This document shows, in pieces, positions 1-29,956 of a stretch of DNA of 29,956 nucleotides. The stretch's first letter is position 1; the number at the start of each line of letters is the position of its first letter. Below the pieces are notes generated by a model. It did not search any database and was not told the DNA's origin. It worked only from the letters and a program-made list of their open reading frames with translations. Both the position numbers and the translations under genes were made by a program. Source of the stretch: a virus; IMG/VR virus record IMGVR_UViG_3300049847_000174, positions 1 to 29,956 of that record; one strand, 5' to 3'.

Positions 1-1700
1 CTGTAGTCCGTGTAGAGCCAGTCATACACAGTCGACCCCGTCAGGGTCAGCAGCAGGCTGATGGTGCGGGAAGCAAAATCAATCGACCGGCTCTTGACTT
101 CAAATGGTGTAGCGTTAAGCCCGTAGTCAGGCCAGGTTACTGTAACTGTGTCATCGATCAACTGGTCATAAGCAGTCAACTTCAGCTGAACGGAAATTGT
201 CAGGTTGTTCCGGTTCCGCACAAGCATGTACTTGGCAAGGCGGATAGCCCGGTAGTAGTTCTTGACAAACGGAAAGGTAACTTCCGTGGGCGCGTCTACG
301 CCATTGTCTTCAGACAGGTACGTTGCCGAAGTCACCTCAGGTGCACCAACGCTGGCGTATCCCTGTGCAGGGTCCAGGTAATTAGCGATAACCCGATTGA
401 ACAGGCTTTGTCGGCTGGGCGAAGGCACCAGCTTGAACCCGCCCGGGGCCACATCCGCTTCAGTAATGGCCAGGGTAGCCGTACGGAATTTACCAGGACG
501 AATAAGCCAGCGGCCTTGTGACCAGACTATGGAACCAGCAATAGCCTCTTCCAGTTGCCGCTTGACAGTAGCTGGAGGCGTATCACTAAAGACCGCGCCA
601 TTGATGGTGTAGCGATCCTCAGTAATGCTCGGGCCTGCCCCTACCTGCTCGACGCAGATATTCTGGGCATCCTGCATTTCCGCAACAATGAAGTCATTCG
701 CCTGAGAGCTACCAAGGCCCAGGGTCGGATGGGTCAGCCAGTAGGCAATACACTTGAGCGCGTTGTCAGACCACGCAGTAGTAGAGGTCACCCAGTCAAA
801 GACCTTGGCACCTCGCACCACAGCACTCACATTAGGGATACCAACCTGTTCGTATATCTCAGCAATATAGAACAGGTCAACTTCCAGGTAAGAGATATTT
901 GTCAGCTTATGATTGGCCGTCCACTTGGTAGGGAAGTCGGTCAACATGCTGGCACTCGCCGTCTGGCCGGCAGCACCTAGCTTCCAGCGCACACGGGCAC
1001 CGGGGCGGCTGTAGTCAATCTTCCAGTTCAGCCGATAGTATCCAGGAGGTAAGGTGAATGAGGCCGTAGTTGGCGTGTTATTATACATCGTCCAAGTGTC
1101 GTCCAATACGCTGATAGCGGAGTGGACACTCATGCACGTGTAGGTACCAACGGAGCCGGCTAAGGGGGAGCCGCTGTACAGCCATCCGGTAGGGTTGCTA
1201 TCACCATAGTCCGCCGGAATATTTGAACGAGGAGTGACAGTCGTAAGACCTACTGCGGCAGTAAGGTCAAAGTCTTCAGACAGGTAATCTGTCTGATTGG
1301 TAATGTTGAAGTTGCCGGGCAACGTGAAGCCGTTCGCATCCAGCGTCAAAGGCAGGTCGTTGAAGTAGATAGTCTCCACTGCATCGATCTCATGCCCAGC
1401 CAGCGCGATGATCAGTTTCAGGTTCTCCAGCTTGCTGCCATAGGAGTCAGCAAAGACGATAGGGCCTGAGACTCGCTCCCGGCCCAGTACCATGCCGCGA
1501 ACAGCATCAGGCGCCTTGATCATCCGCTTCAGGTCTTTGATCCCTTCTTCCCATTTCCGCTTTGCATTCTCTGCACGCCGCTTGGCATCGTGAGAACTGT
1601 AGGCAGTAGAGAGTAGGCTGGCAGCCAGGGCATACTGACCGAAATAGACGGCAGCAACAACTGCAGCAACGACCAGTATGGCATCAAAAAGATCATCCAT
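1..1700 (-). CDS. Tail-tip / central tail hub protein, C-terminus cut by window edge
   Basis: I read this frame by eye from the ATG at 1700 to the left edge and found no stop, so 566 codons are visible and the C-terminus lies outside. The start has a good SD (AAGGAT, 7 nt spacer). The N-terminus carries a hydrophobic segment (about residues 6-31, Ala/Val rich), then a stretch around residues 60-105 with VRGMVLGRERVSGPIVF and later LIIALAGHEIDAVETIYF. Such stretches are familiar from phage tail-tip or host-specificity proteins that sit after the tape measure and two minor tail proteins. Position as the last visible gene of the tail module fits a gpJ-like hub or baseplate role. The family assignment rests on motif memory and synteny, not on a search. 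Phage host-receptor function is therefore an inference. Confidence 0.75.
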   Translation of the reverse strand, partial: MDDLFDAILVVAAVVAAVYFGQYALAASLLSTAYSSHDAKRRAENAKRKWEEGIKDLKRMIKAPDAVRGMVLGRERVSGPIVFADSYGSKLENLKLIIALAGHEIDAVETIYFNDLPLTLDANGFTLPGNFNITNQTDYLSEDFDLTAAVGLTTVTPRSNIPADYGDSNPTGWLYSGSPLAGSVGTYTCMSVHSAISVLDDTWTMYNNTPTTASFTLPPGYYRLNWKIDYSRPGARVRWKLGAAGQTASASMLTDFPTKWTANHKLTNISYLEVDLFYIAEIYEQVGIPNVSAVVRGAKVFDWVTSTTAWSDNALKCIAYWLTHPTLGLGSSQANDFIVAEMQDAQNICVEQVGAGPSITEDRYTINGAVFSDTPPATVKRQLEEAIAGSIVWSQGRWLIRPGKFRTATLAITEADVAPGGFKLVPSPSRQSLFNRVIANYLDPAQGYASVGAPEVTSATYLSEDNGVDAPTEVTFPFVKNYYRAIRLAKYMLVRNRNNLTISVQLKLTAYDQLIDDTVTVTWPDYGLNATPFEVKSRSIDFASRTISLLLTLTGSTVYDWLYTDY

Positions 1701-1710
1701 TTTCTATCCT

Positions 1711-2283
1711 TTATTGGGCCAGCAGGGCTGCTCGTGAAGGCCAAACAATGCTGGCTTCTGATATCTTGGCAACAAACTCCAGGCCCCTGTCGGTGGAGTC
1801 AATACGCTTCTGAGCACTGTCAGTAAAGCGGACAGTACGAGGCTTGTCCCAGAGAATCATGTAGTGCTCAGCGTATATGGTAATCTTCGGGGCATCACCC
1901 GTATTGTCCAGGTCCATATAATCCATGGCCCCTGACCACACATTTGGGTCAACCTGCAGGGCATTGGATGAGTCTATCGCAGCGAGTCGATAAATGAGTT
2001 TGCGGTTCTGGACTTTCTCATTGGCAAGCAGGGACTTGTTTGCCGGGAGCACTCCACTAATCACCACCTGGATGCCTTGCGCAGTTCCCCCCGTTTCAGT
2101 GCTCTCAGAGATACTGACCACCCCACCAGTGCCAATGTAGGTATTGCCATTCCAGGTGACAGCATAAGGTAGGCCGCAGAGATACTGCGTGCCTGACGCG
2201 AACTGCAACTCAAGAAGTGGGAATAGGTCAGCATGGCCAGAAGTCAGCGCAGCCAGGAATCCGGTAATGTTGGGGCGGCTCAT
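1711..2283 (-). CDS. Minor tail protein (distal tail)
   Basis: This encodes 190 residues. The start overlaps the stop of the preceding gene as ATGA (2280-2283), so the two are probably translated together. The protein is beta-rich with few charged clusters. It begins by describing a tail-tip type domain (NITGFLAAL, then a WNGNTYIGTGG stretch) that resembles the small minor tail proteins lying between tape measure and hub in many siphophages of Gram-negative bacteria. It lies 10 bp before the hub gene, whose SD occupies the gap. By analogy with lambda L/K or HII2 positions it would help form the tail tip. No catalytic motif is visible; the exact family is not certain. Confidence 0.65.
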   Translation of the reverse strand: MSRPNITGFLAALTSGHADLFPLLELQFASGTQYLCGLPYAVTWNGNTYIGTGGVVSISESTETGGTAQGIQVVISGVLPANKSLLANEKVQNRKLIYRLAAIDSSNALQVDPNVWSGAMDYMDLDNTGDAPKITIYAEHYMILWDKPRTVRFTDSAQKRIDSTDRGLEFVAKISEASIVWPSRAALLAQ

Positions 2284-2912
2284 CGGAACACCTCCACCCA
2301 GCTGACACCGAACTCAGAGGCCGAACCCTGCGGATCACGTGGGCTAAGCGGGTTGGGGTCTTCCAGGATGTAGAGAGCGGAAGGTTTTTGCAGGATGACA
2401 GCAGAGGCGGCAGCAACCTGCCCGCGCAGACGTGGGGTGAAGTTGATGACCATAACACCAGAGGCATTTGCCGTCGCGTCTTCCGTGTTCATTAGCAACT
2501 GTTGACCCACAGCTGTGGTAACCTCAAGCCAATCACCGCGCTTTAGGGTCGTGGTGTTTCCGCACCCGGCAAGGGTCATGGTCACCGCGAACTGGGCCGC
2601 CAAAATGGACGCCGTCACGCCTGTCTGGTTGATGGTGCCCAGGGGGACCGGCCGGGCAAAGTCCCATATCTTCATGCGGTGCTCTTGACCACTCAACTTG
2701 AACAGCCAGGATTCAACGATGGCCCGATCTGCATACGTCTGGCGCCGGAAGGTTGTCGTAACCCTCCAACGGTTCCCCGGCAAGCCGAAGGTAGTCACGT
2801 CGCCGTTAAGCGGGCTAGACATAGCCAGGGTGTTGTTAATCGGCTGCACCTCCATGGACTTGGGCAGCATCTGGGTGACTGTGGCCGTATCGGGCCAGGT
2901 GTAAGTTGTCAT
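2280..2912 (-). CDS. Minor tail protein following tape measure
   Basis: This encodes 210 residues and starts 2 nt after the tape-measure stop, so ribosomes can re-initiate directly. The sequence is beta-rich; the segment VTTTFRRQTYADRAIVESWL followed by LSGQEHRMKIWDF looks like a distal-tail (Dit-like) or lambda M-type minor tail protein, where a short barrel domain caps the tail tube. The C-terminal half contains RGDWLEVTT and a DPNPLSPRDP loop. Position directly after the tape measure agrees with that role. I see no enzymatic motif. Function is inferred from order and fold impression only. Confidence 0.65.
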   Translation of the reverse strand: MTTYTWPDTATVTQMLPKSMEVQPINNTLAMSSPLNGDVTTFGLPGNRWRVTTTFRRQTYADRAIVESWLFKLSGQEHRMKIWDFARPVPLGTINQTGVTASILAAQFAVTMTLAGCGNTTTLKRGDWLEVTTAVGQQLLMNTEDATANASGVMVINFTPRLRGQVAAASAVILQKPSALYILEDPNPLSPRDPQGSASEFGVSWVEVFR

Positions 2913-2914
2913 GG

Positions 2915-5900
2915 TTATTTCGCAAAGCGTTGATCACCGCGTTTAGTAGCGTCTGCTACACGATTCTCCGCACTGCTTACGATCTTGGCACCGTAGGACG
3001 CAAGGTCAGACCGTGTAACGCCACCGCCCAGATTGTATGTCAGGTTGGTGGTGTGCTGAACGACTGTACGCCCACCACCGCCACCACCGCCGCCCTGCAT
3101 CCGCACGCCAAGCCGGCCCCGACCGTCCCGGCCCAAGGGCATCACCGCTTCCGGACCAGCCTCACCGGCAACACCAAGGCTACTGCCCAGGCCGTAGCGG
3201 AAGTAGGTTGGGGTAGTTAGGATTGAATTAGAGAACGTGCCGCCATTGGCGAAGGCCCGAGTACTGTTCCCAAAGAAGGCGCCCCCATTGGCAAGTCCCA
3301 GCTCCGCATTCATGCCAGTGTCATACGCACCACCCGAAGAGCCTCCGGTCGATCCGCCAGACTTTGACCCAATACCAATGAGGCCACCAAGCGTATCCGT
3401 CCAGCTGGGCCCGTCTCCGGGCTTACCGCTGGAGAACATAGACTTGACCATATCCCACATGCCAGCCCAGTCAACCTTGTTGAAGGCATTAGTGACCTTG
3501 TCCCAGATGCTGCCCCAATCAGTAGACTTGAAGTAAGCCACACCCTTATCCCAGGCCTCAGTAAGCTGGTCCTTCATCCCGTTGGTCTGGGACTTCTGAG
3601 CCGCACCAAGGCCTGCCGTCATCCAGTCATCCGCCGTATTCGTGGACGGCTTCTGGCCGTTCCACCAGTCGGATAGTTTGGTAGAGAACCCGTCAAGCAG
3701 GTCAGTAGGCTTGCCGCTCTTATCGGATGGGCGAATACCTTCAGCAACCTTGGCCGCAAACGCCTTCACCGGAGCCTTGACCACCGCGTCATAGAAGGCA
3801 TCAGCCAGGGCATCTTTCATCGTCTTGCTAAAGGCCTCACCAAACTTACGCCAGCTGAACCCACCATTAAATAGGTCATGAACACTTGACCGCATCATCG
3901 TATCGAAGCTCGACACGATACGGTCACGCTCCGACTTAAGCTCCGCGATCTTTGTCTTGATGTCATTGATGACCCGGGTGTTGACTTCATCACTCAGGAC
4001 CGAGCCTTCGGTGGCTGCTTGGCCGGCCACCAGCTTATCTCGGGCAGCAGTCAACTGCTTGAGTCGACGCTCCAGCACCTGGACCTGGGTAACTACCGTG
4101 TCCAGCTGAAAGCCCTCAAAGCCGGTAGATGCCAAAGAATCCAACTGTGAACGCGCCTCATCCAAGGCCTTGTTAGTAACCGCAAGGTCCTGGTTGATGG
4201 GGGAGAAGTACTTGGCGTAGTCATCAGCCACCTTCAACAGGGCGAGCTGCTTGTTCAGCTCCTCATCTGACAGGTTCACTGACTTCAGCTTCAAGGCATT
4301 TGCCGTCTGCAGCGAGTCTATCCGCTCCTGCTCGCCCTTGATAAATGTATCCACATCATGCACGGACTTCGGAAGCGGCTGCTCCTTAACAACCTTCACC
4401 TGCTGCATATCACCCATGTGACCCAGCTCTTGGCGGGCACTGGCCAGCGAAGCGCGCATTGCTTCCAGGTCTTTACCTGCCTGAATCTTGAGCTTAGGGT
4501 CATTGCCCTTTAGATCAATCTTCAGCGCATGTTCGAGCTGGGTGCTAATCTCCTGCACCTTGGCAAGGTAGGCTTCGTAGTTGGCCGCACGCTGAGCATA
4601 GGTACGCTGCTCAATGGTAGCAATCTCCGCATTACCGTAGTCCTCGGTAATGAGCTGGGCCTTCATCTTGGCCTGCGTCAACTCCTCGGCCTCTTTGCCA
4701 GCCTTCTCGATCAGCGCATTACGATCCTTGAACTCCTTGTCAAGGGCGTTGAAGGACTGGAACTGTTGGTGGGCAGGGCCTTCAGAGACAGCCGCTTCCC
4801 CGCCCTGCCCTTTGGCCTTGGATCGAGCATCCTTCTGATCCTGCATCTGCGCAAGCTGGATCTTGCGAGCCTGCTCCATGATCCCGGCACGTTTAGCGGC
4901 AATCTCTGCCTCATCAGTGTTATACTGATCGATAGCTGCCTGGATAGCTTTGGAGCCCCCGCGCAGCTGGTCCAGTGCTTCGGTCAGCCCAGGGAAGTCC
5001 TTACCGCTTGCACGTAGAGCCTTGCGCGCAGCCTCCAGCTGGCTGCTATTCAGGCCTTGGAGGTCGTATGACGCGCCGTCACCAAGTTTGGAGTCAATCA
5101 TCTGGCGCAGCGGACCCTGCTGCTCGACAATCCCCTTTACCTTGGCGTCACGCACGGTGCGCGTCTGCATTTCCGCCTGAGTAAGGGCCTCCTCTGTCTG
5201 CAGCTGATCAATGGTCAGGCCCTTGGCCTTGGCTTCATTGATCTGCGTCAGACGTTTCAGCTGTTCATCCAGCGAGTCCTTGTAGACTTTAAGCTTGGCC
5301 TCAGCTCCATCCGCTTCAGTAGAGTTAGCAACACCGCCACGCCAGAAGAGGGCCCACAGAGCCCCGACAGTAGAGAGTGCCACACCAACCGGCCCCAAGA
5401 CTGCCATCGCCCGGGTAGCAGCAGTACCAACCAGGGCGATGCCAGCCGCAGCCCGAGGCGCTGCCACACCTACAGCATTCGCGGCTACCGCCATGCTGGT
5501 AGAGGCAGCAGCTGCCAGCGGAAGCTTTGCCGCAGCAGCAGTGGCACCCACAGCCATAGAGTTGAAGCCAGTGATGACTGCACCCATACCAGCTGCAGTG
5601 ATGGTGGCAACCTTCCACGACAGCCACAGCTTCAACAGAGTAGTTAGCGGTCCGATGTTGTTAACTAGGACTGTTCCAAGGTTGGCCGCTGCGCTGGCCA
5701 GATCCACAATACCCTGCTTGAACTCGGGTGAGGCAAAGATCTCTCGTAGTTTGACAGACGTAACGGCAACCGCACCATCGATCGACTCAAAGGCCTTAGC
5801 GAAAGAGGTGACCATGGTATTGGTCACCGCCTTCATCATGTTCTGCGTGGACGTGTCCATGCTTGCACGAGCTAGGGCAGAGAACCCAGCACTCGTATTA

Positions 5901-8797
5901 TAGACCTGATGCTGCAGGCCCAGTAGACCCTTCTCACTGATGGCGCCGGCTTCTGACAGCTTCTTCAAAGCATCAGCATAACCTTCGATATCGCCCTTGG
6001 CCTGCAGCGAAACCAGCTCACCGATAACCTGCTTACCGCTCTTGGTGTCAGTCTTACCAGCCTTCTTATCTGCTGCAGCTTTGTTATCCAGTTCAGCCAC
6101 CGAAGTCAGGTAGTCCTGACGAAGCGCAATGGTATCTTTGCTGGCGCGTTCATTGAAAATATCGCCAATCTTCTTGGTCTTACCGGTGCCTGACAGCTTA
6201 TCCATCGAGCCTTCCAGCTCGTGCATCAGCTGCAGCAGAGGCTTCAACTTACCGGACATGCCATCAAAGGCGTCAATCTTCAGCTCCTTGAGGAGCTTGG
6301 CCGTCTTTGCGGTAGTCCCAGTAAACTCCTGGAACATCTGGCGAGTAGCCGTACCGGCTGACGTACCCTTGATACCTCGCTGGGCCAGGCTGGCCAGCGA
6401 GGTGGCAACGTCTTCAAGCGATACACCATACTGTTCCGCAATAGCCGTGGAGTATCGGAAGGCGGCTGCCATATCCTCAACACCAGCCATTGACATCGCA
6501 GCAGATTTAGCGATGACATCACCAACCCGGCCCAGCTGGTTCGCCTGATAGCCGAAGGCCGTACCGACCGACACCAAGGTATCTGCGGAGGTCTTAAGAT
6601 CAGCCGTACCAGCGATGGACAGATTGATCACATCGCCCAGGGCCTGTGTCGTCTGCTGAGCGTTGTAGCCTGCAAGGCTGAGGCTCTTGGCTGCCTCGGC
6701 GACATCATGAATCCCTACCGCACCGCCCGACAAGCTAAAGATCTCAGCCTTAAGTGAAGCGATGGAGTTCTCCGTCTCACCTGACAGGGCGCGCATGATC
6801 TGAAGCTGATGGTTAATATCAGCGCCGACCTTCACCGTCTGGACCAGTGCGTTACTGAGGGCGGCACCGGCAAGCAGCGGGGCCACTTGGCCCCAGGTCA
6901 ACCACATAGCGCCGAAGCCGCTCGCTGCACCACGTGCCGCACTATGCAGGTCAGCCAGTGCGCCAGCCGCACCCTTCAGCCGCGCAGGCGCACCAGCAAT
7001 AGACTGGGTAGCATGCTCAGCAGCAGTGGCCAGCTCAGACCAGCCACGGGTGGCGGCAGCAGTACCGACATCCATGCCAAACCTGGCCTGGACTTCCGGG
7101 AGCGACTTGCCAGACTCCAGCATGCCCTTGGCCTGCAGAGTATTCTGGGCACGTTGAGCATCCATCTTCTGGACGCCACGAATATTATTGGCAGCTAGGG
7201 CAGCCTCACGTTGGTGGCGGGCAAGCTCGTCCACCGCTGCGGCCTGCTTCACCAGCTCCGCAGTTTGATCATCAGCCGCTTTCGCGCCCTCCTTTGAGGA
7301 GTTGGTGGCAGCTGCATAGGCGTTCCGCAGCGCCTGCATGCTCTCCGCCGCTTTGGCAGCAGCAACCGCCTGCTCACCGAACTTGGCAGCAGTCTCCTGT
7401 TCCGTGCGGCCCTGTGCAAGGTAGTTGGCTGCACCGATCTGCTGACCAATCTGGCTCTTCACCTTACCCTGGTCACCCAGGGTAGCGTAAGCGGCATTGG
7501 CAGATACGATCTGCTCACGCATGCGGGCAAGGTCGTCGGAGACCCTGCCAGCCATGGCGGCAGACTTCTCCCGCATCTTCTCGAACGCAGTAGAGGATGC
7601 AGCAGCAGCATCCAACTGTTCCAGGCGTTGACGCAGCGACCCAAGGGACTCCGCCTGCTTGGCCGCCAAGGTAGCCATGCTACCAAACTTGGATACCACA
7701 TCAGGCGTATTGACGCCCTGGTCCAGAGCGGAGCGGGCAGAAATCTGCACACCTAGCTGCTCGGGCAGGCTCTTCAGGGAGTAGCTTGCGTTGGCCTTCG
7801 CGCTCGATTGCTGCAAGTCGGCCAGGGCCTGGGCCTGCTCTTGACGTGCGCGCAGCACAGCCTTCTGGTTACGAATCTCCGCTTTTGCGCGAGCCTCAGC
7901 AGCTGCCAGGTTTTGCGACTCGGCCTCAGCAGCGATGCTGTCAAGCTGCTTGGCTTTCGCAACTGCCTGCGCACGCTCATCCAGCATAAAGGCGCGAGCC
8001 TTAGCTTGCTCCTGAGCGCTCTTCTCCCACTGCTTGCCGGCCTGCAGTACCTTGTCCGCTTCTGCCAGGGGGTCGACAGCCGGAGTGCTTGTCGGCATCC
8101 GGCCAGTCTGGAAGTCGTCAACCCGGCGCTTGTTGACCGAGTCCATGCCGACAGTCTGCAGGCGGTGCTCAGGGATAAGGGAGACACCAGCCTCCTTGAT
8201 TACCTGCAGCTCTTCACGACGGAAGCGCCGCTGGGCAGCAACTTCGTCTTCGTACTCCTTTTGCAGCTGGGTGATACGCGCCTTAGCGCCATGGGCGGAA
8301 TCCCTGTCCGCCTTATCCTTGGCCTGCTTCAGCTTGTCCGCACCCTCTTGGGCTTCTTTAGTAGCCTTCGCGTAGCCGCTCCGGATGCTCCCAGACAGCT
8401 CGGTCAGGCTGGTTGCAATAGCCTGATTGGAGCTGGCCATGGTCTCAACCATGGCCCGCATTTCGGCAGCCTGCTTGAAGCCGCCAGTATTAGCCGTACC
8501 TAGGTCAAGGCCCTTGGGGATCTTCTGTGCACCAAGCTTGGCAAGGGCGTTTGCCAGTGAGTTGGTGGCCGCAGCCATTTCCTTGACCCGCGCAGGGTCA
8601 GCACCAGCAACGCTGGCGTTAAGGCTGGAAATAGCCAGGGCGGCCTTATCCAGTCCCTTGATATCACCGACAGATTTAAGCAGCCCCAGGCTGGAAGCCA
8701 GCTGGGGCAGGTTCTTCGCTAGCTTCGCTACTGCATCAGCCAGTTCGACGACGTTCTTATGACCAGTAACGTCTGCATCAAGGCGAAGATCGTACAT
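2915..8797 (-). CDS. Tail tape measure protein
   Basis: The largest gene: 1960 residues from the ATG at 8797. I chose this start over an upstream one at 8848 because AGGA lies 8 nt before it and the protein then opens with MYDLRLDADV, which is typical of the family. The N-terminal third is Ala/Gln/Lys-rich coiled coil. A TP901-like core sits near residues 745-812 (FGYQANQLGRVGDVIAKSAA and onwards). Hydrophobic segments lie near 632, 1055 and 1140. A second coiled-coil block follows. The C-terminus has the lambda-like GEAGPEAVMPLGRDGRGRLG motif near residue 1880 and a poly-Gly stretch. At the usual 0.15 nm per residue the tail would be about 290 nm long. It overlaps the preceding chaperone ORF by 20 bp. 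The protein sets tail length and is ejected with the DNA. Confidence 0.95.
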   Translation of the reverse strand: MYDLRLDADVTGHKNVVELADAVAKLAKNLPQLASSLGLLKSVGDIKGLDKAALAISSLNASVAGADPARVKEMAAATNSLANALAKLGAQKIPKGLDLGTANTGGFKQAAEMRAMVETMASSNQAIATSLTELSGSIRSGYAKATKEAQEGADKLKQAKDKADRDSAHGAKARITQLQKEYEDEVAAQRRFRREELQVIKEAGVSLIPEHRLQTVGMDSVNKRRVDDFQTGRMPTSTPAVDPLAEADKVLQAGKQWEKSAQEQAKARAFMLDERAQAVAKAKQLDSIAAEAESQNLAAAEARAKAEIRNQKAVLRARQEQAQALADLQQSSAKANASYSLKSLPEQLGVQISARSALDQGVNTPDVVSKFGSMATLAAKQAESLGSLRQRLEQLDAAAASSTAFEKMREKSAAMAGRVSDDLARMREQIVSANAAYATLGDQGKVKSQIGQQIGAANYLAQGRTEQETAAKFGEQAVAAAKAAESMQALRNAYAAATNSSKEGAKAADDQTAELVKQAAAVDELARHQREAALAANNIRGVQKMDAQRAQNTLQAKGMLESGKSLPEVQARFGMDVGTAAATRGWSELATAAEHATQSIAGAPARLKGAAGALADLHSAARGAASGFGAMWLTWGQVAPLLAGAALSNALVQTVKVGADINHQLQIMRALSGETENSIASLKAEIFSLSGGAVGIHDVAEAAKSLSLAGYNAQQTTQALGDVINLSIAGTADLKTSADTLVSVGTAFGYQANQLGRVGDVIAKSAAMSMAGVEDMAAAFRYSTAIAEQYGVSLEDVATSLASLAQRGIKGTSAGTATRQMFQEFTGTTAKTAKLLKELKIDAFDGMSGKLKPLLQLMHELEGSMDKLSGTGKTKKIGDIFNERASKDTIALRQDYLTSVAELDNKAAADKKAGKTDTKSGKQVIGELVSLQAKGDIEGYADALKKLSEAGAISEKGLLGLQHQVYNTSAGFSALARASMDTSTQNMMKAVTNTMVTSFAKAFESIDGAVAVTSVKLREIFASPEFKQGIVDLASAAANLGTVLVNNIGPLTTLLKLWLSWKVATITAAGMGAVITGFNSMAVGATAAAAKLPLAAAASTSMAVAANAVGVAAPRAAAGIALVGTAATRAMAVLGPVGVALSTVGALWALFWRGGVANSTEADGAEAKLKVYKDSLDEQLKRLTQINEAKAKGLTIDQLQTEEALTQAEMQTRTVRDAKVKGIVEQQGPLRQMIDSKLGDGASYDLQGLNSSQLEAARKALRASGKDFPGLTEALDQLRGGSKAIQAAIDQYNTDEAEIAAKRAGIMEQARKIQLAQMQDQKDARSKAKGQGGEAAVSEGPAHQQFQSFNALDKEFKDRNALIEKAGKEAEELTQAKMKAQLITEDYGNAEIATIEQRTYAQRAANYEAYLAKVQEISTQLEHALKIDLKGNDPKLKIQAGKDLEAMRASLASARQELGHMGDMQQVKVVKEQPLPKSVHDVDTFIKGEQERIDSLQTANALKLKSVNLSDEELNKQLALLKVADDYAKYFSPINQDLAVTNKALDEARSQLDSLASTGFEGFQLDTVVTQVQVLERRLKQLTAARDKLVAGQAATEGSVLSDEVNTRVINDIKTKIAELKSERDRIVSSFDTMMRSSVHDLFNGGFSWRKFGEAFSKTMKDALADAFYDAVVKAPVKAFAAKVAEGIRPSDKSGKPTDLLDGFSTKLSDWWNGQKPSTNTADDWMTAGLGAAQKSQTNGMKDQLTEAWDKGVAYFKSTDWGSIWDKVTNAFNKVDWAGMWDMVKSMFSSGKPGDGPSWTDTLGGLIGIGSKSGGSTGGSSGGAYDTGMNAELGLANGGAFFGNSTRAFANGGTFSNSILTTPTYFRYGLGSSLGVAGEAGPEAVMPLGRDGRGRLGVRMQGGGGGGGGRTVVQHTTNLTYNLGGGVTRSDLASYGAKIVSSAENRVADATKRGDQRFAK

Positions 8798-9068
8798 GTT
8801 CGGTATCCTGTTTATCCGGTTCTGCCTTATCGGCATAAGCAGCTGCAAGCCGCTCCTCGTCTAAACAGTTTACCCTAGCCAACAGCTCGACCCTTCGGTC
8901 GGCGCCCTGAATCCCCAGCATATCGCAACAAGACTGGAAGGATTCGAGGGTGAACGGCTGAGGGCCGTTCATTCCTATCTGTCGACGGTCATCCAGTATA
9001 TTGAATACCTTAAACACGTACTGCTGTCGGGAGTCCAGCATAGGCCGCTCTTTGAGCGGCCTCGGCAT
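8778..9068 (-). CDS. Tail assembly chaperone, T extension (expressed by -1 frameshift)
   Basis: As a free ORF from the ATG at 9068 this is 96 residues (MPRPLKERPMLDSRQQYVFK onwards), with its ATG overlapping the upstream stop as TAATG. The frame is however open back to 9149, directly after the slippery heptamer in the upstream gene. Reading through gives 27 additional codons (LRAALKWQLTWGRSYQFFRD and on). A frameshift fusion would span 8778-9538 and be 253 residues, the gpGT equivalent of lambda. These chaperones bind the tape measure and recruit tail-tube subunits. The slippery site and reading frames were checked base by base. Whether the internal ATG is used on its own is unknown. Confidence 0.8.
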   Translation of the reverse strand: MPRPLKERPMLDSRQQYVFKVFNILDDRRQIGMNGPQPFTLESFQSCCDMLGIQGADRRVELLARVNCLDEERLAAAYADKAEPDKQDTEHVRSSP

Positions 9069-9538
9069 TACTCCGGTGTCTTCGTAGAGGTCTCGGAAGA
9101 ATTGGTAGGAGCGTCCCCAGGTGAGCTGCCACTTGAGGGCAGCTCGGAGTTTTTTACGTCATCCTCCAGAAGGGCAGCACGATAGCTGTCCTCGTCCATG
9201 GAGGTGCCGATAACCCACTCCCGGAACTGACGATGCTGCAGCACCTTCGTGGCCGCTTCTTTCGAATACTCTAGCGGCTGGCCACCATAGCTGACATTCT
9301 TCCAGTTCAACAGGATACTGTCGACCAGGGTCTTGATCAGCAAGTCGCGCTGCAGCTTTTTCCCTTCGGGGGTTTGAGCGGCCAGCTCTTCCTTGTACTG
9401 CGTACGCAGCTCCACCATCAACTGTTGGTGCCGCTCATTGCCGAAACGTGCCAGCAAAAACGCGCTATCCTTGAGGGGCTTCCAGACTCCCTGGGTTTCC
9501 AGGGTGTCATCAAAGCCGTAGTCGTCAAACAGGTCCAT
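9068..9538 (-). CDS. Tail assembly chaperone, G-like
   Basis: This encodes 156 residues, acidic, with a mostly helical body and a disordered Ser/Thr/Pro-rich C-terminus (SSGSSPGDAPTNSSE). It lies between the tail-tube gene and the tape measure, the classical place of lambda gene G. Near its end the codons GTA AAA AAC create an A AAA AAC slippery site at 9155-9149, after which a -1 shift enters the next ORF. Unshifted translation ends at 9068 and gives G; shifted translation gives GT. The function is known for the family: chaperoning tape-measure assembly, absent from the virion. The ATG at 9538 has AATAAA before it and only a weak SD. Sequence similarity to a named chaperone family was not recognised, so the call rests on synteny and the frameshift. 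Confidence 0.85.
   Translation of the reverse strand: MDLFDDYGFDDTLETQGVWKPLKDSAFLLARFGNERHQQLMVELRTQYKEELAAQTPEGKKLQRDLLIKTLVDSILLNWKNVSYGGQPLEYSKEAATKVLQHRQFREWVIGTSMDEDSYRAALLEDDVKNSELPSSGSSPGDAPTNSSETSTKTPE
9123..9155 (-). promoter_or_regulatory. Programmed -1 ribosomal frameshift site with hairpin
   Basis: On the minus strand the heptamer A AAA AAC (9155-9149) lies in phase with codons GTA AAA AAC of the upstream gene. After a 3-nt spacer (TCC) comes a perfect 8-bp stem: GAGCTGCC (9145-9138) pairs with GGCAGCTC (9130-9123) around a 7-nt loop. The -1 frame is open from 9149 to the stop at 8778. Slippery heptamer, following hairpin, correct phase and tail-chaperone position all agree. The spacer is shorter than usual. 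Confidence 0.88.
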
Positions 9539-9584
9539 TTTATTGATCCGTCTAAGCCGGCTGCCTGCGGCGGGAATGGGCAGC

Positions 9585-9608
9585 AGAAAGGGGCCGAAGC
9601 CCCTTTCT
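9585..9608 (-). terminator. Hairpin terminator after tail-tube gene
   Basis: On the minus strand AGAAAGGGGC pairs perfectly with GCCCCTTTCT across a TTCG tetraloop, 21 bp after the tail-tube stop. The T-run is short (TTTCT), so termination may be partial. A strong leaky terminator here would keep tail-tube transcripts more abundant than those of the chaperone and tape-measure genes. Confidence 0.7.
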
Positions 9609-9629
9609 CTTACTCAGGGCGAGCCCCGA

Positions 9630-10847
9630 TTATGGCGCAGCGACGCCGACCCGATCAATAAAGATCGTCTTGCGCAGCGCAGCAATGGCATTGGTGTCAT
9701 CGTTGAACGCCTGGAACGTGATGGTAGCCATCACCTCCTGGTTGATGGCGCCGGCCTGCACATCGTGTTCCATGAATAGCACGCGAGGCAGCGTGACGAT
9801 GTAGCCATTGCCGGCTGCATCCTGCATGGAAATCACCAGCGACGTGTAGGTGTCATTGCGGAACAGGTCGTACAGTGCACCATCCGAGAAGTAGGCCTCC
9901 ATCGTGCCCGTGACAGTGCAGGAACCGGAACCGATACCAGCAAGGCCCAGGGTGCCGATGGCATCCTGCTCGCGCAGACCGTTGTCCACCTTCAGCTTGA
10001 CCGACTTCACCTTGGTAGAGGTCAGCGGAGCACTGCCCAGCCAGAGCTGGGCGACACCGGTGGCCGCGTTCATGATGTCGAACGTCTTGGACGCAGCAGT
10101 GGAACCAGGCAAACCTGTGGCCGTTGCACGCACCTGGGTAGAGCCGAGGAAGTCGATCGAGCCATTGATAATGGCCTTACTCGTAATGTCCAGGTCCATG
10201 GTGTTCGGCTGCATCCCCTTGTAGAGGAAGAACTGGCCGATATCCGTCTGCTGGTGTTCGATGCTGAAGCTCGAAGCCGTGGTGCCGTTGGTCAGCCAGC
10301 TGGTCTGGACCAGGGTACCGGCAATGGCACCGGTCACCGCTGCAGGCGTGCTCGCATCCAGGGTGATCACCGTGGTACTGGGGGCCACTGACAGGCTGAC
10401 GCGGAACAGCTTGCCATCATTGGCCGAGGTCGGCGCCACCAGACGGAACCACTGGCCACGACGCAGGTTGGCCCAGCTGTCATTACCTGTGGTAGCGGCA
10501 CCAGCTGTCAAGGTAGTGGCTGTGGCGGTAACCGATGAAGCGGCAGCCTGCACACCGTTAGTACCATATACAGTCCAGGCAGACATGGCCACGCCGGCCA
10601 GCAGATCGTCGTACTCGTTGTAGTTCAGGTGGAAGTTCAGGCCACCCGAGGCAGCACCGTAGGTGGTGACCGCACCGGAAATGGCCCGGTCAGACCGGAG
10701 TTCCTGCGCTTGCTCCTTGGACAGGCTGAACTTGAGGGATTCCCCGGTAGAGCGGAGAAAGGCACCATTACCCGCAACAGGAGTAACACCATAGGTGGCT
10801 TCCTTGATACGGGCAAACTGGGTACCAGCGGTGGCGGCAAACGGCAT
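9630..10847 (-). CDS. Major tail (tube) protein
   Basis: This encodes 405 residues from an ATG with AGGAG six nt upstream. The protein opens with FAATAGTQFARIKEATYG and then LKFSLSKEQAQELRSD, the style of siphophage tail-tube proteins. It is beta-rich, Thr/Ala-rich, and has the closing segment NQEVMATITFQAFNDDTN also common in tube proteins. At 405 residues it is longer than the usual 200-250, which suggests an added Ig-like or decorative domain, perhaps the central Thr/Ala-rich part about residues 100-190 (ATATTLTAGAATTG onwards). It sits between the tail-completion gene and the chaperones and is followed by a strong hairpin, as expected for a highly expressed structural gene. It polymerises into the tube through which DNA passes. 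Confidence 0.85.
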   Translation of the reverse strand: MPFAATAGTQFARIKEATYGVTPVAGNGAFLRSTGESLKFSLSKEQAQELRSDRAISGAVTTYGAASGGLNFHLNYNEYDDLLAGVAMSAWTVYGTNGVQAAASSVTATATTLTAGAATTGNDSWANLRRGQWFRLVAPTSANDGKLFRVSLSVAPSTTVITLDASTPAAVTGAIAGTLVQTSWLTNGTTASSFSIEHQQTDIGQFFLYKGMQPNTMDLDITSKAIINGSIDFLGSTQVRATATGLPGSTAASKTFDIMNAATGVAQLWLGSAPLTSTKVKSVKLKVDNGLREQDAIGTLGLAGIGSGSCTVTGTMEAYFSDGALYDLFRNDTYTSLVISMQDAAGNGYIVTLPRVLFMEHDVQAGAINQEVMATITFQAFNDDTNAIAALRKTIFIDRVGVAAP

Positions 10848-10868
10848 ATCAATCTCCTAACTATCCGC

Positions 10869-11288
10869 TTACTGCTTGAAGCGGGTCAACCAAAAGGGCA
10901 GTACAAGGGGCCGGTAGTCCCAGCCTTGATGCTCTTTCATTCTAGCCGCCGTCGCCGCCTCCACCTGGGCAACCCCAAGGCGGCGCAACTCTAGCGCACC
11001 AGTGAAATAGTCAACAAGCCGGGCAGCTTGCATGTAGCCGCTGCCACATTTAACAGCTACAGCGATAATGAAATTACCGTCCCAGCGTGACATCGGGACA
11101 GGACCTAAGTCAAGCTGACGTCCTGTATGTATGTCAAAATCGATGGCGACAAAAGGTCGTACCTGCGTAAGCGGATCAATCGTCACCTGCCCCGGATACT
11201 GGGTATCAAAAGCAGCACCGGCCCAGGCAAGGCGCGCTGCCTCGTAGGCCGTGATGATGTCTTTCTGTGCCTGCTCAAGCGTAGCCAT
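10869..11288 (-). CDS. Tail terminator / minor tail U-like protein
   Basis: This encodes 139 residues. The start overlaps the stop of the preceding gene as TAATG at 11288-11290. The order connector, gp10-like, this gene, tail tube is the usual one for the tail terminator (lambda gpU type), which caps the tube and joins it to the head. The N-terminus is an amphipathic helix (LEQAQKDIITAYEAARLAW) followed by strands, and the middle has FVAIDFDIHTGRQLDLG, which is compatible with the alpha/beta fold of that family. No direct motif is diagnostic. Assignment is by position and size. Confidence 0.6.
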   Translation of the reverse strand: MATLEQAQKDIITAYEAARLAWAGAAFDTQYPGQVTIDPLTQVRPFVAIDFDIHTGRQLDLGPVPMSRWDGNFIIAVAVKCGSGYMQAARLVDYFTGALELRRLGVAQVEAATAARMKEHQGWDYRPLVLPFWLTRFKQ

Positions 11289-11761
11289 TATGCTTTCCAG
11301 CCTTTCGATTTCCAGTTGGGCATCTGGTTCATTAGCATATAGACTTTACCCTGTACCAAGTTGACAGGGCGTATCGCTCGACCCTCGGGCCCGAATCCCA
11401 CATCTACGTCATCAGCGTAAGGCGCCGTATTGTAGATGAAGACCTGTTGGCCATACTTAAACGATCCGTTAAAGTGGCTGAACCCGACACCGACCGCAGG
11501 ATCATTGCCCTTCTGGAAGGGAGCAGCATTCGGGTAACCAAAGCCGGGGCGCAAGTCGTTAAACCCTGCGGTAGGGCTGGTACCTACGTACCAGTTTGAA
11601 GCCAGGGTACCTGAATACTGCGGAGTGTTTACCACCACATCGGCATAGGTTTCACGTACCGCAAGAGTAAACTTGTCGTCAGCGTAGGCCCGGATCTTCT
11701 TCCGCTCATCTGCCAGGGCCCGACCCAGCGCCGCCAGATCGTTAGATTTAATCGTAATCAT
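11288..11761 (-). CDS. HK97 gp10-like head-tail / tail completion protein
   Basis: This encodes 157 residues. The ATG overlaps the stop of the preceding gene as ATGA. The segment VNTPQYSGTLASNWYVGTSP is typical of HK97 gp10-like (lambda Z-like) proteins, which carry a (V)NTPVxTGxLRxSW style motif after an N-terminal helix; the helix here is about residues 10-40. Later YNTAPYADDVDVG also fits, as these proteins often show an N..PYA..ve pattern. The role known for the family is completion of the tail end that joins the head. Confidence is good for the family type, moderate for the exact role. Confidence 0.72.
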   Translation of the reverse strand: MITIKSNDLAALGRALADERKKIRAYADDKFTLAVRETYADVVVNTPQYSGTLASNWYVGTSPTAGFNDLRPGFGYPNAAPFQKGNDPAVGVGFSHFNGSFKYGQQVFIYNTAPYADDVDVGFGPEGRAIRPVNLVQGKVYMLMNQMPNWKSKGWKA

Positions 11762-12585
11762 GCGTCACGCACCTGGACAAGCCACGCGTCACGGTCAGGA
11801 ACCACCGACACGATGCGCCGCTCACCCTGGGTCAGGGTGACCTTGCCACCCACGTGAGGAGTGACCAAAGCAGTAGGCACCAGGAGGGATATATCCCCCA
11901 CCTGAGGCTTTGCAGACATGGCGTCGACAGCCCTATACAAGCGGGTGCTGGGAGCGTACAGTGCAGGGACACTGGGTGATGCACCACTATAGGTGTCATT
12001 GATCGGGTCGTAAGTCGTGCCTGCAAAACTCACCGTCTGAACGCCGACCAGCTCTTGGCACTCCAGCACGGCAAGTCCCTCCAGCGGAAGGTGGTAATTG
12101 AAGACCCGCAGATACAGGGCCCCGATCTGAATGACCGTGCCAACTGCGGCCGTCTCTGCCGGGGCCATGTAGACGTTCCACACGACAGTCGAATCACTGC
12201 CGTTTAGGGGGTCCTTCTGCTCGTTGAAGTACTCCAGCTGAGCATAGGCAGTGGCCGAGGTGACACCTTGGGCCATGGCTCCCGGGTTACTGTAACCCGC
12301 CAGGGACATCGCCTTTTTCATATTGTAGGACTGACGAATCGCATCCTCTTCCCAGGCGTCCGAGTTGCCATCACCAACAATCCAGTAGCTCTCAAGGATC
12401 TTGATGGCCCGGCGGGCCGGCAGACTCAGGCCGGTACCAATGGACAGGATTCGACGGGTAGACGTAGAGCCAACCACGTTCGCGTCATTGAAGCTTGAGA
12501 ACTGGGCCTTGAACAGGTACGCCCCGGTATACGCATCGTAGACCGAGGTGGTGTCAAAGAACACAGCAGCGTCTTCAAGGCGCAT
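11758..12585 (-). CDS. Head-tail connector / head completion protein, unrecognised family
   Basis: This encodes 275 residues with the ATG 2 nt after the preceding stop. The N-terminal half is mixed (VVGSTSTRRILSIGTGLSLP and a helical KILESYWIVGDGNSDAW region). The C-terminal part, about residues 200-275, is beta-rich (VGGKVTLTQGERRIVSVVPD) and looks like a head-closure or stopper barrel. Position between the connector-like 166-aa gene and the gp10-like gene supports a neck role. The gene carries one copy of the GGGTTAC/GTAACCC palindrome (12283-12299), encoding part of AGYSNPGA. I do not recognise a named family. Confidence 0.5.
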   Translation of the reverse strand: MRLEDAAVFFDTTSVYDAYTGAYLFKAQFSSFNDANVVGSTSTRRILSIGTGLSLPARRAIKILESYWIVGDGNSDAWEEDAIRQSYNMKKAMSLAGYSNPGAMAQGVTSATAYAQLEYFNEQKDPLNGSDSTVVWNVYMAPAETAAVGTVIQIGALYLRVFNYHLPLEGLAVLECQELVGVQTVSFAGTTYDPINDTYSGASPSVPALYAPSTRLYRAVDAMSAKPQVGDISLLVPTALVTPHVGGKVTLTQGERRIVSVVPDRDAWLVQVRDA

Positions 12586-12587
12586 GA

Positions 12588-13088
12588 TCAGCTCGTAACA
12601 GGGTCAGCGGAAAGGCCTACCGCAGAAGTGGTAAGAGCGGCCACAAAATCAGTAGACGACGAGGTCACCAGGAGGGTATCATTCGGATATAGCTCCTTGA
12701 ACACCAACAGCAGACGATAGCGCACACCTGCGTATCCCGCTTTGATGTTCGCAATGACTTCCGGTTGAAAGGTAAAGCGGCTAGTCTGGGCCCGGCCGTC
12801 AGTCACCTGCTGCTGGGCAAGGAGTGGCAGGGTGCGGGTAAGCTCGTCAGCTATGGCGTAGGTAACGAACAGGTCCACCAGCCGCGACAGGCGGGCCTGA
12901 GTGCGAGACTTGGTGGCCAGCGCAAGGATTTCACCGTACCGATCCAGTACGGTAGTGCCCAGGGCGTGCAGGGCTTCTTCAGCCAGCGTGGAATAGATGG
13001 GCAAGCTGAGGGTATCGTCACGCAGCTCCTTGTCCTCAAGGGCGAGGAGAGCACGTACTTGATCATACGAGGTGAAGGTAGTCAGCAT
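12588..13088 (-). CDS. Head-tail connector-like protein
   Basis: This encodes 166 residues, mainly helical up to about residue 140, with LVDLFVTYAIADELTRTLPL and IKAGYAGVRYRLLLVFKELY. Size, helical content and position directly after the capsid block fit head-tail adaptor proteins (HK97 gp6-like or a related completion protein). It is preceded by a rho-independent terminator at 13102-13132, so its transcript level should be below that of the capsid gene. The SD is weak. No motif proves the family. Confidence 0.5.
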   Translation of the reverse strand: MLTTFTSYDQVRALLALEDKELRDDTLSLPIYSTLAEEALHALGTTVLDRYGEILALATKSRTQARLSRLVDLFVTYAIADELTRTLPLLAQQQVTDGRAQTSRFTFQPEVIANIKAGYAGVRYRLLLVFKELYPNDTLLVTSSSTDFVAALTTSAVGLSADPVTS

Positions 13089-13101
13089 TGCAGTACTCGG
13101 T

Positions 13102-13132
13102 AAAAAGCCGGCCAGGGAGACCCGGGCCGGCT
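13102..13132 (-). terminator. Rho-independent terminator after capsid block
   Basis: On the minus strand AGCCGGCC pairs with GGCCGGCT around an 11-nt loop and is followed directly by a run of five T. It lies between the 88-aa gene and the connector gene, so it would lower transcription into the neck and tail genes after the highly expressed capsid genes. Confidence 0.8.
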
Positions 13133-13162
13133 AGGACAAGTCAGGGCCGCACACCTGCCGGA

Positions 13163-13429
13163 TCAGGGTGCAGGTGGGGGCGCCGGGGCAGGCTTGGCGG
13201 CAGCCTTTGGAGCTGGGGCCGGTGCGGGGTCAGCGGGAGGAAGTTCAGGAGGCGAGGTCGGTGTAAGCACACCAGCGTCAACCTGTCCCTTCGCCCAACT
13301 GCCTTCAGCAAGGCTGACCTTCACCTTGGTGCCAACCTCGAAACGGCGGCCCTGAGTATCCACAAACGGGAACATCCGTTCATTGACCACCCAGGAACCA
13401 TCTTCGTCATAGACAACGTAGTCAGTCAT
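13163..13429 (-). CDS. Small hypothetical protein with Pro/Ala-rich tail
   Basis: This encodes 88 residues. The first half (MTDYVVYDEDGSWVVNERMF and on to about residue 55) looks like a small SH3-like beta domain. The second half is a low-complexity Pro/Ala/Lys tail ending APAPPPAP. It lies between the major capsid gene and the connector gene, flanked by hairpins on both sides. Small proteins in this place often are head-associated, but I cannot assign a family. The low-complexity tail might anchor or space the globular part on the capsid; this is speculation. Confidence 0.6.
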   Translation of the reverse strand: MTDYVVYDEDGSWVVNERMFPFVDTQGRRFEVGTKVKVSLAEGSWAKGQVDAGVLTPTSPPELPPADPAPAPAPKAAAKPAPAPPPAP

Positions 13430-13436
13430 GTAGATC

Positions 13437-13458
13437 TAGGCCGGGTTGCCCCGGCCTA
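13437..13458 (-). other. Intergenic hairpin after major capsid gene
   Basis: A perfect 9-bp stem, TAGGCCGGG pairing with CCCGGCCTA, with loop GCAA (GNRA type) on the minus strand. It lies between the capsid stop and the 88-aa start and has no T-run, so an mRNA-stabilising or processing role is as likely as termination. Confidence 0.55.
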
Positions 13459-13465
13459 TCCTGGT

Positions 13466-14683
13466 TTAGGCGATGGTCAGCACGTCGAACGCTTCGTCCC
13501 ACTGACGGTAAGCGATCATGCCGGTGTCGATACGCACGGCCTCGGTCTTGCGCATGGTGAACTGCTCGGTAGCCTTGTAGTCGGCATCCGTGTTGCGCAC
13601 ACGCACGATGCCTTGCCGGCTGTCCAGGCCCCACAGCGTATTGGCGGGAACCGGACCGCCGTCGACCGCCGCATCAACGATGTAGAACGTGACGTTCTCA
13701 CCGAAGAAGGGGTTGCTGATCAGCGGCTGCGGCACCGGCGCTTCGATGGTGGGGTTGTAGGCAGCCACGTTCGGGCGGCCCGTCATCTGAACCACCTTCA
13801 GCCAGGCATCGATGTCGCAGATGACATGGCTGATCTTGCGGGTCTTGTTGCGACGCAGCCACTTGATCCAGCTCTTGTAGGTGACAGCGCCACCCGACGC
13901 AGACGCATCCAGTGAGGTGGTGGTCACACCACTAATGGCGCCGATGTTGATGTCGGTATCGCCACCCCACAGGTCAGCCAGCTGCTCGTTGACGCGGGCA
14001 TACTCCTCGACCATCATCGAGCGGGCCAGCGTCAGACCCATCAGGTCCAGCGTGGTGGACTTCAGCGCTTCCATGCTGAATTCCATACCGATCGAATACG
14101 TCGGAATCTTGCGGACCTTACCGGACGTTCCGAAGCGGACCATCGCGGTAGGCTCAGACCACTGGCTGATGCGCTGCGGGCGAGCACGGTTGGCACCTTG
14201 AGCACCGCCCAGGGTCTCGTAGTCGATGATGGGCTGCTCGAAGTTGGGCGATGCCAGCGACATGTCCAGGGCGATCATGCCGTTGAAGATGGCGGGATCT
14301 TCGGTCAGGTCCTTGTACAGGCGGGCTTCGGCCATTTCGATGATGACCGAGGTGAAGACGAGCCGCGACTCGCTGCCACCGAAGATGGTGCTGTTCGGCG
14401 TGCTGCCGGAACCTTGCGCAGCCTGGAAGCCACCGACTTCACCGTTCAGCAGCTGGTGCACCGTGGGGGCGCGCAAGCCGTATTGGTTGCGGGCACCCGG
14501 GTCCACGTAGCCCAGCGAAGCTGTCAGCTGACGCCACGCCGAACCCTTGGTGGGATCGGCATTAGGGAACGTGCGGTTGACGTACTGCGGCAGGCTCATC
14601 TGAGCCTGTTGCGCAGCGAACAGGTGTTCGATGGACAGCGTGACCTGATTCTGGCCGCCATCCGTATCAATGAACATCGACAT
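13466..14683 (-). CDS. Major capsid protein
   Basis: This encodes 405 residues from the ATG at 14683, chosen because AAGGAGA precedes it and because a longer upstream frame would run into the decoration gene. The position after protease, scaffold and decoration genes is that of the HK97-fold capsid protein. The sequence opens with MSMFIDTDGGQNQVTLSIEH, contains an E-loop-like Gly/Asn-rich section about residues 60-100, and ends with a beta-rich P-domain region (VRIDTGMIAYRQWDEAFDVL). Size fits the family. The N-terminus does not show an evident long delta domain; scaffolding is probably supplied by the nested start in the protease gene. It forms the icosahedral shell. Confidence 0.85.
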   Translation of the reverse strand: MSMFIDTDGGQNQVTLSIEHLFAAQQAQMSLPQYVNRTFPNADPTKGSAWRQLTASLGYVDPGARNQYGLRAPTVHQLLNGEVGGFQAAQGSGSTPNSTIFGGSESRLVFTSVIIEMAEARLYKDLTEDPAIFNGMIALDMSLASPNFEQPIIDYETLGGAQGANRARPQRISQWSEPTAMVRFGTSGKVRKIPTYSIGMEFSMEALKSTTLDLMGLTLARSMMVEEYARVNEQLADLWGGDTDINIGAISGVTTTSLDASASGGAVTYKSWIKWLRRNKTRKISHVICDIDAWLKVVQMTGRPNVAAYNPTIEAPVPQPLISNPFFGENVTFYIVDAAVDGGPVPANTLWGLDSRQGIVRVRNTDADYKATEQFTMRKTEAVRIDTGMIAYRQWDEAFDVLTIA

Positions 14684-14712
14684 GGGGTATTCTCCTTGAG
14701 GTGTCGAGTGGA

Positions 14713-15198
14713 TTAGACGCGCTCGATGGTGACGCGCTGGCCCACCGCACCCGAGTTCGTATCGGAAAGAGCCACGACGCGCCACTTGTGGACAACGTTG
14801 GCAGGGGTGGTGGCAACGCACACCTTGGGGTAGGTCGTCAGGGCGGTACCCTTGGCAACAGCGGTGCCGGCCACCACGATGTTGCCCACAGCGAGAGCGC
14901 CCGTGCCCGGAGTACCTTGAAGACCATCCGCCGTGGCGAACATCATCTGACCGGACTTGTACTTGGCGACACCACCGATGGAGAAACCGGCCTGGGTAGC
15001 TTGCTCGACAGCAACAATGGTGCCCTCGATTTCGTCACCGACTGCGCAGAGGTCATAGCGGGAATCCGCCACGAGCTTGACCGGCTTGTCGGTATCCACC
15101 GACGAAAGGTTGTTTGCCGCGCCCGAACCCGCACCCAGCATGACCGTCTGGGCATTGGGATACGGGACAGTCGGCGTGAGCTTGTGCACACGTGCCAT
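14713..15198 (-). CDS. Head decoration / stabilisation protein-like
   Basis: This encodes 161 residues with a strong SD (AAGGAG) upstream. It lies between protease/scaffold and the capsid gene, the place of lambda gpD-type decoration proteins. The body is beta-rich with many Gly/Val/Ala/Thr (VVAGTAVAKGTALTTYPKVC). It resembles DUF2190-like or trimeric decoration proteins, which bind outside the capsid after expansion. Identification rests on position and composition; no diagnostic motif seen. Confidence 0.65.
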   Translation of the reverse strand: MARVHKLTPTVPYPNAQTVMLGAGSGAANNLSSVDTDKPVKLVADSRYDLCAVGDEIEGTIVAVEQATQAGFSIGGVAKYKSGQMMFATADGLQGTPGTGALAVGNIVVAGTAVAKGTALTTYPKVCVATTPANVVHKWRVVALSDTNSGAVGQRVTIERV

Positions 15199-15214
15199 GG
15201 GATATCTCCTTCAG

Positions 15215-15760
15215 TTACTGGCGGGAGGCTGCTGATTGGACAGCCAGATGGAACAGGTTACCTGGGGCCGCAGCGATGGCAGCCTTCGGCGCCGGCTTCG
15301 GATCAGACGCGCCCAGTTTACCGCCGGACGTGCGGAACTTGGCCGAGTAGATTGTCGACAGTTCGGCATGCGCAGCCATGACCGCATCAAAGCCTGTGGC
15401 AACAAATGGGGTGTTCAATGCAAGTGCCATACCCTTGCAGGACTCGACTACCAGACCCAGCAGACGGGTGTTCTGTGCGGCCAGGGCGACGTTATCCGTC
15501 TTGAGGGTATCGCGTTCCGTCACCACGGTACCCGCTTCCGTGCGAGCGGTGGCGAGTTCGGTCTGCACCGTCGACAGCGAGGCCTGGATTGCCGTCAGCT
15601 GGGTATTGGCATCGGCCAGACCAGCGACAGCCGTGGCCAGTTCGGTCTTGGCAGTCGTCAGTTCACCCTGGAGCTGGGTCAGCACTTCGCCACCTGCGGC
15701 TTGCAGGTCGGTGACGGTCTTGTCATCGGCCGGCGGAATGGTTTCAAGGGCAGTCTTCAT
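15215..15760 (-). CDS. Nested scaffold protein (in-frame internal start of protease gene)
   Basis: An in-frame ATG at 15760 (Met281 of the protease) has AGGA placed exactly 6 nt upstream within AAAGGAAA. Starting there gives 181 residues, MKTALETIPPADDKTVTDLQ onwards, mostly coiled coil, and ending in an Ala/Lys/Pro-rich segment. The same arrangement is known from lambda, where Nu3 scaffold starts inside gene C. The domain boundary (a SKGNQ linker) coincides with the start. I infer that most scaffold is made from here and only a minority as protease fusion. Confidence 0.72.
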   Translation of the reverse strand: MKTALETIPPADDKTVTDLQAAGGEVLTQLQGELTTAKTELATAVAGLADANTQLTAIQASLSTVQTELATARTEAGTVVTERDTLKTDNVALAAQNTRLLGLVVESCKGMALALNTPFVATGFDAVMAAHAELSTIYSAKFRTSGGKLGASDPKPAPKAAIAAAPGNLFHLAVQSAASRQ

Positions 15761-16600
15761 CTGATTTCCTTTCGAGAGGGGCAGCGAAATGCGCTGGGAG
15801 GAGGTGGCTGATGATCGCACGCTTGCAAGGGCAGTTTCAAAACCGCCGATGGCGTGCACCATGCCGATATTTACGGCATCCATGCCAAGGAACTCAGCAC
15901 CATTGCCGAAGTTCTTCTGCACCTGAGCAAGGGTCAGCCCGAGGTTGTCTGCCACCGACTGCTCGAAATAGACGCCCATACGGGCAGCCATTTGTGTGTA
16001 GTGGTCAACGACCTTGGCATCAAGCGGCTCCGTCGGGCCGCCTAGGGCCTTCTTGTCACCGTACCGGATCACCTTGGTATCGATGCCCGCAGCCTCCAGC
16101 GCCTTGGAGCGGCTGACCAGCAGCATCTTAACGCCGATGCTGCCGACCGTGGCGGTGTTGGTAGCAATGATCCTATCAGCCGTCGTGCCCATCCAGTAAG
16201 CTGAGCTGGCCATGAACGAATCAGTGAAGGCGACGCTAGGCTTGGCTGCACGAAGCTGCAGCAGCAGCCGGGTCAGGTCTTCCACACCAGCTGCATCACC
16301 ACCGGTTGAAGCGTAGTGATAGACTGTGCCAACGATGTCCGGGTTCATGGCCGCACTGATGGCAGCATTACGGATGTTGTCGTAGCCGGTCACGCCGAAG
16401 AGCATCGACATGAGGGGGTCGACAAACCCGTTGACCATGGTGCCACGGACAGGGATCACGGCAACATTGCCAATCTGCTGGAAGGGGGGAGGGGTGTCAG
16501 CAGTACGATCCACCGCCTGGGTGGTACGGCCCATGATGTAACGCCCGTAGGTGTCACCATCGGAATCCAGACCAAGCCAGAGTTTCAGTTCTTCGTTCAT
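15215..16600 (-). CDS. Head maturation protease (S49/SppA-like) fused to scaffold domain
   Basis: This encodes 461 residues. The start at 16600 overlaps the upstream stop as ATGA. Residues 45-260 are an S49-type Ser protease: strand IGNVAVIPVRGTMV near 43-56, DSFMASSAYWMGTTADRI near 127-144 with Ser132 as the likely nucleophile, TATVGSIGV near 149-157, and GDKKALGGP near 181-189 supplying the likely Lys. Residues 281-461 are a separate Ala/Thr-rich coiled-coil scaffold domain (TAKTELATAVAGLADANTQL and onwards). This is the arrangement of lambda C/Nu3. The enzyme would process the prohead and then degrade the scaffold. A nested start at 15760 can make scaffold alone. Confidence 0.88.
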   Translation of the reverse strand: MNEELKLWLGLDSDGDTYGRYIMGRTTQAVDRTADTPPPFQQIGNVAVIPVRGTMVNGFVDPLMSMLFGVTGYDNIRNAAISAAMNPDIVGTVYHYASTGGDAAGVEDLTRLLLQLRAAKPSVAFTDSFMASSAYWMGTTADRIIATNTATVGSIGVKMLLVSRSKALEAAGIDTKVIRYGDKKALGGPTEPLDAKVVDHYTQMAARMGVYFEQSVADNLGLTLAQVQKNFGNGAEFLGMDAVNIGMVHAIGGFETALASVRSSATSSQRISLPLSKGNQMKTALETIPPADDKTVTDLQAAGGEVLTQLQGELTTAKTELATAVAGLADANTQLTAIQASLSTVQTELATARTEAGTVVTERDTLKTDNVALAAQNTRLLGLVVESCKGMALALNTPFVATGFDAVMAAHAELSTIYSAKFRTSGGKLGASDPKPAPKAAIAAAPGNLFHLAVQSAASRQ

Positions 16601-16983
16601 TTCTTGGTCTCCTGGGCAGCCTTGATGGCTGTGGTAATTGCCGTAATCAGTGCGGTATGGTCCTGCTGGCGTGCAGGTACTACCAGAGTAATGAGGGCTG
16701 CACCAAGCATGCCCAAGGCTCCAATGATACCGGCAATCACCCACTTGCGGAGTTCCTTGAGGCCGGGCATTTCCACCTCAATGTCATCCAGCCGAGACTG
16801 CAGGTCACCCATCTCCTCTGCCTGATTCTCCTGCATATCGCTAACATGCTGAAGACGCTGAGCGATGAGAGGAACTTGATCAAGCTGAGCAGACATGCGA
16901 CCCAGGGTCGCGTTCATCTGCAGCAAGCTAGTCTGTACGTATCCTATCCGCTCAGCCAGCACTGCGTTGCTGGGCTCATCCAT
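16597..16983 (-). CDS. Small coiled-coil membrane protein between portal and protease
   Basis: This encodes 128 residues. Its start overlaps the portal stop as TAATG and its stop overlaps the protease start as ATGA, so it is firmly embedded in the operon. Residues 1-75 predict as helix with heptad-like spacing (MQENQAEEMGDLQSRLDDIE), and residues about 80-103 form one membrane segment (KWVIAGIIGALGMLGAALIT). The remaining tail is short and polar. The design, a coiled coil followed by a TM segment, recalls XhlA-like or spanin-like lysis factors, but the place inside the head block is unusual for such a gene. I cannot name the family. Confidence 0.6.
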   Translation of the reverse strand: MDEPSNAVLAERIGYVQTSLLQMNATLGRMSAQLDQVPLIAQRLQHVSDMQENQAEEMGDLQSRLDDIEVEMPGLKELRKWVIAGIIGALGMLGAALITLVVPARQQDHTALITAITTAIKAAQETKK

Positions 16984-18470
16984 TACTTGTTACCTCCTCG
17001 CGTGTTCGTGGGTGCATCAGATCGGATTGCCTGCCCACCGGCGGTGTTCTTTACACCGCCGGGAGCATTCGTAAAGCTGTTCGCATTAGGGTCAGGCTTA
17101 TTAACTGTGAACATGGTACCGCTCAGCTTAGCCATGCCCTTAGGCGGCATCTTGCCGGTAAGGTCAATCGAAGCCTCTTCATCAGAGATAAGGCCAAATG
17201 ACAGCTGTTCAAGAATCCGTGACTGCTTCTGGGCGCGGAATGCCTCCAACTCATTGGAGGGGCGCAAGTCGATGGGGTCGTATTCGAAGCGAACAATGAC
17301 ATCCGCACCCATAAGACGCACACCAAGGGTCAGAGCCCGACTGTAGAGTTCATTGAGTTTGACTCGAATAGCCCCATCGGCCGACTTCAGAAACATCAGG
17401 GTTTCTGACGACGCAACATTTTGACTGCCTGACCCGTGCCCCAGGATGGACGGCAAGGCCTTGGCACCAGTAGACAACTTGGCATTCAGCAGCTCTTGGA
17501 CAGTAGTGATGAGTGAGGAAGCCTCACCAGTACCACCCTGAACATAGCTGTATTCGACGTTGTCATAGCCAACCAAAGCGTCTTCAGGGTTGAGCGCATT
17601 GACCGTGGTTTCGATACCCGTCTTCAGGCCTGACAACATACTATTAAGTTTTTCGGCATCCTGCTTGACTTCGGCAGGGATAACGGCCAGGGTCTTGTCC
17701 AGGTTGATCACCGCCTGGAAGCGAGGCATGATCGTGCGCGACAGCGCATTACGCAGTTGATCCATAAAGCTCGCATCTGCGATTACCGGCTGAACCGCAG
17801 CAAGGAGCGGGGACGTCGGGTACGCGTTCAGCAGATCCTGGTCAAGCGAGGTATAGAAGAAGTTAGCCACGTCCAAGTCGATCTGGTCGCCACCGACCTT
17901 CTGCTTGGGTCGTAGACCTTGACCGTCTTCATACCACACGAGGCTGCTCACAGGCACCGGGGCAAGCAACTCAGGCTGCCGTTGCTTGTTGAGCCGAAGA
18001 CTGAAGGCACAGGCACCTTCAATAATCAACTCCTTACCGAGGGCTTCCGAGACAGACTGGATGCTGGGCGTATTAGAGAAGCCCTGCACAGTGTAGTCAG
18101 GCAACATATCCCAACGGTTCAGCAGTTCATAGGCGATGCGAGTAGCATCACCATTGAACTCACCATCCATATCGAAGGCCTTGACCTTGTAGCCCTGCGT
18201 GATAGCAACACGCAGATATGCAAACAACGCAGCCGCCAGATCCGGGGTGGTCTGGGCAAACTTGCGAATTGTAAGTGCATCCTTCGCCTCCGTTCGTGCA
18301 GTGTTGAGATGCGACTGCGCGACACGGGCGGAAGGGTTTGTGAGTACCGTGGTCGAAGGGGTGGTACTCTTGGCATGCCCAGGAAAGCTGGGCTGACCCG
18401 GCTTCACCTTGGGCGGTGCCACCGGGGCGAAGGCGCTGGCCAAAGCTGATTTTACAAAGTCAAAGTCCAT
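16983..18470 (-). CDS. Portal protein
   Basis: This encodes 495 residues, located after terminase and before the protease. The start ATG is at 18470. It shows the mixed pattern of portal proteins: a structured core containing SLVWYEDGQGLRPKQKVGGD, the segment DLDVANFFYTSLDQDLLNAY, a long helical middle (about residues 230-300), and a later SSLITTVQELLNAKLSTGAK region, followed by a low-complexity C-terminus rich in Asn, Gly and Thr (residues 455-495). The dodecameric portal forms the DNA entry channel and binds terminase. Size is in the normal range (450-550). The assignment rests on order, length and overall sequence style. Confidence 0.85.
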   Translation of the reverse strand: MDFDFVKSALASAFAPVAPPKVKPGQPSFPGHAKSTTPSTTVLTNPSARVAQSHLNTARTEAKDALTIRKFAQTTPDLAAALFAYLRVAITQGYKVKAFDMDGEFNGDATRIAYELLNRWDMLPDYTVQGFSNTPSIQSVSEALGKELIIEGACAFSLRLNKQRQPELLAPVPVSSLVWYEDGQGLRPKQKVGGDQIDLDVANFFYTSLDQDLLNAYPTSPLLAAVQPVIADASFMDQLRNALSRTIMPRFQAVINLDKTLAVIPAEVKQDAEKLNSMLSGLKTGIETTVNALNPEDALVGYDNVEYSYVQGGTGEASSLITTVQELLNAKLSTGAKALPSILGHGSGSQNVASSETLMFLKSADGAIRVKLNELYSRALTLGVRLMGADVIVRFEYDPIDLRPSNELEAFRAQKQSRILEQLSFGLISDEEASIDLTGKMPPKGMAKLSGTMFTVNKPDPNANSFTNAPGGVKNTAGGQAIRSDAPTNTRGGNK

Positions 18471-18500
18471 TCGATGCCCCTATCAGGTGTGCCGATTCTA

Positions 18501-20150
18501 TCAATGTTTGACCTTGAAGGTGGTCGGCACCAGCATATTCATCATGTTAACCACTGGTGAACATGGGAGCTTTGTGCCCAGGTACAGGTAGGCAAGGGCA
18601 TGGTGGTAGTGATCATTGCCCACCTCCGATTTCTTCCACACATACACCGTTTCACCCAGGTTGTTGATTTCCGGGGCTTTCTTCATATCCTGAAGCTGCT
18701 CGGTGAAAATGGGCGTTTCATCATCCCGCGCAATCTTGATACGACGAGCCTTGAACAGTGCAAGGATCTCGTCAAATACCATGTTGCGATTAACCTTCAG
18801 CGCTCGAAGCGTATCCGGTTCATCCTCCTCTTTACCGCCGAAGGTGTACAGGTCCTGCTGTTGGCCGCGCACGTAAACCGAGCAGTAAGCATCAGGGTCT
18901 TCTGCCTGCATACGGAACGCCGTATCTGTATAGGGCAGCATATCCATATTCTTGACAATGCAGCGATACTTGCTGCACAGCTCCTTACGGCGCCGTTCAT
19001 AGTTTTGAAGCGGGATGCGCTCCTTGTGTACTACAAGCAGATCATTTCCAACCATGCGACCAATGACAGCATTACAGGTCAGTCCCATGTCTGACGCAAA
19101 GACGTTGTAGCCGCCGTCCAGCTGGTCAGTTGTATAGGCAGCCTCCAGGTCATCCTGCGTGATGGTGTCAGAGGCTTCCTCAGCAGTAAGGCCCAAGTTC
19201 TGGTTCTTGAACTCAGAGTACCGGCGGTACTTGACCGATTTCTCCAGCAGCTGCTGTATGCTGATCAGGTTGGGCGCATCAAAGGGAGAGATATAGAATC
19301 CCTCCGCAGAGAATCGGGCAGCAGGATTCTCCGCTACCCATTCCCGGTTCTTCGGTGACAGGTCAGCGCGGGTGCCGCAGCGAGGGCAGGCTACATATGC
19401 CCGCATGTAGTGAGTGTTCGGCAGCGTGTACTTGTCCAGTTCCCAAAGCTCCTTGCTCCATCCGGGCAGCACAACGTGCTTAAAGAAGTCAGGATAGTAA
19501 CGCTCATTACACGAGGTGCATTTCGTGAACTGCTTATAGCGCACACTCCGCTGCATACAGGCGTCAATACCTCGACCCGCTACAGTGGGGGTAGAAAAGT
19601 TGCGGCGCAGCTGCCACTTAGAGTGAGTCAGTCGAGATTCATACTGATCAAGTACATCCTGGTTTGATCGGTCAATCTCATCCGAGATAATGCAGTCAGC
19701 AGGGGTCGAAATCGCAGCCGTCTCGGAGTTGGTACCCTTAAAGTATATGGTACCCGTACCCAGCCGTTTGATGGAAGAGTTCCAGAGGTTGCCATCCTTC
19801 AGTCGGGCAAGGCGAGGCGACTGGTCAACCACCAAGTCCACCCGGGTCTTGGCGAAGTTCTCCGCATCCTGACTGAATGGGAAGGTATAGATAATGTTGA
19901 AGTCAGGTATGGTGGCGATAGCGGCCAGTCCCCAGCGAGACTGCGCTTCCGTCATGCCAATCTGCGAGCACTTCTGGGAGTTTACCTCTCGGGCAGCAGA
20001 AGAAATAACCTTGAGCTGAAACTCATGGTCAATAAAGCTATACTGACCACCCTTAATATAAGTGTGGTCAGTAATGAATCCCGGAATAGCGGAGAGGTCG
20101 ACTCGACCCATCAACTGGTATTCGAGTCGTGTATACAGGTCATCAAACAT
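18501..20150 (-). CDS. Terminase large subunit, lambda gpA-like
   Basis: This encodes 549 residues. The ATPase shows a deviant Walker A KCSQIGMTE at residues 60-68, which aligns with the KSARVGYSK form of lambda gpA, where the catalytic Lys is at the front. Walker B is CIISDEID at 153-160. A coupling motif NFSTPT follows at 184-189. A zinc ribbon is formed by C211/C214 and C255/C258, also a gpA-family trait. The nuclease domain shows Asp354 (FASDMG), Asp403 and Asp513 (NDHYHHALAY). The gene overlaps the small-subunit gene by 8 bp. It cleaves and translocates DNA into the prohead. gpA-like enzymes are usually cos-type, so cohesive ends are inferred. Confidence 0.92.
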   Translation of the reverse strand: MFDDLYTRLEYQLMGRVDLSAIPGFITDHTYIKGGQYSFIDHEFQLKVISSAAREVNSQKCSQIGMTEAQSRWGLAAIATIPDFNIIYTFPFSQDAENFAKTRVDLVVDQSPRLARLKDGNLWNSSIKRLGTGTIYFKGTNSETAAISTPADCIISDEIDRSNQDVLDQYESRLTHSKWQLRRNFSTPTVAGRGIDACMQRSVRYKQFTKCTSCNERYYPDFFKHVVLPGWSKELWELDKYTLPNTHYMRAYVACPRCGTRADLSPKNREWVAENPAARFSAEGFYISPFDAPNLISIQQLLEKSVKYRRYSEFKNQNLGLTAEEASDTITQDDLEAAYTTDQLDGGYNVFASDMGLTCNAVIGRMVGNDLLVVHKERIPLQNYERRRKELCSKYRCIVKNMDMLPYTDTAFRMQAEDPDAYCSVYVRGQQQDLYTFGGKEEDEPDTLRALKVNRNMVFDEILALFKARRIKIARDDETPIFTEQLQDMKKAPEINNLGETVYVWKKSEVGNDHYHHALAYLYLGTKLPCSPVVNMMNMLVPTTFKVKH

Positions 20151-20592
20151 GTTCGCCTAGAGCCTTCTTAAAGCCTACCAGAAAGCGCTCAGCAAGGGTC
20201 AGCCTCAGTTCCTGGCCCACCTCAGCATCGATGTCTCGAAACACCTGCACAACCTGACCTTCCAGCTTCTTGAGCCGGTCAGCATTCCAGGTAGCCTCCT
20301 GGATCTTGGCAAGCTGGCCGAGTAGGGTGGTGCAACTGTTGGCCGCCTGTGCCCGCTGGTTCAGTGGGATGTTCTCATCGCTGGCCGAGTCCGCTAGCAG
20401 CTTCTTGACGATCTGGTACTGAATGACCAGCTCACTACTGAGGTTCAGGCTGGTGAGCGTGACATCGCCAATCTGCTCATTGAGCTGGTCGCGTAGAGAT
20501 ACCAGCTCTGCAATGTTGTACAGAGAAGTATCCGGCGCAGCCGCAGGGCTGGCCTGATCCTCCCCGAATGAGGAAGTCCGAACCAGCGCCAT
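20143..20592 (-). CDS. Terminase small subunit-like protein
   Basis: This encodes 149 residues directly before, and overlapping, the large terminase gene. The start overlaps the previous stop as TAATG. The protein is almost entirely helical and charged: ELVSLRDQLNEQIGDVTLTS, then NLSSELVIQYQIVKKLLADS, then EATWNADRLKKLEGQVVQVF. No helix-turn-helix is obvious by eye, but the gene neighbourhood and helical-oligomer look fit the DNA-recognising small subunit. Functional proof would be binding to the packaging site, which I did not locate in the window. Confidence 0.7.
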   Translation of the reverse strand: MALVRTSSFGEDQASPAAAPDTSLYNIAELVSLRDQLNEQIGDVTLTSLNLSSELVIQYQIVKKLLADSASDENIPLNQRAQAANSCTTLLGQLAKIQEATWNADRLKKLEGQVVQVFRDIDAEVGQELRLTLAERFLVGFKKALGEHV

Positions 20593-20876
20593 TACAGCAC
20601 CGTCACAGGCAGGATGCCGGAAACCGTCTCGATGTCATTGCCGACAGTCGCAGTCACAGTGATGATGTAGTCAGCTCCACGCACGCCACCGTGGGCCTGA
20701 ATAGACACCGTATTGCCGCTGATGGCCGAGGTGGTGCCCTGAATCACTGTGCCAGGAGTACCATCAACAACACCACCGTACCATTCGATGGCGGTAGTAG
20801 GGCTGGATGGCACACCGGAAAACGTGAAGGTCAGGGTCCGAGTCTCCCGGTAGTCCTTGGGCGGAAAGGTATTCAT
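20592..20876 (-). CDS. Small beta-rich (Ig-like) structural protein
   Basis: This encodes 94 residues from the ATG at 20876, which overlaps the holin-like gene stop as ATGA. A longer frame starting at 21083 is rejected because it would lie across the holin gene. The sequence is beta-rich: TRTLTFTFSGVPSSPTTAIE, then NTVSIQAHGG and DYIITVTATVGNDIETVSG. The last segment resembles an Ig-like fold often found in small virion decoration or fibre-adaptor proteins. It sits between lysis and terminase genes. No name assigned. Confidence 0.6.
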   Translation of the reverse strand: MNTFPPKDYRETRTLTFTFSGVPSSPTTAIEWYGGVVDGTPGTVIQGTTSAISGNTVSIQAHGGVRGADYIITVTATVGNDIETVSGILPVTVL

Positions 20877-21214
20877 TGAGGCTTCTCCATATTTGATCCG
20901 ACAGCCTTGCCCAGATCCTGCGCAAGCTGGCGGCTTCCCGGGCTGGACCCGAAGAAAAAGCCGTTCGCTTGCGAGGCATTGGCAAGCAGCCACTGCACCG
21001 CAGCACCTACGATACCGCCCAGCATGGCAGCTGTTCCGGGATCGATGGTAACACCGCCCTTGGCACTGAGGAGAAAGAAGCAACCATACAGCACGCCGGC
21101 AACTACAACGTAACTAGCAATGTTGATCAGGTAGCCCAGACGCAGCACACCAAGATGGTGGTCATGTGCCTGCTTTGCCTTATCCTCCTCAAAATCCAGT
21201 CCTTGCTCGCTCAT
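20873..21214 (-). CDS. Holin-like two-TM protein
   Basis: This encodes 113 residues with a start overlapping the endolysin stop as ATGA. There are two hydrophobic segments, about residues 29-50 (INIASYVVVAGVLYGCFFLL) and about 61-80 (TAAMLGGIVGAAVQWLLANA), a charged N-terminus (EEDKAKQAHDHH) and a polar C-terminus. The topology fits a class II holin, and it is adjacent to an endolysin. A holin permeabilises the inner membrane at a set time to release the endolysin. The C-terminal NGFFFGSSPGS motif is also seen in other phage holin-like proteins. Direct evidence is only topology and neighbours. Confidence 0.65.
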   Translation of the reverse strand: MSEQGLDFEEDKAKQAHDHHLGVLRLGYLINIASYVVVAGVLYGCFFLLSAKGGVTIDPGTAAMLGGIVGAAVQWLLANASQANGFFFGSSPGSRQLAQDLGKAVGSNMEKPQ

Positions 21215-21708
21215 ACGGGATGCACTCCAATGTAAGTGCCAACGGCACTGATAGTGATGACTCGGTTGTGCTCCGCAAAGATTTTGCCTTCACGTTCCAC
21301 GCTTGTGTGTATCCACCGCCCATACTCATGAATAAGCTGGCCGATTCCCAGGAAGGCCATGGCTCCGCGCAGGGCAAGGGCTACCTCGTAGGGTGAGCCG
21401 AAGTCAGGCGCAGTCCAGTCGACAGCAAAACCCGTGAGGTGTTCACTGTTATCCTTAGATCCAAGTACCCGGTTAAGGGCAAGGCAACGATAGCCGCTGC
21501 TGATCCGGATAGGAATTTCAGTACCAGCTTCGCCAGACAGAAAGTGCCGGATGCCCTCAAGCATCTTTGCTGTTTCGCGCAGTGCTTCAACAGGATCAAT
21601 GCGAGCACTATTGAGCACCTGGTTCCTGGGGTCATTGTCGATTCCAAGGCGAGTAGCTGTATCGCTATTGCACAGCTCGGCCAGTGTAAAGTGTGGCGTA
21701 AGTTGCAT
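21211..21708 (-). CDS. Endolysin, M15-family D-Ala-D-Ala carboxypeptidase
   Basis: This encodes 165 residues. The zinc site of M15 peptidases is complete: SEHLTGFAVDW supplies His90 and Asp97, and RWIHTSV supplies His134, with Glu128 (HEYGRW) as the likely catalytic base. The preceding ISSGYRCLALNR segment is also typical. No signal peptide is present, so export would depend on the holin-like protein encoded next. The start overlaps the upstream stop as TGATG. The enzyme cleaves peptide cross-links of peptidoglycan. The N-terminus (HFTLAELCNSDTATRLGIDN) is the usual family start. A virion-associated role is less likely given the neighbouring holin. Confidence 0.9.
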   Translation of the reverse strand: MQLTPHFTLAELCNSDTATRLGIDNDPRNQVLNSARIDPVEALRETAKMLEGIRHFLSGEAGTEIPIRISSGYRCLALNRVLGSKDNSEHLTGFAVDWTAPDFGSPYEVALALRGAMAFLGIGQLIHEYGRWIHTSVEREGKIFAEHNRVITISAVGTYIGVHPV

Positions 21709-22043
21709 CAGCAGTGTTCTCCGCTTGGGTCAAACAGGTTCAGGAACTTGCAAAGCTTTGCAGACCAGACACCGCGCTGGCTAGTGGGGTCCGTTGCCTT
21801 CCATCGACGAAGTCGCTTGGTAACAAAGTATTCCTTCTTTGGAGGCCATTCACGATAAAGGGCCGCAAAGACGGTGTACTGAAACACCACGTCAAGGGCC
21901 ACACCAATGACCACCCAGGGCAGTCCGAATACGTATCCTGGCCAAGGCAGTTTGCCACGGGCGTGCAGGGCAAGCAGCTGTACCGTGATGACGTATCCGG
22001 TAAAGAAGAGGAAGAGGGCTAGGTACATCTTCAAGAAAATCAT
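21708..22043 (-). CDS. Small two-TM membrane protein of the lysis block
   Basis: This encodes 111 residues. Two hydrophobic segments (about residues 2-26 and 37-62) are followed by a basic, soluble tail with WPPKKEYFVTKRLRRWK and CKFLNLFDPSGEHC. It starts 3 nt after the stop of the repeat-protein gene and overlaps the endolysin start. Proteins of this look occur near endolysins in several phages. It could be a lysis regulator or antiholin, or a spanin-like component. Neither a lipobox nor a classic spanin coiled coil is visible. The name is descriptive only. Confidence 0.6.
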   Translation of the reverse strand: MIFLKMYLALFLFFTGYVITVQLLALHARGKLPWPGYVFGLPWVVIGVALDVVFQYTVFAALYREWPPKKEYFVTKRLRRWKATDPTSQRGVWSAKLCKFLNLFDPSGEHC

Positions 22044-22045
22044 GA

Positions 22046-23122
22046 TTACCTCGTGACGTTGAAATTACGACCAGTGTTTGAAGCAAAAGAGCGAGTTGCC
22101 ACAACTGAGAAGGCCTCTGGATTGTCCGCTGTAAAGGTGCGAACACCATTAACCATATAGCTCCTGGCGTCTGGCACCACCAGGAATTCGGTACTGGGCT
22201 GCAAAGTATCCGTGATCCGGGCAGTCAGTGAACCGCCATAAGCGGTAGACCCTGACCCGGGCAGCATTATCTGCGCCGCCCCTGATGCTGCCAGCTGCCC
22301 CGCCAGGGCCACAGAGGCGCTGCCGGGCAGGGGAGTAGCCGCTGCGCCCGTTGCTACTATCAATCCTACGGCTGCAGTTGACGAGCTGCCTACCAGCGCC
22401 CGGGTCGCTGCGCCTGTAGCCTGCAACGCCCCACCCGAGGCCGTCGAACCTGAGCCCGTTAGAGCGGTAACTGCGACGCCGAGTGCGCTAAGACTGCCGC
22501 TTGTGGCAACGGAATTGCTACCAACCAGGGTACCTGCCGCGATTGAGCCGGCAGTAACGGCGCCCGAAGTAGCGGTAGACCCTGATCCGGTAAGCGCAGT
22601 AATGGCCGCACCGGTAGCGATGACCGTACCACCGGTAGCGCTAGAATTAGAGCTGGCAAGTGCGGTAGACCCTGCACCAGACGCCGATAGAGTGCCACCG
22701 GTAGCGGTAGAGCCTGCCCCAGCAAGTGCGGTAGACCCTGCACCAGACGCCGATAGAGTGCCACCGGTAGCGGTAGACCCTGCCCCAGCAAGTGCGGTAG
22801 ACCCTGCACCAGACGCCGAGAGAGTCCCACCGGTAGCGGTAGAGCCTGCCCCAGCAAGCGCGGTAGACCCTGCACCAGATGCCGAGAGAGTCCCCCCGGT
22901 AGCGGTAGAGCCTGCCCCAGCAAGTGCGGTAGACCCTGCACCAGATGCCGAGAGAGTCCCACCGGTAGCGGTAGAGCCTGCCCCAGCAAGCGCGGTAGAC
23001 CCTGCACCAGATGCCGAGAGAGTCCCCCCGGTAGCGGTAGAGCCTGCCCCAGCAAGTGCGGCAGTGCCCGCAACCCCACCACCTGAGAGCAGGGCTGCAG
23101 CAAGTAGTGGTGAAAAGAACAT
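22046..23122 (-). CDS. Tail fibre-like protein with 22-residue tandem repeats
   Basis: This encodes 358 residues. The start overlaps the preceding stop as TAATG. After a short hydrophobic N-terminus the protein carries six near-identical 22-residue units, each built from ALAGAGSTATGG, TLSASG and AGST, then six or seven more degenerate units of the same GSGSTATGG pattern. The last 60 residues (about 300-358) are different and look globular (EFLVVPDARSYMVNGVRTFT). Gly/Ser/Ala/Thr-rich repeats with 11/22-residue periods would form a beta-solenoid or extended fibre shaft. Location among adhesin genes suggests a tail-fibre shaft with a C-terminal tip. The nucleotide repeat is listed separately. 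Confidence 0.7.
   Translation of the reverse strand: MFFSPLLAAALLSGGGVAGTAALAGAGSTATGGTLSASGAGSTALAGAGSTATGGTLSASGAGSTALAGAGSTATGGTLSASGAGSTALAGAGSTATGGTLSASGAGSTALAGAGSTATGGTLSASGAGSTALAGAGSTATGGTLSASGAGSTALASSNSSATGGTVIATGAAITALTGSGSTATSGAVTAGSIAAGTLVGSNSVATSGSLSALGVAVTALTGSGSTASGGALQATGAATRALVGSSSTAAVGLIVATGAAATPLPGSASVALAGQLAASGAAQIMLPGSGSTAYGGSLTARITDTLQPSTEFLVVPDARSYMVNGVRTFTADNPEAFSVVATRSFASNTGRNFNVTR
22662..23057 (-). repeat. Six 66-bp tandem repeats inside the fibre gene
   Basis: Copies begin at 22662, 22728, 22794, 22860, 22926 and 22992, marked by GCGGTAGACCCTGCACC. Units at 22860 and 22992 share small differences that units at 22926 and 22794 lack, so a 132-bp duplication lies on top of the 66-bp unit. 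The copies are almost identical at synonymous sites, which suggests recent expansion. Confidence 0.92.
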
Positions 23123-23469
23123 TATGCCACCTTATCGATAGACCAGCTAAAGCTGCGATCTGTTCCGACAAGCTTCTTGAGAGTCATTTCCCACCCGTAG
23201 CGCAACACAATGGTTGGGCTAACATAGGCTGGTTCAACCTGCACACCTAGAAACGCCTGTGTCTCTGCCCGCCGCTGGCTGCCAGTAGACACCACCTTCT
23301 TGTAGATGCGCAACTCATACTGCTCAGTCGCCGTCATTGCCGAGGTGTCCAGTGATAGCTGGAATGCCCCCAGATCGTTCAGCGCCTGCAGTACAGTGCT
23401 GTTATTGGTAAGGCTGAACTCCGTGGTGGAGACCGTCGCCGTGCCCGTATACGCTTCAGTGATAGCCAT
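23122..23469 (-). CDS. Small structural protein next to glycine-rich adhesin
   Basis: This encodes 115 residues from the ATG at 23469, which overlaps the upstream stop as TAATG. A longer frame beginning at 23625 runs across the upstream gene and is rejected. The sequence is beta-rich: TGTATVSTTEFSLTNNSTVL near the start, and ETQAFLGVQVEPAYVSPTIV then YGWEMTLKKL. It resembles small virion or fibre-associated proteins of Gram-negative phages. Size and context suggest a partner of the adhesins. Function is not known. Confidence 0.6.
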   Translation of the reverse strand: MAITEAYTGTATVSTTEFSLTNNSTVLQALNDLGAFQLSLDTSAMTATEQYELRIYKKVVSTGSQRRAETQAFLGVQVEPAYVSPTIVLRYGWEMTLKKLVGTDRSFSWSIDKVA

Positions 23470-24389
23470 TATTCGGCACTCCAGTATTCCAGGCAGATAT
23501 ACGCAGGCCCACCAGCGGCCCCGGCACCATTGCCACCACCACCCGAGCCCCCCACACCAAAGTGATTGGAAGGTGGTGCACTGGCTGCTGCGTTGCCACC
23601 ACCAGCATTTCCGGGACGGCCCCAAGGAGTCATGCCTCCCTGACCACCACCACCATAACTGACAGTGCCGTCCTGCGTCCCTGCAGGAGGGGCGGTGTAG
23701 ATCCAGGGGGCCGAAGTGCCTACCTGCAAGCCTCCGAAATTACCTGCAGTAGTCGCCACCGTAGAGGCTGCACCACCCCCACTACCACCAAATCCACAGA
23801 AAATGGGCCCGAACTGGAGGCACTGATTTAGTGTGCCCACCGTCCCTGTCGGAGGCGATGCGGCATTTGTTCCTCCGGTTCCCCCATCACCCATCCGGTT
23901 CGTGAAGTCATCCCCCGCCCGGCCACCTCCTCCAGCCGTCGAGCCTGTAGCTGCACCAGCGGGAGCCCCACCCTTTAAAGTGAAGGTGCCAGGCGTGCCG
24001 GACGTGAGAGTTGCATTCGGGCTTCGAACGGACAATCCAGTGATGGTTGTATTGAACCGCCCTGTGCCCGCTGCGCCTACTGCGCCACCTGCCCCGGCTG
24101 CACCCAGAGTGACGGTAAGCGGAGACCCAGGCGTGCAGAGAAGCGGGCACTCCAAAGTCCACATTCCAGAGCCGCCCCCACCGCCCCCAGCCCGTTGTGC
24201 TGTTGAGCCAAAGCCCCCAGATCCACCACCACCAGAAGCAACACCACTAACATACACCCAAGGTACAGGCGGAGTCCAAGTAAACGGACCTGAGGTTCCT
24301 TGAGACGTATCTACCACCCCATCCATGACCATGCCTAGCCCAGGCACAAATTCAACAATGTGGCGCTTAAGCGCTGGTCCACCGAGCAT
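23469..24389 (-). CDS. Glycine-rich tail adhesin-like protein
   Basis: This encodes 306 residues, starting 3 nt after the preceding stop. After about 45 residues (HIVEFVPGLGMVMDGVVDTS) the body is a chain of glycine-rich loops: SGVASGGGGSGGFG, then AQRAGGGGGGSGM and SYGGGGQGGMTPWGR. This composition resembles the polyglycine-sandwich adhesins (T2/S16 gp38 type) and other glycine-rich tail-tip receptor-binding proteins. The last residues (GGPAYICLEYWSAE) look like a folding or trimer end. Receptor binding is inferred from composition and position among tail-fibre genes; it may be hypervariable between relatives. Confidence 0.7.
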   Translation of the reverse strand: MLGGPALKRHIVEFVPGLGMVMDGVVDTSQGTSGPFTWTPPVPWVYVSGVASGGGGSGGFGSTAQRAGGGGGGSGMWTLECPLLCTPGSPLTVTLGAAGAGGAVGAAGTGRFNTTITGLSVRSPNATLTSGTPGTFTLKGGAPAGAATGSTAGGGGRAGDDFTNRMGDGGTGGTNAASPPTGTVGTLNQCLQFGPIFCGFGGSGGGAASTVATTAGNFGGLQVGTSAPWIYTAPPAGTQDGTVSYGGGGQGGMTPWGRPGNAGGGNAAASAPPSNHFGVGGSGGGGNGAGAAGGPAYICLEYWSAE

Positions 24390-24391
24390 GA

Positions 24392-24802
24392 TTACTCCAG
24401 CAAGGCGTTAGCATCCGCCTGTGTAAGGTAGCCGTATTGCACCAGATATGCTACAAAGTAACGCAGATCTGGGTCATTTGTATGCACCGTGGGCGCACTG
24501 ACAAGTAGTTCCATAGCATCCTTAATCACTCCATCCGTATTCGCTGCAGCACGAATATTGATGCGTTTGACCATAGGAATGCGCTTCAAGAACTCCACTT
24601 GGGTCAGCACTGTGCCGGTCTTCGGCGGGGGTGGTGGTGCGGTAAAGCTTGTGCCGTCATACAGGTGACCAGGGCCTACATGAGCAAGATCGGGCGTGCG
24701 CTCCATACACAGCTGATCTGGGTAGATCTCTTGCGCTCGCTCGACACTGTCCGCGCAGATGCAGTTGTCCACCACCCCATCGATAATGAGGAGAACGTCC
24801 AT
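24392..24802 (-). CDS. Tail fibre-associated protein
   Basis: This encodes 136 residues, 2 nt after the preceding stop. The N-terminal part reads MDVLLIIDGVVDNCICADSV, then a YDGTSFTAPPPPP stretch, followed by a helical C-terminal half (LTQVEFLKRIPMVKRINIRA). The composition matches the chaperone-like or fibre-attached proteins that follow tail-fibre genes in many phages (a short Ig-like start, a Pro run with 5 Pro, then a helical tail). It is in a cluster with glycine-rich and repeat fibre proteins. I call it fibre-associated; assembly versus virion role cannot be separated here. Confidence 0.5.
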   Translation of the reverse strand: MDVLLIIDGVVDNCICADSVERAQEIYPDQLCMERTPDLAHVGPGHLYDGTSFTAPPPPPKTGTVLTQVEFLKRIPMVKRINIRAAANTDGVIKDAMELLVSAPTVHTNDPDLRYFVAYLVQYGYLTQADANALLE

Positions 24803-24804
24803 GG

Positions 24805-25266
24805 TCAGCTCACGCGCACCAATGAGGTGGCGTCACCGACTGCCGGGACGTTGATGGTGAATGCTGCGCCCGTGCTTGTGATGGTGCCACCGAAGTCGTA
24901 GACACCAATGACACGGTTTGCTTTGGTACTGTTGTAGATAACGGCACCAACTGCAGAGAGGGTCGCACTGGCAAGTGGTGTGGGCGCCGCGAAGTCCATG
25001 CGAGTGACGCGGCCGTTGACGGTAATGCTTGGAGCTGCCAGGGTCATACCGCCACTGGTGTAGCCTGTACCGCTGGCCTCGTCCGTGCCGAGGTTGGCAG
25101 TAGTGGGGGTACCCGTGCCGGGAGTACCGACATTGGTCGTTGCATGTGAGTACGTTCCCGCATGCCCCGGCTTAATGAGGGCCAACTTGTAGACATCCGT
25201 GGTCAGGTGGATGCCCTGGAAGCATTCGGCAATGAATGACGTGGCGCGGTCGGTGGTGATAGCCAT
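24805..25266 (-). CDS. Structural protein, beta-rich (tail/fibre)
   Basis: This encodes 153 residues with a strong SD (AGGAGAA) before the start. The sequence has a helical start (TSFIAECFQGIHLTTDVYKL) and a Gly/Thr-rich strand region, closing with VYDFGGTITSTGAAFTINVP. The closing segment, in my recollection, is shared with several virion proteins of beta-proteobacterial phages. It is the second gene of the late operon and heads the fibre block. Exact function unknown. Confidence 0.6.
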   Translation of the reverse strand: MAITTDRATSFIAECFQGIHLTTDVYKLALIKPGHAGTYSHATTNVGTPGTGTPTTANLGTDEASGTGYTSGGMTLAAPSITVNGRVTRMDFAAPTPLASATLSAVGAVIYNSTKANRVIGVYDFGGTITSTGAAFTINVPAVGDATSLVRVS

Positions 25267-25293
25267 GCGGAGTTCTCCTAAAGTGACCCGATT

Positions 25294-25614
25294 TTAGCGG
25301 GGAAATACCTTCGGCTGGCAAGCGGGGTTGGGAGTGTTGACGTATACGTTGCGCTCCCACCTGTCTTTAGCCGGGTAGTGACCAGACTTAATGGCATCAG
25401 GCAGCCACTGGAGGTTGCTAACGGCATCGCAGCCGCCACAGGCCAGGGGTATGACGTGATCTTTTGCCCACCCAGGGCATGCGCCTTCGGTCTTGCCTGT
25501 GCTGGGGCATGGGTGGATGCGTTGAAATGCCGCTAGAACCTGTGTGGATCTTACGGTGGTCGGCTCGCAGATGCGGGTCTCGATGAAGGCGGACAGTATT
25601 AGTGCGGACAGCAT
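25294..25614 (-). CDS. HNH endonuclease-like protein with hydrophobic N-terminus
   Basis: From the ATG at 25614 this encodes 106 residues; a longer GTG start at 25677 is possible. Neither has a clear SD. The start MLSALILSAFIETRICEPTT looks like a signal peptide or membrane anchor. The core then shows paired Cys and an HNH site: CPGWAKDHVIPLACGG (DH as metal/catalytic His), followed by VSNLQWLPD (Asn motif) and a Lys/Arg-rich end. Small HNH proteins with paired Cys and export-like leaders are common in proteobacterial phages. Its place is first in the late operon, far from terminase. It could act in packaging or on DNA of competitors. Only the motif is certain. Confidence 0.72.
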   Translation of the reverse strand: MLSALILSAFIETRICEPTTVRSTQVLAAFQRIHPCPSTGKTEGACPGWAKDHVIPLACGGCDAVSNLQWLPDAIKSGHYPAKDRWERNVYVNTPNPACQPKVFPR

Positions 25615-25747
25615 GAAAGTTTGAAAATATGTTGCGAAATTTGGGGGGAGGTGAGGCCGGCCTGCCTGCGCCGACACGTGGAAAGTGTACCCGTCCTACG
25701 GTGTGCGCCGTGGTCCCTGCCCACCGGGCTTGCGAGGCCGGCGGCCT

Positions 25748-25799
25748 ACCCTGTCAACCTACCCTGTCAACCTACCCTAACACATAACCCTGTCAACCT
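25748..25799. repeat. 13-bp iterons (ACCCTGTCAACCT)
   Basis: Perfect copies occupy 25748-25760, 25761-25773 and 25787-25799. A degenerate copy (ACCCTAACACATA) fills 25774-25786, so the four units are in phase. The reverse strand of each perfect copy reads AGGTTGACAGGGT, which includes TTGACA. No matching -10 lies at proper distance, so initiator or repressor binding is favoured over promoter function. Confidence 0.8.
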
Positions 25800-25855
25800 G
25801 TCCTGACACTGTCTGCACTGTGCACGACTCGCTTGTTTACAGTATTTTACACCCG

Positions 25856-25871
25856 GGTTTCACGTGAAACA
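25856..25871. promoter_or_regulatory. parS-like centromere site
   Basis: The 14-bp perfect palindrome GTTTCACGTGAAAC (25857-25870) equals the core of the bacterial chromosomal parS site bound by ParB/Spo0J. With the flanks it is GGTTTCACGTGAAACA, differing from the common 16-mer by one outer base. It lies 3 bp before a perfect DnaA box. The sequence match is seen; ParB binding is inferred. An operator for another repressor remains possible. Confidence 0.75.
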
Positions 25872-25873
25872 CC

Positions 25874-25882
25874 TGTGGATAA
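25874..25882 (-). promoter_or_regulatory. DnaA box 1 (perfect TTATCCACA)
   Basis: Plus-strand TGTGGATAA is the complement of the consensus DnaA box. It sits within CTGTGGATAACTCAC, a 15-bp direct repeat shared with the second box 115 bp to the right. Confidence 0.75.
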
Positions 25883-25988
25883 CTCACAAACTGCCATTGT
25901 TTGCACCCATACCCTACTATATCCGCAGTGTTGACCCCCCTTAAACGCCCGATTAGACCCCTTGCCGGGGCATGTATACCTAACCAGC

Positions 25989-25997
25989 TGTGGATAA
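25989..25997 (-). promoter_or_regulatory. DnaA box 2 (perfect TTATCCACA)
   Basis: Second perfect box in the same orientation, again within CTGTGGATAACTCAC. The two flanking regions continue to share short blocks (GCACCC, CCGC), so they seem to be diverged copies of one segment. Host DnaA recruitment is the inferred use. Confidence 0.75.
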
Positions 25998-26036
25998 CTC
26001 ACTCTGCCCCTATTGTCCGCACCCTAAAAATACCGC

Positions 26037-26066
26037 TTGCACTGCCCCGGTTAAACATGCCATAAT
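26037..26066 (+). promoter_or_regulatory. Rightward sigma-70 promoter candidate
   Basis: TTGCAC and CATAAT are 18 bp apart, and TGC directly before the -10 gives an extended -10. It points toward the small plus-strand genes and lies 40 bp after DnaA box 2. Confidence 0.6.
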
Positions 26067-26092
26067 CCAACCATGGGATGAAAGAGGCCCGA

Positions 26093-26111
26093 CGGGTTAC
26101 CCGGTAACCCG
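26093..26111 (+). repeat. GGGTTAC/GTAACCC palindrome, copy 1
   Basis: CGGGTTACC pairs with GGTAACCCG around a single C, between the two rightward promoter candidates. This is the first plus-region copy of the recurrent family. It lies inside a leader rather than directly before a start codon. Confidence 0.75.
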
Positions 26112-26129
26112 GCCCTCCTAAACAAGGGC

Positions 26130-26158
26130 TTGCAATACCGGATGCCTTGTGCCAGAAT
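26130..26158 (+). promoter_or_regulatory. Second rightward promoter candidate
   Basis: TTGCAA and CAGAAT are separated by 17 bp, with TGC before the -10, the same design as the promoter at 26037. Both may drive the plus-strand cluster. The -10 is less perfect. Confidence 0.5.
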
Positions 26159-26231
26159 CAAGGCCTGTTCTTTAAAAACCTGACCTAGCTAGCCGGCTGC
26201 GAAGCCTGCCCTAGACACCCCGCTAAGCGCG

Positions 26232-26268
26232 GGGTTACCAGTAGGCCGCCCCGGCCTACTGTTAACCC
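26232..26268 (+). repeat. GGGTTAC-type palindrome, copy 2 (long)
   Basis: GGGTTACCAGTAGGCCG pairs with CGGCCTACTGTTAACCC around CCC with one mismatch, 17 positions long. It ends 13 nt before the 43-aa ORF. A smaller hairpin (CCCCGC with GCGGGG) lies just before it and shares its first bases. Confidence 0.75.
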
Positions 26269-26281
26269 TACAAAGGCACCC

Positions 26282-26413
26282 ATGCAAAACGCACAAAACC
26301 AAGCCCGCAAGGTTCTCCCCATGAACGGCGGCACCCCAGTATTTAACATGCCCCCCCAAGGGCTGGCACTGGCCCCCAAGGGCCCACAACACCCGCTGGC
26401 GCCCCGCAAGTAG
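26282..26413 (+). CDS. 43-residue small protein, hypothetical
   Basis: The start ATG is preceded by AAAGGCACCC, the same AAAGGCA ribosome-binding leader used by several later genes, and by a long hairpin of the recurrent family. That is the main support. The product begins MQNAQNQARKVLPMNGGTPV and ends HPLAPRK; it is Pro/Gln-rich, basic and low in structure. No homology recognised. It may be a real small early protein or a leader peptide. Confidence 0.5.
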   Translation: MQNAQNQARKVLPMNGGTPVFNMPPQGLALAPKGPQHPLAPRK

Positions 26414-26424
26414 CGTCCTCCCTA

Positions 26425-26446
26425 TGCACCCCCTAGCCGGGGTGCA
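26425..26446 (+). other. Hairpin overlapping the operator-like palindromes
   Basis: TGCACCCC pairs perfectly with GGGGTGCA around CTAGCC. It has no T-run. Its last bases are shared with the first palindrome at 26443, so the two RNA folds exclude each other. Confidence 0.5.
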
Positions 26447-26477
26447 CTGACAGTGCATAACGTGCACTGTCAGTGCA
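26443..26477. promoter_or_regulatory. Tandem 15-bp palindromes, operator-like
   Basis: TGCACTG-A-CAGTGCA (26443-26457) and TGCACTG-T-CAGTGCA (26463-26477) are perfect inverted repeats whose centres are 20 bp apart, about two helical turns. Each is part of an 18-bp direct repeat. They lie 36 bp before the next start codon. Dimeric repressor sites are the simplest reading; RNA hairpins are an alternative. Confidence 0.65.
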
Positions 26478-26512
26478 TATCGCACAAACCCCCTAAACCT
26501 AAGGAACTGATC

Positions 26513-27175
26513 ATGAGCACCAAGCAATTCAAACAAGCCGCTGCAACCCTGTTTGCAAGCATCCTGGCAGCCGAGACCCTGCGCGATGACGTCAAGAATG
26601 CAACCCTGATGGCCGATGCACTGCAAACGGATGCGTTTGCTGAAACCCTGGCCATTGTCAAGGCCTATGTCGAAGAGAACGGCGCCGCTGACAAGGGCGC
26701 CGTTTACAAACTCGCTGAAGACTGCATGAGCGAACTTCAGGCCTTGAGAACGGCAGAGCTAAAGCGTGCCGGCTTGAGCACGAAAGACGCCACGGGCAAG
26801 AAGGACGCAATCTGTAACAGGCTGGCCGTCTACAAAAACCGCATCCTTTCAGGTCTCGAAAAGCGCGGCACGCTAGAACAGCCCACCCCGGAACAACTCA
26901 AGGCCGAGAAAGAAACGGCAAAGACTACAAAAGCCAGCGCTGAAGCCCTGAAATCGGCGCAAGCATCGCAAGGCCTGCGACCCGTCACGGTGTCCGAACT
27001 GCTACAAGCCTTGTCCCTGGCCGTGACGGCTGGCGCGCTGGACCGGGCCGAGTGGGCAGCCGCAAAACATCTTGCCATGCGCATCGATGCGGGCTTTGCG
27101 GCTTTCCATGGCACGCAAGCGCCGATGAACATGGGTGACGTTGTCGAAGTGGTCGGACCCGCGCTCACCCACTAA
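26513..27175 (+). CDS. Hypothetical early protein, 220 aa
   Basis: Start at ATG 26513 with AAGGAA 6 nt before; a frame extension upstream to 26453 crosses the tandem palindromes and is rejected. The protein is helical, Ala/Lys/Glu-rich: FKQAAATLFASILAAETLRD, then AELKRAGLSTKDATGKKDAI, a Lys/Ala linker (TAKTTKASAEALKSAQ) and a C-terminal domain (VSELLQALSLAVTAGALDRA). No enzyme motif. It could be a DNA-binding or host-interaction protein. It follows operator-like sites and may be a regulated early gene. It is followed by two strong hairpins. Confidence 0.8.
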   Translation: MSTKQFKQAAATLFASILAAETLRDDVKNATLMADALQTDAFAETLAIVKAYVEENGAADKGAVYKLAEDCMSELQALRTAELKRAGLSTKDATGKKDAICNRLAVYKNRILSGLEKRGTLEQPTPEQLKAEKETAKTTKASAEALKSAQASQGLRPVTVSELLQALSLAVTAGALDRAEWAAAKHLAMRIDAGFAAFHGTQAPMNMGDVVEVVGPALTH

Positions 27176-27181
27176 GCACCA

Positions 27182-27210
27182 CCCCAAGGGTTACCCCGTA
27201 ACCCTTGGGG
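27182..27210 (+). repeat. GGGTTAC-type palindrome, copy 3
   Basis: CCCCAAGGGTTAC pairs perfectly with GTAACCCTTGGGG around CCC, 13 bp. It lies 6 bp after the stop of the 220-aa gene and abuts the next hairpin. The outer pairs (CCCCAA with TTGGGG) differ from other copies but stay paired. Confidence 0.8.
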
Positions 27211-27249
27211 GTTAAACCCGCTAGCCCGTCAGGCTGGCGGGTTTAACCC
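27209..27249 (+). other. Long hairpin after the 220-aa gene
   Basis: GGGTTAAACCCGCTAGCC pairs with GGCTGGCGGGTTTAACCC around CGTCA. All 18 positions pair, one as G-U. It ends 19 nt before the next start. There is no T-run; processing or insulation of mRNA is as likely as termination. Confidence 0.65.
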
Positions 27250-27272
27250 CTAACGCTAAAGGCATAACATGA
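27239..27272 (+). promoter_or_regulatory. Repeated leader with ribosome-binding site, first copy
   Basis: The 34 bases from GGGTTTAACCCCTAA to AAAGGCATAACATGA match 27655-27688 at 32 positions. AAAGGC serves as SD. The repeat includes the start codon of the 53-aa gene, so leader and start moved or were kept as one module. Confidence 0.7.
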
Positions 27273-27430
27273 CAACATGGCATTTAGTGGGCAAGTCGCG
27301 CAGTGATCTGCGCGTGTGCTCTCCTCTGACCTTATCCGCGTGGATGTCGCGCGGGTATGCCCCCCTTTTGACGGGGCGCCTCTCAGACATGCATGCGCAC
27401 AAAGCGCGCATTCTAGGGGGCGCAAAATGA
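27269..27430 (+). CDS. 53-residue hypothetical protein
   Basis: The ATG is inside the repeated leader AAAGGCATAAC-ATG, the best start evidence in this stretch. The product begins MTTWHLVGKSRSDLRVCSPL and ends KARILGGAK; it is basic. Its stop overlaps the next start as ATGA, so it is coupled to the 67-aa gene. A longer alternative frame for the next gene begins at 27316 with GTG and no SD and is rejected. No family recognised. Confidence 0.55.
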   Translation: MTTWHLVGKSRSDLRVCSPLTLSAWMSRGYAPLLTGRLSDMHAHKARILGGAK

Positions 27431-27630
27431 TGTTCGCCCTATACTGGCCAGCACAGCGCGGGGAACCCGCTGTAAGGCATGGAAAGCTGGCGCAAACTGA
27501 AACGCAAGCTCTAGCACGCTTAAAGCGTGCCCCAGTCGGCGCCACTGTGCGCACATGGCCAGAAGATATAACGCATGCGGTAAAGCGTGCGCCGGACCTA
27601 GTCACCCGGCTGGCAGAATACCTGTTGTAA
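27427..27630 (+). CDS. 67-residue hypothetical protein
   Basis: It begins at the first of two adjacent ATG codons, overlapping the preceding stop, with AGGGGG about 7 nt upstream. The protein (MMFALYWPAQRGEPAVRHGK, then LARLKRAPVGATVRTWPEDI, ending RLAEYLL) is small, basic and possibly a helix-strand-helix domain. No family recognised. It is followed by palindrome copy 4. Confidence 0.6.
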   Translation: MMFALYWPAQRGEPAVRHGKLAQTETQALARLKRAPVGATVRTWPEDITHAVKRAPDLVTRLAEYLL

Positions 27631-27636
27631 ACCCTG

Positions 27637-27657
27637 CCCGGGTTACAGTAACCCGGG
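27637..27657 (+). repeat. GGGTTAC-type palindrome, copy 4
   Basis: CCCGGGTTAC and GTAACCCGGG surround a single A, a perfect palindrome. It begins 6 bp after a stop and ends 27 nt before the lipoprotein start. Confidence 0.8.
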
Positions 27658-27688
27658 TTTAACCCCTAATGCTAAAGGCATATCATGA
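27655..27688 (+). promoter_or_regulatory. Repeated leader with ribosome-binding site, second copy
   Basis: Matches 27239-27272 at 32 of 34 positions, including AAAGGCATA and the start codon. It directly joins palindrome copy 4, sharing GGG. Confidence 0.7.
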
Positions 27689-27921
27689 AATTCCTGATCC
27701 TGATTTTGTGCGCTTTTCTGGCGGCCTGCGGCGGTGGCGGTGGCGATGATCCGCAGCGCATCCAAGCTTGTCACCCGGATGAATTTGATTGCGTAGCTCT
27801 ATATAAAGGCGAACTACCCTTCATATACTGGTTTGCCGACGCATCCAGTGAACTGCTGATTTTCAGCGACGGTCCGCTGACTACCTATAGTGGCAAAATG
27901 CTTGAAAGAACGCCCTATTGA
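27685..27921 (+). CDS. Small phage lipoprotein
   Basis: This encodes 78 residues with the SD AAAGGCA in the repeated leader. MKFLILILCAFLAAC is a lipoprotein signal with lipobox L12-A13-A14-C15; Gly at +2 favours outer-membrane sorting in Gram-negative cells. A five-Gly linker follows, then a 58-residue domain with two more Cys (ACHPDEFDC) that could pair. Phage lipoproteins of this size often act in superinfection exclusion (Llp of T5 type) or as outer spanins. Being among small plus-strand genes far from the endolysin favours exclusion, but this is inference. Confidence 0.8.
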   Translation: MKFLILILCAFLAACGGGGGDDPQRIQACHPDEFDCVALYKGELPFIYWFADASSELLIFSDGPLTTYSGKMLERTPY

Positions 27922-27930
27922 TGGTATACT
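27902..27930 (+). promoter_or_regulatory. Strong sigma-70 promoter candidate
   Basis: TTGAAA and TATACT are exactly 17 bp apart, inside and just after the 3' end of the lipoprotein gene. It would give a transcript starting near 27937 that runs through a highly folded 240-nt leader toward the 87-aa gene. Confidence 0.65.
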
Positions 27931-27961
27931 AGGTGCCTAGGTTGAAGATCCTAGGCGCTTT

Positions 27962-27985
27962 GTCCGGGTTACCAGTAACCCGGAC
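27962..27985 (+). repeat. GGGTTAC-type palindrome, copy 5
   Basis: GTCCGGGTTAC pairs with GTAACCCGGAC around CA. The outer T and A extend it to 12 pairs. It lies inside the putative leader RNA and not directly before a start codon. Confidence 0.8.
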
Positions 27986-28122
27986 AGCCTCGCAAGGCCT
28001 GAGCTTTGCGAGGCTGTCCGATAAGGCCCGACGGGGCTGGACAGTACGCGAGGGTTACGTTTGTTTGCTGCTTTGTTTTCGATAACTCGTTAAACGGTGG
28101 AAAAGCAAAAGCAGCCGGTTTT

Positions 28123-28146
28123 GCCCGGGTTACGAATAACCCGGGC
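28123..28146 (+). repeat. GGGTTA-type palindrome, copy 6
   Basis: GCCCGGGTTA pairs with TAACCCGGGC around CGAA. It ends 28 nt before the 87-aa gene. Here the spacer differs from the other copies (the inner C-G pair is missing) while the stem stays perfect. Confidence 0.8.
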
Positions 28147-28174
28147 CCATTCACCTAACCTAGAGGGTTTACTT

Positions 28175-28438
28175 ATGCAGATTCATCGATTCATTGACCC
28201 TGCCGTGGCTGCTGCTGAGCCGGCAGCCATCGCCCGCGCAGTGCTGCGCATTCACCAGCGCGGCGCAGAGTATGCCCGAAATGCCCTCCACGCATACACC
28301 CCCCGCAACAAGGCTGGATGGTTCGAACTGTTGATCGTGTTCGGCTGCAACGAACAGGGTGACTTCACCCCGGGCCAGTCGATGACGGTGTGCATGATCC
28401 AGCGCACGCCTGAGGCTGAATTCGAATTCCATTCCTGA
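28175..28438 (+). CDS. 87-residue hypothetical protein
   Basis: Start at ATG 28175 with AGAGGG 7 nt before; upstream in-frame codons lie across palindrome copy 6 and are rejected. The product begins MQIHRFIDPAVAAAEPAAIA, followed by helices (ARAVLRIHQRGAEYARNALH) and a strand pair (GWFELLIVFGCNEQGDFTPG, then TVCMIQRT). It ends EAEFEFHS. No family recognised; alpha/beta, soluble. It lies between palindromes copy 6 and copy 7. Confidence 0.75.
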   Translation: MQIHRFIDPAVAAAEPAAIARAVLRIHQRGAEYARNALHAYTPRNKAGWFELLIVFGCNEQGDFTPGQSMTVCMIQRTPEAEFEFHS

Positions 28439-28444
28439 AACCCT

Positions 28445-28467
28445 GTCCGGGTTACTGTAACCCGGAC
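28445..28467 (+). repeat. GGGTTAC-type palindrome, copy 7
   Basis: GTCCGGGTTAC and GTAACCCGGAC surround a single T. It ends 12 nt before the 24-codon ORF and is followed by GAAAGGCACAAC, the family ribosome-binding leader. Confidence 0.8.
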
Positions 28468-28479
28468 GAAAGGCACAAC

Positions 28480-28554
28480 ATGATCCGTATGTATTCTGTC
28501 GACCTGGGCTGCTACCTGTGCAGCCTGGACATGATCACATGGTGGCGCGAATGA
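28480..28554 (+). CDS. 24-residue leader peptide / micro-protein
   Basis: The start has the AAAGGCACAAC leader. The product begins MIRMYSVDLGCYLCSLDMIT and ends in WWRE. Its stop overlaps the ATG of the next gene as ATGA, so its translation probably delivers ribosomes to the 74-aa gene, which lacks its own SD. Cys-x2-Cys (C11, C14) is present. It may be a coupling leader rather than a functional protein. Confidence 0.5.
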   Translation: MIRMYSVDLGCYLCSLDMITWWRE

Positions 28555-28775
28555 TCGCCGCCCGCGCTTACCGGGTGCGCTACCTGGGAATGACGAACAC
28601 CAAGGGTGCACGCTGGACTGTCCAGACTGCGGGCGGTGCCACCATGCAGTGGGATGCCACCATGCACACCATGGACGAAGCGGTGTCGGCATACGCTTTC
28701 CCGCAGGATGTCAGCGAGGCGCACAAAGCCGAGCTGCCTAACGGGGACGTGGTCTACACCATCCCGAAGATCTAA
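28551..28775 (+). CDS. 74-residue hypothetical protein
   Basis: The ATG overlaps the stop of the 24-codon ORF. A start at 28518 in the same frame has no SD. The protein opens MIAARAYRVRYLGMTNTKGA, with beta strands and a helix (MDEAVSAYAFPQDVSEAHKA), and ends DVVYTIPKI. It looks like a compact beta-beta-alpha-beta domain. No family recognised. Followed by palindrome copy 8. Confidence 0.7.
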   Translation: MIAARAYRVRYLGMTNTKGARWTVQTAGGATMQWDATMHTMDEAVSAYAFPQDVSEAHKAELPNGDVVYTIPKI

Positions 28776-28781
28776 CCACGC

Positions 28782-28808
28782 GGGCCCGGGTTACAGTAAC
28801 CCGGGCCC
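28782..28808 (+). repeat. GGGTTAC-type palindrome, copy 8
   Basis: GGGCCCGGGTTAC and GTAACCCGGGCCC surround a single A: a perfect 27-bp palindrome, the strongest of the family. It ends 20 nt before the envelope-protein gene. Confidence 0.85.
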
Positions 28809-28828
28809 TTACTCTAGGAGTTTCTAAC

Positions 28829-29431
28829 ATGTTCGCAGTAATGCTGTCTGTCTTCCTTGCCTGCTGCGCCCTCGGCGCCCTGGTGTGTTTCCTGGCTGCA
28901 TGGCAAGTCGCGAGCCCGGTCGTACGTTCAAACCTGGCACTCGCGCTGCTCTTCGCCCTCGTCATCTGTGCGTCGACAGTGGCGCAAGCCCAGACGGTGG
29001 GGCTTCATGCCTACACCTACCATGCCAAGGAGGGCGAGCCCACAGACTGTCAAATAGGCACCTGCACCGGACACTACCAAAACCGCACTCGTGGCCTATA
29101 CGTGGTGCATGATGGCTATATCGCGGGCGCTTACTGCAACTCATTCAGCCTGCCCCAGTACAACGCGGTCAACCTCATTCAGCAGCGCAGTTGCAACCTG
29201 ACGTGGCACGGTGGCAAGGTGTGGACCCTCGCAGGTGGTGATTCCTGGGACCTATCGGCCAGCCTGGAGGCGGTTGTGGGCTACAAGGCTAACGTGCCTG
29301 CCCTTGTTCGCATCCCGGGTGTGGCGGATATCATCGCCATGCCTGCGATTTCTGCCCGCTTTGGGCCTCTTCGTGCCACGGTATTCAGCCCGAATGCCGT
29401 GCATTTCAGCCTGGAATACAGGTTACAGTAA
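28829..29431 (+). CDS. Probable exported envelope / outer-membrane protein
   Basis: This encodes 200 residues with SD TAGGAG. Two hydrophobic stretches (about 2-25 and 35-53) precede AQA-QT at residues 52-56, a good signal-peptidase site. The mature part has pairs of Cys (DCQIGTC), then RTRGLYVVHDGYIAGAYCNS, a pattern I associate with small phage or bacterial beta-barrel proteins. The last segment VHFSLEY alternates hydrophobic residues and ends in an aromatic, like a barrel beta-signal, but is followed by RLQ encoded by a palindrome copy. Role could be surface change or superinfection exclusion. The length of the N-terminus is unusual. Confidence 0.65.
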   Translation: MFAVMLSVFLACCALGALVCFLAAWQVASPVVRSNLALALLFALVICASTVAQAQTVGLHAYTYHAKEGEPTDCQIGTCTGHYQNRTRGLYVVHDGYIAGAYCNSFSLPQYNAVNLIQQRSCNLTWHGGKVWTLAGGDSWDLSASLEAVVGYKANVPALVRIPGVADIIAMPAISARFGPLRATVFSPNAVHFSLEYRLQ

Positions 29432-29433
29432 CC
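29421..29433 (+). repeat. GGGTTAC-type palindrome, copy 9 (short, supplies stop codon)
   Basis: GGTTAC-A-GTAACC (followed by CGG) overlaps the end of the envelope gene. Its TAA is the gene's stop codon, and it encodes the last residues L-Q. It ends 11 nt before the next start. Confidence 0.7.
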
Positions 29434-29444
29434 CGGAGAACGAC

Positions 29445-29732
29445 ATGCGTGCTACCTTTACCGCCCCCAACAATGCCACGGTGACCGTGGAACATGGCCC
29501 GGTGTCGCAGGCACTCGCCGCCCTGCACCCGAACGGGACCATCCTGGAAGCCCTGGGGGGGCACTGCGAAAAGATCGACGGCGTGTGGCGCCCCGTGCAA
29601 AACGGGCAGGCCCAGCTAGACAGTATTGCAGCGGCTTTCGAGCGGCGCTGCCGTGCTGCTGCGGTGCGTAAGGCTGCTGCCGGGGTGAACTCCACCCTTG
29701 AAGCCCGCGCACACTGTCCGCAAGCTCTTTGA
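29445..29732 (+). CDS. 95-residue hypothetical protein
   Basis: Start at ATG 29445 with GGAGA about 6 nt before; a longer frame from 29211 lies in the shadow of the envelope gene. The product begins MRATFTAPNNATVTVEHGPV, with a short beta part, then a helical Ala/Arg-rich part (DSIAAAFERRCRAAAVRKAA). No family recognised. It is the last supported gene of the window. Confidence 0.65.
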   Translation: MRATFTAPNNATVTVEHGPVSQALAALHPNGTILEALGGHCEKIDGVWRPVQNGQAQLDSIAAAFERRCRAAAVRKAAAGVNSTLEARAHCPQAL

Positions 29733-29746
29733 GGCGTGAGCCCGGG

Positions 29747-29813
29747 AAAGTGTCACGGAGGGTGAATGCCAGTAACGCCACGTTACTAATCACGCAGTTT
29801 CCGTTGCCACTTT
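29747..29813 (+). other. Nested inverted repeat after the small-gene cluster
   Basis: Outer arms AAAGTGTCACGGA (29747-29759) and TCCGTTGCCACTTT (29800-29813) pair imperfectly; inside lies AGTAACG-CCA-CGTTACT (29771-29787). The 3' arm runs into TTTTCT, so it could end transcription. The rest of 29733-29956 shows no supported gene. Confidence 0.45.
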
Positions 29814-29956
29814 TCTCGTTTCGGGTTTCGTCAAGAAATACCGTGTTATGAAATTGTGAGATTCCCTGAAATACAACACGAGTAAAAAAGGGAAGCACCC
29901 ACGAGCCGGTGGGCAAGTCGCCCCCAAGGTGTGCATCGGGCCCCCGGATTTTCCTA

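Follow-up and report, generated by a model that had tools for sequence, protein, structure and literature searches.

The non-coding region between two divergent gene blocks of a phage genome fragment carries an exact match to the core of the bacterial chromosomal centromere site parS, immediately beside the first of two perfect DnaA boxes. Judging from the identity of these motifs and from the comparison with other phage sequences, we consider it fairly probable (about 0.6) that the region mimics, in compact form, the oriC/centromere neighbourhood of bacteria and would recruit both ParB and DnaA of the host. Taken separately, binding of host ParB to the parS site is predicted with good confidence, and binding of host DnaA to the boxes with rather less. 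The DNA analysed is a 29,956-base fragment recorded in IMG/VR (hereafter the window), the rest of the phage genome lying outside it; as relatives are ∼80–93 kb in size, the part outside the window should be about two thirds of the genome.

Organisation of the intergenic region

The left 25.7 kb of the window is taken up by a late operon, a block of leftward genes for head, tail, lysis and packaging, with matches to terminase (phrog_675), portal (phrog_3753) and endolysin (phrog_894) families. The gene for the terminase large subunit (18501–20150, minus strand; phrog_675 match with E = 5.6e-79) served as the anchor for gathering relatives. Elsewhere in the block, the ORF at 22046–23122 encodes a protein built of many near-identical repeats (GAGSTALAGAGSTATGGTLSAS), which has no Pfam match and is perhaps a tail fibre. 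The first ORF of the block, at 25294–25677 on the minus strand, is HNH-endonuclease-like by weak matches (PHROG phrog_6050, E = 0.0012; Pfam HNH_5, E = 0.004, below the cut-off). On the other side, the first rightward gene (26513–27175, plus strand) starts with an ATG at 26513; it gave no family match and no relative in the viral contigs searched, and a search for family matches to the small rightward genes from 26513 onwards likewise gave none. The mechanical ORF list leaves a non-coding gap of ∼830 bp between the two blocks (25678–26512), and this holds all of the sites considered here.

The palindrome GTTTCACGTGAAAC at 25857–25870 is the predicted loading site for host ParB. As the initial annotation had claimed, it is identical to the chromosomal parS core, with 0 mismatches. 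The match is to the 14-bp core and not to the full 16-mer TGTTTCACGTGAAACA, the preceding base being G instead of T. A check for further parS copies, run on the window, returned none even when up to 3 mismatches were allowed. The only two exact copies of the DnaA box TTATCCACA in the window, both on the minus strand, lie 115 bp apart at 25874–25882 and 25989–25997; the first begins 4 bp beyond the palindrome and the second 119 bp beyond it. These had also been described initially, as boxes in identical 15-bp contexts, and indeed the window has exactly two copies of CTGTGGATAACTCAC, at 25873 and 25988. The similarity extends further: the segments at 25866–25917 and 25981–26033 (plus strand), each containing one box, can be aligned over ∼50 bp with small gaps, the 15 bp at the box being identical and the remainder diverged. 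The two segments are thus diverged copies of one direct repeat, of which the box is the invariant part.

Expected counts were taken from a first-order Markov model of the window, which predicts 5.9e-5 occurrences of the parS core, 0.13 exact DnaA boxes and about 1.6e-8 occurrences of a parS core with a box no more than 30 bp away. Because any known motif may be spotted when many windows are considered, recurrence was also sought.

The same gap contains several other repeated elements. Tandem 13-bp repeats with the unit CCTACCCTGTCAA (25745–25809, plus strand; two exact copies and further degenerate ones, at a spacing of exactly 13) adjoin the parS/DnaA-box cluster and have no copy elsewhere in the window. 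It is possible that they are iterons of a phage initiator, or operators. Just upstream of the first rightward gene, a repeat search found two 15-bp palindromes, TGCACTGACAGTGCA and TGCACTGTCAGTGCA, placed 20 bp apart (26443–26477); neither has another occurrence in the window, and they are probably operators of a phage regulator. An inverted repeat at 26232–26268 has 17-bp arms, 94% complementary, with a 3-nt gap between them. Scanning the gap for promoters and terminators gave nothing exceeding chance.

parS sites in other phages and their apparent fit to the host

The 18-mer ATGTTTCACGTGAAACAT was found in 315 of 50,697 isolate phage records, a number that includes redundant entries and fragments and does not represent 315 independent events; the expectation from length alone is ∼0.03, and the control, a parS palindrome in scrambled order, was present in 0 of the same records. 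The hosts of the phages concerned include Listeria, Microbacterium, Arthrobacter, Gordonia, Bacillus, Lactobacillus and Ruegeria. Exact parS is carried by three phages of Bacillus subtilis that are of the phi29 kind, B103, Goe1 and Chedec 11. Among 97 sampled parS cores from viral contigs, some of which may contain host DNA, 60 are extended to the complete 16-mer by a flanking T and A, compared with an expectation of 1 in 16.

The parS of Pseudomonas aeruginosa is TGTTCCACGTGGAACM, and the form TGTTCCACGTGGAACA is bound by ParB in vivo, with no significant binding to sequences that are two mismatches away from parS (PMC5098823). As the canonical and Pseudomonas variants are themselves two mismatches apart, the distinction between them is relevant. 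TGTTCCACGTGGAACA occurs in 58 phage records. Pseudomonas phages account for 17 of these, but for no more than 6 of the 315 records with the canonical form (Fisher p about 1e-10). This enrichment suggests that the parS variant of phages tends to match the host. The fit is one at the level of phage groups, and extends to the canonical form in a Burkholderiales chromosome with a related prophage (see below).

parS beside DnaA boxes in unrelated phage groups

When viral sequences were scanned for a parS no more than 30 bp from a perfect DnaA box, 22 and 10 loci were obtained, from several unrelated groups, at least four of which have phage genes on the contig (the L085, L018/L086, L020 and L083 groups). 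In the first of these, composed of T7-like podophages, parS and boxes separate replication genes, which run leftward, from packaging genes, which run rightward. When this group was gathered by terminase, the density of boxes in the gap was 39 times that elsewhere, with two or more boxes in 16 of the 42 loci having the region and parS in 2 of the 42. The whole box/parS module is missing from one locus (L208), yet its terminase is 97% identical to that of a relative in the group. We therefore rejected the idea that parS and boxes are always conserved together. In the T7-like podophages the DnaA-box cluster is the commoner part, and the parS addition comes and goes.

Three loci were discarded as support, two of them (L016 and L019) looking like chance matches in coding sequence, and the third (L015) having no phage match for the one protein tested. 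In an unbiased sample of 98 viral parS sites, no exact DnaA box was found at a distance of up to 100 bp from any of them. The pairing is thus rare overall and confined to certain groups, and the argument is one of recurrence, not of frequency.

Distribution in the window's own phage family

Close relatives of the window were found neither through the terminase alone nor through the first rightward gene. The nearest relatives by the protein encoded at 24805–25266 have no further gene in common with it among the genes compared. Named distant relatives, mostly 77–88 kb in size, have about 24–36% identity in terminase, capsid and portal. One of these, the Pseudomonas phage Lana, carries the exact Pseudomonas variant TGTTCCACGTGGAACA in a 68-bp gap; phage 2-1 has a parS with one mismatch, and SHOU24 only an asymmetric sequence with two. 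In 8 of the 11 named relatives there is no parS-like site, even at up to 2 mismatches.

Alignment of the terminase gave a broader family sample of 80 viral loci (29–47% identity), gathered irrespective of parS. Of 50 family records obtained in this way, 7 contain GTTYCACGTGRAAC, with 8 sites in ∼2.5 Mb; by our own arithmetic ∼0.04 sites are expected, and the reversed-pattern control gave 1 site. Most of the parS-bearing members have a single site, and 43 of the 50 records have none. The sites lie in short gaps in L452, L454 and L501, and inside genes, away from boxes, in L450 and L515, so the position of parS is not fixed in the family. It follows that parS is sporadic in the family and not universally conserved. 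Strict conservation of the palindrome among relatives, a point raised by the initial annotation, fails on these counts and on the lack of an exact site in most of the named distant relatives.

In one 87 kb family record, L476, the order of the structural genes is as in the window (portal 42%, capsid 40%). About 1 kb upstream of terminase it has two GTTCCACGTGGAAC parS sites, 62 bp apart, and two TTATCCACA boxes, 82 bp apart, in a repeated unit. This is the arrangement of the window, with a different parS variant.

Possible role as a replication origin

The initial annotation had also proposed that the phage recruits host DnaA for replication, and here the support is indirect. Clusters of boxes near terminase are seen in L476, in L480, with three boxes, and in L490, where seven exact boxes within 190 bp (12186–12367) form the most oriC-like cluster that we saw; unrelated podophages have box clusters as well. 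Against this, the window has only its two exact boxes, 115 bp apart. A search for an AT-rich unwinding element found none, the best 40-bp stretch beside the sites being 57.5% AT (62.5% at 25601), and the GC skew of the window makes no sharp turn and gives no usable origin signal. DnaA-driven replication is plausible from the box clusters in relatives, and is less sure than the ParB half of the proposal. That the site in the window itself acts as an origin is a tentative suggestion, to which we give somewhat less than even odds.

ParB genes and a candidate host

A search for the HTH_ParB domain gave no match in the 29,956-base window, in any of the parS-plus-box records examined, or in the parS-bearing family records, including those of 87–93 kb (G436, G448 and G453). 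Two other family records, L523 (G463) and L524 (G456), encode a weak HTH_ParB-type protein, above the cut-off, and have no GTTYCACGTGRAAC site. Given that the parS-bearing phages examined have no detectable ParB, it would be the host's own ParB that is recruited. Recruitment of host ParB was the central proposal of the initial annotation, and it is supported by the comparison as a whole, that is, by the 315 isolate records, the tendency of the variant to fit the host, the strong over-representation of parS in the window's family and the lack of a detected ParB gene in the parS-bearing records.

A Burkholderiales chromosome (G248) contains a syntenic prophage (terminase 36%, portal 41%, tail protein 43%), and a Burkholderiales host for the window phage is plausible by this likeness. 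The chromosome is a single contig with three exact canonical parS copies and four with one mismatch, none of them more than 50 kb from a contig end. Neither parS nor a DnaA box occurs in the prophage itself or in the 80-kb stretch around it.

Proposed mechanism and alternative explanations

ParB loads at parS and then slides over adjacent DNA (PMC12704722). In the mechanism that we propose, the host-type parS would recruit ParB of the host, which would load as a CTP-dependent clamp, slide along the adjoining phage DNA and connect it with ParA and/or SMC of the host, so that the phage DNA may be positioned, compacted or partitioned. The two boxes would bring host DnaA to the same control region, where it could help replication to start, or couple transcription of the divergent blocks to the host cell cycle. 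That partition or positioning of phage DNA is the main benefit is the reading we prefer, tentatively, with a decoy role and control of transcription as its competitors. Equally tentative is the more general idea that phages without parB repeatedly and independently gain a host-matched centromere together with DnaA boxes, as a portable mini oriC/parS cassette. Phage DNA would in this way resemble the origin region of the host, and be organised and replicated by host ParB/SMC and DnaA.

It could be argued that the site acts as a decoy, many phage copies titrating host ParB and disturbing host segregation with no benefit for the positioning of phage DNA. Phage copies would soon outnumber the chromosomal sites (three exact copies in G248), and four or five exact parS cores are found in each of some viral contigs (L102, L114 and L159). 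Such a decoy would leave the adjacent DnaA boxes unexplained, however, and the single site in most parS-bearing family members does not favour it, so we regard it as unlikely. The location of the palindrome between divergent gene blocks, in a gap with other operator-like palindromes and tandem repeats, raises the alternative that it is an operator for a phage or host transcription factor, resembling parS by convergence. It is quite unlikely that this is so, as hundreds of phage records have exact parS, the Pseudomonas form is found preferentially in phages of Pseudomonas, and sites in other phages are not only 5′ of genes, some being beside terminator-like hairpins and some inside genes.

The window covers ∼30 kb of a phage whose relatives reach ∼80–93 kb, and its own ParB, or a full ParABS system, might thus be encoded outside it, as might a phage initiator. 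The palindrome would then serve the phage itself as a centromere, like that of plasmid-like prophages. Partition functions are known from extrachromosomal prophages of mycobacteria (PMC7157519), and two members of the window's family do encode an HTH_ParB-type protein. Yet it is precisely these two that have no GTTYCACGTGRAAC, whereas the parS-bearing records, the three large ones included, have no HTH_ParB; moreover, the parS is of the host-chromosome type and varies with the host. An own ParB is therefore distinctly unlikely. The last alternative is a chance match, or a transferred fragment of a host oriC that has no function. A parS beside a DnaA box is indeed found in many bacterial chromosomes (in Burkholderiales, in 2 of 150 sampled genomes). 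The very low expected frequency of the pair speaks against chance, the surroundings of the motifs are a duplicated repeat, the parS flank differs from that of the listed chromosomal loci, which were the only ones compared, and independent recurrence is seen both within the window's family and among groups of unrelated phages. This explanation is highly improbable.

Relation to known systems

Use of host ParB by a phage is already known. Virulent Bacillus phage phi29 relies on host Spo0J (ParB), with entrapment in the spore, according to the account of Meijer et al. 2005 cited in PMC9437464. To the extent of that account, the likeness lies in a host ParB homologue being used, in the window by proposal only, for placing phage DNA. 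The likely host of the window phage is a proteobacterium, in contrast, and no Spo0A-type control is implied; in addition, Chedec 11 has no DnaA box near its parS, whereas the parS of the window adjoins the boxes. With the chromosomal oriC/parS region, the window shares the same motifs at distances similar to those in many chromosomes, but it has two boxes only, no recognisable unwinding element, and no recognised parAB or dnaA gene. Plasmid-like prophages with ParABS, such as P1 and the cluster A mycobacteriophages (PMC7157519), likewise have a centromere on the phage genome; they encode ParB, whereas the window and its parS-bearing relatives gave no sign of a parB gene. The element SGI1, at least as outlined in PMC10954446, hijacks the parABS system of IncC plasmids, and is thus similar in being a mobile element that uses the partition machinery of another replicon. 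That system belongs to a plasmid, while the window phage would use the ParB of the chromosome.

In the open literature searched, the coverage of which is incomplete, we found neither a survey of host-type or host-matched parS as a common feature of phages nor any description of phage parS sites accompanied by DnaA boxes. The counts suggest that host-type parS is widespread in phages, tends to match the host and extends beyond the phages of spore-formers. With such sites at hand, it becomes directly testable whether phages rely on the machinery of chromosome segregation for placing, folding or keeping their DNA, and the parS variant could give a weak clue to the hosts of uncultured phages. The presence of the same tags in unrelated viruses suggests that host segregation machinery, and perhaps replication machinery, has been borrowed.

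The setting of parS in individual phages is varied. In Gordonia phage Woes (L422, sites at 1082 and 1503), parS is at the centre of longer perfect inverted repeats, which differ between the two sites, and in KPP25 and Chedec 11 it lies directly 3′ of a terminator-like hairpin. Exact parS 18-mers are also present in microviruses of 4–6 kb (H154, H200 and others), among them Spiroplasma phage 4.

Follow-up and report, generated by a model that had tools for sequence, protein, structure and literature searches.

Recurrent phage-specific palindromes at gene starts in ~80-kb proteobacterial siphophages: possible operators of a stoperator-like network

KorB OB of RK2 is a multi-site operator, a short palindrome with a G/C centre that occurs at many sites. 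Cluster A mycobacteriophages such as L5 and Bxb1 carry stoperators, 20–30 near-identical sites per genome whose sequence is phage- or subcluster-specific and which lie mostly off promoters (PMC6550527). Stoperators are asymmetric, oriented with transcription and bound by the immunity repressor of these temperate phages (PMC6550527). In cluster K mycobacteriophages, SAS and ESAS are short repeats of unknown function just upstream of many start codons (PMC3203893). ESAS include inverted repeats, imperfect and 17 bp long with a variable spacer, whose consensus varies between phages (PMC3203893).

We analyzed a stretch of 29,956 nucleotides from virus record IMGVR_UViG_3300049847_000174 (the window), in which a first-pass annotation had noticed a recurrent hairpin comparable in concept to start-associated repeats. 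That comparison was supported; the repeats are both recurrent and start-associated. The window covers part of the genome of a siphophage of the ~80-kb type, whose large terminase subunit (TerL) and portal protein have matches in phages of Vibrio, Achromobacter, Caulobacter, and Pseudomonas. Relatives were recovered by TerL alignment; single-protein searches (TerL, a 220-aa ORF) gave none. In the open-access literature, we did not find the palindromes of this phage group described.

The palindrome in the window

Eight of the nine copies that the first-pass annotation listed in 3.3 kb are true: GGTTAC-(1-3 nt)-GTAACC, or a sequence very like it, occurs eight times within 26093–29433 (Table 1), a recurrence far above that in shuffled sequence. 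Between 26000 and 29956, GGTTA-N(1-9)-TAACC is found eight times (0.021 expected; maximum of one in 1000 Markov shuffles), and the commonest palindrome with 6-nt arms seven times, compared to at most two in 300 shuffles. The ninth listed site, at 26232, is a different hairpin (GGGTTACCAGTAGGCCGCCCCGGCCTACTGTTAACCC), longer and with differing inner arms, that has only GGGTTA/TAACCC in common with the core repeat. One full copy, CGGGTTACTGTAACCCG, was missed; it lies within a minus-strand ORF and may be a chance occurrence.

Table 1. Positions and surroundings of features in the window
Feature	Coordinates	Strand	Sequence or match	Surroundings
Portal protein	16983–18470	-	phrog_3753	35–36% identity to Vibrio phage portals
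TerL	18501–20150	-	phrog_675, E=5.6e-79	family marker for placing the phage
Extra full copy	12283–12299	none	CGGGTTACTGTAACCCG	inside minus-strand ORF 11758–12585, encodes AGYSNPG; no annotated gene start
Palindrome copy 1	26093–26111	none	CGGGTTACCCGGTAACCCG	first small plus-strand ORF 170 nt further on
Separate long hairpin	26232–26268	+	GGGTTACCAGTAGGCCGCCCCGGCCTACTGTTAACCC; arms GGGTTACCAGTAGGCCG/CGGCCTACTGTTAACCC	ATG 26282 13 nt after; not a core copy
Tandem odd palindromes	26443–26477	none	TGCACTG-A-CAGTGCA + TGCACTG-T-CAGTGCA	35 nt before ATG 26513
Palindrome copy 2	27182–27210	none	CCCCAAGGGTTAC-CCC-GTAACCCTTGGGG	stop codon 7 nt before; ATG 27269 58 nt after
Palindrome copy 3	27637–27657	none	CCCGGGTTAC-A-GTAACCCGGG	stop codon 7 nt before; ATG 27685 27 nt after
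Palindrome copy 4	27961–27986	none	TGTCCGGGTTAC-CA-GTAACCCGGACA	next plausible start codon 188 nt away
Palindrome copy 5	28123–28146	none	GCCCGGGTTA-CGAA-TAACCCGGGC	ATG 28175 28 nt after
Palindrome copy 6	28445–28467	none	GTCCGGGTTAC-T-GTAACCCGGAC	stop codon 7 nt before; ATG 28480 12–13 nt after; GAAAGG follows directly
Palindrome copy 7	28782–28808	none	GGGCCCGGGTTAC-A-GTAACCCGGGCCC	stop codon 7 nt before; ATG 28829 20 nt after
Palindrome copy 8	29421–29433	none	GGTTAC-A-GTAACC	overlaps upstream gene's stop codon 29429–29431; ATG 29445 11 nt after

The inner core had been called constant, which it is not. GTTAC and GTAAC are separated by one, two, or three bases, the copy at 28123 reads TTACGAATAA with the last C-G pair lost, and the copy at 29421 has AGGTTAC. 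A second hairpin (27981–28020) overlaps copy 4. The distance of 11–28 nt to a start codon, given for most copies, applies to six of the nine listed sites, with the others at 170, 58, and 188 nt. These distances come from manual gene models, since the automatic start caller mishandled the copies at 28445 and 27961. The tandem pair at 26443–26477 is operator-like and has no sequence kinship to the core palindrome.

Palindromes in related phages

No surveyed relative has the window's palindrome. It is missing from 13 named phages and from 51 other virus records except for one contig (L007), which was picked up via the palindrome pattern itself and carries a tandem array. Exact 19-mers and 16-mers of it gave scattered single matches only among the viral contigs scanned. 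Spread of the palindrome from a host was not supported, as the 19-mer is present once each in only five of ~85,000 bacterial and archaeal genomes, which is the chance level.

Many relatives carry a recurrent palindrome of their own, placed likewise: just 5′ of the Shine-Dalgarno sequence, often directly after the preceding stop codon. Vibrio phage 51E28.4 contains 38 copies of TTGGTCTNAGACCAA. Copy numbers elsewhere are 17 (G025 and G026), 12 (JWF), 10 (KB12-38), nine (Seuss and G030), eight (the window, G042, and L067), and seven (L042); the shuffle control for the TerL relatives gave at most three. In the sequence stretches examined, the closest TerL relatives (L014–L018) had no recurrent palindrome.

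To quantify placement, we counted Shine-Dalgarno-supported starts no more than 45 nt away. Such a start accompanied 203 of 345 palindrome copies versus 2281 of 15600 random positions (14.6%). The association was strong in 51E28.4 (p = 7e-16), PS14A.1 (p = 6e-23), G025 (p = 2e-7), and Lumi (p = 5e-4), reached only p = 0.03 in the window when starts were called automatically, and was not significant in the small sets from Seuss, G012, G047, and L050. In Vibrio phages, the palindrome is also conserved at orthologous genes. PS14A.1 has it at 17 of 19 orthologs (36–83% amino acid identity) and at none of 52 orthologs of palindrome-less genes; for SHOU24, the corresponding figures are 5 of 10 and 2 of 47. 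The upstream gene was co-directional at 22 of 27 sites.

The GC-rich stems close to stop codons in the window would fit intrinsic transcription terminators, an explanation that we consider highly improbable and already largely refuted by sequence. A U-tract is absent, no copy has a terminator-like match, and the terminators annotated by the depositor of JWF differ in sequence, none coinciding with a palindrome copy. Moreover, the position of the palindrome follows the downstream start and can fall within the upstream gene.

It is also very unlikely that the sites are recombination or cassette boundaries, short identical intergenic palindromes that permit exchange of gene cassettes. Palindromes do cluster in the small-gene region, with 24 of the 38 in 51E28.4 within 52–83 kb, and genes with a site lean toward being accessory. 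However, this lean falls short of significance (p = 0.096), and the sites are kept at orthologous genes with tight spacing to the start codon.

DNA duplex or RNA hairpin

Our preferred explanation, held with modest confidence, is that the phage-specific palindromes are double-stranded DNA binding sites for a dimeric, phage-encoded regulator that autoregulates and acts as a stoperator-like roadblock or attenuator. A protein-binding element was among the roles listed in the first-pass annotation and would agree with this explanation. The sites lie in the gap that runs from the stop codon of one gene to the Shine-Dalgarno sequence of the following one, across the small-gene region, which is presumably early or accessory. 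The bound protein would most likely impede transcription into the next gene, and the regulator would also control its own gene. The window's palindrome probably works likewise, its regulator being encoded beyond the fragment.

Two features of the sites are awkward for an operator. The 1–3 nt variation of the centre in the window does not sit easily with a DNA-bound dimer that is rigid, and complementary outer arms are more than a pure operator requires. That these arms are complementary though variable was confirmed by a permutation control (mean extension 4.12 versus 2.40 bp, p = 0.002, eight copies), performed on ungapped flanks within each phage; a MAFFT alignment of the eight copies, in which the left arms were misregistered, was not used. 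Arm complementarity also exceeded chance in G025, G026, G030, KB12-38, and L067. The statistic that supports complementary stem variation in the window, in excess of what column composition gives, shows no arm extension in the Vibrio phages (p = 0.9995).

Complementary arms in the window and these five phages are what would be expected of RNA hairpins in mRNA leaders upstream of the Shine-Dalgarno sequence, which a factor of the phage or of the host would recognize or cleave for processing, stability, or translational control. The sites probably lie in transcribed leaders between co-directional genes, the loop length varies in the window, and RNA z-scores reach -5.9. Nevertheless, we regard this explanation as rather unlikely. 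The step from complementary arms to selection on RNA structure is not supported across the family, since the first broken pair on the gene-sense strand shows no excess of G-U over A-C (18 versus 20 in non-Vibrio phages, 21 versus 38 in Vibrio phages); this test pools the family and is nearly powerless when applied to the window by itself. The outer pair in Vibrio phages is TA 66, CA 32, TG 23, and CG 0 times (Fisher p = 0.0005, pooled), so that the compensated C-G pair is absent from the outer position altogether (0/124). Furthermore, centres are palindromic in several phages: perfect palindromes run through the centre in several phage sets (CTGACATGTCAG, TCCCCGGCCGGGGA, TGTTCCCGGGAACA). The Vibrio centre is a G:C in either orientation. 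The RNA minimum-energy structure does not form the hairpin at the 29421 copy, and a pure structural role would not hold one exact sequence per phage. In Rfam, no family scored above threshold (best match 27.2 bits; gathering score 50).

A refinement of the operator explanation, not exclusive of it, invokes two layers: a core DNA operator, and neutral lengthening of its arms by quasipalindrome correction, which is fold-back template switching during replication. Such switching would account for outer arms that are complementary yet differ, without selection. In line with this, the core is fixed per phage, arm extension occurs in some phages and is missing in others, such as the Vibrio phages, and there is no wobble signature. 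We find this two-layer scheme conceivable, if somewhat unlikely.

Candidate regulators and known systems

For the operators that we favor, the binder would be a PadR-like protein in Vibrio phages and another helix-turn-helix (HTH) protein in other lineages. A PadR-family protein (PF03551, 33.6 bits, cut-off 27) is encoded by the palindrome-bearing Vibrio phages and was not found in the palindrome-less PMBT3, Lana, UAntarctica, and EAb13. Overall identity of this protein is 34–40%, yet the recognition helix (SHQQVYR) and the wing (GKPDSK) hardly vary, and in six of six Vibrio phages a palindrome lies just upstream of the padR gene. This protein is the best candidate regulator in Vibrio phages. 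The PadR-palindrome link is a correlation inside one clade. In 51E28.4 the candidate regulator is p0067, and its putative duplex site is TTTGGTCTSAGACCAAA. JWF and Lumi have a two-HTH protein, with no palindrome seen next to its gene. Two other candidate binders were rejected: ParB/KorB, as PF02195 (ParB_N) is in 0/27 records, and HTH_3 proteins, which are in 6/19 records and do not cover the palindrome-bearing set.

Sigma-70 promoters were not enriched at the sites of 51E28.4 (score 6.85 with a palindrome versus 6.64 without, p = 0.84), and the phage integrase PF00589, the one integrase family searched, was present in only 1 of 20 records. The lack of promoter enrichment and the near-lack of integrases point to virulent phages with stoperator-like roadblocks. 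We tentatively propose, with rather less confidence than an even chance would warrant, that ~80-kb proteobacterial siphophages share a widespread, apparently undescribed regulatory design: each lineage would have a palindromic operator of its own, present at as many as ~40 sites that are mostly gene starts, and a private regulator (PadR-like in Vibrio phages), forming a stoperator-like network without lysogeny.

If the palindromes are operators, one viral family would hold many independent regulator-palindrome pairs, the evolution of DNA-binding specificity could be read from sequence, and stoperator-like control would extend beyond temperate actinobacteriophages. As the feature is present in isolated, culturable phages (Vibrio 51E28.4 and PS14A.1, Achromobacter JWF), it is directly testable. 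For genome annotators, the palindrome particular to each phage is an easy guide to where genes truly start.

Compared with T7 RNase III sites, which are also hairpins between genes, these palindromes have a fixed sequence besides structure and no wobble signature, and T7 itself, in the same scan, has no recurrent palindrome (≤2 copies). They resemble KorB OB in being short, G/C-centred, and present at many sites, although none of the 27 records encodes a ParB/KorB-type protein. Like the cluster K repeats, they lie just 5′ of start codons; however, the hosts and phage family differ, and the asymmetric 13-bp SAS motif GGGATAGGAGCCC has no match in the window at up to two mismatches. The cluster A stoperators are likewise many phage-specific sites spread over the genome, mostly away from promoters, with a matched phage-encoded DNA-binding protein, a repressor that blocks elongation, for which we have a PadR-like candidate only. 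Unlike stoperators, which are asymmetric, transcription-oriented, and serve immunity in temperate phages, the sites described here are palindromic and occur in phages of which a single record in 20 carries a PF00589 integrase.

Recurrent palindromes in the window and its relatives

The virus record is linear and 29,956 bases long. The tape measure, minor tail, major head, head protease, portal, and large terminase genes lie on the minus strand, and after a gap at ~25.7-26.1 kb the plus strand carries small ORFs without recognisable families. A first-pass annotation had listed nine copies of a palindrome between these ORFs. The recurrence held for eight of them (see table), while site 26232 is a different hairpin. 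The looser pattern GGTTA-N(1-9)-TAACC should turn up only 0.02 times by chance in the palindrome region.

We found no nucleotide relatives of the window in the phage collection. Its TerL and portal proteins gave 26-36% matches to a diffuse group of ~80-kb siphophages, among them Vibrio phages 51E28.4 and SHOU24, Achromobacter phage JWF, Caulobacter phage Seuss, Pseudomonas phages Lana and PMBT3, and Acinetobacter phage EAb13. Searching with a TerL alignment yielded 80 environmental relatives at 26-47% identity. The palindrome is specific to the window phage: it was absent from every relative searched and from 13 named phages, and in bacteria it did not exceed chance. Using a blind scan for recurrent palindromes, we found that many relatives bear one of their own (GATCCTGACATGTCAGGATC, TTTCCCCGGCCGGGGAAA, TTGTGTGAATTCACACAA, [CG]TGTCCANNTGGACA[GC], TGTTCCCGGGAACA, and others). 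UAntarctica, PMBT3, Lana, and EAb13 contained no recurrent palindrome with more than three copies, which is the shuffle level, and T7 contained at most two copies of any palindrome.

Palindromes and neighbouring features (copy numbers in the isolates 51E28.4, JWF, 2-1, KB12-38, and Seuss include terminal-repeat duplicates)
Record	Position	Feature	Copies	Remarks
Window	12283-12299	Additional true palindrome copy		Within a coding sequence
Window	25745-26000	13-bp direct repeats (CCTACCCTGTCAA type), then two DnaA-box-like TGTGGATAA motifs	4-5 repeats	Between divergent gene blocks; resembles an iteron-bearing replication origin
Window	26093-29433	GGTTAC-(1-3)-GTAACC or close variant (28123)	8
Window	26443-26477	TGCACTG-A/T-CAGTGCA, second odd palindrome	Tandem pair	35 nt upstream of ATG 26513; perhaps a different operator
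Window	27238-27272, 27654-27688	35-nt leader (CGGGTTTAACCCCTAACGCTAAAGGCATAACATGA)	2	94% identity; ahead of two different small genes
Window	27685-27921	78-aa ORF		Lipoprotein-type signal (MKFLILILCAFLAACGGGGG)
Window	27961-28020	Palindrome copy 4 (27961-27986) and second strong hairpin (27981-28020)		CGGAC common to both; the stems could compete, attenuator-like
Vibrio phage 51E28.4 (sequenced isolate)		TTGGTCTNAGACCAA	38
Vibrio phages related to 51E28.4			13-41
Vibrio phage MW824400.1 (L141)	60317-64779	RdgC-like, DGQHR-motif, and PadR-like genes		Near one another in the Vibrio phages
JWF / Achromobacter phage 2-1		GTTCGTNACGAAC	12 / 11
Pseudoalteromonas phage KB12-38 (L212-L214)		GGGGTAACGTTACCCC	10	In most copies, a conserved AATTAAACTAAAACT stretch lies between palindrome and start; integrase at end of record
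Seuss		TTTACC-N2-3-GGTAAA	9
Virus record G025 (L101/L046)		GGTCTAGAATCTAGACC, second recurrent palindrome		Adjoins several main-palindrome copies
Contig L007	5786-5980	CCGGGTTACCAKCAACCCGG tandem array		Period about 35 bp; found only via pattern search
Virus stretch L067	14290-14500	Clustered inverted repeats, perfect and very long		Longest arms about 20 bp; core TGTGAA-N-TTCACA

Position relative to genes

A start codon supported by a Shine-Dalgarno (SD) sequence lay within 45 nt downstream of 203 of 345 exact copies, compared to 14.6% of random positions. Most window copies had been described as ending 11-28 nt before a start codon; six of the nine listed sites do so ahead of a plausible start. 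Several window palindromes start 7 nt past a stop codon, and copy 29421 spans the stop codon of the preceding gene. Of the annotated genes in 51E28.4, 27 carry a site in the 75 nt ahead of them; a co-directional gene precedes 22 of these, and several sites are 2-5 nt from a stop codon or overlap it. Sites can fall within the upstream gene where the position of the next start demands it.

Palindrome position is conserved under selection. Where a gene with a palindrome has an ortholog in Vibrio phage PS14A.1 (proteins 36-83% identical), the site is kept in 17 of 19 cases, against 0 of 52 for orthologs of other genes; in SHOU24, the counts are 5 of 10 versus 2 of 47.

Duplex DNA site or RNA stem

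If an RNA stem were selected, sense-strand departures should prefer G-U over A-C. No G-U excess was found (G-U versus A-C, 18 versus 20 outside Vibrio and 21 versus 38 in Vibrio), and the sites matched no known RNA families. The outer pair in Vibrio is T-A (66), C-A (32), or T-G (23) and never C-G, though a compensated pair would be acceptable to RNA (pooled Fisher p=0.0005; single genomes are not significant, and related genomes do not supply fully independent copies). At the centre of the Vibrio site stands either G or C, and both orientations occur, which suits a symmetric duplex site. Several palindrome sets are perfect right through the centre.

Against a duplex-only reading, complementary arm extensions exceed composition in six phages, including the window, where centre length also varies. 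The window's outer arms, as first noted, differ yet stay complementary (4.12 versus 2.40 bp when flanks are shuffled among copies, p=0.002). In these six phages, templated arm lengthening may be the source of the extensions, or the sites may have a second role as hairpins.

Candidate regulator and comparison with known systems

The palindrome-bearing Vibrio phage genomes tested encode a protein of the PadR family (above the Pfam cut-off in 51E28.4 and K404). The Pseudomonas and Acinetobacter relatives that have no palindrome lack this protein. Its recognition helix and wing hardly vary, although the rest has diverged to 34-40% identity, and a palindrome lies directly upstream of every padR-like gene copy. 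This protein is a candidate regulator in the Vibrio phages. JWF, 2-1, Lumi, and Seuss share a two-HTH protein in its place, and other records encode still other HTH proteins; such differences are in line with the differing palindromes, the link itself not being proven. ParB-type proteins, also considered as binders, are not encoded in the records searched. The regulator of the window's own palindrome lies outside this fragment.

The sites have no U-tract in the window, and sigma-70-like promoters are not enriched at them in 51E28.4. The sites are best read as duplex operators in an autoregulated, stoperator-like network that would throttle transcription into individual small genes: a protein, putatively an HTH regulator, would bind the palindromes and form a roadblock against transcription into the next small gene. 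The sequences show that the palindromes recur, are phage-specific, are placed and conserved as described, and lack an RNA signature; the binding, the binder's identity and the roadblock are inferred from this. Immunity is an unlikely purpose, since a phage integrase (PF00589) occurs in only 1 of 20 records.

We found no earlier description of such palindromes in this phage group in the open literature, to which our search was confined. In their predicted working, the palindromes come closest to the stoperators of cluster A mycobacteriophages (PMC6550527); in placement, they resemble the start-associated repeats (SAS/ESAS) of cluster K (PMC3203893). They are members of neither system, since the SAS motif is absent from the window, the palindromes are symmetric, and their phages have no relationship to those of either cluster and are apparently non-temperate.
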